Origin: a virus
Direction: 5' to 3' (one strand)
Length of the DNA stretch: 45,624 bases
Virus record (IMG/VR): IMGVR_UViG_3300009514_000043
Coordinates: 1-45,624 of that record
Shown here: positions 1-45,624 of the stretch, in pieces
How positions within the stretch are numbered: position 1 is the stretch's first letter
Layout: every line of letters begins with the position of its first letter
Notes under the pieces: model-generated
Database searches by the model: none
What the model was told of the DNA's origin: nothing
What the model saw: the letters and a program-made list of their open reading frames with translations, nothing else
Position numbers and translations under genes: made by a program

Positions 1-2422
1 GGTTGTCGAGGTACTCGATGCCATCGAGCATCGTGTGCAGCTCGTCCGTCACCGTCAGCGGTGTGGACGAGGGGATCGTAGAGCCCACGTCGTCGAGGGG
101 CTCTGTGACCTGCACGAAGTCCCCCGCGTTCGTCGAGCGGCCCAGCTCCAAGGGGTCCGATGCCCGGAACAGGTCGTAGATGCCCTCAACGAGCTGGCCG
201 GTCACGGTCCCCTCAAAGCGGGTGACCTCGATGACCGGCTGACGGGTGAGCACGAACTTGTTGGACGTGCGGTAGCGGTAGCTGCCCCGGTACTCGTCGT
301 CGAGGTCGTGCAAGGTGGGGTCGTTGACGCTCGTGTCGAGCTGAATCTGGTTGTAGGCGACGTACTGCACGCCAGTCAGGTCGAACTGATAGCTCTTGCT
401 GGCGTTCTCGAAGATCAGGTCCAGCTCGGGCAGATCGAGCATCTCGATGAGCGGGTTGTCCTCGGACAACGCCGGGTCGATGGCCCGGAACCGCAAGGTC
501 GCGAGGTCGCCCACGGGCTCAAACTGCTGAGCCCGCCTCGTCTGGAAGCTGAACGCGAAGGAGTCGGTGACTTTGGCCTCGCTCTCGCCCCGCAGGTAGA
601 TGTCCACCTTGCCGCCAACGTGCCGACCAGCCTCGTTCCGGTCGCGCATCATCAGGGGATGGCCCGACTCGATGACGCTCACCTGTGCGACGCCCGGCGT
701 GTTCGTGGCGTTGTTCACGTAGCCTTGGAGCGTCCCCGAATCCACCGAGGAGAGCACCCGCATGGCCCGCAGCGCGAGGTCCCGGTTGTTCTCCCTGTCC
801 GTGCCGCCGAACGTCGCGGACTCGTTGGTCACTTGGACGTTCAGGGTGTTGTTCAGGATGGTGGTGATCTGGCCCGCAGCCACGTTGCCGGACTCGCCCG
901 CAGACTCGGCTTGGATGTAGGCCCGGCTGAAGTACCGCCCTGTGGTCGGGTTGAACCCCCGCCCCGCTCCCGTGGGCGAGATGACCGCTGTGGAGGTCGT
1001 GCGGAAGTTACCTCCGCCTCCGCTGGCGAGCGTGCCGATGCTCTTGGTGATGGAGGTCGAAGGGCGGTCGTTGACGTAGAAGAGAACCTCGCCACGAGCC
1101 CGCTTGCCCTGATCTCGGACCACACCGTAGTTGCTGGCCAGCTTGTCGAAGGCGTTGTCGATGATCGTCTGGACTTGGGCGTCCGAGGTCAGGTGGAAGG
1201 CCTCGCGAAGGGCCGTCTTGTACCCGGACTGCCCAACGGGGGTGGACTCCCCTGTCAGAGCGGGGTCGTCGATGAGCAGCAGAGTCGCGAAGCTCTGGGC
1301 GTTGTGCAGGAAGTCCACGATGAACCGGATGCGGTCCGCCTCCGTCGTGAACGGATCGATGAAGGTGTCCCGCAGGGCGGAGCCGGGGTCCACTCGGACC
1401 TGCGGCTGGCTGCGGTAGATGGACAACACCGCCCGACGAACCATGTCCTGCCGAGTCACCTGCGGGAAGGACCCCAGTGCGGGCACGATGCGCAAGGGGG
1501 CACCAAGCACCTCGGGAGAGAAGAAGCTCTCGTACTCCTCGCCGTCGATGATGTGGACCGCCGTGGCGACGTAGTAGAGCGGGTCTGTCTCGGGCACGGT
1601 GGACAGCGCGGCATGAGGCAACGCCGGGTACGTGCTCTCCATCGAACCTTGGCGGTCGTGCTCAAAGCTGTACCGCCGCGTCTCCCGCACGGTCTTGATG
1701 GTCGTCTCGACTCGCAGGCGGTCGGTCGTCTCGGGGACCTCCAGCACCTCGTCGAAGTTGACCGCCAGCTCCTCGTCCGCCGCGTCTTCCTGTGCCCCTC
1801 TCATGCGGAAGTACATGGGGTCTGCCGCGTGGAACCCAAGGTCATCCACTACGACGTTGGCGTCCACGGTGAGCGTCGCGAGTTCCTCGGTCGTCTCGAC
1901 CACCTCACCGGACAGAACGATGGCCGGGTTGATGCGGAAGTAGCCCACATCGCCGCCGCCGGGCTGTGGGCTGGCGTAGAAGTGGTAGCCCACCACGTTG
2001 TCGTTGTCGGTCAGGCCTTCGACGGTGACCTTGACCGTCTCGTTGAACCGCTCCAAGTAGATGCCAGTCGGGGCCTCCGCCAAGTCGCCAATGTCGGATT
2101 CCAGCGAGAGGTTGGCCCTGATGACCCCCTCCTGCGTCGCAGAGCCCGTGGACAAGATGGCCTTGACCCGAATCTCGTTCGCGCCCGGCAGGAGCTGGAG
2201 CCCGTCCGGGTACGCCGAAGGGTTCGGCACGGTGAAGCTGGTGCCTTCAAAGGTGATGAGGTCGGGGTTGCTGGAAAAGGCCCCGCCGCGGAGGGACACC
2301 TGCATGTCCACGGTGTCCGCGGGCATGTCCCCGGTGAAGAACTGCTGCGGGATGGTCGTGGACAGGATGAACTTCTGTCGCAACACCCCATCCGGGCCGA
2401 GGAACTGGGGGTACTCTGCCAT
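1..2422 (-). CDS. Baseplate wedge protein, baseplate J-like family (3' end outside window)
   Basis: About 807 residues are visible, starting at an ATG (2422-2420) preceded by a strong Shine-Dalgarno (GGGAGG, 6 nt spacing). The frame stays open to base 1, so the C-terminus lies outside the window. The start overlaps the stop of the upstream gp25-like gene by one base, indicating translational coupling. Around residues 345-430 is the pattern RDTFIDPF...ADRIRF followed by TIIDNAFDKLASNYGV. Around residues 560-590 is SGTLQGYVNNATNTPGVAQV, followed by strands ending in GGKVDIYL. This arrangement is typical of the baseplate J / T4 gp6-like wedge family, which in contractile tails links the hub-proximal ring to the tail-fibre network. 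The N-terminal 300 residues are beta-rich and look like an added domain. Family call is confident; exact structural position is inferred from synteny. Confidence 0.85.
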   Translation of the reverse strand, partial: MAEYPQFLGPDGVLRQKFILSTTIPQQFFTGDMPADTVDMQVSLRGGAFSSNPDLITFEGTSFTVPNPSAYPDGLQLLPGANEIRVKAILSTGSATQEGVIRANLSLESDIGDLAEAPTGIYLERFNETVKVTVEGLTDNDNVVGYHFYASPQPGGGDVGYFRINPAIVLSGEVVETTEELATLTVDANVVVDDLGFHAADPMYFRMRGAQEDAADEELAVNFDEVLEVPETTDRLRVETTIKTVRETRRYSFEHDRQGSMESTYPALPHAALSTVPETDPLYYVATAVHIIDGEEYESFFSPEVLGAPLRIVPALGSFPQVTRQDMVRRAVLSIYRSQPQVRVDPGSALRDTFIDPFTTEADRIRFIVDFLHNAQSFATLLLIDDPALTGESTPVGQSGYKTALREAFHLTSDAQVQTIIDNAFDKLASNYGVVRDQGKRARGEVLFYVNDRPSTSITKSIGTLASGGGGNFRTTSTAVISPTGAGRGFNPTTGRYFSRAYIQAESAGESGNVAAGQITTILNNTLNVQVTNESATFGGTDRENNRDLALRAMRVLSSVDSGTLQGYVNNATNTPGVAQVSVIESGHPLMMRDRNEAGRHVGGKVDIYLRGESEAKVTDSFAFSFQTRRAQQFEPVGDLATLRFRAIDPALSEDNPLIEMLDLPELDLIFENASKSYQFDLTGVQYVAYNQIQLDTSVNDPTLHDLDDEYRGSYRYRTSNKFVLTRQPVIEVTRFEGTVTGQLVEGIYDLFRASDPLELGRSTNAGDFVQVTEPLDDVGSTIPSSTPLTVTDELHTMLDGIEYLDN

Positions 2423-3597
2423 CACTGGCCTCCCGTGAGCAGGTTCCGGTCGCCCTTGAAGATTTGCCGGGCCTCAGTGTGGCCGAGCCCTGCCGCCTTG
2501 GTCCCCAGCATCAGCCCGTTGCTCCCCATCAAGGCGATCACCTCCGGCACCGTGTAGACGATGTTCAACTCGATGGGTTGCCCCGAAGCGTTCTGCACCG
2601 TGACCTCGATAAGGTAGGTGCTGTGGTCCTGCGAGTGCTTCTTCACGTTGACGCTCAGCACGGCGTACAGCCGCTCCTTGAACGTCACCTGCTGGTACTT
2701 CGCCTGCTCCGTCTGGAGGGCCTGCATCCGGCTCAGGGCCTTGCGCACGTCCTCGCTGAGGACCGAGGCCACCCCCGCCAAGGCCTTGCTGCCGATGCGC
2801 TCGCGGATGCTCGTGCCATACCACGGGAAGAACAGGTTGGAGCCCCTGTCAGTGAGCAGAACTTTCAAGGCCGCTTGGTAGAGGAGATCCTCGTTCTGGA
2901 TGAGGATCATGTTGCCGTTGGCGTCGAATCGAAAGTCGTTCTCGACGTAGCCCGCCTGACACCGCAGGCACCTCTGCACCGGCACGGCGTAGGTCACCTT
3001 GAGCACCGGGTTCTTGCGCAGCGGCTTGCGGAACCGCGGGAAGCGGTTGGTGATGGTATCGGGGCGGAGGTAGAGGTCCCAGCCGGGGTAGACCTCCCTG
3101 CCGTAGGCCACCCGCTGAGCAGCCGAGTAGCCCGGCTGTCCGAAGCCCAGAGCCCCCGCGACCGTCCCGAGCACCTTCACATAGGCCGCAGGACCGACCG
3201 CTTCCGTGTCCACAAAGACCAAGTAGCCGTTGTCGTTCTGCACCTTGACGTGCTGCCACTGGGCCTGCGTCACCCGACGCACGACCTGATCCGTGGTCAA
3301 GCGGATGGTGCCCACCGCCCCAAAGGAGAGCGTGGCCGTGCCGCCGCTGGACTCCACGGTGAGGGTGTCCTCGTTCTGGATGATGTCGTAGGGGCCGGAC
3401 ACCGAGCTGGAGAGCACCGCTGCCGAGAGGACGCCGCCACGAGGGATGAAGAAGTCGTCGTTGACGAGGATGTTGACGAGCCCAGCCGTAGCGACAGGTT
3501 GCCGCGTGTCGAGCGACCTGCGGTCGTCGCCAAGGGGCACCACCTCCTCCACCGTCAGATGGGGGCAAGGCCATGCAAGCTGGAACTCTAGGGACAT
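2422..3597 (-). CDS. gp25-like baseplate wedge protein with an N-terminal added beta domain
   Basis: 391 residues, ATG at 3597 after a GAGGAG Shine-Dalgarno. Residues about 235-350 match the gp25/lysozyme-like baseplate wedge pattern: an NEDLLYQAALKVLLTDRGSN segment, then FFPWYGTSIRERIG, a helical stretch and a final strand set with FKERLYAVLSVNV and YLIEVTVQNASGQPIEL. In contractile tails gp25 joins wedge to sheath initiator and is usually a 100-150 residue protein. Here it carries about 230 extra N-terminal residues. Residues about 65-155 form a beta-rich segment ending in AYVKVLGTVAGALGF, similar to segments in the sheath and the giant protein of this window. A CxxC pair (C210, C213) sits just before the gp25 part. 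Its 3' end overlaps the J-like gene start, the usual order for wedge genes. Confidence 0.8.
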   Translation of the reverse strand: MSLEFQLAWPCPHLTVEEVVPLGDDRRSLDTRQPVATAGLVNILVNDDFFIPRGGVLSAAVLSSSVSGPYDIIQNEDTLTVESSGGTATLSFGAVGTIRLTTDQVVRRVTQAQWQHVKVQNDNGYLVFVDTEAVGPAAYVKVLGTVAGALGFGQPGYSAAQRVAYGREVYPGWDLYLRPDTITNRFPRFRKPLRKNPVLKVTYAVPVQRCLRCQAGYVENDFRFDANGNMILIQNEDLLYQAALKVLLTDRGSNLFFPWYGTSIRERIGSKALAGVASVLSEDVRKALSRMQALQTEQAKYQQVTFKERLYAVLSVNVKKHSQDHSTYLIEVTVQNASGQPIELNIVYTVPEVIALMGSNGLMLGTKAAGLGHTEARQIFKGDRNLLTGGQ

Positions 3598-3620
3598 GCT
3601 GCTCCTCGCCTCTCACCCTC

Positions 3621-3632
3621 TCCGAGGTATAG
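3621..3632 (-). promoter_or_regulatory. Candidate late promoter box CCTATACCTCGG
   Basis: On the minus strand this reads CCTATACCTCGG, about 24 nt before the start of the gp25-like gene, in the only gap (46 nt) between that gene and the 315-residue gene. Closely similar boxes lie upstream of the minus-strand tube gene (TCTATACGTCCG) and of the WGYDQTN gene (CCAATACTCGGG). The CTATAC core resembles a -10 element. This is pattern recognition from few examples. Confidence 0.35.
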
Positions 3633-3643
3633 GCCCGAAACCG

Positions 3644-4591
3644 TCACCCCATTGGCCCCGCCATGTCCTCGGGCACATCGGGGATGGCGAAGAACAAGTG
3701 CCCGATGGAGGGGCTCGGCTTGAACCCAACCGGAAGCCCGGACTCGTCCACCTCGTAGATCAGGGCGTACATATCGGCGATGACGTTCTGGCACAGGCGT
3801 TGCGGATCGACCATGAACTCATCCAATCCGGGGATGTCGGCCAACTGGCCAGCGAACGCCTCCATCAACGTGAAGTCCCGCTCCATCCGAAGCTGTTCCC
3901 AGCAGTCGGAGAGCTTGATGATCCGCCACTCCTTGTCCTGCAACCGAGCCCGGATCTCCTTGTTCGCCCACTTGCGGGTGTCCTCCATCATCCGGTGGAC
4001 CGTGGCGTTGTCCCACGCCCCACGATCCAGCCGTCCACCCTGCCGAGCGGGGAAGTAGCGGTGCGACGCCCCCAAGCTCGTACCCACGTAGCCACCGGGG
4101 AACCCCTCGTAACCGGACTGCACGGGTTGCTCCGGTTGCTCCAAAGCCTTTTTCTCCTTCTTCTCACTTGCATTGAGCGATTCAACGTAGGGCTCGTTGT
4201 ACTCCGCCGACATCGCCGAAAACACCCCGCCGCCGGGATAGTCTTGGAAGACTGCGACGTTGCCATCTGCTTGTGGCTTGATGTCCGAGGATTCGGGGTG
4301 CAAGAACCCCGAGATGTTGAAGGGGTTGCCCCCGGTCGCAATGTAGGCCTGCACCAACCGAGCAAGACTTGACCCTGCCGTCACGCTGAACCCGATGCGC
4401 TGCTCCGTCGCCAGACTACTCTCACCCTGCTTGACCTTCCGGTAGTGCATCGTGACGAACCCGATGCGAGTCATCTCCGAGCCCAAGGTCACCAGACGGG
4501 CTACGACATCTCGCCGCTCCCGCAGCAGCCAAGCAGAAGTTGCCCGGAAGTACCCCGCGGGGAACACCGACATCTTGCTGAAAGAGGGCAT
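3644..4591 (-). CDS. Uncharacterised 315-residue protein in the baseplate cluster
   Basis: I do not recognise the family. The ATG at 4591 is chosen because an excellent Shine-Dalgarno (AGGAGG, spacing about 6) precedes it, overlapping the stop of the upstream 1005-residue gene. Residues 1-60 are basic (ERRDVVARLV, HYRKVKQG). A central glutamine/lysine linker (EKKEKKALEQPEQPVQ) separates this from a helical C-terminal half with aromatic and acidic clusters (DKEWRIIKLSDCWEQL, MERDFTLMEAF, LCQNVIADMYALIYEVDE). No signal peptide, transmembrane segment or enzyme motif is evident. Its place between a 1005-residue structural protein and the gp25-like gene suggests a virion or tail-assembly role, but that is inference from position only. 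Confidence 0.7.
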   Translation of the reverse strand: MPSFSKMSVFPAGYFRATSAWLLRERRDVVARLVTLGSEMTRIGFVTMHYRKVKQGESSLATEQRIGFSVTAGSSLARLVQAYIATGGNPFNISGFLHPESSDIKPQADGNVAVFQDYPGGGVFSAMSAEYNEPYVESLNASEKKEKKALEQPEQPVQSGYEGFPGGYVGTSLGASHRYFPARQGGRLDRGAWDNATVHRMMEDTRKWANKEIRARLQDKEWRIIKLSDCWEQLRMERDFTLMEAFAGQLADIPGLDEFMVDPQRLCQNVIADMYALIYEVDESGLPVGFKPSPSIGHLFFAIPDVPEDMAGPMG

Positions 4592-4601
4592 CGACTACCT
4601 C

Positions 4602-7600
4602 CTAGAGCACGTCCGGTTCGTCGGTCGGAGCTACTCCAGCCGAAGGTTCAATCTGCTCGATGCCGATGGCGTCCGGGGCCGCCGCCAGCGTGGTCATGGC
4701 GTCCGGGTCCGGGTCCTCTCCAGCAGCAAGGGCGATGATGTCGTAGATGAAGGACGGCCCTGCCGGGACTACGATGGCCACCCCGCCCCCGTAAGAACGA
4801 GGCCCATCCGAGGGCTTGTTCGTCGCTGCCACCATGTCCGCCATCAGCCCGTCTGTACCGTCTGAGAACAGCATCAGCCCGCTGAACTCGGGCAGCAGGA
4901 AGGAGAAGGACAGGAGCGACTGGATCATCGCGTTGATGCGGCGAATGAGCTGCTGCAACTCCACGATCTGCGCTTGCAGGAACTCGATGTACTTCACGAT
5001 GACGTCCGCCATCGACTTGATGGCCTCTGCCAGCGCCTTGACCCAGTTCTCCAGCGCCTCAAGGAAGTCTTGCAGCTCGGGGAAGGCGTCGAACAGGCGC
5101 ATCGCAATCCACTCGCCGTCCTGTGGAGCCCGCGTGAACGCCGCGGTGGCCACCCGCAGCACCATGGCGGCCTGTGCGTACAACGCCCCTTCTTTCCAAT
5201 CCCGAAGCATGTGGCGGAGGTAAAAGGCACTGGTCCATGTCTCAGCAACAACGTTGCTCTTGGTGTAGTTGACCAGACGGCTCAGACCGCTGACGTACAC
5301 CGGGGTCATATCGCCTGAACTCGTCAGGCGCTTCTTCTTCTGTACTTCTTGGAGGTAGACTCGCCACTCCTCGGGGATGAGCAGCTTGCCGTCCTTGTCG
5401 ATGAACTGCTGGTAGATTCGCTTCAAGCTCTCGGGGGCCTTCTCCAGCAGTGCCCGGACCTTCTCTTTGTCCGACTCCTCATAGGTGATGTTCACCTTGC
5501 CGCCATCCCACATGGCGTACTCGCCGACGCGGCCCACGAGTGTGCCCTTATCCCCCGGAACCTCGTTGCCTGTATGGTCCGTGGATGTGTCAAGTTTCAC
5601 CCCGTAGAACAGCTCGTCGGCGTGATCCGCAGACATGCCCATCGAAAAGACGTTCGGGGCCACCCCGAACTCCTTGAACTTGGAGGCCTTACCTTTGGGG
5701 TCCAGAGCTGCCATGAGGGTGGGGTTCTCGGTAATCTTCGCGGCATCGTTCATTTCTTGGAGCCTTACACCCGCCCCCGCCTCCTGATTGTCCAGCAACA
5801 ACTCCCACGTCACCGTGCGCAAGGCCTCAGTGGCATCAACAATCGCGGCCTCCGCTTCAGGCATGGGTCCGGTACGCTCGTAGATGTCCTGTGCCATCTG
5901 ACGAACCTTGTTGTAGACCTCCGACCTCCAACTCACTGGGTCCACGCCCGGCTGCTCCAAGTTGTCCAGTCGGGGGTACATGATCCGCAGGATGTGGCGG
6001 GAGTCCTCCAATCCGGTGGGTTTGAGCGCGAACTGCTGCCCGGCCCACTTGCCCTCCCCGAACCCCTTGGCGACCGCCTCCGACTTGCCCTCCGTGATCT
6101 CCTCCAGCATGGGCATGTCCGACCGGCTCAAGATCAGGATGAGCAGGGCCGTCTCCAGCGCGTGCAGGTAGTCCTTGGTGTTGGCGTTGACGAAGGTGAT
6201 CTTCCGGGCAGCCGAGGGCATCCCAAGCCCCGCCTCACCGGCCTTCGACGCGATGAAGAAGGGCTGCCCCGACTTCTTGGCATTGGGCTCGGCCGCTTTC
6301 GACCTGAAGTCCCACTGAGGCACCAGCTTGCCTGTGGCGATCTCCTTGCCCGCTGACCAGACGCGCACGTAGTAGTGCGTCGCAGGCCCGTCGTCTTTGG
6401 CAGCGATTTGCCCCGTGGACTCCCTCTCAAAGCGGGCGGCGATGGGCATGTCGTCCAAGTGCAGCACTGCGCTATACTCACCTGCAAACCACTGGGCCAT
6501 CGTCACCCCGGACGTGATGAGGAAGGTCCGCTGGAGCCGGAACTTGCTGCCCTTGCCGTCGCCAGTCTCCCCCAGCGCACTTGGGTCATTCTTCTCCGTG
6601 GTGAGCAGCTCCAGCGGCACCACCTCGTTGGAGGCCGGGTCGAGCATCCCGAACACCTGACATGCCCCGTCCTTGGGAGCCCCGGTGGTGGTGTTGATCT
6701 GGTCGTTAAACAGGAACTTCGAGCCTTGGAACGAGAGCATCTCCGCCCCACCGTGCAGGACGATGGGCCGGTTGTCCGTGCTCAGCACCGGGCCATACTC
6801 CCGAGGCTGGGCCTTCTTGCTCTTGTCCCCATCCACGTCCTTCTTGTCCGTGTTCTGGATGACCCGGCTGTACTGGAGTTGAAGCCCCTTCTCCAACGTC
6901 GAGACGGTCACGAGGTAGCCGGATGGCCCCACGGTCGGGAACGGGTTGAGGGGGTGCTTCTGCGACGCAGGCTTGGTGATCCAAGTGACCCGGCACAGCG
7001 ACGGCGGGGAGGACCACGACCCCAGCGTGTCGATGAGGGGACCAAACTGGAAGGCGGTGCCTATCCCCACAGTGTCGGGGCCGTACAGAGTGTCGCGGAT
7101 GATCGGCACAGGCATCCGCGAGGTGTCCGGCCAGTAGGACAAGCCGAACATCTTGATGATGGTGATGATGAAGTTGATGAGGCGTTCAAGGTCGGTCGGG
7201 TCAACCGACAGGTAGCCGAAGAATCCGAGCACCTTCGACTTGCTCGACACATCAGGCCGAGTCGGGTCTGTCCGGTCCGTCAGTCGAGCGATCATCCGTC
7301 GCTCGTACTCGCTGAACCCGCCCCGCAGATCTTCGGGTGGCCACCCAAGGAGAGCCAAGTCTCCAGTGATGTGGATGCCGATCTGCGCGAGATCCTTCAG
7401 GATTGCGGTGATCTCGTCGAGGATGGCCTTGAGGAGTGCCGACAGCGGGTCGAGGTAACCCTTGACGAACGCCTTCACGAACTCCAAGGCGATGTTCACG
7501 ATCTCCAAGATGGTGATCAGGAACTCCGCGAAGTCGTTGACGGCATCGCGCACGTCTTCGAGGTAGTCAGGAATCGCGAAGCTGACTGTGCCCCACTGGC

Positions 7601-7619
7601 CTGTAACGTCGTCAGCCAT
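4602..7619 (-). CDS. Large putative virion structural protein (1005 residues)
   Basis: The ATG at 7619 follows a GGGGGAGG Shine-Dalgarno and overlaps the stop of the 84-residue gene (ATGA). Residues about 20-110 are amphipathic and hydrophobic helix (EFLITILEIVNIALEFVKAF, LDEITAILKDLAQIGIHI). The middle is mixed alpha/beta with no recognisable enzyme motif. Residues about 860-935 form another long helical run (DFLEALENWVKALAEAIKSM, IVELQQLIRRINAMIQSLL) followed by a Gly-rich strand segment (YGGGVAIVVPAGPSFIYDII). This layout, long helices at both ends with a GGG strand near the C-terminus, is what I associate with large structural proteins of big myoviruses, but I cannot name a family. It sits between the giant protein and the wedge genes, so a peripheral baseplate component is likely. 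Confidence 0.7.
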   Translation of the reverse strand: MADDVTGQWGTVSFAIPDYLEDVRDAVNDFAEFLITILEIVNIALEFVKAFVKGYLDPLSALLKAILDEITAILKDLAQIGIHITGDLALLGWPPEDLRGGFSEYERRMIARLTDRTDPTRPDVSSKSKVLGFFGYLSVDPTDLERLINFIITIIKMFGLSYWPDTSRMPVPIIRDTLYGPDTVGIGTAFQFGPLIDTLGSWSSPPSLCRVTWITKPASQKHPLNPFPTVGPSGYLVTVSTLEKGLQLQYSRVIQNTDKKDVDGDKSKKAQPREYGPVLSTDNRPIVLHGGAEMLSFQGSKFLFNDQINTTTGAPKDGACQVFGMLDPASNEVVPLELLTTEKNDPSALGETGDGKGSKFRLQRTFLITSGVTMAQWFAGEYSAVLHLDDMPIAARFERESTGQIAAKDDGPATHYYVRVWSAGKEIATGKLVPQWDFRSKAAEPNAKKSGQPFFIASKAGEAGLGMPSAARKITFVNANTKDYLHALETALLILILSRSDMPMLEEITEGKSEAVAKGFGEGKWAGQQFALKPTGLEDSRHILRIMYPRLDNLEQPGVDPVSWRSEVYNKVRQMAQDIYERTGPMPEAEAAIVDATEALRTVTWELLLDNQEAGAGVRLQEMNDAAKITENPTLMAALDPKGKASKFKEFGVAPNVFSMGMSADHADELFYGVKLDTSTDHTGNEVPGDKGTLVGRVGEYAMWDGGKVNITYEESDKEKVRALLEKAPESLKRIYQQFIDKDGKLLIPEEWRVYLQEVQKKKRLTSSGDMTPVYVSGLSRLVNYTKSNVVAETWTSAFYLRHMLRDWKEGALYAQAAMVLRVATAAFTRAPQDGEWIAMRLFDAFPELQDFLEALENWVKALAEAIKSMADVIVKYIEFLQAQIVELQQLIRRINAMIQSLLSFSFLLPEFSGLMLFSDGTDGLMADMVAATNKPSDGPRSYGGGVAIVVPAGPSFIYDIIALAAGEDPDPDAMTTLAAAPDAIGIEQIEPSAGVAPTDEPDVL

Positions 7620-7873
7620 CAGCTACCTCCCCCGTACTTGAGGCGAATGAGCTTCTCCTCCAGCAGCCGCGTCTCGGCCTGCTTCTGCCCCACCACCCCC
7701 TCCAGCAACTGGGACACCTTGGTCAGGTTGGCCGCCATGCGCAGGGCAAACTGCGGGGTCCGCGGGCCACCGCCGCCCATGTCCCCCCAGACCTTCGGGT
7801 CGATGCCTGCCGCCTTGAGACGTGCCGTCACCTGCTCCTCGGTCATTGGCTCAGTCTTCCGCTCGTCGCTCAC
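7619..7873 (-). CDS. Small uncharacterised protein (84 residues, GTG start)
   Basis: The start codon is GTG (7873-7871), and its GTGA context overlaps the TGA stop of the giant gene by 4 nt. An AAGGGG element lies 7 nt upstream. At the 3' end the TGA overlaps the ATG of the 1005-residue gene in the same way, so three genes are translationally coupled. The protein has an acidic N-terminus, a Gly-rich turn (DMGGGGPRTPQ) and a C-terminal helix with heptad-like leucines (LTKVSQLLEGVVGQKQAETR). This would suit a small adaptor or chaperone for a neighbouring large structural protein. No family is recognised. Confidence 0.65.
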   Translation of the reverse strand: MSDERKTEPMTEEQVTARLKAAGIDPKVWGDMGGGGPRTPQFALRMAANLTKVSQLLEGVVGQKQAETRLLEEKLIRLKYGGGS

Positions 7874-10800
7874 GTCTCAACCCCTTCCACCGTCTGCTCC
7901 AGCAATAACGTCCGCTTGCGCTGCTCCAGCTTCAACGGCAGCTCTGCATCGAACGCAGCCATCCGGGCCAGTGTCCCGATGTAGCGGTGCGTTCGATAGG
8001 CCAACCATGTGTACCGGATGGCCCGCAGCCGGTCGCGGGAGTCAAGAATCAGCCCCAAGTGGTCCGGCAGCACCGGACGTACTTCCGACCCGCCCGTCGC
8101 CGTGCTGGTGTAGGCCGTGTAGGGACCGTTCACCTCGGGGTACACCTCCGCCCCCGCCAAGACCCGCATGGCGAAGTTGTTGGCCGGGTCGGGCTCCAAG
8201 GAGTCGAGCTTGCGGTCGAGCACCCAGAACCGCCGGTCAAGCAGCGACAAGCAGTCGCTCGTGTTGATGAAGGGCGAATGGCTCACCTCGCCCACCAGCG
8301 TCGTCACCAGCCGGTTCGGGAACAACCCAAGCCCGGAGTCCGGGTCGAGTGGGTCACCAAGGTCTTCGACATGCTCCAAGTCCTGCCAGTCCCAGTAGAA
8401 CCCGCCCTTCTCGCCCTTGATGGCCCCTCGGAACATCTCGATGAGCGAGAGCATCCGCTCACGGATGGTCAGCACCGTGTCCACGATCTCCGCGCTGAAC
8501 ATCCCACTGGGCCGGATGATCCGGTAGCTGAATGGCCGCAGCGAGTGCTTGTCCGCCACTGCGTCGTTGGGGTCCTTGAACGTGCCGCCCACAGCCCTCC
8601 GCGTCGGGCGCAGGTCGTTCTGCCCCTCCGCCGTGGCCGGAGGCACGATGGCATCCACGTTGAGCGGGGAGACGCCCACGGTCGGGTAGATGGCGTACTG
8701 GATGGTCGTCCGAGCACCACCCATCACCACGTCGCTGCCATGTGAGCCAGCGAACAGGTGGGCCGGGTTCAACGTGAGGTTCGTCGCCTCCACGGACTCC
8801 ACCCGGTAGAAGCCCCGGTTGTCGTCAAGGCTGCTCACAGCACCCGCCACGTAGGGGCTCGGGGGCGGCCCAACACCCGCAGAGGTCCGAGTCGGGACGC
8901 TGCGGTCGCCCAGTGGCCGGAACCCACGCTCGTCCACCACGGGCAACATGCCCATCGGGTCAATGACCACGATGTCGCCCTTGCGCACGCCAAGCTCCAC
9001 GAAGTTCGGCGGGGTGGCCGAGTCGTCGTAGAGCTTGTTGGAGATGTCCGACCACGCCCCTGCGGCCACCACCTCGGGCACGTAGCCGCCGACCCAGTTC
9101 TGTGGGTCGGCATCGCTCTGGTCGGCGACCGTCTCGTGAACCACCCGGTCGGTGATGAGGTCGAGGAGCTGCTCGTTGCTCTGCTCGTGCGGGACCGGAG
9201 CCTGCCGGAGCCAAATCTCAAACCGCCGCTGACCGGCCTTCACCTCCGCTTCGGTCAGCGTGGCGAAGCCGGGGGCCTTGAGCTTCAACTGCGAGGCCGA
9301 CACCACCTCGGCGATTACGGCCTCCTCCAACACCACCCCGTCATCGTCGAGCAGCCGGAGGAAGTCGCCGGGGTTGATGTTCACGTCCTCCGAGTCGAAC
9401 GGGCCGAGGTTCGTGCCCGTGTGCAGCTTGCCGTCGTTGTCGCTCCACACCTCGGGAACGCGGGGGAACGGGGTGCCGACGTTCCAGTTCATCTGGAAGT
9501 CGAGAGCTGTCACCGTCCCGACCTGCTGCGGATTGCGGGTGTACTCGGTGATGCGCCCACGCCGGATCTCGTAGGCGTAACGCAACGGCTGGAAGGCGTC
9601 GTTGATGGTGCTCTGCGCCCCGTGCCACCGCCGGACTCGGCGGACCTCAAAGTGGACGTTCTCCTCCACGCCCACGTTGCGCATCCCGACCGTGCCGGGG
9701 CCGAGCGAGCGCGTGCGGTCCACCACCTTGGGGGTGCCGTTGAACTGCACCGGGAACCACGGCAGGGAGGGCTCCACGTACAGCCCGCCCGCCGCGTAGA
9801 AGGCGTCCCCACCGTCCTCGGTGCTCACCTCGGTCGAGGGGAGAAGACAGGCGACACCGTTGCCCGCCGGGTGGCCATTGGGGTTGTTGAGAGTGTCGCC
9901 CTGACCCACAGTCAGATGCAGGTGGATGACCTCGGGGACGTTGCTGTAGACCGGCACCGAGTTGGTCGGGTCGAACGTGTGGTTCAAGTGTGGGGTGGCC
10001 GGGACTACCCCCACCTCCCCAGCCACGGGGGGCACCACGGTGTCAATGTTGGCGATGGGCACCACCACGGCCCCGTGCGGGCTGGTGTACGTCAACCCGT
10101 GGAACCCGTAGGTCGCGTTGTCCGCCCCTACGACGCCGGGGTTGAGGTGGTAGCCCACTACAGAAGAATCGTCGGGCAGGTCGCCGTCACGGACAGCTAC
10201 GGTCAGGGTCGTGACGCCCTTGTTCGCCAAGGTGTTGTCGTGCCAGCCCATCTGCTTGCCGACCACCAAAGCGGGGGTGATCTCCACCGCGATGGCCGCC
10301 AAGCTCGCCCCGATGGCTGTGTCGTCCGCCCATCGCCAGACCCCAAAGGGACCGAGCGTGATGACGTTGCCCGCGACCCCCGTGTACTCGACGCTGAACA
10401 ACGCCTTCTGAAAGACAGCAGGGTTGGCGTCCGCCAAGTCGGTCGGCCTGATGGCGATGAACAACCTTCCGGTGGCCGGGAGCATGGAGGCGTCGTCCAC
10501 CGTGATCTGCTGCCCCAGCACATCGAGGAGGGTGACGCGGGGGAAGGGTGTTGTGATGAACCCGAGGCCGGTGCCCAGCACCGCGGTCTTGGTCACCTTC
10601 TTGTAGGCCTTGCCCACCTCGGGCTTGACCGCGTACCGCACGAGGTACGTCCCAGCCTTCTCCGTCGCGGAGTCGGGTAGACCAACAGCCGAGCGGTCCA
10701 CGTAGACCACATCGCCCTTCTGCACCTTCTCGATGTCCCCCGTTGCCACGGTGATCAGCGAGATGTGGTTGTTTCTTGCGAACCCATCGCCCGTCAGGAT

Positions 10801-13800
10801 GTCCGTGCCGCTCGGGTCCGTCGTCTGGGAGGCCACCACTGAGGCTGTGAACCCCGAAGCTGCGATGGCCGTGTTGGCGAACTCAAAGGCCATGACCCGG
10901 ATAGAGCCCTCCTCCGCCGGGGTGGGGGCCGCGTTCCACGTCCCCTCGATGCCCGTCGTGGAGCCCAATCGGCTGTCAAAGGTCAGTGGGGCACCGATCA
11001 CGTCGTTGCAGTTCGACATGGCCAGAGAGCCGAGCAACACCTCCTTGACCCACAGGGAAGTCTCGTAGGTGTTCGCCGGGTTCAGCTCATGGGCGTACCC
11101 CCTCGGTCGGGACATGGTGAAGTCCACCACCTCGTGGAAGGTCAGCCGGTCGGAGTCGATGTACGCCGAGGTGCTCTTGGCCGCGGGATACACCGCATCG
11201 CTCGTGTCGATGCTGAGGGCAAACTCCCAGCCGTACATGCTGATCTTGCGGTCGGTGGGGCCTGCGGGGTCGAGGTGCTGGTGCGGCAAGAACCACTCCA
11301 GCTCCGTGCCGCCTGCCGGGGTGAACGGGATGACACCCGACCAGCCCGTGATGATGACGTGCCGCCTGTCCGGGTCGAATGCGGCCCCTACTGCGGGCAG
11401 GATCTCACCGCCGGGGTTCAGCACGTCGGTCACGCCGAACTGCACTCCGACGTGGGGCACCCATGCGCTCACGTTGCCCTGCCAGTCGCGGACCCGTGCA
11501 AAAGCCTGCCGGATCTCGATGGAGAAGAAGACCATGCCGTCCTTCTCCGCCGGAGTGAACCCACCTGCCCCCGCCGGAGCTGGGGCGTTGACCGCGGTGT
11601 CGTCCGTTCGCGAGATGAGGTCGATCCGCACGATGTTGCCAGGGTCCGCCGCGAGGATGGTGTTGAGGTTACCCACCCCAGCACCGCCTGCGGTCCCATC
11701 GTTCAGGAACAACGCCACATCGTTGAACGAGATGATGGTGTTGCCGTTGGCGATGTCGTCAAACAACCGGACGCCAGCCGGGTTCCCCACCTGCGGGTCA
11801 GGCAGGTACGGACCACCTGTGAGCCACACCGCGTAGTTGTCCAGATCGTAGCGGATGTCCGAGCCTTGACTCACCTGCGTGACGAACCGCGGGGGCTCTA
11901 TCCACGACCAGTTGACCGCCGGGACCCCAGCCACGTCGTTGCGCAGCCGCCCCACCGACAAGAACCCCTGCCAGCCCTCGGGACTGCCGGGGACCGCTTC
12001 GACCAATACGAAGTCGCCCTCACGAGCGGGGGCCACACCAAACGCGGGGGCCGGGTCTGTCTTGACGGGCATCATCAGGGTGGCGGGCTCCTTGAAGAAC
12101 CCACCCCCGAGGCTCACCGCCGGAGCCCCCAGCACCTCGCAGCTCGCCGACACGATCTCGTCGGGGTACACGCCGCCGGAGCCGGGTCCACCGGGCACCT
12201 CGGCCATCAGCGGGCCGATGACGTTGGTGATCTCGTCGAAGCGGTCCAGCTCGGTGTTGGTGCCCTTCATGTAGGGGATCTGGAAGTCCCCGGAGTCGTC
12301 CTCGGGCTTGCCGAGCAGCGCAGGCACCTGCAAGGGGAGCTGGCGGGTGTTCAAGAAGTCCACCGAGCCTTCAAGGTGGCTCATCGGCAACGGGGTCTTC
12401 TGCCCGGACATCTCCTTGATCGGGAAGATGAACGGGTCCGCCCACGACGGCAGCGACAGGTCGATGATCCGACCGTCCGTCCCGACGTTGATGTCCTTGC
12501 CCTGCACGAACGCGGGGGACAGCAGAGCCATCTGCTGGATGGCCTCCATCGTCGGCGAGTCCACCGCGGGGTCGCTGATCGGGTTCCCAGCGTCCGGCGG
12601 CAGGACGTAGATGGTATCCGCCCGCTCAATGCCGAACTGGTGTGCCGGAACCCCCGTGTCATCGCTCGAACCCACCAGCAGCTTGTTGGGGTCGAGGATG
12701 GGGTTGCCCTGCCGGTCTGCGAAAGTCAGGACACAGCCGAAGTCCACGTTGTCGATGAAGACGCTGGTGAGGATCTTGGTCCCGAACAGGTCGTAGTCCT
12801 CAAGGAACTTCGCCGCCAAGAACCTGCCGTCCGGCTTGCCCCAGCCGATCTTCTGACCGCTCGTGAAGCCGGGAAGTGCGTAGTCGGGGTCGCCCGCGGC
12901 GGCGTCCGACACCTCACCGGGGCCGATGGAGAGGAGCTGCGCCGTGTCGGGGAACCCCGTTGCGGGGTCGATGGGCAGGTCAGCCAGAGGAACCGCAGAG
13001 ACGACGCAACAGGGCTGAGGAATGTCGATCCCGAAGGCAGAGGCGGGCAAGCCGTTGGGGTGGTAGCTCACGATGCGCGTGCGTGGCAGCCGCATCCTGA
13101 TGACGCTCGACGAAACATCGGTGATGTCGCCGAGCACCGGGTTGGCCACCTGCCCGATCTGCTCACCGTGGGTCGTCTCAATCTCGCCTGTTTCCGGGTT
13201 GAACTTGCGCCACGAGTAGGTGCCCACGTCACCAGACGCGAGGTCCGCCCCGATGCCGGGCTGGAGGGTGAACAGCACCCGAGCCTTGGTTGGGTACAAC
13301 CGCGAGAACCTGTGAGCGGAGCCCATGCGGGCGAAGACACCACCCGACTCGATGGTGAAGTAGGGGGGCGCACTCGTCTTGATGGTCTTGGGCGTCGAGG
13401 CAGCCAGCAGCAGGATGTCGTCCACGTCGTTGCGGACGAGTGCCCGCTGACGGCCCATCAGCTTGCCCAGCTCGGATGCCCCAAGAGGCTGCCCAGCCAA
13501 CTGGAGGTTCACGAGGTTGCAGAGGGTCGGTCGCACGAGCGGGTCGCCGTCCACGAGGAACGTCAAATCCCGAGAAGGGTCTGCCTCGTTGAACACGGTC
13601 GCCCAGACGTTGCTGGCGTTCAACTCGCCTGTGATCTGGTCCTCAAAACCCGGAGGAGCAAACTCGGCACCGCGGCCAATCCAGAAGCGGAACTTGCCGT
13701 CCCGGTCGCCAACGAACTTGCCCGTGATCGTCTCGTCTACCTGCTCAAAGGCCACGACGGTGTTGTTGTAGAAGGTGAGCAGGCTGCGGGCCGCTCGATC

Positions 13801-16800
13801 CTTGTCGGACAAGTCCCGCCGCTGCGCGATGAGGCCCTGATTGCCCTGCTCCCAGTTGTTGTCCCCCGCGGCCACCGACAACATCGGGCCGCCTGTGGAC
13901 TGCCCTTGCTTCATCTCGGCTACGGCCTGCGTGACCGCCTCGGCCAAGTAGCTGCGCAAGGGCAGCACCCGGAAGTAGAACGAGTCGGGGTTGTCGAAGG
14001 TGTACGTCGCCGTCAGCGTGCCGCCGAGGTAGCCGTTGTCGTCACTGGGCAGGACGTTGTGCCTGTACTTGGCATACCACCGCGGGAACTGCACGGTGCC
14101 CCCCGCGAGGAACGGCTCCATGACCCGAATGCGCGTGAACGAGAGCACCAGCTTCTGCTTCGGACCGAGAGGTTCTTGCAGGGGGCTCAGCAACGCAAGA
14201 GCACCTGTCTCCGGGTCGATGCTGTACTCGGTGCCGGAGGCCAGACGACGACCGGGCTGCTCCACCCCTGCAACCACCTCGCCGAACAAGGTCAGCTCGA
14301 TGCCCTCGGAAGCGACGTAGGGGCCAACGCCCATGTACTGCCGAGTTCCCGGTGGATAGATGGGACGGTAGGAGAGCCGCACCGTGGGGCTGGCCGCCGG
14401 GGTCACCGCCCGGCGGAAGGGGGAGGTGAACGTGAGCTTGGTCCGGGTGCCATCCTCGCTCAGGGCCACCTGAGCGATGGTGAAGGGCATCCCGGCGACT
14501 TCCATGATGTGGCCGGGCACCGCGAAGGCCGAGAGGTCCCCGCGGAACGTCATCGTGGTCTGCTTGGCGTTGACAGGCTCGAAGGGGAAGTCGGTGAGGT
14601 CCACCTGCTGCATGAACCCGGTTGGGGCCGTCGTCGCGATGGGGACTGCCCCGTCCGGGTTGATAACCGGCGTGATTGGCCCCGCTGTCACGAGAGTCAG
14701 CACATCGTTGCCCGGCGAGCGGGAACCCACCTCGACCGCCGTGCTCGGGAAGATGTCCACCCGCGTGGTGTCCGGGCCAGGGAAGTGCTTGAGCTTGGTG
14801 ATGTAGAAGCACTCCGCCCCGATGCGAAGCATCTGGCCGACCTCGAAGTCGGCGACGCGGTTGCCCCGCAAGCCGAAGTTGTCCTTGCCCGCCTTGATGA
14901 AGAACGGAGGCCGGTAGACCGGCTTCGTCGAAGTCTCGTAAGCCCGCTCGCCCCCCAGCGCGTCGAACACAGCGTAGGACACCACGGGTTCTGCCCATGC
15001 AGGCAAGTCCCGGTTGAACGTCAGCCGCATCCCGTCCAAGTGGTCGGGCGTGTCCACCGTGAAGTCCGTCTCGCCGAAGTTCTGCTGCTTCGGGCCGACG
15101 TACACCAGCGGGGCGATGCGGGTGTCGATGACGTGCTCGCCCAGCGCATCGAGGTTGAACTCGTGGTCCGTGATCCGGGTCGGCAGCTCTCGGCGGACGA
15201 ACACCGGCAGGAACTCGACGATGGGGTCGCCCACACGACGGCCCTCGACATCGGCTTGCCAGTATTCCATCTCGACGAGGCAGCCCGTAGCGACCGGCTT
15301 GAGGAAGCTCACAGCCCCCACCAGCGGGGACACCACCACATCGGCATCCGCCTGACCCGTGATCATCTGCTCGGTGAAGTAGAGCTGCTTCTCCGTGTGG
15401 GTCGCCAAGTCCGCTGCCGAGATGCGGATCTGTCCTGTCTTGGGGTCGTACTCAGCCTCGCCTGCGGGCAAGGCCCCCGCAGCTCGCAGCAACTCGACGA
15501 GGTAGACCCCGCTCGACTCCAGTTGCACCAACAACGTCGAGTTGAACTTCAGCTCGCCTGCTGGATGCACCGTCGTCCCGTCGTCCCACGCTGCCGTCAG
15601 GTACTCGACCTCCGCAGGGTCCGCCGAGAAAGACGCCACGGCGGTCGGGGTCAGATCCTCTGTGCCCACGCGGACAAGAAACGCCCCCTCATCCACATGC
15701 GTCGTCGAGGGCAGCACGAGCTGGTTGTTCGCGATGATCCCGATGGACGTGAGGGTCAGGGGCGTGAGAGAGGCTACCTCCCCGGCCACGGCGTGGACCG
15801 GGCCGAACCGGAGGCTGATGGGCCTCCCGCTGGCGTTGGCGTCCTCGACGTAGGCGGAGAAGTCCGCCGATGCCGCGAGAGGGACCCCCAGCGGGGTCAG
15901 CACGCGGATCTGGAAGGGCTCCTCGGCCAAGTGGGTGAACGGCTTGTAGATCTGGTCGGCGACGATAGCGGGGTCGTACACGCTGTCGGGGTAGCCCGCG
16001 AAGGCCTCCCACGGGGTCGCCCGATCCGCGTCGGCAATGAACGGCGGCTGCACCTCGCAGTGGGTGGCGTCCGTCACCGACTGCACGATGTATGAACCTG
16101 CGGCAGGTCCAGAGGCCAGCTTGAGCCTCACACCCGGACGCAGCACCGGCAGCCAGAGCAAGTCGCCCGTCTCCGGGTCTACCTTCTGGAGCCCAGTCGT
16201 CGGGTCGTTGTCCGGGTCGTTGGAGTCGGCGAGGAAGTCCGCATTGGGGTCCTCAAACGTCGTACCACCCAGTGCGTAGCCGCCCTGTCCGCCGAAGATC
16301 GTCCGAGCCCCGTAGCGCGTGATGAGCTGAGTCGCCCCCGACTGCCCGTCGTCCGTGAACAGGTAGTCCACCCCCTGTTCTTGTATGGCGTATGGCCCAG
16401 CCCCAACGGCTGCCATGAACCCGCCACCGATGCCCGGAGCCCCCAACAACGTCTCCGGCACGACGGCGGGGTTGCCGAGGTTGATGACCGCCGTGCGCTG
16501 GAGCACGGGGTTGGACGAGATGGACTCGTCGAGCCACGCGACCTTGCCCTCCGAGAAGCGGTGCTCGATCTCCTCATAGTGGCCGAGGCGCTTGTCGATG
16601 ATGCGCAGGTCGTCGCCTTGCAGAGCCACCGACTGGAGATTGAAGAACACCCCCTCGTCGAACCCGGCGATGTCCTCGACCGGCGGTCGGTCGAGGAACA
16701 CGAACGGCGACGCCTGCACGGAGGACGCCAGCACCTGATCTTCCAGCCGGTACTGCGCAAGGTAGTCCGCAGTCGGCTGGCTCCGGTCGAGGTTCAATAG

Positions 16801-19173
16801 GCTGCGGGACAGCCCCATGGAGATGCCCGAATCGGTCAGCCAGTTCGGCTTGCCCGCCTCCGCCCGCCAGCCGGGCAGGAACCCGAGAGCTGCGGCCCCA
16901 CTAAGATCCTTCGGTGTGCCCCAACCGATCTCGACGTAGCCAGAGTCCGGGTCAGCTTCTTCCAACACCACTCGGTCACCCGCCGCCCGGCAGATGCCCG
17001 TGCCGCCGTCCGCGATGATCCGGGCTTGGATGGAAGCGGCCACCTCACCTGCATCGAAGAACTCGTTGTCGGGCAGAGCGGCCAGCAGAGTGCTGCTGGA
17101 CCACTCGTGGTCCATGCCGTCGATGGCGAAGTAGAGCTTCTCGGTGCCGTCGAACCGGAAGACGATGCGGCTCTTGGACGCGATGGACGCCTGCTCCGTG
17201 TAGACGGACGGGTTGAGCGAGGCTTGGAGGAAGTAGACCTTCTCCTCGCCGAACAACCCCCGCGAGCCGAGGTTGATCTGCACTGCCGACATGGGCTCGC
17301 CACCCACCGTCGTAGACTCGCGGGCGATGTAGGCCAACGGCCCCGCGATGTCCCAGAGACTCGGCAAGTCGCTGTTGCGAGGGACGACGACGACATCGGT
17401 GATGGCCCCATTCTTGGAGAACAGGATCGTATCGCCCACCCCATCGTGAATCTGCCGGATGAGCCCCAACGTCTGCGGCGGCCCTGCCAGCGTGTCCCCG
17501 CCCGGACGAACCGGCACGGGCACCGCCGCAGGAATCACACCCTCGGGGTCAGGAATGGCCCCAGTGCCGTCCGGCATGTAAAGCACCCCGGACATCCCGA
17601 GGCCACGGTAGGCCTCGTCGCCCGCGGCATGGTCCTCCGGCCACACAATGGCCGGGGGGAGGTACATCAGCTCGTGGGGATGCAGTGTTTCGGTCACCCC
17701 ATCCACCTGCACCAACGGTCGCGGTCCCTTGGTTGGCTGCGGGATAGCGTTGAGAGCCACCCCGTCGTAGATGATCCGTGCCCCGAGGTAGTGCTTGTTG
17801 AAGGCTGCCAGATTCGTCGGCTCAGCCTTGTCAAGGTCCGCTTGGGCCAGCTTCAACTTGCCCGTCGTCAGGGCCACCGCGCAGGAGCCCTCGGTCGGGA
17901 AAGTGGTGTCGAGGTCCAGCTCGGTGGGCACCAGCTCGACAGCCAGTGGCGTCCGGTTGTTGATGCGGATGAACGGACGATCCGTGGCCGAGGGCAGTGG
18001 GGCGATGAACAGCTCGTCATCGTCGATGTTGCCGACGTAGCCATCCGAGTCCGCGTTGAAGCCTCGGTAGACGTACCAGATGGTCTTGCCCGCATTCGCC
18101 TCGATGAACAGCGGGTTGAACTGGAGGGTGCCCGAGGTCTGCCCCACCACGGCGGAGTGGGTCTGCCCCGAGAAGTCGTACTGCCCCTCCACGTCGCTGT
18201 CGGTCACGACGACGACCCCAGTGAAGCTGCCGTCATTGATGCCCACAGGCGTGCTGAAACGGCCCGCTGTGGTCCCCAGCCGCAGCATGGCGTACTCGTC
18301 CCCCACCAGAGCGTTGCCGGGCAGCACAGCGCCCACAGGGAGGTTGCTGAGGGGCGGAGACAGCTTGTACTGCTCGTCGAACAGCAGAGTGCCGAGGTTG
18401 ACTGGGCCAGAGCCCTTGTAGGGCATCCACCGCTGGAGCTTGCCGTTCCAGCCGAAGCGCGTCTCGTAGCGGTCGTTGCGGGTCCACCAGAACTTCACCG
18501 CGGCGAGGGTGTAGCGGACGCTGACCACCACATCGCCCCGGTTCAGTGAAAGGCCCCCGCCGAACAACGCCGTCACGGTGCTGGGCACCAAGGCTGCCCC
18601 AGTGGCCGTGAACACGTTGGAGTCCTTCAACGTGACCACGCCGCCAACTTGGTCCCCTGCCGCAGGCACCACGACGTAGTACGGCAGCGAGCCTGTGCGT
18701 CCTTTCGACGGGTCCGCCGTGTCCACCCAGCCGGTGTCTTTGTGCTCCACACCGCCACGGGCGATGACCAAGTGGGTGACCAGCCCAATCTGTCTGCCGC
18801 CATCGTCGGTGACGATGACCTTGAGCGTGCCGTCGTTCACCGCAACGGGCACCGCCGGGACGACGCGGGTGCCGACCGGGATGCGACCGGACCCATCGCC
18901 GGTCCACCAGTCCGGGTCTTCGATCATGGCGAGCTGCGACGAGAAGGCCGTCCACACGAGGTACTCGTGTGGCGAGGTGCCGGGGGCTTCCAGTACCGCC
19001 GAGCGGTACTGGTCCGCCGCGAAGTCCACGATGAGCGGGTCAGCGGCGACGCGGGTGCCCGGAGGCACCCGCACATCACGGACCACACCATTCTCCGGCG
19101 GACTGGACGCAGCCGAGTTCCCCGGAGCGACTCGGGGAGCACGAAGAACGTGGCCTGTGAACTCGATACTCAT
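7870..19173 (-). CDS. Giant virion protein, 3767 residues, beta-rich multidomain
   Basis: A single uninterrupted frame of 11.3 kb, ATG at 19173, starting 3 nt after the upstream TAA. It is a quarter of the window and far larger than standard baseplate or fibre proteins. Most of it is beta-rich, with many DPxTGxI/L turns (for example DPETGALALLSPL) and scattered short barrels of the form GDxVxVxx...GxYxVxxV...LxL, seen near 16035-16140, 14740-14845, 14418-14522, 10628-10725, 9260-9378 and 8765-8987. Residues about 664-770 contain a segment ending DSGYVEIGWG...AAALGFLPG, similar to segments in the sheath and gp25-like proteins. The last 250 residues become helical (IRERMLSLIEMFRGAIKGEK, CLSLLDRRFWVLDRKLDSLE) and may anchor it. 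No peptidase, lyase or glycosidase motif was found. Position between spike and wedge genes points to a baseplate scaffold, tail-fibre network or very long side fibre; which of these is not decidable here. Confidence 0.75.
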   Translation of the reverse strand: MSIEFTGHVLRAPRVAPGNSAASSPPENGVVRDVRVPPGTRVAADPLIVDFAADQYRSAVLEAPGTSPHEYLVWTAFSSQLAMIEDPDWWTGDGSGRIPVGTRVVPAVPVAVNDGTLKVIVTDDGGRQIGLVTHLVIARGGVEHKDTGWVDTADPSKGRTGSLPYYVVVPAAGDQVGGVVTLKDSNVFTATGAALVPSTVTALFGGGLSLNRGDVVVSVRYTLAAVKFWWTRNDRYETRFGWNGKLQRWMPYKGSGPVNLGTLLFDEQYKLSPPLSNLPVGAVLPGNALVGDEYAMLRLGTTAGRFSTPVGINDGSFTGVVVVTDSDVEGQYDFSGQTHSAVVGQTSGTLQFNPLFIEANAGKTIWYVYRGFNADSDGYVGNIDDDELFIAPLPSATDRPFIRINNRTPLAVELVPTELDLDTTFPTEGSCAVALTTGKLKLAQADLDKAEPTNLAAFNKHYLGARIIYDGVALNAIPQPTKGPRPLVQVDGVTETLHPHELMYLPPAIVWPEDHAAGDEAYRGLGMSGVLYMPDGTGAIPDPEGVIPAAVPVPVRPGGDTLAGPPQTLGLIRQIHDGVGDTILFSKNGAITDVVVVPRNSDLPSLWDIAGPLAYIARESTTVGGEPMSAVQINLGSRGLFGEEKVYFLQASLNPSVYTEQASIASKSRIVFRFDGTEKLYFAIDGMDHEWSSSTLLAALPDNEFFDAGEVAASIQARIIADGGTGICRAAGDRVVLEEADPDSGYVEIGWGTPKDLSGAAALGFLPGWRAEAGKPNWLTDSGISMGLSRSLLNLDRSQPTADYLAQYRLEDQVLASSVQASPFVFLDRPPVEDIAGFDEGVFFNLQSVALQGDDLRIIDKRLGHYEEIEHRFSEGKVAWLDESISSNPVLQRTAVINLGNPAVVPETLLGAPGIGGGFMAAVGAGPYAIQEQGVDYLFTDDGQSGATQLITRYGARTIFGGQGGYALGGTTFEDPNADFLADSNDPDNDPTTGLQKVDPETGDLLWLPVLRPGVRLKLASGPAAGSYIVQSVTDATHCEVQPPFIADADRATPWEAFAGYPDSVYDPAIVADQIYKPFTHLAEEPFQIRVLTPLGVPLAASADFSAYVEDANASGRPISLRFGPVHAVAGEVASLTPLTLTSIGIIANNQLVLPSTTHVDEGAFLVRVGTEDLTPTAVASFSADPAEVEYLTAAWDDGTTVHPAGELKFNSTLLVQLESSGVYLVELLRAAGALPAGEAEYDPKTGQIRISAADLATHTEKQLYFTEQMITGQADADVVVSPLVGAVSFLKPVATGCLVEMEYWQADVEGRRVGDPIVEFLPVFVRRELPTRITDHEFNLDALGEHVIDTRIAPLVYVGPKQQNFGETDFTVDTPDHLDGMRLTFNRDLPAWAEPVVSYAVFDALGGERAYETSTKPVYRPPFFIKAGKDNFGLRGNRVADFEVGQMLRIGAECFYITKLKHFPGPDTTRVDIFPSTAVEVGSRSPGNDVLTLVTAGPITPVINPDGAVPIATTAPTGFMQQVDLTDFPFEPVNAKQTTMTFRGDLSAFAVPGHIMEVAGMPFTIAQVALSEDGTRTKLTFTSPFRRAVTPAASPTVRLSYRPIYPPGTRQYMGVGPYVASEGIELTLFGEVVAGVEQPGRRLASGTEYSIDPETGALALLSPLQEPLGPKQKLVLSFTRIRVMEPFLAGGTVQFPRWYAKYRHNVLPSDDNGYLGGTLTATYTFDNPDSFYFRVLPLRSYLAEAVTQAVAEMKQGQSTGGPMLSVAAGDNNWEQGNQGLIAQRRDLSDKDRAARSLLTFYNNTVVAFEQVDETITGKFVGDRDGKFRFWIGRGAEFAPPGFEDQITGELNASNVWATVFNEADPSRDLTFLVDGDPLVRPTLCNLVNLQLAGQPLGASELGKLMGRQRALVRNDVDDILLLAASTPKTIKTSAPPYFTIESGGVFARMGSAHRFSRLYPTKARVLFTLQPGIGADLASGDVGTYSWRKFNPETGEIETTHGEQIGQVANPVLGDITDVSSSVIRMRLPRTRIVSYHPNGLPASAFGIDIPQPCCVVSAVPLADLPIDPATGFPDTAQLLSIGPGEVSDAAAGDPDYALPGFTSGQKIGWGKPDGRFLAAKFLEDYDLFGTKILTSVFIDNVDFGCVLTFADRQGNPILDPNKLLVGSSDDTGVPAHQFGIERADTIYVLPPDAGNPISDPAVDSPTMEAIQQMALLSPAFVQGKDINVGTDGRIIDLSLPSWADPFIFPIKEMSGQKTPLPMSHLEGSVDFLNTRQLPLQVPALLGKPEDDSGDFQIPYMKGTNTELDRFDEITNVIGPLMAEVPGGPGSGGVYPDEIVSASCEVLGAPAVSLGGGFFKEPATLMMPVKTDPAPAFGVAPAREGDFVLVEAVPGSPEGWQGFLSVGRLRNDVAGVPAVNWSWIEPPRFVTQVSQGSDIRYDLDNYAVWLTGGPYLPDPQVGNPAGVRLFDDIANGNTIISFNDVALFLNDGTAGGAGVGNLNTILAADPGNIVRIDLISRTDDTAVNAPAPAGAGGFTPAEKDGMVFFSIEIRQAFARVRDWQGNVSAWVPHVGVQFGVTDVLNPGGEILPAVGAAFDPDRRHVIITGWSGVIPFTPAGGTELEWFLPHQHLDPAGPTDRKISMYGWEFALSIDTSDAVYPAAKSTSAYIDSDRLTFHEVVDFTMSRPRGYAHELNPANTYETSLWVKEVLLGSLAMSNCNDVIGAPLTFDSRLGSTTGIEGTWNAAPTPAEEGSIRVMAFEFANTAIAASGFTASVVASQTTDPSGTDILTGDGFARNNHISLITVATGDIEKVQKGDVVYVDRSAVGLPDSATEKAGTYLVRYAVKPEVGKAYKKVTKTAVLGTGLGFITTPFPRVTLLDVLGQQITVDDASMLPATGRLFIAIRPTDLADANPAVFQKALFSVEYTGVAGNVITLGPFGVWRWADDTAIGASLAAIAVEITPALVVGKQMGWHDNTLANKGVTTLTVAVRDGDLPDDSSVVGYHLNPGVVGADNATYGFHGLTYTSPHGAVVVPIANIDTVVPPVAGEVGVVPATPHLNHTFDPTNSVPVYSNVPEVIHLHLTVGQGDTLNNPNGHPAGNGVACLLPSTEVSTEDGGDAFYAAGGLYVEPSLPWFPVQFNGTPKVVDRTRSLGPGTVGMRNVGVEENVHFEVRRVRRWHGAQSTINDAFQPLRYAYEIRRGRITEYTRNPQQVGTVTALDFQMNWNVGTPFPRVPEVWSDNDGKLHTGTNLGPFDSEDVNINPGDFLRLLDDDGVVLEEAVIAEVVSASQLKLKAPGFATLTEAEVKAGQRRFEIWLRQAPVPHEQSNEQLLDLITDRVVHETVADQSDADPQNWVGGYVPEVVAAGAWSDISNKLYDDSATPPNFVELGVRKGDIVVIDPMGMLPVVDERGFRPLGDRSVPTRTSAGVGPPPSPYVAGAVSSLDDNRGFYRVESVEATNLTLNPAHLFAGSHGSDVVMGGARTTIQYAIYPTVGVSPLNVDAIVPPATAEGQNDLRPTRRAVGGTFKDPNDAVADKHSLRPFSYRIIRPSGMFSAEIVDTVLTIRERMLSLIEMFRGAIKGEKGGFYWDWQDLEHVEDLGDPLDPDSGLGLFPNRLVTTLVGEVSHSPFINTSDCLSLLDRRFWVLDRKLDSLEPDPANNFAMRVLAGAEVYPEVNGPYTAYTSTATGGSEVRPVLPDHLGLILDSRDRLRAIRYTWLAYRTHRYIGTLARMAAFDAELPLKLEQRKRTLLLEQTVEGVET

Positions 19174-19176
19174 GCG

Positions 19177-19767
19177 TTAGACCATCACCGACGTAGAGGA
19201 CCCTGCACTGGGAACGATGCTCGGAGGGCCAACCACAGTACCCGCCCCCGTGGCGGTCAGGACCAGTTTCGAGATGCCCAAGGACAGCCCCTGCGACAGT
19301 TGAGGCGCACCGGAGCCCGGCCCCAAGAAGGCCATGCACAAGGGGAGCAAGATGCTGGCAAGCATGGCCGCGTCCGCCTGCGTGACTTTCGACAGATCCC
19401 CACCCGACCCTACGCCGACCACCCCACCCGCGTAGTTCCCGGCCACCGAGATGGTCTTGGGCAAGGCCAGACCCACCACCGTGCCGATGGAGACGCCGAG
19501 CGGACCCACCATCCCAGCTTCGGCAAGACCCGCGATAACCAACGGCGGGTTGGGCGGCAAGAACATCTTGGTCGTCGGAGGACTGATAGCCCCGGCCCCA
19601 GCGGTCCCGGCGCACACCCCCCGCAGCACCACAGTCGGACCCCATGCGGCCATGGCGGTCGCGATTGCCCACGCCATCTGGTCGAACGAGAACCCGAGGA
19701 ACGGGAACGGGGCGGCGGACCGCATGGCGGCCAGATCGGCGTAGTAGAGCTGAGGGTTCAAAGCCAT
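19177..19767 (-). CDS. Hydrophobic Gly/Ala-rich putative virion protein next to the spike
   Basis: 196 residues from the ATG at 19767, chosen because it overlaps the spike stop as ATGA; a start 13 codons earlier would lie inside the spike gene. The protein is almost free of charge and rich in Gly, Ala, Val and Pro, with repeated small-residue turns (GTAGAGAISPP, GNYAGGVVGVGSGGDLSKV, TATGAGTVVGPP) and the C-terminal STSVMV. I associate this composition and its ending with a class of phage virion proteins encoded beside the tail spike, but I cannot give a family name. It has no PAAR (Pro-Ala-Ala-Arg) metal-site motif, so it is not an obvious tip cone. Hydrophobic stretches are too Gly-rich to be confident membrane spans. 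Confidence 0.65.
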   Translation of the reverse strand: MALNPQLYYADLAAMRSAAPFPFLGFSFDQMAWAIATAMAAWGPTVVLRGVCAGTAGAGAISPPTTKMFLPPNPPLVIAGLAEAGMVGPLGVSIGTVVGLALPKTISVAGNYAGGVVGVGSGGDLSKVTQADAAMLASILLPLCMAFLGPGSGAPQLSQGLSLGISKLVLTATGAGTVVGPPSIVPSAGSSTSVMV

Positions 19768-22178
19768 CAGACGCTCAGCACCGTTCCTTTGGCCCCGATG
19801 CCCCACGTCGCAAAGGGCAGGTTCGTGAAGGGCTCACGGGAACCCGCACAGAGAACAGGGCCGATGTCCGGGCCGTTGGCAGGCGCAGAGAGCACCACCA
19901 TCGTGGACGACTTGAGGGTGACCGGACCTACAGACTCGACCAAGGCCGCTACGGTGCCCTTCATGATGGCGGCCCCCGCCGTGGCATTGAGCCGGACGTT
20001 GCCCACAAGAGCATCCGCGACGATTCCGGTCGGGCTGACCTCCACCGAGTTGCCGAGAGCACGGGCCTTCCAAGTGCCCAGCTCCGTCTCGTAGCTCATG
20101 TTGCCGACGATGATGTGGGTGGAGTGGCTGCCGAGGTAGAACGTCTCCTCTCGGTCCCCGAGGTTGTACGTGACCTCCTCACACACCCCTGCGGTGAACG
20201 CCGTGTAGCTCCGCTCATGCAGGGCTCCGTTGGTTGGCAGCAGGCCCTTGGGGCCTGTGAAGGTGTCCGTCCGCTTGCCGCTCACCGCGAACTTCATGTC
20301 CTCCGCGGACACCGTGAGCTGCTTGGCGGAGGTCACCTCCAGATTGTCCTGCCCGATGACCTTGACGTTCTTGGCGTTGGTCTCGATCTCCTGCGCCTTG
20401 AGCAGCAGCTTCTTCTCAGCCCTGAACCGGGCATTCGTCCGTGCATGGATGTCCACGCTCGGAGGACCACTGCCACCAGTGCTGGCCGCTCGCTCCTGTG
20501 TGGCCTCCGCCCCGGCCCCGGCACCACCTCCGTAGATGTAGACCGGCCCCTGCTCACTCTGGAGCCGCAAGCTGTTCTTGCTCAGCGTGCCGAGGTGAAT
20601 GCCCCCCTTGAGCTGGAGGTTCAACCCCCCACCAACAGCCAGCCGCAGGCCCCCGGCAATCGCGGCATCCACCCCGTTGCCCGTGGCCGGGCCGGAGATG
20701 TTGATGCGGACCTGCCCCTTCTTGTTGACCGACCACCACGTCGCGGCCAGACGCCCGCCCGGCGGTGTCAGCTTGAACAAGGTGGCCGCGTGCTCCCCAA
20801 GAGGAGTGCCCCCACTGCGCCCCGGATGGGCGATGTTGGCCGCCTCGATGCGCGGGCTCACGCCACCCAAGTCGTCGAACACCTTGGCGACGAGGGGGAG
20901 GCCGTACTCTTTCCGGCCCGGTCCCGTATAGGGATCGTTGCCAATGACGGACCCTAGAACCCACTCGATGTACGGGGCGTTCTCAGACACGCCAGGAGAG
21001 TCGGGGTCCGTGGGCGGCAGCCGTTCGGCATCGAATCCGTCCGTCTGCTCGGTGACCGGGAGCCGCCCGTCCGAGGTGTGAGCCACCTCAATACGGTGTT
21101 CGGTCAGACTGGAGGCACCAGAAAGGAGTGCAAGGTTGTCGCGGGTGCCCACCCCGATTCGGTAGATGTTCTTGCCGCCGTACACGGCATCGTTCTTGTG
21201 CCCAAGGTCCACCGCCACACCGTCCTCGTCGATGTAGCCGCCGCAGCGAAGAAAGACGTAGGGGTCGAGGTTCGTGGGGTACTTGTAGATGCACCCTTCC
21301 AACCCCTCTTGGCCCAGCATGAACCGGGAGAGCATCGGGTCTGGCGTGAGGAACCCCTTGGGGAGCGTGGCATCTTCACGCAGATCGTCCTCATGTACGG
21401 CCTGCCCACCGTGACCCTGCACTGGCCCGTCCCAGACATACCCATCACTGAACATGGTCGAGGGCAGCCGAAGGGCATCACGCTGAACCATGCCCGCATA
21501 GGTGCGACTGCCCGCCAGCGCGGTGAACTGCTGGAGCGCCCGCGTGACCACCGCTTGGTCTGCGTCACGGAGCATGAACTCGTTGCCGCGGCGGTTCGAC
21601 AAGAGCACGTCCTCATCGAGCACCAGATCAGCGCCCTGCGAGGAGGAGGCCACGATGTTGCCGGGCTGGATGTGGCGGAGCTTGTGACGGATCTGGTCGA
21701 AGATGCCGCGCAGCTCCTCCTTGTTGCGGCTGGTCCCTGCGTCGTGCTCGTCCTCCGAGAAGTTCGACATCGTGACCCAATCGCGACCGGGCCAGACGCC
21801 GGGCACGATCCACGTCAGGATCACGGGCGTCATGCTGCCGCCGAACTTCTCGGAGGACTCCTGCGGCAACCACCCAATGACGCAGTAGTCCCCTACCTCG
21901 GGCATCGCACCGAGGAAGTGCCGACAGCCCGCACCGGGGTAGGTCAGCGGGACGGGGACCTTGTTGAAGTCCTGCTCGGTGCCGATGACCGTGCGCAAGG
22001 AGACATAGTGCTCCTCGTAGTCGATGGCGATGACTCGGGCGACCCCAAGGCCGTGGTTGCCCCCCTTGTCGGGGTTCATGTCATCCAGCTTCTTCTTCTT
22101 GGCGAAGGGCTGGTTGACGAGATCCCCGCGATGGACCCGGCTCAACGTGTTCCAAGCTCGTCCGAATGCGTCAGCCAT
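19767..22178 (-). CDS. Baseplate spike protein, gp5/VgrG-like (OB fold plus beta-helix)
   Basis: 803 residues. Residues about 41-128 form an OB-fold-like segment (LGVARVIAIDYEEHYVSLRT ... VPLTYPGAG ... MPEVGDYCVIGWLP), typical for the start of T4 gp5/VgrG-type spikes and hub valves. Residues about 490-640 are short alternating strands (GLRLAVGGGLNLQLKGGIHL, IETNAKNVKVIGQDNLEVTS, KQLTVSAEDMKFAVSGKR), the repeating pattern of the intertwined beta-helix needle. The tail carries further strand repeats and ends near CAGSREPF. No lysozyme domain is present between OB fold and helix, unlike T4 gp5; the lytic function in this phage appears to sit in the adjacent hub instead. It follows the hub gene with a one-base overlap and precedes the small hydrophobic protein. 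Confidence 0.82.
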   Translation of the reverse strand: MADAFGRAWNTLSRVHRGDLVNQPFAKKKKLDDMNPDKGGNHGLGVARVIAIDYEEHYVSLRTVIGTEQDFNKVPVPLTYPGAGCRHFLGAMPEVGDYCVIGWLPQESSEKFGGSMTPVILTWIVPGVWPGRDWVTMSNFSEDEHDAGTSRNKEELRGIFDQIRHKLRHIQPGNIVASSSQGADLVLDEDVLLSNRRGNEFMLRDADQAVVTRALQQFTALAGSRTYAGMVQRDALRLPSTMFSDGYVWDGPVQGHGGQAVHEDDLREDATLPKGFLTPDPMLSRFMLGQEGLEGCIYKYPTNLDPYVFLRCGGYIDEDGVAVDLGHKNDAVYGGKNIYRIGVGTRDNLALLSGASSLTEHRIEVAHTSDGRLPVTEQTDGFDAERLPPTDPDSPGVSENAPYIEWVLGSVIGNDPYTGPGRKEYGLPLVAKVFDDLGGVSPRIEAANIAHPGRSGGTPLGEHAATLFKLTPPGGRLAATWWSVNKKGQVRINISGPATGNGVDAAIAGGLRLAVGGGLNLQLKGGIHLGTLSKNSLRLQSEQGPVYIYGGGAGAGAEATQERAASTGGSGPPSVDIHARTNARFRAEKKLLLKAQEIETNAKNVKVIGQDNLEVTSAKQLTVSAEDMKFAVSGKRTDTFTGPKGLLPTNGALHERSYTAFTAGVCEEVTYNLGDREETFYLGSHSTHIIVGNMSYETELGTWKARALGNSVEVSPTGIVADALVGNVRLNATAGAAIMKGTVAALVESVGPVTLKSSTMVVLSAPANGPDIGPVLCAGSREPFTNLPFATWGIGAKGTVLSV

Positions 22179-25100
22179 TACTGGTCATCCTCCGGTGCGG
22201 TCTTCACATTCTGCCAGTCCACAGACGCCTTCTTTGCCGCTGCGTCGAGCCGAGCCTGAATCTGCTCGTAGGACTCCTCCACACCCGTCGTAACCGCCGC
22301 CCCGAAGTCCTTGAAGGCCTGCACGATGGGGCTACCCCCGCGGTCCAGCACCTGCCCCCGCAAGGCCTGTTGCTGTTGCCTCCACAGGTCGGCGGCTTGA
22401 GCCGCCTGCATGGCGACCCACCGTGTCCCCGCGTCTGCTGGGTCACCGCCAAGCCCTTCGTGGTGCGGAGTGCCCGATTGGGTGAACGACAAGAACTGCT
22501 TCTGCCCGAAGGCGAGGATCTCCACGTCAGCCTCGGCGGCCTTGCAGTCGCAGATATGGCCGCTCTGCTGCACGTTCATGTCTGCAAGGGAATAGGCCGC
22601 GTTGATGACCGGCACCTTCACCACACCATCGAGGTTCTGGTCAGCGAAGATGTTGGCCAACGAGAATTGAAGCAGGCCCTTGTCCCCGTCGCTGTTGAGC
22701 AGGAACCCGTAGTCGAGGATCTGCTTGTCGGTCAGATTTCGTGCTCGGAGCTGCCGCACCACCTCGTCGTTGATGTACTTCGCTGCGGCCCCACCCTTGA
22801 GCGTCTGGGTGTCTACAAGGGGTCCCGTCTTCTTGACCCCGTTGACCTCAGTAGTCGCCATTTCAGGCACCACCACGGAGCCCTTGTTCTGGATGAAGAA
22901 CCGGAGGATCTGTTCAACCAAGTGCTTGTCCAGCAAGCTGAACACGTCCTTCTTGTGCATCTGGTCGAACACGCCCTTGGGCTCGATGTCCACCCCTCGG
23001 CCATAGCGATTCGTCCCGACCACCTCGTACCCGAGGGCGTCCGACACCGGAAACACCGGGCTGAAGGTCGTCGTGGTCCGCTTCTGAGTGCCGCTGCTCT
23101 TGCGGGTGTTGCTCGCAGCGATTGCAACCCCGAGGGTGCTCCCGAAGTGGTCGTTGAACACCCCGATCACATCGTCATACCCCTCCGACTTACCCGCTGC
23201 GGCCATCGCCTTGGCGACTTTCCGGCGAATGCCCACCACCCCCTTGTTGAAGATGGACCCCAACCCCTGCCCCGCACGGTTCAGAATTGTGGGAACATCC
23301 GCCTTGCTACCTTCCGCCCCCAAGGAAGCCTCGCCCTTGACGGTCCCCACGGGCGTGGTGGTGGCCAGCTTTAGCTTGTACACCTGCACCGTCGCAGGGA
23401 AGCTCGGCGACTCGACCGAAAGGGGCACCCCATAGGTCTCATCAGCCTTGGACTTCATCGCCTCGATGCCCTGTTTGACGGACGTTTGAAGGGACGCCCA
23501 CTGCTCCCCGAAGAAGTCCTCTACAGATTCATTCAGGGCAGGCGACCGGCCCACTGCCGAGGTCGTGAACTGTCCCTCGATTTTCCCACCCGCGGCAGCC
23601 CCGAGCGTACCGATGTTGGTGGTGCGCACCACCCTCGTCACGCTCTTGACGATGGTGACCGGCTGCACCGAGAACATCAGCTCCAAGATCTCGCTCGTAG
23701 GGAGTGCCTCCCCGCCCGGCTTGTTCTTGTTGCTGTTCAGCACCTTGATGCCCACCTCGGGCTTGCCTTTGACCAACTCCGCCTCGGGCTCGGTCGCTCC
23801 GGGGAACTTGGACCTTGGCGACTTGGTGTACATCGAGATCTCGGCCACCGGGTCTTCCAGAGGGGCCGGTGGCAGGGTGACTACCCGCTTCTTGGCCTCC
23901 GTTGCATACTCCACCCTCGCGGGAGCTTGGTGTTCCTTGTCCGGGTGCGAAGCCGAGTAGTAGCGATAGCTGCCCGGTTGGGTCCCGTTGGAGAAGATCG
24001 CCTTCTTGTCCGACAGCATGTCGAGCAAGTTGACCGTGCTCGACAAATCCTCCCGCCCTTGGAAATCGGCGGACGCTCGGAACTTGCTGCCGATCTGGTC
24101 CAGCATCTCCAGCAGGAAGGCAATGCCCAGCATCTTTGGGTCCGTCGAAGTCCGGTAGCTCGCCTCCAGTGCCCTCTTCGCACTGTTGATCTGATCCACC
24201 GTGTCCTCCAGCTTCTCCTCGGCTTCGAGGATCTGCTTGGTGAGATTCGCGATGGTCTTCTCCCATTTAGCAAGGGCCTTTGGCTTTTCCGGCTTCTCGC
24301 CTGCAAGGAGGTCGGCCTTCTGGGCCTGCCAGTCGATGATCTGGCGATTGATCGCATCCACCGTCTCTTGGCTGGACTTGCCCTTCAATGCAGCTTGCTT
24401 GGCCAGCTTCTCGTATGCGATGGCCTCCTTGATGATGTTGAAGGCATAAACGCCTACCGTATCCCCTGCCTCAACCCCCGCCTCCCCGGTGCCGTAGAAG
24501 TCCGACTCCTGAAAATAGAACAACACCTCAACCGGGAAGGTCTCCCTGTCTTCCGTGGCCTCACGCTTGGAGATCAGGGTGTAGACCTTGGCCCCGTTCT
24601 CCATTTCCCGAGGGCCTTGCAGCACTCCCTGCTTCGCACCAAAATCAAGCAAAGAGCGGATGGTCCGCGTGTCACTCAGGTCCAGCATGTCGTTGCCGAC
24701 CACGAAGAACAGCGGGTTGATGGCGTCAGGGTCGAGGGCCATCACCACGTTGGGGAACCCGGAGAGCCTTGGCTTGCCCCCCTCGTTCTGGACCAACAAC
24801 GGACACTGCGGCAACGCAGTGTTCGACAGGTCAATGTTGTCGATGGTGCTCTTGCCCGTAGCCGAGGGGCCACGGCGTCCGGGGGCGTAGAACTTCGCTC
24901 GCTTGCCTACGAGCTGAAGACTCGTTGTGCATTGGCCGCCAACTGCGTGGCTGTGGGCAAAGCTGTTGCAGTAGTAGAAGCAATCCAAGTACGGGATGTA
25001 GACGGGGAAACCGGGCCGCAGCTCAGGGCGGACCGGGATGGTCACGCTCGCCGAGTTGATGCCGATGTTCATCACGTCCATGCGGTTCACAGCCGAGAAG

Positions 25101-27325
25101 AACATGCTCTTGGAGTCGTTGAAGTAGGCCGTCTCGTAGGTGCCGGGTCGCCAGCCGAACTGGGCCACCAGCCGGTAGTCAATGTACTGCCCTCGGACGC
25201 CCCACTCATTCTCCAGCCCTGTACCGCCGAGGTTCTTGAAATGGCTGCCCTTGCAGGTCATGTACGTGACCTGCGGCTCCTTCTCCGAGAAGGAGATGTC
25301 GATGATGTCGATGTCCTCGATGCGGTAGACCCGGCTGCTGCTCGTGTCGAGGTTCCACATGGGCGGCTTGAACACGAAGTCGCCGTCCACGTCTTGGTAG
25401 AACTCAAACCCGGTGATCTCCATCACCTTCTGAGCCACGTCGAGCTTGGACTCGTAGGACGACTCAAAGAGGTTGATCTGGCCCCAGTTGCCGATGTTCG
25501 ACACGAAGGCCTGCATCTCGACCATGTTCAGCTCAAAAGACGGAGTGTTGGAGGCCTTCACCTCCCCTGCGGACACCCCGACTTTCGTTGCTTCCAGAGC
25601 CTGCCGCTTGCCCTTCCTCATCAGGCCGACCGCCATGGACTCCGCCAAGATCCCCGTGGGCGAGTCCCAATTCAGATCGGTGTTGTACCGCCTGCGAATC
25701 AGCGACATGATGCGGGCGGACGAGGTACGCCCCAGCCACGCAGACGCCATCGTGGAGAACAACTCCCCCGTCGCCCCGTGCATCCGCAGACGGATGATCC
25801 GGCCCGAGAATCGCCTCTCCCAGTACCGAATGTTGAGCGAGAACAGGGACTCCTGCCCCACCTCACTCACCGCCGTCTGATTCGACTTGCTCGACAGAGC
25901 CCAGCCGACCCCTCCTGCCGCCCCCACCATGTCGTGGTGGAGCGTGTACATGATCTGGTAGGGGTGCATCCCGGTGAAGTTGTGGCCGACGAGGCTCATC
26001 TTGAGCTTGCTGTTGCGGGGCCTCGCCCCGAAGACCGAAGCGTTGGTGCTCATGTTCTGGTACTGCCAGAAGTGCAGCATCGACGAGCAGTTCACCGATA
26101 CGCTGTTCACCCCGCCCGAGTAGCTGTGGCTCACCTCCGTCACGACGCCGTGGAAGACGTGGTAGTAGGGGTAGGCCAACGTGTTCTCGATACCCATCCC
26201 CTGCAAGCCGTACTCCTCCAGCAGGGAAGGCCCGGCAGTGCCCGACTTAGCTAGGGTTGCGGCCTCTATCGGGGGACTCTCCAGACCATCCGTGGGCTTC
26301 ATGTCGGGGGCGTCTCCGGGGTACTTGCCTGCGAGATTCTGCTTGTACGAACCTACGCTCGCATTCGGAGCGGGCAACTCGGCAATCCGTGGCTTGAGGG
26401 CCTTCAACCACGCGGTCCGAGTACGCCCCTTCTGAGCCTTGCCCCCAACCCATACCCATGTGTAACCGCCCTCTGCGTGCCCAAAATCCATGTGGTGAGA
26501 GCCCGACCACTCCGGGTTCGGGTTTGGCGTCTGACCGGGCTTCAAATACACCCCAGTCCCCAGTCGGTTCGGGAGATGCCCACTCTCCAGCAACTTCTGC
26601 ATGGAAGCCCAAACTACGGTCCGGTCGATCTCTCCTTGGCTGTCATAGGCTTTGAAGTCGAAGGCTTTACCTGTGTAGTGGGAAGATCCCTTCACATGCC
26701 CCTTGGGCGGGGTGTAGCCGTCTGCCACCTTGATCTCGACGCCCTGGAACCCTTGCTGCTCAAGGTACTGGTGCAGCGTCTCGGTCATAGCTACAAGGGT
26801 CTTCAACCGCTTCACCACCACGGAGGAAGTAGCCTTCTTCCTACGCTCAAAGTCCGCTTGAGCGTAGGCCGTCCCATTGGGCTTCCGAGGCTGATTGGCC
26901 TTCGACCCTGTATCCGTGGACTTCACGATCTTGGGGTTTGGAGCCAGAGCTGATCCCTCAATCTCATTCTGAAGCCTCCCCTCGGCCAAGTGCGAGTACA
27001 GCCCCGCGACCGGGAAGTACCCCCGCATGTAGACATGGACTTCCAGCCCCGGCTTGAGCAGGAACTTCGCGTCACGGGCGAAGGAGTCCGTGTGGTGCAG
27101 CGGGATGGACAAGGAGAAGCTGGCCGATGCCGAGCCCGGCTCGGTGCCAGCATCCACCGACACCTCGGTCAAGAATCGCTGGATGTCGATCTTGCCACTG
27201 CACTTGGCGCAGCCCGGCAACGCGGTGTCCCCGTTCAGGTAGACCATCGCGTCAGGCGTGTGCTGAATGAGCTGCTTCCCACTCAACTGCCAAGTGCCAA
27301 TGTATGGCCGTGCCTCAAGACCCAT
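22178..27325 (-). CDS. Baseplate hub protein with embedded M15-type peptidoglycan peptidase
   Basis: 1715 residues. Residues about 45-115 look like the first hub beta-barrel (TEVSVDAG ... LEVHVYMRGYFPVAG). An inserted unit at about 175-300 carries the M15 D-Ala-D-Ala carboxypeptidase/endopeptidase signature SSHYTGKAFDF (His216, Asp223 of SxHxxGxAxD) and a second metal motif SHHMDFG (His278, Asp280). Hub-type strands resume near residue 390 (YYHVFHGVVTEVSHSYSGGV). Later parts include a long charged coiled coil near residues 950-1060 (KWEKTIANLTKQILEAEEKL). A CxxC (C39, C42) lies at the N-terminus. Expected role: T4 gp27-like hub holding the spike, with a built-in enzyme to open peptidoglycan during injection. 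The hub call rests on synteny (tape measure - cap - hub - spike) plus these strands; the M15 motifs are seen directly. Confidence 0.8.
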   Translation of the reverse strand: MGLEARPYIGTWQLSGKQLIQHTPDAMVYLNGDTALPGCAKCSGKIDIQRFLTEVSVDAGTEPGSASASFSLSIPLHHTDSFARDAKFLLKPGLEVHVYMRGYFPVAGLYSHLAEGRLQNEIEGSALAPNPKIVKSTDTGSKANQPRKPNGTAYAQADFERRKKATSSVVVKRLKTLVAMTETLHQYLEQQGFQGVEIKVADGYTPPKGHVKGSSHYTGKAFDFKAYDSQGEIDRTVVWASMQKLLESGHLPNRLGTGVYLKPGQTPNPNPEWSGSHHMDFGHAEGGYTWVWVGGKAQKGRTRTAWLKALKPRIAELPAPNASVGSYKQNLAGKYPGDAPDMKPTDGLESPPIEAATLAKSGTAGPSLLEEYGLQGMGIENTLAYPYYHVFHGVVTEVSHSYSGGVNSVSVNCSSMLHFWQYQNMSTNASVFGARPRNSKLKMSLVGHNFTGMHPYQIMYTLHHDMVGAAGGVGWALSSKSNQTAVSEVGQESLFSLNIRYWERRFSGRIIRLRMHGATGELFSTMASAWLGRTSSARIMSLIRRRYNTDLNWDSPTGILAESMAVGLMRKGKRQALEATKVGVSAGEVKASNTPSFELNMVEMQAFVSNIGNWGQINLFESSYESKLDVAQKVMEITGFEFYQDVDGDFVFKPPMWNLDTSSSRVYRIEDIDIIDISFSEKEPQVTYMTCKGSHFKNLGGTGLENEWGVRGQYIDYRLVAQFGWRPGTYETAYFNDSKSMFFSAVNRMDVMNIGINSASVTIPVRPELRPGFPVYIPYLDCFYYCNSFAHSHAVGGQCTTSLQLVGKRAKFYAPGRRGPSATGKSTIDNIDLSNTALPQCPLLVQNEGGKPRLSGFPNVVMALDPDAINPLFFVVGNDMLDLSDTRTIRSLLDFGAKQGVLQGPREMENGAKVYTLISKREATEDRETFPVEVLFYFQESDFYGTGEAGVEAGDTVGVYAFNIIKEAIAYEKLAKQAALKGKSSQETVDAINRQIIDWQAQKADLLAGEKPEKPKALAKWEKTIANLTKQILEAEEKLEDTVDQINSAKRALEASYRTSTDPKMLGIAFLLEMLDQIGSKFRASADFQGREDLSSTVNLLDMLSDKKAIFSNGTQPGSYRYYSASHPDKEHQAPARVEYATEAKKRVVTLPPAPLEDPVAEISMYTKSPRSKFPGATEPEAELVKGKPEVGIKVLNSNKNKPGGEALPTSEILELMFSVQPVTIVKSVTRVVRTTNIGTLGAAAGGKIEGQFTTSAVGRSPALNESVEDFFGEQWASLQTSVKQGIEAMKSKADETYGVPLSVESPSFPATVQVYKLKLATTTPVGTVKGEASLGAEGSKADVPTILNRAGQGLGSIFNKGVVGIRRKVAKAMAAAGKSEGYDDVIGVFNDHFGSTLGVAIAASNTRKSSGTQKRTTTTFSPVFPVSDALGYEVVGTNRYGRGVDIEPKGVFDQMHKKDVFSLLDKHLVEQILRFFIQNKGSVVVPEMATTEVNGVKKTGPLVDTQTLKGGAAAKYINDEVVRQLRARNLTDKQILDYGFLLNSDGDKGLLQFSLANIFADQNLDGVVKVPVINAAYSLADMNVQQSGHICDCKAAEADVEILAFGQKQFLSFTQSGTPHHEGLGGDPADAGTRWVAMQAAQAADLWRQQQQALRGQVLDRGGSPIVQAFKDFGAAVTTGVEESYEQIQARLDAAAKKASVDWQNVKTAPEDDQ

Positions 27326-27328
27326 GCG

Positions 27329-28696
27329 TCAACCCCCCACGCCGAACGGCGACGGAAGGCGTTGCGCCGGGTCCACCGCAGCAAATGTCTGTGGGGCCAC
27401 CTTCTGGAACCCCCCCGAGCTTTTCGGCGACACCAGCCCGCCGGGCGGGAGCTTCTGCCCCGTCGAAGCCTGTGCTGACTGCCCATCAGGAGCCGACGCG
27501 GGCTCACCTTCGGAGAGCTTCTTCAGGTAGTTGTTCTCGCTGCCGCGGACGACACCATCAGGCCCCCCAACCGAGATGTCGCCCTTGGAGAGGTTGCCCT
27601 TGCTGGCTGCCCCGCCGTAACGGGTATCCGCACCCGAGGGGATGGGCGACCGCATGGGGGTCACGACCAGTGACTGCTTGGAGGTGTCCACCATGGCGTT
27701 TACGGTGAACTCCATGTCGAACACGATACCGCCGAGCTGGGTGCTCTCCTCCAAGGTGTAGGAGAAGGACTCCATGTTGCCGTAGTAGACCCAGCCGTCG
27801 TAGTGGATGGAGAGCGCCCCGACCATGTGGTTGGCGTTCGACTTGCCCACCGTGTCGTAGATGTAGCCGTTGTGCCGGTAGAACTGGAACGCCGTCTGGA
27901 GGTTCTGCCACGAGGCGGAGTCCCGCCTCGACGCGAACTGCACGCCCTTGCCGCTGGTGATGAACGCCCCGCACTTGGCCGAGATCGACAGCTTCGGCTG
28001 CTCCTCACCCCACGCTTGGAACACGTAGCCAAACCGGGTGCGGTCGGTGAACTGCTGGATCTTCGTGTAGCTCATCGTCAACGACTGCGGGTTGATGAGC
28101 AGAATGAGCGGGGGCGTGTTGACCAACGCCCGAAGCTGCATCGTGATGTCCACCGCGGTGTACAGGTCGGCGATGGCCGGGGTCCCAATGCGGTCCGGCC
28201 CGTCGCCCTTGGCATCGACCACCTTCTTTGACGACCCACCCTTCGCCTTGTGGGTGAGCCCGCCACTCACGAAGCTCTCAACCGAGCCTGCGTTGGCCAT
28301 CTGCTCGCCGCCGGGTATGTCCAGCAGCCGACCCCGAGCCGTGTTGAACGCTTTGGGGGCTCCCCCGTGGCCCGCCGCGATGAGGCCCGGAGTGTCCTTC
28401 TTGGCTTCGTACACACTCGCCGAGGACCCCATGATGAGGGGCGGCTCGACTTGGATCATGAACGGCGACAGCACCCGCAGCAGATCCTTGCTGCCGTCAA
28501 TGGGCGTGGTCTGGTTGGGCTCCAGCTCGTAGTCGAACTCAGGGCCACCTTTCAGCCCCAGATAGGCCCCCGGAGCAGGCGGTTTGTGCAACTGCGCATC
28601 GGAGACATTGGGCTGGTATCCAGCACCCTTCGGCGGCTTCCCCTTGGAGGAGAACCGTGAGGCCGAGCCGACTTGCAGGCTGCCGAACTTCGCCAT
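27329..28696 (-). CDS. Tail tube initiator/baseplate cap-like protein (455 residues)
   Basis: Residues about 195-350 contain LLINPQSLTMSYTK, FGYVFQAWGEEQPKLSISAK, FYRHNGYIYDT, SIHYDGWVYYGNMESFSYTL and a final strand GIVFDMEFTV. The same order of motifs is present in the next gene (28699-29415), so the two are paralogues. The NPxSLxxxYxK start and the two-layer strand pattern are like the tube-fold proteins that cap the hub and nucleate tube polymerisation (LysM/XkdP and gp53/gp54-type tail proteins); the precise homologue is inferred. The first 190 residues are low-complexity and Gly/Pro-rich, and the last 100 are a disordered Ser/Gly/Pro tail. No LysM repeat itself is visible. It lies 3 nt upstream of the hub start. 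Confidence 0.65.
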   Translation of the reverse strand: MAKFGSLQVGSASRFSSKGKPPKGAGYQPNVSDAQLHKPPAPGAYLGLKGGPEFDYELEPNQTTPIDGSKDLLRVLSPFMIQVEPPLIMGSSASVYEAKKDTPGLIAAGHGGAPKAFNTARGRLLDIPGGEQMANAGSVESFVSGGLTHKAKGGSSKKVVDAKGDGPDRIGTPAIADLYTAVDITMQLRALVNTPPLILLINPQSLTMSYTKIQQFTDRTRFGYVFQAWGEEQPKLSISAKCGAFITSGKGVQFASRRDSASWQNLQTAFQFYRHNGYIYDTVGKSNANHMVGALSIHYDGWVYYGNMESFSYTLEESTQLGGIVFDMEFTVNAMVDTSKQSLVVTPMRSPIPSGADTRYGGAASKGNLSKGDISVGGPDGVVRGSENNYLKKLSEGEPASAPDGQSAQASTGQKLPPGGLVSPKSSGGFQKVAPQTFAAVDPAQRLPSPFGVGG

Positions 28697-28698
28697 GA

Positions 28699-29415
28699 TC
28701 AGCCCCCCGCCTTGGACTTGGCCAACGTCTTGTAGTCCGATGCAGCCTCACCGATTTGCCCCCAGCCATCGACGACGTTCGACGCGGGTGCGCCGAAGCT
28801 CCCGAGGGCATCCGGCGGGGACAGGTTCGTCCGCACCCGCATGATCTCGTGAGCGATGGTGAACTCAGCGGTCAGGTCGAACTGGTAGGGCTTGTCCGCG
28901 GACTCGGTGACGTTGAACGACTGGAACCAACCGAGGTAGATGCCCCCGTCGAAGGTCACCTTGATGATGCCTTGGAAGGCGATCTGCCCGCTGGCGTCGT
29001 AGATGCTCCCGTTGTTGTGGAACAGGGCCAGCAGGTCGAGGAACTTGTCGTAGGCGATGGTCTCCCGCCGTGTGCCCTCGGTGTCGTACCCGCCGCCGGT
29101 CACGTTGGAGAGCCCCGAGTAGAGCCGCTTGAAGCCCCCTGTCGCCATGTTGAAGTTGATGGATCGGGCGGCCTCACCCCAGTGCTGTTCGACGAACCCG
29201 CCCTTGGTCTGGATGCGCTCGGTCTGCTTGCTGTACGTCGGGGCCATCGAGGACGGGTTGACGTGCAGTACCATTCGCACGTCAGGCGGCAAGATGCTGG
29301 TCGCCAAGTCCGGCCCGAGGATGTCGAAGACTACCGGACGCACACCAGTGCCGTTGAACTCGTCGTCTGCCGAGACAAAGGCACTCTTGAAGACTGGTGC
29401 GCGGTCCTTGGCCAT
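28699..29415 (-). CDS. Tail tube initiator-like protein, short paralogue (238 residues)
   Basis: Residues about 45-200 carry LHVNPSSMAPTYSKQ, FVEQHWGEAARSINFNMATG, LFHNNGSIYDASG, VTFDGGIYLGWFQSFNVTES and FDLTAEFTIAH. These line up with the core of the 455-residue neighbour, so this is the compact form of the same fold without the long disordered ends. Placement directly after the tape measure gene and before the hub fits a protein at the tube-baseplate junction. Stop and start codons of neighbours are 2-3 nt away, so the genes are almost certainly co-transcribed. Function is inferred from synteny and paralogy rather than from a named domain. Confidence 0.68.
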   Translation of the reverse strand: MAKDRAPVFKSAFVSADDEFNGTGVRPVVFDILGPDLATSILPPDVRMVLHVNPSSMAPTYSKQTERIQTKGGFVEQHWGEAARSINFNMATGGFKRLYSGLSNVTGGGYDTEGTRRETIAYDKFLDLLALFHNNGSIYDASGQIAFQGIIKVTFDGGIYLGWFQSFNVTESADKPYQFDLTAEFTIAHEIMRVRTNLSPPDALGSFGAPASNVVDGWGQIGEAASDYKTLAKSKAGG

Positions 29416-29418
29416 GGG

Positions 29419-32400
29419 TTACACGACCCCCGCGGCCACCGCGGCTTGAATGCCGCGGATGACCTCGGCAGCGTTGCCGAAGCTGTTGATGACGACCGAG
29501 GAGCCGCCTCTGCCTGCATGAGCCACCGGACCACCCCCCTTGGAGGCCGTGGCCACCACATCGTCAGCGGTGTCGATGATGGAGCCCCAGATTTTGCCGT
29601 TGGAGGAGCCCCCAACCCAATCGTGGGCTCTCATGCCCTTCTCACGAAGAAGGTCTTGGACGGTTACTGGGGCGATCCCCCTCTTCTCATCGCCCTCCTT
29701 CACCACCTCATTGAGGTTCTTTTGGAGGAACTCGGGCATCTCGCCCTTGCCCATCTTCTCCACCATCCGCACGATGGCGCGGGGGTCCGCCTCCAATTTG
29801 GCTTGATCGAGGATGTTGCCAAGGTCCGTCTGCATCTGCTCGCGGCGATTCCTGTCAAACGCCCCGTCGATGTCGATGGCCCCTGCGATGCCCTTGGCAC
29901 CGGCCCCCGTTTTCGCAAACAGCCTCTCTGCGTCCGCTGACGCCGCAATGCGCTGTGCCCGTTGTGAATTCACTACATCCGAATAATCCGTGTCTTCAAT
30001 GATTGCTTTGAAATCCGCGAAATCTTGGGAGCCCGCTGCAAACCCGTGACCACCCTCAAACTGCTCACCCGACCGACCCTTGCCGTGACTCCCCGATTCA
30101 GTCTCCCAGCCCCAGTCACTATTGACCGAATCCATGAGGTCGTTCCACCTGGACCGAATGTTGTGCCACGGGTATTCCTTCTGACTCGTCATCTCCAGAG
30201 GAACTTGGTAGTCCCGGCCCCCTGCCTCGGCAACGGCAGCATTGCCCCCGTACTTGCCTGCAAAATGTTCGGCAGCAGCCCAGCTCTGTTCCACCTGGTG
30301 TTTTATCAAGCTAGGGGGGAGGGTCTTGCCGAACGTGCTGCTCTTCCGCTGGGCGAGATACTCCTCTTTGTCGGTGGTTCCGAACTTGTGCATCAACCAT
30401 TTCTCACGAGCCCTCTTGGCACCTTCCTCCCGCACCTTGTCCGCTAGGGGTTCCTCTACCTCGGCCCCCTTCCCTTGGCTGCCAAACTGCCCTGCTCGAC
30501 GCACCCCCATCCACTTTGCACCAGAGCGCAGCACCCGCTCGCGGTCCTCCTGAACCTGCTTCAGGCCCACCTGCCTCGCTGCGATGTCCTCACGCGCCGC
30601 CTTGATCTCAATGGCGAGCTTGTCCTTGTCCGCGGGGGTCTCTGCCGTCATCATTGCGGCTGACTTGTCCGCAATTTCCTTTTCCTTTTCGCGGATTTTC
30701 TCCCGGTTGCCGCTCATCTCCTTCGCCAGACGATCCAGCTCCTTCTGCCGCTCCTTCTTCTCAGAACCCCCCGAAAGCCAGTTTAAGATCCCTTCCGTGA
30801 CGCCGTAGATGCTCTCCAGCCAGAATTCGACGCCCTGCTCCAGAATCTTGGTCATCTCCGTCGTACGGGCGACCTGCTCCTGAGCCAACTGGAGATCCAT
30901 GCCGAGGGCCTCCTTCGCCGCCTTCGCGAACGCATCCCCTTGCGTTTGAACGTAATCCCCCAGAACCAGTGCCTGCTTGTCCGCAATCAACGTGGCGCTG
31001 TCAGGGTCGATCTCAGTCCCACCCTCTTTCATCTTGGCCGCGAACACCTTCCCACCTTCGGTGACGTAGGCCCCATAGGCTTTCACCTGTGCGATCTGCG
31101 CAGCCTTTCTCTCCATCGTCGTCATGCCCGCATAACGGGCCTCATCCGAGCGTAGAGCCTCCAAGGAGTCCCGGTTGCCGCTCATGGCCTGACTGACGCG
31201 CTTCAACTGCTCTAGCTGCTCGCCGGACACCCCTGTGATGCTCTCAAAAGCCATCATCTGTTCAGGGTCCTTGATCAGGTGCAGAGGCTTCTTGAGGACA
31301 GCCATCCCCTGCTGGAGCGACATCATCAACTTGCCGCCCATGTCGAGGCCACCAAGGTTCATGGCCATGTTACCAGTGCCGCCTTTTGCCCCCTGTGCAA
31401 CCATGGTTAGGTTGGTCAGTGCGCGCACCATGTCCTCATCACCCGACTGACGAGCCTCCGCCAGCAACCGGGTCTGGTCCTTCGCGGACAGTCCCCCGAG
31501 ATCCTTCACCAACTGCTTGGAGTCCTTGAAGTCCACTGTCAGCTTGGCCCGCTTCGCGGCAGCGGCAAAGGCGTCTGAAAGGTCCTTCTTCTCAAGATTC
31601 TTGACGAACCGCTCTGATGTGGCCTTTGCCGACCGCCCGAAAGTAGCCTTCGTTCGGCCCTCGCCTGTCGTCATCACGCGCTTGTACTTGTCCTGTGTGG
31701 ACTCGTCCCCGAAGCCCTTGGTCAGGTTGGCAAGGAAATCTCCACCCATCTTCGACCCGAGGATGCCGCCAAGACGCATCAGGAGCCCGGCGGCCTCCTC
31801 CATGCGGACGTTGTACATGCTCATGCCAGAGGTGGCTTGGAGGACCATGTTGAAGAATCGCTTGACCCCAAAGCCTGACTCGCGGGCCGCCATATGGACG
31901 GAGGAGAACGCTTCCCGAACACCGTCAATATCCGTGCTCAGCTCCTCCATGCGAGTGGCGAAGGCCTCGGCCATCTCGCTACTGCTCGTACCCAACAGCT
32001 TGGAGTAGGTCAGGGACGCCTCGGTGGCCGCCTTGAGGCGCTCCATTTCATCAGCGGCGTTCGCCACCCCTGCCGTCAGCTCACGAAAGGTAAGCCCCGC
32101 CTTGGCATAGGCCCCCAAAATCTCCAAGTGATCCTTTGCTGTCGTCCCCCAGATCATGTTGAAGTCCATCGACTTCGTGAAGGTCTTGCGGACCCGGTTG
32201 ACCGTGTCTCCCGCGGTGCTGTACGAGGTGTCCAGCTCACCTATCGCCATGCCCGAGTCGAACATGGTGCGGTTGAGCTGCTTCATGGCACCATCCGCAG
32301 CCACGGCGATGCCGACGATGGCGGCAATCCCGGCAGTCAGTGCCCCCACCGCCATGATGACCGGCCCCAAAGCGGCCATTAGCGTGCCAATGCTGCCCGC

Positions 32401-33051
32401 TATCTTGCCCATGGGGCCGCCCATGGCAGCCCCCTTCATCTCCAAGCCCACGCCACGGGCTTGGACCCCCTTGCCTGCCTTCTTGAGCACACTGGCAAAA
32501 TCACCGCTTTTGAGGCTGGAGAAGGCGTCCGCAATGCCTTTGCCGAACTCCTCAGCGGCTTCACTTCGGGTGCGGGCCGCAAGCTGTTCTGCGTCTTGGA
32601 TGGCTTTCTTGCGGCGGTCCAGCAGGCGGTCGGTGGCCTTCTTCTCCCAGTCGTGTCGGAGTTGCAGGGACCGGAGCTTCTGCTGCTCATTGGCGAGGAT
32701 GGAGAGCTTCTCCTTCTTGGTGTTGTCGTCAAGGCCCTTCCGGTGGGCCGCGACCTTGAGGTCGAAGACCTTCTTCATTGAGGACTCAATCTGGTCTGTC
32801 AGCGGAGACAGCTTCTTGACGAATCCCTCGATGGAGGTCTTGCTTAGGCCAATGGAGGCCGCCTCCGCAACGGTCTTGGCGAAGACCCCCTTGAGATCCT
32901 TTTGGGCGTCGCCGAACCGCTTGACCAACGCCCCGGTGTTGAACCCCAGTTCGAGGTCCGTGTCCTTCGCAGCATTCTGGAGATCCTTGACGAACTTGTC
33001 GGTGTTCGCCGACAGGTCGAGAGTCAGGCCCATGACCTCGTTGATCGCCAT
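29419..33051 (-). CDS. Tail tape measure protein
   Basis: 1210 residues. The N-terminus begins with a typical tape-measure phrase (LTLDLSANTDKFVKDLQNAA), followed by long charged helices (residues 90-190). A hydrophobic Gly/Ala segment at about 215-252 (IGTLMAALGPVIMAVGALTA) is likely to contact or cross the host membrane at injection. After it come more helical stretches, including a strongly charged coiled coil around residues 770-860 (GNREKIREKEKEIADKSA). Tape measure length sets tail length; by the usual scale of about 0.15 nm per residue this one would correspond to a tail of roughly 180 nm, an estimate. It sits between the chaperone-like genes and the tube-initiator genes, as expected. 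No peptidase or muramidase motif was noticed within it. Confidence 0.88.
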   Translation of the reverse strand: MAINEVMGLTLDLSANTDKFVKDLQNAAKDTDLELGFNTGALVKRFGDAQKDLKGVFAKTVAEAASIGLSKTSIEGFVKKLSPLTDQIESSMKKVFDLKVAAHRKGLDDNTKKEKLSILANEQQKLRSLQLRHDWEKKATDRLLDRRKKAIQDAEQLAARTRSEAAEEFGKGIADAFSSLKSGDFASVLKKAGKGVQARGVGLEMKGAAMGGPMGKIAGSIGTLMAALGPVIMAVGALTAGIAAIVGIAVAADGAMKQLNRTMFDSGMAIGELDTSYSTAGDTVNRVRKTFTKSMDFNMIWGTTAKDHLEILGAYAKAGLTFRELTAGVANAADEMERLKAATEASLTYSKLLGTSSSEMAEAFATRMEELSTDIDGVREAFSSVHMAARESGFGVKRFFNMVLQATSGMSMYNVRMEEAAGLLMRLGGILGSKMGGDFLANLTKGFGDESTQDKYKRVMTTGEGRTKATFGRSAKATSERFVKNLEKKDLSDAFAAAAKRAKLTVDFKDSKQLVKDLGGLSAKDQTRLLAEARQSGDEDMVRALTNLTMVAQGAKGGTGNMAMNLGGLDMGGKLMMSLQQGMAVLKKPLHLIKDPEQMMAFESITGVSGEQLEQLKRVSQAMSGNRDSLEALRSDEARYAGMTTMERKAAQIAQVKAYGAYVTEGGKVFAAKMKEGGTEIDPDSATLIADKQALVLGDYVQTQGDAFAKAAKEALGMDLQLAQEQVARTTEMTKILEQGVEFWLESIYGVTEGILNWLSGGSEKKERQKELDRLAKEMSGNREKIREKEKEIADKSAAMMTAETPADKDKLAIEIKAAREDIAARQVGLKQVQEDRERVLRSGAKWMGVRRAGQFGSQGKGAEVEEPLADKVREEGAKRAREKWLMHKFGTTDKEEYLAQRKSSTFGKTLPPSLIKHQVEQSWAAAEHFAGKYGGNAAVAEAGGRDYQVPLEMTSQKEYPWHNIRSRWNDLMDSVNSDWGWETESGSHGKGRSGEQFEGGHGFAAGSQDFADFKAIIEDTDYSDVVNSQRAQRIAASADAERLFAKTGAGAKGIAGAIDIDGAFDRNRREQMQTDLGNILDQAKLEADPRAIVRMVEKMGKGEMPEFLQKNLNEVVKEGDEKRGIAPVTVQDLLREKGMRAHDWVGGSSNGKIWGSIIDTADDVVATASKGGGPVAHAGRGGSSVVINSFGNAAEVIRGIQAAVAAGVV

Positions 33052-33054
33052 CGC

Positions 33055-34263
33055 TTAGTCCCCCGCCCCGAAGGCTGGATTGCGGTCCCGAATCAACTGA
33101 TTGAGCGTTCGGGCGTCCGTCTCCGGGTTGGCCGCCACGTCGATGACCTTGCCATCGACAACCTGCAAGTTGCCTGCGTCCGTCGCTGACTCCCCCACGT
33201 ACTTGTGGAACAGCCGGTCCGCGTTGGGCGGTTTGGGGATGAACGACACCCCTTGCTGGCCGGGGTTCCGCTGGGACAGCATCTGCTGAAGCTGCTCTGC
33301 CGTCATCGCCACCAACGGTTGAGGCTGGAAGTCACCGGTTTCCCAGCCCATCTCCGCCCGCTTCCTTTCCAAGGCCATCCGCCGGGCTTCCCGTTCCTGC
33401 TTCTCCTGCTCATACTGGATGCGGATGCGAGCCTTGTACTCAGCCACGACCGCATCGTGCAGGTCGTAATCCTCCGTGACCCACCGCCTCATCTCGTCTT
33501 CCAAATCCTCGACGGACTTCGCCCCTTGGATGCGGTGCATCGAGCCCGAGACACCCTGCACCTCACCCGTGTCGTCCACCACCCCGAGCCTCTGGTAGTA
33601 GAACAAGTCCATCTGCTTCTGGCGTCGCTCCTGCTCCTCTGTCCGCCGCTGCTGATCCCGACCGTCCACTTTCTTGAGGGCCTTCGGAGCGTTCGATGAG
33701 GCGACCAGCTTGTGACCATCCCACTGCTGCTCCTCGATCTGCCTGCGGTCTTCCAGCAAGTTGAACGCGATCCAGATCTGCTGGATTTGGTTGCTCCCCA
33801 AGGACTCGGCACCCGGAACCCCTGTGAACCGAGACGGCTGCCCTCGGCCATAGGTAGTCCACACATAACGGGACTCCATCTCATAGCAGTAGGTCTCTAC
33901 CGCCTGCCTTGCCCGCCGAGTTCGGGCAAACAACCCCAACACCAGAGACAAGAGAGACAGCACGACCCCCGTGGGGAGCCGTCGCAGGTACTCCGCCATG
34001 AAGGGCACGACGGAATCTTGCCCCAGCACTGAATTGCCCTTCACCATCCAGATGGACGTAGCGACCACCCAGACACGCCACTCATGGTCGCTGGCCCCAT
34101 CCCCCCGAGCCCGAAGCATGAACAAGTCACCCGGCCCCAGTGACCGAAGCTGCATAGGCACCCCGGCCACCACCACGGGGTGGGTCAAGAACCCCGGATT
34201 CAACAGCGCCTCTACGTCCTCGTAGAACTTCCTGCGCTGCTCTGGTGTGGTCTTCGGGAGCAT
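33055..34263 (-). CDS. Tail assembly chaperone-like protein (402 residues)
   Basis: The N-terminal 50 residues include VVVAGVPMQLRSLGPGDLFM, matching in layout the VTLRILTPVEEL segment of the following upstream gene (34273-35448). A hydrophobic helix lies near residues 95-115 (VVLSLLSLVLGLFARTRRAR), followed by a conserved-looking aromatic run ESRYVWTTYGRG and long charged helices (RRTEEQERRQKQMDLFYYQR). Its position immediately before the tape measure gene is the classic location of tail assembly chaperones, which coat the tape measure during assembly. In many phages the second chaperone is made by -1 frameshifting; here two independent genes separated by 9 nt seem to be used. Role is inferred from position and the N-terminal similarity. 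Confidence 0.55.
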   Translation of the reverse strand: MLPKTTPEQRRKFYEDVEALLNPGFLTHPVVVAGVPMQLRSLGPGDLFMLRARGDGASDHEWRVWVVATSIWMVKGNSVLGQDSVVPFMAEYLRRLPTGVVLSLLSLVLGLFARTRRARQAVETYCYEMESRYVWTTYGRGQPSRFTGVPGAESLGSNQIQQIWIAFNLLEDRRQIEEQQWDGHKLVASSNAPKALKKVDGRDQQRRTEEQERRQKQMDLFYYQRLGVVDDTGEVQGVSGSMHRIQGAKSVEDLEDEMRRWVTEDYDLHDAVVAEYKARIRIQYEQEKQEREARRMALERKRAEMGWETGDFQPQPLVAMTAEQLQQMLSQRNPGQQGVSFIPKPPNADRLFHKYVGESATDAGNLQVVDGKVIDVAANPETDARTLNQLIRDRNPAFGAGD

Positions 34264-34272
34264 CTGACCTCG

Positions 34273-35448
34273 TTACGGCTGCTTCCGAGGTGTGAACCTC
34301 GGGTTGAGCGAACCACCAGCCTCTTTGACCGGGTTGACCGTCACGCGGCCACCCGGCTTCGGGGGGGCCTGCACACCCAGATCCTGTGCAGGCAGGTCCA
34401 GTACCGGCGTGCCCTCCAGATCCGAGGTGCGTGCCGCCTGCTGCGAGGCCATCAGCACTCCGATGTCCTCCTCAGCCTCACGGGCATCGAGGTGCGGCGG
34501 GCGACGACCGCCCATCTGCGGGTGCATCTGCTGCAACCCGGAGCCCTCGTCCGGCTGGGGTACACCCTCAGCAGCACGCCGTCGCATCGCGGCGATGCGG
34601 TTGTGCTCTGCATCGAGTGCCGCGTTGATCCCGTCCTCATCGTCGGTGTTGATGAAGGAGGAGTCGGCCTGCCGAGGGGGAGGCCGGTGCAGGGGCTGCT
34701 CGGGCGACGGGCGCAGGGGCGGGCTCCCCTTGCGCTCGGGCGGCGGTGGGGCCTGCTGCGGGCTGACGGGGCCGGTGCGCTTGGCTACCGGCATGACCTG
34801 CTCGGGGTTGACCTCGGGCTCCTCGGAATCCGCCTCGGGCTCCCCGGACTCTGCAAGAGCCTGCCCCACAGCCGCAACAGCCCGCACCTTCGCCGAGAAG
34901 GCCTCTTGTTCCGCTTCGGTCTGCCGTCGCTTGGCCGCGTTCAGATCTGCCAGCTTTGCCGTCAGACGGTCGATCTCGGCATCGTGGTCGGTGGGCACGA
35001 AGACGACGGCCTTCTCGGCCTTGGCCTCCACCGTCTCCAGCAGTTCGCTGTACTTGTGGAAGCACCGCACCAGGATCGCCCGCGACCAACGAGCGATGAG
35101 CTGCTGGAGCGCCTTGGGCTTGGTGATCTTGACCTCGGTGCCATTGTCGAGCGTGTCGCCTGTAGTGACGAACTCGACCCCGCGGAAGTCCGCCCCGCCA
35201 ACTTGGATGATGGAGTAGGAGAGGGTCGCCGTGCGGAAGCGGTCAAGGTACTCGACCGCGCTGTTGGCGTCCTCTTTGCCGTCGCCCTCGAAGACGACGG
35301 CCCCATGCCGTTGAACGGCCAGCTCCTCCACAGGGGTCAGGATGCGCAGGGTGACTGGGATGCCCCCCGCGTCGAACGTCAGTTCACCCTGTCCGATTTC
35401 CTCGATGGGAGCAAGTGCCTGCTCCAGAGCCTTGAAGTCGATCTGCAT
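34273..35448 (-). CDS. Tail assembly chaperone-like protein (391 residues)
   Basis: The ATG at 35448 is preferred (AAGGGGA with 8 nt spacing) over a TTG 18 codons upstream that has no good ribosome site. Residues 1-130 form the ordered part (MQIDFKALEQALAP, IPVTLRILTPVEELAVQRHG, YLDRFRTATLSYSIIQVGG, LIARWSRAILVRCFHKYSEL), typical of phage tail chaperone or minor tail proteins that begin with a GxPVxLRxLTPxEE phrase. Residues 150-200 are a charged helix. The last 200 residues are disordered, Pro/Arg/Glu-rich (APPPPERKGSPPLRPSPEQP), unusually long for a chaperone. It lies after the tube gene across a 258 nt gap and before the second chaperone-like gene. Confidence 0.55.
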   Translation of the reverse strand: MQIDFKALEQALAPIEEIGQGELTFDAGGIPVTLRILTPVEELAVQRHGAVVFEGDGKEDANSAVEYLDRFRTATLSYSIIQVGGADFRGVEFVTTGDTLDNGTEVKITKPKALQQLIARWSRAILVRCFHKYSELLETVEAKAEKAVVFVPTDHDAEIDRLTAKLADLNAAKRRQTEAEQEAFSAKVRAVAAVGQALAESGEPEADSEEPEVNPEQVMPVAKRTGPVSPQQAPPPPERKGSPPLRPSPEQPLHRPPPRQADSSFINTDDEDGINAALDAEHNRIAAMRRRAAEGVPQPDEGSGLQQMHPQMGGRRPPHLDAREAEEDIGVLMASQQAARTSDLEGTPVLDLPAQDLGVQAPPKPGGRVTVNPVKEAGGSLNPRFTPRKQP

Positions 35449-35542
35449 CTGCCTGTTCCCCTTGTTGTCAGGAAACAGCAGTGGCGGCACTGGACAGCAC
35501 AAGCAGTCATGATCGAGCCGTATCCGTCGTCAGCACATCTCG

Positions 35543-35561
35543 CCATCCCCCAGCGGGGAGG
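35543..35561 (-). repeat. Hairpin repeat, copy 1
   Basis: The sequence CCATCCCC...GGGGAGG folds as stem TCCCC/GGGGA with loop CAGC. It shares the flanks CCAT and GG with copy 2 about 100 nt away. There is no U-run, so it is not a standard intrinsic terminator. Confidence 0.5.
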
Positions 35562-35641
35562 AGTACAGAGCAAGCGGGGTTCGTCACATTCGTCGAGCAG
35601 TCCGTCGTCGGGGCCACCGGCTGTTTCCGTGGTCACATGAA

Positions 35642-35662
35642 CCATCCCCACCAGTGGGGAGG
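35642..35662 (-). repeat. Hairpin repeat, copy 2
   Basis: Stem TCCCCA/TGGGGA with loop CCAG, flanked by the same CCAT and GG bases as copy 1. The stem is longer by one pair, and the base changes (A-T added, loop changed) keep the fold. That suggests the structure rather than the exact sequence is conserved. Confidence 0.5.
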
Positions 35663-35706
35663 TTGTCGTCTACATTCTACCCAGTCCGACTACTGCCGCC
35701 GGACGG

Positions 35707-36573
35707 CTAGGCGTTGATGAACGCCGACTGGGCCGACCCACCTGTCAGACCCCCGCCGGACTGGTTGATCGCGATGCCCGCATCCGCAGCGAACCGGATG
35801 GAGCCGAGCTGACCGATGGTTGGGTCGTTGCCTGTCGCGAGGAACTCACCGTACATCGTCGCGAAGTCATGAACGTCCGAGACGGTCACGTCGCCGGACT
35901 CCATGATCATGCCGCTGTCCTTCGCGAACGTGGCCGACCACGAAGTGAACCAGCAGGCTTCGTAGATGGTGATGATGGCCGAGTGCCCGCGGGGCTCGCC
36001 CGGAGCTTTACCCTTGCCACCTGAGCCCGTCCCCGTAACGGCGTTGCCACCAGGACCGAAGTCCGGCGTGACCTTCGGGTAGGTGATCTGCTTGACGCCG
36101 CCGTCGAAGGAGCCCGTGCCACCCTGATGGCCGGTGTTCGCCTTGCCAAGGTCGAGGTCCGCAAGGGACGAGAACACGAGCTGCTGCTCGATGTCGAACG
36201 GCCACTTGTGGTGCGCCAGCGACCGGACCGGACCGTCCACACCCGAGGCGTAGCCCGTGGCCTGCCACAGGTTGCACAGGTACAGGAGCGCCCGCTCGAA
36301 GGAGCCGGTGGTCGGCTCGGTGACGCTCGGCACCAGCTCGGCGACCTGATCGCCGAAGCCCACGCCGCGAACCGGCTCGACGGTCCGGCTCTGGCTCGGG
36401 TTGAAGCTGGAGACGACGCCCATCTGGTGCATCGCTGCGTTCGACCCGTAGTGCGGGGTCAGCAGCCGGACCTTCTGGCTCACCGCCGTCCGCGTGTTCG
36501 GAGAGGTGCCGAAGTCGTAGAGGTAAGAAGTACCTCCGACGCCGCCTTCGGGCTTGTTGTCCATGTTCGCCAT
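35707..36573 (-). CDS. Tail tube protein
   Basis: 288 residues, ATG at 36573 after GGAGG (6 nt spacing). The C-terminal third has the signature arrangement of myovirus tail tube proteins: IITIYEACWFTSWSATFAKD followed by SGMIMESGDVTVSDVHDFAT, a long strand pair that forms the inner tube barrel. The N-terminal part includes PFDIEQQLVFSSLADLDL. A Gly/Ser/Lys-rich loop (GTGSGGKGKAPGEPRG) near residue 190 probably faces outward. Order relative to chaperones and tape measure is standard. The expected neighbour, the sheath gene, is not directly upstream but about 5.7 kb away across an accessory island. A candidate promoter box lies 47 nt upstream. Confidence 0.78.
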   Translation of the reverse strand: MANMDNKPEGGVGGTSYLYDFGTSPNTRTAVSQKVRLLTPHYGSNAAMHQMGVVSSFNPSQSRTVEPVRGVGFGDQVAELVPSVTEPTTGSFERALLYLCNLWQATGYASGVDGPVRSLAHHKWPFDIEQQLVFSSLADLDLGKANTGHQGGTGSFDGGVKQITYPKVTPDFGPGGNAVTGTGSGGKGKAPGEPRGHSAIITIYEACWFTSWSATFAKDSGMIMESGDVTVSDVHDFATMYGEFLATGNDPTIGQLGSIRFAADAGIAINQSGGGLTGGSAQSAFINA

Positions 36574-36619
36574 GAGGTTCCTCCGTGGGACGGTGGCAAG
36601 GGCCTGTCGCCTACTACTT

Positions 36620-36631
36620 CGGACGTATAGA
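36620..36631 (-). promoter_or_regulatory. Candidate late promoter box TCTATACGTCCG
   Basis: Minus-strand TCTATACGTCCG, 47 nt upstream of the tube gene start. It shares CTATAC and the trailing TC-C/G-G with the box upstream of the gp25-like gene (3621-3632). The tube gene needs strong late expression and has no co-directional gene immediately upstream, so a promoter is expected in this 113 nt gap. Confidence 0.42.
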
Positions 36632-36643
36632 AGGCCTAGCGAG

Positions 36644-36665
36644 AATCAAAATGGACTTGATTTTG
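36644..36665. promoter_or_regulatory. Imperfect palindrome upstream of the tandem-HTH gene (possible operator)
   Basis: AATCAA (36644-36649) is repeated inverted as TTGATT (36657-36662), and the overlapping CAAAAT (36647-36652) is repeated inverted as ATTTTG (36660-36665). It is an AT-rich island in a GC-rich gap, 21 nt before the HTH gene start, in the divergent region shared with the tube gene. An autoregulatory operator for the HTH protein is plausible but untested. Confidence 0.35.
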
Positions 36666-36686
36666 CGGCTGGAGTAGGCTTGCAGC

Positions 36687-37061
36687 ATGAACCAGCGGCT
36701 CACAGCAGAGCAGGCCCAGAGCATCCTGTACCGGGTTGCCGCGGGAGAGCCACAGAAGAAACTGGCCGCCGAGTTCAAGGTCCGCCCGAGCACCATCTCC
36801 AATCTCGTGCGCGGCAAATCATGGCCCAGCCTCGACCGACCGCCTCCGCCCGAGGTGTCCTTGCGGGGCTGCAAGCTCACCCCCGAGGACATCCCCGTCA
36901 TCCTCCTCCGGCTCGCCAACCGAGAGAAGGCGAAGGACGTGGCACGGGACTACGGGGTGACCCAGCAGACCATCGCCAACGTCGGACGACGCAAGACGTG
37001 GACGCACATCCCCCCGCCCGAGGTGCTCAAGCCTCCTCGCCGGAAGGTGTGGGAGGGCTAG
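36687..37061 (+). CDS. Small DNA-binding protein with two tandem helix-turn-helix repeats
   Basis: 124 residues. Two repeats of about 45 residues are visible: residues 5-50 (LTAEQAQSILYRVAAGEPQK ... KVRPSTISNLVRGKSW) and 64-109 (LTPEDIPVILLRLANREKAK ... GVTQQTIANVGRRKTW). Each has the form LTxEDIxxIxxRxAxGxxxxxxAxxYxVxxxTIxxIxxGKTW, a compact HTH. The same two repeats make up the C-terminal half of the neighbouring HNH endonuclease, so the proteins share ancestry. No nuclease motif is present here. It could be a stand-alone regulator, a specificity subunit or a truncated relative of the endonuclease. Its stop codon overlaps, within a CTAG, the stop of a fossil minus-strand gene end (37058-37127). 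Confidence 0.75.
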   Translation: MNQRLTAEQAQSILYRVAAGEPQKKLAAEFKVRPSTISNLVRGKSWPSLDRPPPPEVSLRGCKLTPEDIPVILLRLANREKAKDVARDYGVTQQTIANVGRRKTWTHIPPPEVLKPPRRKVWEG

Positions 37062-37127
37062 TAGGCGTTGAGCTTCCAGATGCGCTCGAACTCCTTCTGC
37101 GTTGCCATCACCGATACAGAACTTGCA
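37058..37127 (-). pseudogene. Remnant of a PLD-nuclease gene 3' end
   Basis: On the minus strand this segment first encodes CKFCIGDG, matching the HHKFCVGDG of the intact PLD gene (37785-38255); 18 of 21 bases agree with 37945-37965. After a frame change it encodes ATQKEFERIWKLNAY and a TAG stop. That second part matches the PLD C-terminal helix FQREFNSYW (Q-K/R-E-F-x-x-I/Y-W), and its codons are nearly all G/C-ending, as in real genes here. About 35 codons between the two pieces are missing. The stop shares CTAG with the HTH gene stop, the same convergent arrangement as at 39381-39384. It is best read as the original end of the PLD gene, stranded by the HNH insertion. Confidence 0.55.
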
Positions 37128-37156
37128 AACACCCATTGAGAGGCTACAATCAGTCA

Positions 37157-37831
37157 ATGAACGAAGTTCAGGTTTACGCGCTGGTTGACCACAGCCCTCA
37201 TCCGAAAGGATGCCAGCTATGGCAGGGGTCCATCAGTGAAGCTCGCGGAGGGTATGGCACTGCCTACTTCAACAAGAAGATGTGGCGAGCCCACCGCCTG
37301 ATCTGGATGCTGAGGCATGGCCCAATCCCCCCCGGCATCTACATCCTACATTCCTGCGACAATCCCCCATGCGTCAACCTGAACCACCTGCGACCGGGAA
37401 CCCAGTCAGACAACATGAAGGACATGCACCGCCGGGGTCGCCACCCTTCGCCCGGAGCGGAACCCGGTGAGAAACACCCGATGGCAAAACTAACAGATGA
37501 ACAAGTACGGGAGATCCACCGTGCCTGCACGGCGGGGGCTTCACAACAAAAGCTGGCAAAGAAGTTCGGCGTGACTCTCCACACGATCTCATATATCGCA
37601 AGCGGACGTACTTGGCAGCACCTCAAACTGGAATCCGTACCCCGCAGGGTTGGAGCAAAACGGGCAGGTGCAAAGCTAGTCGAGGCAGATATCCCCCTGA
37701 TCTGCCAACGTGCTGCTCTGGGGGAGGCTTTGGCAGCTATCGCCCGTGACTACAAAGTAGGGCGCACCACGATCTACGAAATCGTCAGGGGGACGAAGTG
37801 GGCTCACGTCCCTCGCCCCAGTAGGAGTTGA
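37157..37831 (+). CDS. HNH homing-type endonuclease with two C-terminal HTH repeats
   Basis: 224 residues from the ATG at 37157. The frame is open further upstream, but that part is the shadow of the HTH gene and tube region. Residues 25-90 are an HNH_3-type nuclease: LHSCDNPPCVNLNHLRPGTQ with His65, Cys67, Cys72 and His77, followed by DNMKDM. Residues 111-157 (LTDEQVREIHRACTAGASQQ ...) and 173-219 (LVEADIPLICQRAALGEALA ...) are two HTH repeats for site recognition. Third codon positions are visibly less GC-rich than in neighbours, consistent with recent arrival. No strong Shine-Dalgarno is seen. The 3' end overlaps the convergent PLD gene by 47 bp. It is free-standing, with no intron or intein signature at the site. 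Confidence 0.85.
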   Translation: MNEVQVYALVDHSPHPKGCQLWQGSISEARGGYGTAYFNKKMWRAHRLIWMLRHGPIPPGIYILHSCDNPPCVNLNHLRPGTQSDNMKDMHRRGRHPSPGAEPGEKHPMAKLTDEQVREIHRACTAGASQQKLAKKFGVTLHTISYIASGRTWQHLKLESVPRRVGAKRAGAKLVEADIPLICQRAALGEALAAIARDYKVGRTTIYEIVRGTKWAHVPRPSRS

Positions 37832-38255
37832 ATTCACGCTGGAATGCCTCCACGGCGTACTTGAGCCGGATGATGACGAAGTTCTCTGCGTTCCGCTGAT
37901 CTGCGCTCTTTGACCAATTGAAGGACCCAGTAATGATGGCATCACCATCCCCTACACAGAACTTGTGGTGGAAACTCCCACCCCCACTCCCTTGGATCAG
38001 ACGAACAGCCACGCCACGAGCCTGCAACTTCTCGTCATCTGCCCATCGTCCCGATGCCTGCACGGCGTCCATCAGCACCCGGACCTTGACCCCTCGCTCG
38101 TGCGCACGAGCAACCGCCTCGGCGATGCCGTTGTGGGTGAACGAGTAGACCGCGATGTCGAGGGTCTTCTCGCAGTGGTCGATGAACCCAACCACCTGAG
38201 CGGCGGCCCCTTGGCGGGGCGAGAAGTACGTCGAGACGTAGGGCTTGCGTGGCAT
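37785..38255 (-). CDS. Phospholipase D-fold nuclease, single HKD motif
   Basis: 156 residues, ATG at 38255 after AGGAGG (5 nt spacing). The HKD motif is complete: HHKFCVGDGDAIITGSFNWS, fitting HxK-x4-D-x6-GSxN. Upstream segments (TLDIAVYSFTHNGIAEAVAR, GVKVRVLMDAVQASGRWADD) are typical of the Nuc-type bacterial PLD endonucleases, which have one HKD per chain and act as dimers. No signal peptide is seen, so the protein is probably cytoplasmic. The last roughly 15 residues are read antisense to the end of the HNH gene and look aberrant (EGREPTSSP), while a more normal PLD tail survives as a remnant at 37058-37127. Possible roles are host DNA degradation or removal of competing DNA; not decidable here. 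Confidence 0.85.
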   Translation of the reverse strand: MPRKPYVSTYFSPRQGAAAQVVGFIDHCEKTLDIAVYSFTHNGIAEAVARAHERGVKVRVLMDAVQASGRWADDEKLQARGVAVRLIQGSGGGSFHHKFCVGDGDAIITGSFNWSKSADQRNAENFVIIRLKYAVEAFQREFNSYWGEGREPTSSP

Positions 38256-38280
38256 GAGAACCTCCTGCCAAGAACTCTAC

Positions 38281-38292
38281 CCGAGGTAGGTT
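38281..38292 (-). promoter_or_regulatory. Weak candidate promoter box upstream of the PLD gene
   Basis: Minus-strand AACCTACCTCGG, 26 nt before the PLD start. It resembles CCTATACCTCGG upstream of the gp25-like gene but lacks two central bases. It lies in the 88 nt divergent gap between the PLD gene and the acidic protein gene. It is the weakest member of the set. Confidence 0.2.
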
Positions 38293-38343
38293 CATCCCGT
38301 GCGGGCACGGGTAGACGGGGCAACAGCCACCGGGAGGACTGAG

Positions 38344-39384
38344 ATGGCCATCAACGCACGCACCTTCGAGATTCTCTACATCGTCCGCCAGCGGGCCATG
38401 CTCGACCTGCCCACCAAGCTGGAGGACTTCAGCGAGTTCATCGCAGCTCGCCGCAAGGACGCCCCGGACATCTACTACCGGGCGTACATCGCCCCGTCCG
38501 CCCTCGTCCCCCTGCTCCACCGGATGACCACGGGGGAAGGGTTGCTCACCTTCGGCGGGCACAGCCAAGACTGCGAGTACGAGTTCACCCCGCGAGGGTC
38601 GCAGATGGCCGACCTGCTGGTGGACCTCGACGCCTGCACCACTCGGTTCCTTGAGAACTACAAGGAGGAGATCTGCCTCGCCGTGCTTCAGCAGCGGCAG
38701 CGCCTCGGGCAAGGGCCGGTGAACCCCCGTGAGGTGGCAGCCATCGCCAACATCTCGCTCGATTCCGCCCGCCGGGGGCTGGAAGCTCTCGCCAGCGGGA
38801 ACCGTGGTGTGGTGGAGGACCGCAGCGAGCGCACTCCCACCTACGCCATCGAGGCCGCAACTCCCGTCGAGGAGGATGAAGACGAAGGGGGCGTCACCGA
38901 GGCCGACATCGAGGCAGCGGCCCGCATCCCCCTCGATGAGAACGAGGACCCCATCAGGGCCGCCCTGCGTGACCTTGAGAACGAGGACGATGCGTGGGCC
39001 ACTGCTGGCCCGCCTCCGCCCGCTGCGGACGAAGACGAGGAGCTGGAGCTGCCACTGGCCCTCGGCCAGATCCTCGCCGACGACGGACCAGACGAGGAGC
39101 CTCCCCCGAAGTGGTCGGGGGACCCGTTCGCGTTCGCCCCGCAGGGGGTCGAGTACGAGGAGCACGAGGAGGACCGGGCCGAGGAGGCCCTTCGCCAGCT
39201 CGACAAGATGCCGGAAGACGACTACTGCTGGGAGAACGTCCCCGCCGAGACTCGCGAGGGGATCATCATCCGGGCGAAGGCCGCCGGGATGCCCCTCAAC
39301 AAGTTCCTGTTCCTGCTGAACCAGCTTCACGAAGCGCAGGTGCGAGCTGCCCTGTTCGGCGAGATGCCAGACCCGCTGTTCTAG
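38344..39384 (+). CDS. Acidic protein with winged-helix-like segment (346 residues)
   Basis: The ATG at 38344 is chosen because GGGAGG lies 6 nt upstream; an earlier in-frame start has no ribosome site. Residues 1-120 are helical with aromatic clusters (FEILYIVRQRAMLDLPTKLE). Residues 122-170 (VNPREVAAIANISLDSARRG ... SGNRGVVEDRSERTPTYAI) resemble a winged helix: helix-turn-helix, then a beta wing. Residues 175-290 are extremely acidic (EEDEDEGG, ADEDEELELPLALGQ, EEHEEDRAEE). The C-terminus is helical (MPLNKFLFLLNQLHEAQVRA). An acidic DNA-binding adaptor or DNA mimic is possible, but no family is recognised. Its stop shares CTAG with the convergent neighbour. Confidence 0.72.
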   Translation: MAINARTFEILYIVRQRAMLDLPTKLEDFSEFIAARRKDAPDIYYRAYIAPSALVPLLHRMTTGEGLLTFGGHSQDCEYEFTPRGSQMADLLVDLDACTTRFLENYKEEICLAVLQQRQRLGQGPVNPREVAAIANISLDSARRGLEALASGNRGVVEDRSERTPTYAIEAATPVEEDEDEGGVTEADIEAAARIPLDENEDPIRAALRDLENEDDAWATAGPPPPAADEDEELELPLALGQILADDGPDEEPPPKWSGDPFAFAPQGVEYEEHEEDRAEEALRQLDKMPEDDYCWENVPAETREGIIIRAKAAGMPLNKFLFLLNQLHEAQVRAALFGEMPDPLF

Positions 39385-40142
39385 TGGCCGTAGGCCCCGC
39401 CGGTCTGGCTCTGCTCCTTGCCGTTCCACTTGTAGGCGGAGGAGTAGCTGGTCAGGTTGACGTAGGCCTTGCCGTTGTACTCCTTGAGCTTCTTGCGCAG
39501 AGGCGGCCCGACGAACTTGTTGGCGACCGGCATGTAGTATTCGGTCGGCTCACCCCGGCCCCGTGTTATTTGCTTGTCGATCTTGCGGAGTGCGATGGTC
39601 GTCGCCGTGGTCTTGACCACTTGGTAGTAGTCGAGGTTCGTCTGGTCGTAACCCCACTTGGAGTAGAAGATGTCGCCGACGATGACCGCGGAAGCGACCT
39701 TCATCACCCGTGGCGACTTGCTCCCGCCGAACTGCTGGAAGTCGTAGGGCTCGACGAGCAGCTTGCCATACCGACCGAACTGGACGATGACCCGCGGCTC
39801 CTCGTAGGCACCCGGCCCGAGCTGGTCGAGCATGGCCGCACTCGGCGTGCCCATCGTCTCCATGCCGAGGACCACCCCCTCGACGCCAGCAGGCACCTTC
39901 ACCGCCCGGCCCTTGTCGTTGTCGAACAAGGTGCCGAACATCAGCACGACCTTCTCCCCCTTGCGAGGGAGTGCCGCTGCAAGGAACCGCATGGCCAGCT
40001 TATCGATGGCCGAGGCGATGCGCTCGGGCACGTACCGGGGCGGCTCCGCCGCCATGCGAAGCAACGGCAGCAGGAGGGGCCGCAATGGTGGGTGGTCCGC
40101 GGCCAGCTTCTTGAGTTCCTGCCGCAATGGTGTCGTGCTCAT
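39381..40142 (-). CDS. Conserved-type phage protein with WGYDQTN motif (253 residues)
   Basis: ATG at 40142 with GGAGG 5 nt upstream. Around residues 155-185 is VGDIFYSKWGYDQTNLDYYQ followed by V and short strands (TIALRKID). I have the impression that a WGY[DE]QTN...FYQV phrase recurs in phage and bacterial proteins of unknown function, where it forms a small beta barrel; no function is established to my knowledge. The N-terminal 60 residues are helical and basic, and the middle contains a strand-rich unit (VVLMFGTLF, EEPRVIVQFGRYGKLLVEPY). The C-terminus is Lys/Tyr-rich (KYNGKAYVNLTSYSSAYKW-like). It is convergent with the acidic protein gene, their stops overlapping at CTAG, so no terminator fits between them. 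Confidence 0.7.
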   Translation of the reverse strand: MSTTPLRQELKKLAADHPPLRPLLLPLLRMAAEPPRYVPERIASAIDKLAMRFLAAALPRKGEKVVLMFGTLFDNDKGRAVKVPAGVEGVVLGMETMGTPSAAMLDQLGPGAYEEPRVIVQFGRYGKLLVEPYDFQQFGGSKSPRVMKVASAVIVGDIFYSKWGYDQTNLDYYQVVKTTATTIALRKIDKQITRGRGEPTEYYMPVANKFVGPPLRKKLKEYNGKAYVNLTSYSSAYKWNGKEQSQTGGAYGH

Positions 40143-40166
40143 CGGTGCCTCCGTGTCCTACCTCCC

Positions 40167-40178
40167 CCCGAGTATTGG
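40167..40178 (-). promoter_or_regulatory. Candidate promoter box CCAATACTCGGG
   Basis: Minus-strand CCAATACTCGGG, 25 nt upstream of the WGYDQTN gene, in the 110 nt divergent gap. It matches the pattern CxATACxTCxG of the boxes at 3621-3632 and 36620-36631 with one position missing. Confidence 0.3.
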
Positions 40179-40252
40179 CTAGAAAACGGGGCTCAAAAAC
40201 TAGGGACGGCCAGTAGTAGAGGCAGAAGGGACAACCAACTTCGGAGGACCCC

Positions 40253-40501
40253 ATGGAGCTACCGCACTTCCTGTCAGACCTCGACGAGATGATCGCCGGG
40301 CTTGTGGCTCGGGAGCAGCGGAACATCGAAGCCGTCAGGGCGTTGGACCGCGAGCTGACCCCCGAGGAGAACGCCCGCTTTGAGGTGGGCTGGGGCTTCA
40401 TCCGCGACCAACTCATGGACCTCCGCAAGATGCGGGAATGGTGGGCCAAAGGCCAGCCCATGTACCGCAAGACCGAGAAGATGCTGGAGGACGCGAAATG
40501 A
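40253..40501 (+). CDS. Small uncharacterised helical protein (82 residues)
   Basis: ATG at 40253 with a strong GGAGG 5 nt upstream. The protein is almost entirely helical and charged (LDEMIAGLVAREQRNIEAVR, LTPEENARFEVGWGFIRDQL, MDLRKMREWWAKGQPMYRKT), probably a two-helix hairpin or coiled coil. No family is recognised. It is the first gene of a four-gene plus-strand run (to 41972) divergent from the WGYDQTN gene, and its TGA overlaps the ATG of the next gene (ATGA). Confidence 0.7.
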   Translation: MELPHFLSDLDEMIAGLVAREQRNIEAVRALDRELTPEENARFEVGWGFIRDQLMDLRKMREWWAKGQPMYRKTEKMLEDAK

Positions 40502-40824
40502 CAACCGATTCGATGAGGCAGGTGACGACCCCTGCGGACATCCCCGAGGGTCCGCACTTCGCCGTGCTGGTCTACAAGACCGAGACGCAGCACATCCCCG
40601 GAGACGAGCGCAGCCGGACCCATCCGGGGCACGGCTACCCTGCCCACACCGTCACCACCACGACCTATGAGCACTGGGTCACCTGCGACGAAGCCGCACT
40701 CCAGAGCAAGGTGACGGAACTCTCGGCGGTCCCGAAGTACGGCAGGAGCCTGCCCGTCTTCGCGGTCCTGAAGGTCGAGCGAAAGCTCACCGTGACCACT
40801 ACCACGACCGTGGGCATCGGCTAG
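40498..40824 (+). CDS. Small uncharacterised protein (108 residues)
   Basis: Start at 40498 from the ATGA overlap with the preceding gene. The middle has strand-like, Thr/His-rich stretches (PHFAVLVYKTETQHIPGDER, HTVTTTTYEHWVTCDEAALQ) and ends with a basic then Thr-rich tail (VFAVLKVERKLTVTTTTTVG). The alternating V/T pattern suggests a small beta protein. No family is recognised and no signal peptide is seen. Confidence 0.65.
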   Translation: MTTDSMRQVTTPADIPEGPHFAVLVYKTETQHIPGDERSRTHPGHGYPAHTVTTTTYEHWVTCDEAALQSKVTELSAVPKYGRSLPVFAVLKVERKLTVTTTTTVGIG

Positions 40825-40840
40825 ATGTGGGTTGAATGAC

Positions 40841-41065
40841 ATGAGCGACTTCAGACAACTCGTCGAGTGGCTGCGGGACCGGCAAGGGCAAGACCCGGAT
40901 GTTGAGGAGACGACCTACGGTTGGCGATTGTCCCTTGGGGACCTGCGCGTGGAGTGGGACCTGCACGACGACTTCACGTTCCACGTCATCAACCGAGGCA
41001 CGGCCAAGCAGGAGAACCTCACCCTTGAGGAGGTGAAAGATGAGATCCTTGGCTGGTTTACCTGA
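40841..41065 (+). CDS. Small uncharacterised acidic protein (74 residues)
   Basis: The ATG at 40841 is preferred over a TTG three codons upstream; neither has a strong ribosome site, so translation may depend on the upstream gene 16 nt away. The protein is acidic with a beta-looking core (YGWRLSLGDLRVEWDLHDDF, TFHVINRG) and a C-terminal helix (LTLEEVKDEILGWF). No family is recognised. Its 3' end overlaps the next gene by 26 nt and provides that gene's AGGAGG ribosome site. Confidence 0.62.
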   Translation: MSDFRQLVEWLRDRQGQDPDVEETTYGWRLSLGDLRVEWDLHDDFTFHVINRGTAKQENLTLEEVKDEILGWFT

Positions 41066-41972
41066 GATGCCCAGCGTCTGGGTCATCAACGGGACGGTGA
41101 CCACCACCCACGCTGTTCCCTTGGCTCGGGTGGAGCATGAAGGCCAGACCTTCATCACCGCCAGCGACATGGGGGTCTACATCAGCCACCCCCTGCTCAA
41201 CCTGTTCACGGGCAAGACCGAAGAGATCTGGCTCACCAAAGAGCAACAGGACCAGTACAGGGTTCGGAATGACGAGGGCGCCCCGCATGACCGGACGTTT
41301 GAACTGCCCTCCATCGGGTTGCCCAACTACACCGAGATCCGACAGTCCACCGCACCCCGCATTGAGGGGTTCACCCGCCCTGATAGCGCCAGTAGGGTCA
41401 TCCAAGACCACGGGGGCCATTGGTGGGCTGGATCGGTGGAGCGCATGTCCGTTCGGCCCTACTACATCCGCCGTGGAAAACATGAGCCCCCGCAGTTGGC
41501 CTTCCTCCTCCCGTACCTGCGGTATCTCGGTGCAGACGATGCCGAACTGTGGGTGCCAGTATGGCACCACCGGAACGACCAGAAGGACCGTCTGACCCTC
41601 TGCACCCGCGAGGTGAGCAAGGTCATCGGCGAGGTGGGGGTCTGGGGCTTCTACTACCCACAGGCGACCGCCCGGCATGATGAGGCGCTGGCCCGCAAGG
41701 AGGCCATGAAGGTCGCCCAATCGCAGGTTGTCGCCTTCGACACTCAGATGACTGCTCTGCGCCAGAAACTGGAGGACACCAACGTCCAGTTGAAGACGGC
41801 AGAGGCGGCTCTCACCGTAGCCACCCGGAAGGCTGATGAGGCTGAGGCCGCGCTGAGCACTGCGAGGCTGAAACAAAAGCTCGCTGCCGCCGAGGAACGC
41901 TGTCGTGAGCTAGAAGCAGACCTGCTTGCTGCTCGATCAGGGAAACGGGGCCTCAACTGGAGCAGCGTCTGA
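41040..41972 (+). CDS. Uncharacterised protein with C-terminal coiled coil (310 residues)
   Basis: The ATG at 41040 is supported by AGGAGG 6 nt upstream inside the preceding gene; a second ATG at 41067 lacks such a site. Residues 10-210 are a mixed, Trp/His-rich domain (VWVINGTVTTTHAVPLARVE, GGHWWAGSVERMSVRPYYIR, DAELWVPVWHHRNDQKDR). Residues about 215-300 are a long heptad coiled coil (DTQMTALRQKLEDTNVQLKT, LAAAEERCRELEADLLAARS). No enzyme motif is recognised. It ends the plus-strand run and is followed by an AT-rich non-coding stretch with a possible terminator. Confidence 0.72.
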   Translation: MRSLAGLPEMPSVWVINGTVTTTHAVPLARVEHEGQTFITASDMGVYISHPLLNLFTGKTEEIWLTKEQQDQYRVRNDEGAPHDRTFELPSIGLPNYTEIRQSTAPRIEGFTRPDSASRVIQDHGGHWWAGSVERMSVRPYYIRRGKHEPPQLAFLLPYLRYLGADDAELWVPVWHHRNDQKDRLTLCTREVSKVIGEVGVWGFYYPQATARHDEALARKEAMKVAQSQVVAFDTQMTALRQKLEDTNVQLKTAEAALTVATRKADEAEAALSTARLKQKLAAAEERCRELEADLLAARSGKRGLNWSSV

Positions 41973-42157
41973 CCCCACTTTTGACTAACTGAACAAACAC
42001 GAACGGTTGTTCATTTCATTTCATTTTGAGAGGTTAGGTGGGTGATTGGGGAGTCTTCGCACTAGGGGCGAAACCGCATTTCGATAGTAATTTTGACTGA
42101 CTTGTTCAGTGGTTTCAGGTAGCGGACTGGAACTCATCGAACAATGAAGCATCCTTT
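41973..42157. other. AT-rich intergenic stretch with repeated GAACAA / TTTTGACT elements
   Basis: The most AT-rich non-coding piece of the window, between the converging 310-residue gene and the sheath gene. TTTTGACT occurs at 41979-41986 and 42091-42098, each followed by A/GACT. GAACAA occurs at 41991-41996 and 42139-42144, and inverted (TTGTTC) at 42007-42012 and 42102-42107. These could be protein-binding iterons, an operator array or debris of an inserted element. No tRNA fold or open gene was found here. Confidence 0.4.
41990..42027 (+). terminator. Possible transcription terminator of the plus-strand gene run
   Basis: A perfect 7-base inverted repeat TGAACAA (41990-41996) / TTGTTCA (42007-42013) with a 10-base loop is followed by the T-rich tail TTTCATTTCATTTT. 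It lies 18 nt after the 310-residue gene. The stem is AT-rich and weak for a GC-rich genome, so an operator function is an equal alternative. Confidence 0.35.
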
Positions 42158-42291
42158 TTACATTGCCCCACCACCCGCCCTCCCGACCCATTGGCTGTCA
42201 CGATGCAACACACCAGCCTCCACCAGACGACCCGTCAAATAGGAGACATCAGTGTAAGGCTCGTCTTCGGTCACCTCGAAGTAAATTGGGA
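42158..42291 (-). other. Out-of-frame coding-like extension after the sheath stop
   Basis: In the -1 frame relative to the sheath, reading continues past the sheath TAG (42292-42294) for about 45 codons to a TAA at 42158. The translation looks protein-like (VKFVVPIYFEVTEDEPYTDV, GRLVEAGVLHRDSQW). No ATG is present; the first usable start is GTG at 42274, giving 38 residues without a ribosome site. It is either a small gene whose start has been lost or is non-standard, or a frameshift extension of the sheath, or chance. Confidence 0.25.
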
Positions 42292-45200
42292 CTACAAACT
42301 TGACCGCATGTGGAACCGCAGCACGATGTAGAGCAGCGGGAAGATGGGCTGGTAGAAGGCCTCGACGTTGGCCGTGGTCGGGTCTTCCGGGTCCACGTTG
42401 GCCTTGAGGCCGGTGTAGATGGCGATGATGTTCTGCTTGATGAGCGTCTGCATCATCTTCGCCAGCCGACCCTCGACCTGCGAGAGCACCCCCGGCAGGA
42501 ACTTGAGCCCGATGAACTGGTCCAGCGTGGACCGGCTCGACTGCTGCACATGGTCCGCGATGAGACGGATGGTCGGGATCTTCAGCAGCGCGTAGCTGTC
42601 CTGATGGGGCTGGATGGTCGTCAGGCCGTGGCGGACCTGAATGAACGGGGGCTTGTCGTCCAGCACCGTGATGCCCGCCACCGCGAGCTGGTTCTGCTGC
42701 ACGGCATCGAGCTGCCGGGCGAGCTGGGTCGGGCCGATCAGCCGACGCCGCGTCCACGGGGACGCCACGTCGAAGTTGGGCGACACCACCGAACCAGCCA
42801 GCATCGCCGCGAGCATCGGGCCGTCGATCAGGTGCTCCTGAGTCGAGCCGTCCGAGTTCTCGATGTCGATGAGGGCCATGTCCGGGTAGACCAGCCGCAT
42901 CCGGTCGTTGCCGAGCGTCTGCGCCAGCGTCTTGGCCTGAGCCTCCGTCGAGCCCGCCGCCATCCCGATGATGGAGGTGCGCTCGTTGCGGTAGCGGATG
43001 GACGACTGGATGTCGTTGCTCCGAGCCAGAAGCTGGAACAGTTGCGTCGAGTCGCCCTTGAGCGGCAGCACCATGTCCGGCGTGATGTGGCCGGGCAGCA
43101 CCCCCTCCAGCTCGGTGATGGCCGAGACGTAGGTGGTGGTCGAGGCGAAGTTGCTCTGGTCCGCCCGCGGCACCTGCTTCACGCCAACCAGCACCGCCCC
43201 GTTGATCATCGCGAGGTAGGCCGCCAGCGAGACGGGGTTCTCCGGGTGGATGGCCCCGTAGGCCGCGATGATGGACGACATCTTCGTGAAGAAGGCCGTC
43301 GTGAAGTCCTGCTTCTGGTAGACGTAGCTCGCGTAGTAGATGCCCCCGATGCTGGGCTCCTCGCCCCCACGCGGGTACGTCTGCACGATGGCCGTGTCGC
43401 CCGCCCCCACACCGGAGGTGTTGGACACCTTCATCTCGACGCCGGGCAGCGACCGGACCGGGATGTTGGCATCCGTGGTGACGGTCTGGCGGACCTCGAA
43501 CTGGAAGGTCGCACCCGCCGGGTAGGCGATCCACGGACCCGCCGGGTTGTCGTGCCAGCCACGCGGCAGGAGGGTGAAGGTCAGGCCCGTCACCGCGTCG
43601 CGGTAGGTCTGGCCGATGACCCCATCCTGCCCAGTGCCCGCGTTGAGCACCGAGTCGTCCGCCGAACCGGACCCGCTCACCGCGTCCGAGGACGTGACGA
43701 AGAATCCATTCATCGCGGCTTCGCCCGAGCTGCCCGCGAGGGCCAGCTCGTCGATGCCCGTGCCGACGAACAGCCACGAGCGCGTCGTGGCGTCCAGCAG
43801 GGAGATGACCGAGCCGGTGCCGTAGTCGGTCGCCGCCGGACCCGCCGAGGAGATGTAGAGGAACTTCCGAGCCGCGGAGTCCTGCACCACCTTGGCCACA
43901 GCCTGCCCGGCGAAGTTCGCCGCAGCGACCACCGAGTTGAAGTCGTGCAGGTAGCTGCTGAGGCTCGCGATCTCACGGTGCGAGTTCAGGCAGGAGGCCA
44001 GAACCTCAGCCGTGACCAGCGTGCGGGAGCCCACCGTGCCCTCGACGAAGCCGAGGAGCGAGTTGGCCGACCCACCGCCGATGACGACCCGACCGCTCTC
44101 GTGGAACGTCGGGCTGGTGATGCGGATGCCCGCACCCTCCGCCGTCACGATGCCCGCCGCCTGCACCGCTGCCAGAGCGCCGAACGGGGCCCCCGGCAGA
44201 GCGCCGATGGCCGTCTGGATCTGGAGGATGATGCGGTCACCAGCCGCCGCGGCGATGCCGAGGATGTTGACCGTGCCCGCCGCAGCCGCCGCGAAGTTCA
44301 CCGTGACCGGCTGTCCGTCCAACGTGAACTGGAAGACGTTGTTCGCGGGCTGCGCCCCCGTGCCGTCGTAGAAGGTGACCTGCGGTTCGCCCGCGATGTT
44401 GGTGCCGCCAGCGAAGCCGACCCGACCGAGGACCGAAGCCGCCAGCACCGTGCCGCCGGGGGCCGCCTCGCCGTACTCGCCGTTGCTGATCCCCGCCTTC
44501 TCGTTGCCCGAACCCGCCCCGATGAGGAGCTGGCACTGGCTGACTGCATCCCGAGCGTGGATCGAGACTCCACCGGGCTGGATGCGGTTGCGGAGGATGA
44601 GCCGGTCGTAGTTGTACTGACCCGTGGCCGCCGGAACTTGCAGGCGGTAGCCCTTGGCGATGCCCGCATCGACCACCGGGCCGGTGCCGTGGTTGCTGCC
44701 AATGATGAGCTTGGTCTGGAGGCCTGCCGCCGCCGAGACATCGAACCCGGCGAGGACGCCGAGGTCATCCACAGCCGCACCCTGAGCGACGATCTCCAGA
44801 TAGGCCGAAGAATCGAGGGCCGGGGGCTGGAAGTGGACCTGAAGGCGACCGTCACCGTCCGCCGAGAAGATCCAGTCGGAGCCCTCAAGGCCCGCGGGCA
44901 CGCCGTTGAGCTGCGACCCACCCGCCGGGGGCGTGTCGAAGGTGTGCCCACCCACCGGGGTGGCACCGCGGTAGGCGACGTTCAGCGCCGTCGCCAAGTC
45001 GGCGACGGAGGCGTGGAGGGCCGCCACGGTGGCGTTGAGCTGGAGAGCCGCATTCACGTTGCCGAGGACGCGCACGGTGATGGTGTCGAACCCGGCACCG
45101 CCGGACAGGTCGATGGGGCCGTTGAAGCGCGTCGCGCTCTTGAGGACCGGCATCGTGTCCGGGTTGTAGAGCCGGTAGGGGTCCGTCGCGTTGAAGGCGT

Positions 45201-45624
45201 TCACCCCGTCGATGACCGCCGTGAGGGTCACGACGCCCGTGGTGGCGTTGTAGGCCTGCACCGTCCCGACCGAACCGGGGGTGATGGCCGCAGCCAGCCC
45301 GACCACAACCCGCCAACCGACGTAGTAGTCGTCGATGCTGCTGCGGACCGCGGCGGCCAGCTCGAAGGAGCTGGTGGAGAGGCCGCCCGCCCCCGCGACA
45401 CCGACGTGGCCGTCCGCCGCCTCGTTGATGTACTGGGCGATGGTCTGGATGTCGGTGTTGGCCACCGCAGGCACGGAGGCTGTGACCTCCACACCGTCCA
45501 CGGTGAGGATGATCTGCTCGGTCCCACCCGTGAAGTCCGCCACGTCGTAGTCGATGCCGTCCGGGTAGACGACCGGCTCACCGACAAAGTGGGCCATGAC
45601 CCCGCCGACCAGCGGGTTCGGGGT
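42292..45624 (-). CDS. Tail sheath protein, oversized (5' end outside window)
   Basis: At least 1110 residues are visible. An internal ATG at 45597 exists, but the frame is open to the window edge and that ATG has no ribosome site, so the true start is probably outside. The C-terminal 350 residues are clear sheath: SIRYRNERTSIIGMAAG, then DVASPWTRRRLIGPTQLARQ, GITVLDDKPPFIQVRHGLTT and a final helix set (VEGRLAKMMQTLIKQNIIAI). The N-terminal two-thirds is beta-rich and contains two or three inserted units (about 44030-44350, 44730-45095 and possibly 45290-45530) that would decorate the outside of the sheath. Typical sheath proteins have 400-700 residues, so this one is about twice normal size. 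It contracts on triggering and drives the tube through the envelope. Confidence 0.85.
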   Translation of the reverse strand, partial: TPNPLVGGVMAHFVGEPVVYPDGIDYDVADFTGGTEQIILTVDGVEVTASVPAVANTDIQTIAQYINEAADGHVGVAGAGGLSTSSFELAAAVRSSIDDYYVGWRVVVGLAAAITPGSVGTVQAYNATTGVVTLTAVIDGVNAFNATDPYRLYNPDTMPVLKSATRFNGPIDLSGGAGFDTITVRVLGNVNAALQLNATVAALHASVADLATALNVAYRGATPVGGHTFDTPPAGGSQLNGVPAGLEGSDWIFSADGDGRLQVHFQPPALDSSAYLEIVAQGAAVDDLGVLAGFDVSAAAGLQTKLIIGSNHGTGPVVDAGIAKGYRLQVPAATGQYNYDRLILRNRIQPGGVSIHARDAVSQCQLLIGAGSGNEKAGISNGEYGEAAPGGTVLAASVLGRVGFAGGTNIAGEPQVTFYDGTGAQPANNVFQFTLDGQPVTVNFAAAAAGTVNILGIAAAAGDRIILQIQTAIGALPGAPFGALAAVQAAGIVTAEGAGIRITSPTFHESGRVVIGGGSANSLLGFVEGTVGSRTLVTAEVLASCLNSHREIASLSSYLHDFNSVVAAANFAGQAVAKVVQDSAARKFLYISSAGPAATDYGTGSVISLLDATTRSWLFVGTGIDELALAGSSGEAAMNGFFVTSSDAVSGSGSADDSVLNAGTGQDGVIGQTYRDAVTGLTFTLLPRGWHDNPAGPWIAYPAGATFQFEVRQTVTTDANIPVRSLPGVEMKVSNTSGVGAGDTAIVQTYPRGGEEPSIGGIYYASYVYQKQDFTTAFFTKMSSIIAAYGAIHPENPVSLAAYLAMINGAVLVGVKQVPRADQSNFASTTTYVSAITELEGVLPGHITPDMVLPLKGDSTQLFQLLARSNDIQSSIRYRNERTSIIGMAAGSTEAQAKTLAQTLGNDRMRLVYPDMALIDIENSDGSTQEHLIDGPMLAAMLAGSVVSPNFDVASPWTRRRLIGPTQLARQLDAVQQNQLAVAGITVLDDKPPFIQVRHGLTTIQPHQDSYALLKIPTIRLIADHVQQSSRSTLDQFIGLKFLPGVLSQVEGRLAKMMQTLIKQNIIAIYTGLKANVDPEDPTTANVEAFYQPIFPLLYIVLRFHMRSSL

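Follow-up and report, generated by a model that had tools for sequence, protein, structure and literature searches.

A phage HNH endonuclease gene that probably entered a PLD nuclease gene and brought a replacement for its 3' end

An HNH endonuclease gene of a phage has probably invaded a resident PLD nuclease gene in its 3' part, as a mobile unit that brings with it a replacement PLD 3' end. The window (the whole stretch of DNA analysed, 45,624 bases) is an assembled contig, an IMG/VR viral record, in which a capsid-like gene, an HTH gene, a stretch with no intact gene, the HNH gene, the PLD gene and a gene of 361 aa follow one another from left to right (Table 1). Because relatives without the HNH gene exist and the anatomy recurs in a second phage, the locus looks like the phage counterpart of the end-replacing homing elements of yeast. 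A broader proposal, with about an even chance of being correct, is that phages carry homing elements that consist of an endonuclease gene and a substitute 3' end for the gene being invaded, and that do not depend on splicing, the means by which inteins and introns keep an invaded gene alive. Such elements would be HNH-based and would have evolved independently of both the WHO elements of yeast and the mobile ORFs of fungal mitochondria; each event would keep the target intact, swap its C-terminus and strand the old one.

Table 1. Features of the HNH/PLD locus and its surroundings, in window coordinates.
Feature	Positions	Strand	Remarks
Capsid-like gene	35707-36573	-	Synteny anchor (86% L012, 73% L025); function putative
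HTH gene, 124 aa, two HTH repeats	36687-37061	+	68% identical to HTH of L012 (L001)
Displaced PLD 3' end (fossil), QKEFERIWKLNAY and stop	37058-37099	-	41/42 versus L013 PLD 3' end
Displaced piece of PLD HKD motif, CKFCIGDG	37105-37126	-	18/22 versus active PLD at 37945
Candidate sigma70-like promoter, TTGCAA-N16-TACAAT, at fossil/HNH junction	37123-37150	+	Consensus match only
HNH endonuclease gene	37157-37831	+	HNH_3 domain and two HTH repeats
PLD nuclease gene, HKD and GSFNW motifs intact	37785-38255	-	PLDc_2, Nuc 1byr
Neighbour gene, 346 aa from ATG at 38344, longest ORF 361 aa	38344-39384	+	

The HNH protein matches Pfam HNH_3 (E=2.7e-11) and phrog_59 (E=3.4e-36); its C-terminus, apart from the HNH nuclease domain, is a double HTH. 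It is 51% identical to the HNH protein of the second phage, L025 (the same locus as L002). The product of the HTH gene is homologous to the HNH C-termini (35-37% identity), a relationship missed by the preliminary description of this DNA. That description had put forward the GC3 of the HNH gene and its flanks as a comparison, and the values do differ, at 0.64 in the HNH gene versus 0.86-0.87 in the HTH, capsid-like and 361-aa genes; the HNH genes of the window and L025 span 0.60-0.64. The window has no Rfam match at all, and the HNH gene accordingly does not lie in a self-splicing intron. At syntenic loci, the HNH gene is present in the window and L025 and absent from L012 (the same locus as L001), L013 and L014 (cited as a pair), L035, L057 and L209. 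The window HNH gene is best read as a free-standing gene for a homing endonuclease.

The HNH-less relatives appear to preserve the order of genes before the insertion. In L012 and L013/L014, the PLD gene is directly convergent with the HTH gene and their stops share CTAG, as the preliminary description had predicted beforehand for the ancestral locus. The PLD proteins of these relatives run to a stop after EFDRIWELNA in L012 and after QKEFERIWKLNAY (EFERIWKLNAY) in L013/L014; no HNH-less PLD gene was found to end as that of the window does, and the EFERIW-type tail that had been expected is present. In L035, L057 and L209, the PLD gene is located directly before the capsid-like gene, again without an HNH gene. 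A displaced tail is found at both HNH-bearing PLD loci (2/2) and at none of about ten distinct HNH-less loci with a full PLD gene. The gene at 38344-39384 is kept beside the locus in L010-L014. Searches of named phages at the DNA level gave no match, nor did protein scans of viral contigs with the HTH product and 39381-40142, and a search with the window's capsid-like gene gave no family match.

Judged by its sequence, the segment at 37058-37099 on the minus strand is the displaced 3' end of a PLD gene, and the fossil is real. It is identical to the L013 PLD 3' end at 41 of 42 positions (maximum of 28/42 in 200 shuffles, window plus L013), in agreement with the earlier claim that the HNH insertion displaced the end of the PLD gene and left a fossil tail behind; the local alignment with L013 lengthens to 61/63, crossing the 3' end and stop of the HTH gene. 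CTAG at 37058-37061 is common to the fossil stop and the HTH stop, and the same design recurs at 39381-39384, both as originally described. The piece of the fossil that had been assigned to the PLD HKD region also holds up: it matches the active PLD gene at 18/22, the next best site in the window reaches 15/22, and a score of 18 was attained by 0/500 shuffles of the fossil region. Between the fossil tail and the HKD piece, 34 codons (~100 nt) are missing, so that the internal loss of about 100 bases proposed earlier is right in size, but the gap may be a repair or recombination junction rather than the product of later deletion or decay. The window fossil and the tail of the active PLD gene have the same residue at five of eight comparable positions.

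A replicate of this anatomy, which the preliminary description had missed, occurs in L025, a contig from another metagenome. Its order is a VWA gene, a complete PLD gene, the HNH gene, a 34-codon PLD tail fossil and the capsid-like gene, so that there, as in the window, the endonuclease gene is located between a full-length PLD gene and a PLD 3' fragment. The L025 fossil is an open PLD tail (terminating in DAENFVVLRLKYIVEEFQSEFNDLWEKNAPE and a stop) that ends ~65 bp before the capsid-like gene, and it aligns better with the tails of other phages than with the tail of the L025 PLD gene itself; because the two L025 tails are only 66% identical in protein, the fossil is not a fresh or recent copy of its neighbour. 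The HNH/PLD 3' junction of the window aligns with that of L025 at a score of 19.3, versus a null maximum of 10.6, and for this reason the HNH/PLD 3' unit is probably common to both. Since the fossils differ in context (beside the HTH gene on CTAG in the window, before the capsid-like gene in L025), the two cases are read as separate insertions or transfers. They are the two known instances of the displaced-tail anatomy: among 57 HNH loci, no convincing tail duplication was found other than that of L002, the other high scorers of the scan being GC-rich shadow frames or tandem HNH genes. Two-domain PLD matches in bacterial loci proved to be ordinary two-domain proteins, and PLD matches in L003 and L064 were set aside as too distant. 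The start of the L025 fossil, KFVLG, was rejected as proof that the insertion site is the same; the match by eye is 9/18 bases and did not rise above background in a base scan, so that it is suggestive at most.

The window PLD protein (PLDc_2, E=4.1e-28; Nuc, PDB 1byr, E=5e-16) carries the HxK(x)4D and GSxN motifs in alignment, and comparison with its relatives makes it clear that its very end has been replaced. As the preliminary description had noted, the PLD gene now ends antisense to the last 47 bp of the HNH gene with an aberrant C-terminus, GEGREPTSSP. On the authors' reading of the alignment, this odd ending would have arisen because, compared with the HNH/PLD junction of the L025 type, a gap of ~18 nt puts HNH antisense codons in the PLD frame. 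Over residues 1-60, the nucleotide identity of the window PLD gene is 0.80 to both L012 and L013 (0.73 between L012 and L013); the values for residues 61-138 are 0.60 and 0.64, respectively (0.69 between L012 and L013). The best breakpoint, near residue 62, has a p of 0.0134 (0.0016-0.024 when the ranges are truncated), with controls that are not significant, and in trees built with FastTree the window PLD branch has a length of 0.07-0.11 for residues 1-60 versus 0.44-0.48 for residues 61-146. An earlier breakpoint scan, on a slightly different alignment, placed the best break at residue 139 (tail only) and gave none in L025. These comparisons suggest a native 5' part and, starting near residue 62, a 3' part with greater divergence (p about 0.01). 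Low GC3 runs similar to the HNH genes occur at codons 67-123 of the window PLD gene (p 0.01) and codons 89-103 of that of L025 (p 0.002), and the HNH-less L012 also has one (codons 73-90); with a Fisher p of 0.33 in the window and the run in L012, the contrast in GC3 between the N- and C-terminal parts was rejected as clean proof of chimerism. Derivation of the window's 3' half from a donor like L002, first suggested by eye, was likewise abandoned, since the trees give it no support and the 3' halves of the window and L025 are not mutual closest relatives. The co-conversion of the PLD gene proposed earlier thus stands in part, with the drop in identity in its favour and the L002-like donor withdrawn; a co-converted tract longer than the very end is likely, but not proven.

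In the history proposed here, the HNH endonuclease would cut the PLD gene of a phage that lacks the unit, near the sequence of the HKD active site, and the break would be repaired off an HNH-bearing genome that pairs on one side through the PLD body. Such repair-based homing would copy in both the HNH gene and the PLD 3' end of the donor. The PLD gene would remain intact as a fusion of its native 5' part with a 3' part supplied by the element, an allele that should be immune to further cutting, and the old native 3' end would be stranded beyond the HNH gene.

An unlikely alternative to this history consists of two unrelated steps, in which deletion of the VWA gene and most of the PLD gene first leaves a PLD tail beside the HTH gene, and an HNH and PLD pair arrives later by modular recombination between that tail and the 361-aa gene. 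Exactly such a remnant, another feature missed by the preliminary description, is present in L011, where a PLD tail (TFHAEFERLWKLNA and a stop, 5465-5520) stands beside the HTH gene without an HNH gene or a PLD body, and no other PLD gene was found in the 133-kb record; because L011 has this remnant without an HNH gene, deletion alone can leave a PLD tail. The VWA gene (about 890 aa), which adjoins the PLD gene in L012, L013 and L025, is absent beside the locus both in L011 and in the window (38256-38343), and the HNH/PLD pair is found as a unit in L025. The same L025, however, retains its VWA gene and still repeats the anatomy, and the window fossil retains an HKD piece as well as the tail. 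Moreover, the start and ribosome-site region of the window PLD gene are of the L012/L013 type, and because of this and the 0.80 identity over residues 1-60, a native PLD 5' end was probably still in place, which counts against the two-step history.

The duplicated PLD 3' ends of both phages could also be local tandem copies that each phage made of its own gene end, on either side of the HNH gene, but this is very improbable, and the divergence of the two tails within each phage (66% aa identity in L025, five of eight residues in the window) already disfavours it, as does the near-identity of the window fossil (41/42) to the native tail of another phage. Equally little is to be expected of a chimera of two related phages made in metagenome assembly: this viral record is indeed a contig built by assembly, but L025, from a different metagenome, repeats the anatomy, and a promoter-like sequence of the HNH gene crosses the junction. 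Compatible with the insertion of an HNH unit is the notion that the tail DNA is no passive fossil, having been retained for a function of the HTH gene as its 3' end, terminator or recombination anchor. A 63-bp island (window 37037-37099, L013 5481-5543) that covers the end of the HTH gene and the PLD tail has 61/63 identity, the whole HTH gene being only 72.6% identical, and L011 keeps its PLD tail too. This notion is nevertheless improbable: no hairpin resembling a terminator was found in this stretch, and high GC3 together with a conserved peptide could have kept the DNA identity high until recently. The island may reflect either recombination or constraint.

Insertion of an HNH unit with a replacement PLD 3' end has its closest parallel in the WHO elements at FBA1 of yeast, in which experiments have connected the same anatomy with an endonuclease that cuts its target (Coughlan et al. 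2020, PMC7282813). There, the endonuclease gene is located between a full-length target whose 3' end has been replaced and a 3' fragment left over from the old gene, it may face the target gene, and splicing is absent (PMC7282813). WHO proteins derive from inteins, carry zinc fingers and have aldolase as their target (PMC7282813), whereas the enzyme of the present locus combines an HNH domain with HTH repeats and has a PLD target in a phage. A difference in history between the PLD 3' and 5' parts is suggested in the window (p about 0.01) and was not detected in L025. The sequence of the HNH enzyme is not that of a WHO protein, and the resemblance is a likeness of mechanism, not membership. In the mitochondrial atp6, atp9, cox2 and nad3 genes of Glomus, a hybrid gene with a foreign 3' end is likewise accompanied by an endonuclease ORF and the displaced native 3' end, and for such fungal mobile ORFs the displaced ends show 91-98% identity to a relative, the inserted ends 64-81% (PMC3630166); a mobile ORF with a foreign C-terminus has also been described in Allomyces atp6 (Paquin et al. 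1994, as cited in PMC3630166). The fungal ORFs encode LAGLIDADG or GIY-YIG enzymes in an organelle, whereas the phage gene encodes an HNH enzyme and is convergent with its target. The seg and mob genes of T4-type phages resemble it as sporadic, free-standing endonuclease genes, HNH in the case of mob, with co-conversion of flanks, but they are described as insertions between genes or splitting genes, and a displaced 3' end with a carried replacement is absent from the passages searched of the T4-type review (PMC2988022). No phage precedent for tail-replacing homing was found in the partial coverage of the literature searched. The window PLD protein itself resembles the single-domain nuclease Nuc (155 aa, one HKD motif, a GSFN motif), from which it differs in being phage-borne, in adjoining a capsid-like gene and in the C-terminus altered by the HNH overlap. 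If the proposal is true of phages, with their different nuclease, end replacement would be a general strategy, chimeric phage genes with swapped C-termini would be accounted for, and an endonuclease gene between two ends of one gene would be a searchable genome signature.

Several other features of these loci may be mentioned. TANNNT-N6-RTG occurs directly 5' of the HNH and HTH starts in every copy checked (window 37145-37159 and 36675-36689; L025; L011-L013), which suggests leaderless transcripts; in the window, TACAAT-N6-ATG at the promoter candidate could be a leaderless HNH start. An inverted repeat, AATCAA-N7-TTGATT (window 36644-36662, upstream of the HTH gene), is conserved in L011 and L012; located between the HTH and capsid-like genes, which are divergent, it could serve the HTH protein as an operator. 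In L010, the HTH slot is occupied by a gene (5098-5898, minus strand) that by eye is endonuclease-VII-like and ends in RRKVWEEV, resembling the KVWE C-termini of HTH genes at the same site; it is possibly a second tail hybrid or possibly the bearer of a conserved C-terminal peptide. In L051, the capsid-like gene (6001-8290) is broken by two insertions, a group I intron (7611-7872, 77 bits) and a 1.2-kb insertion with an ORF that is LAGLIDADG-like by eye.
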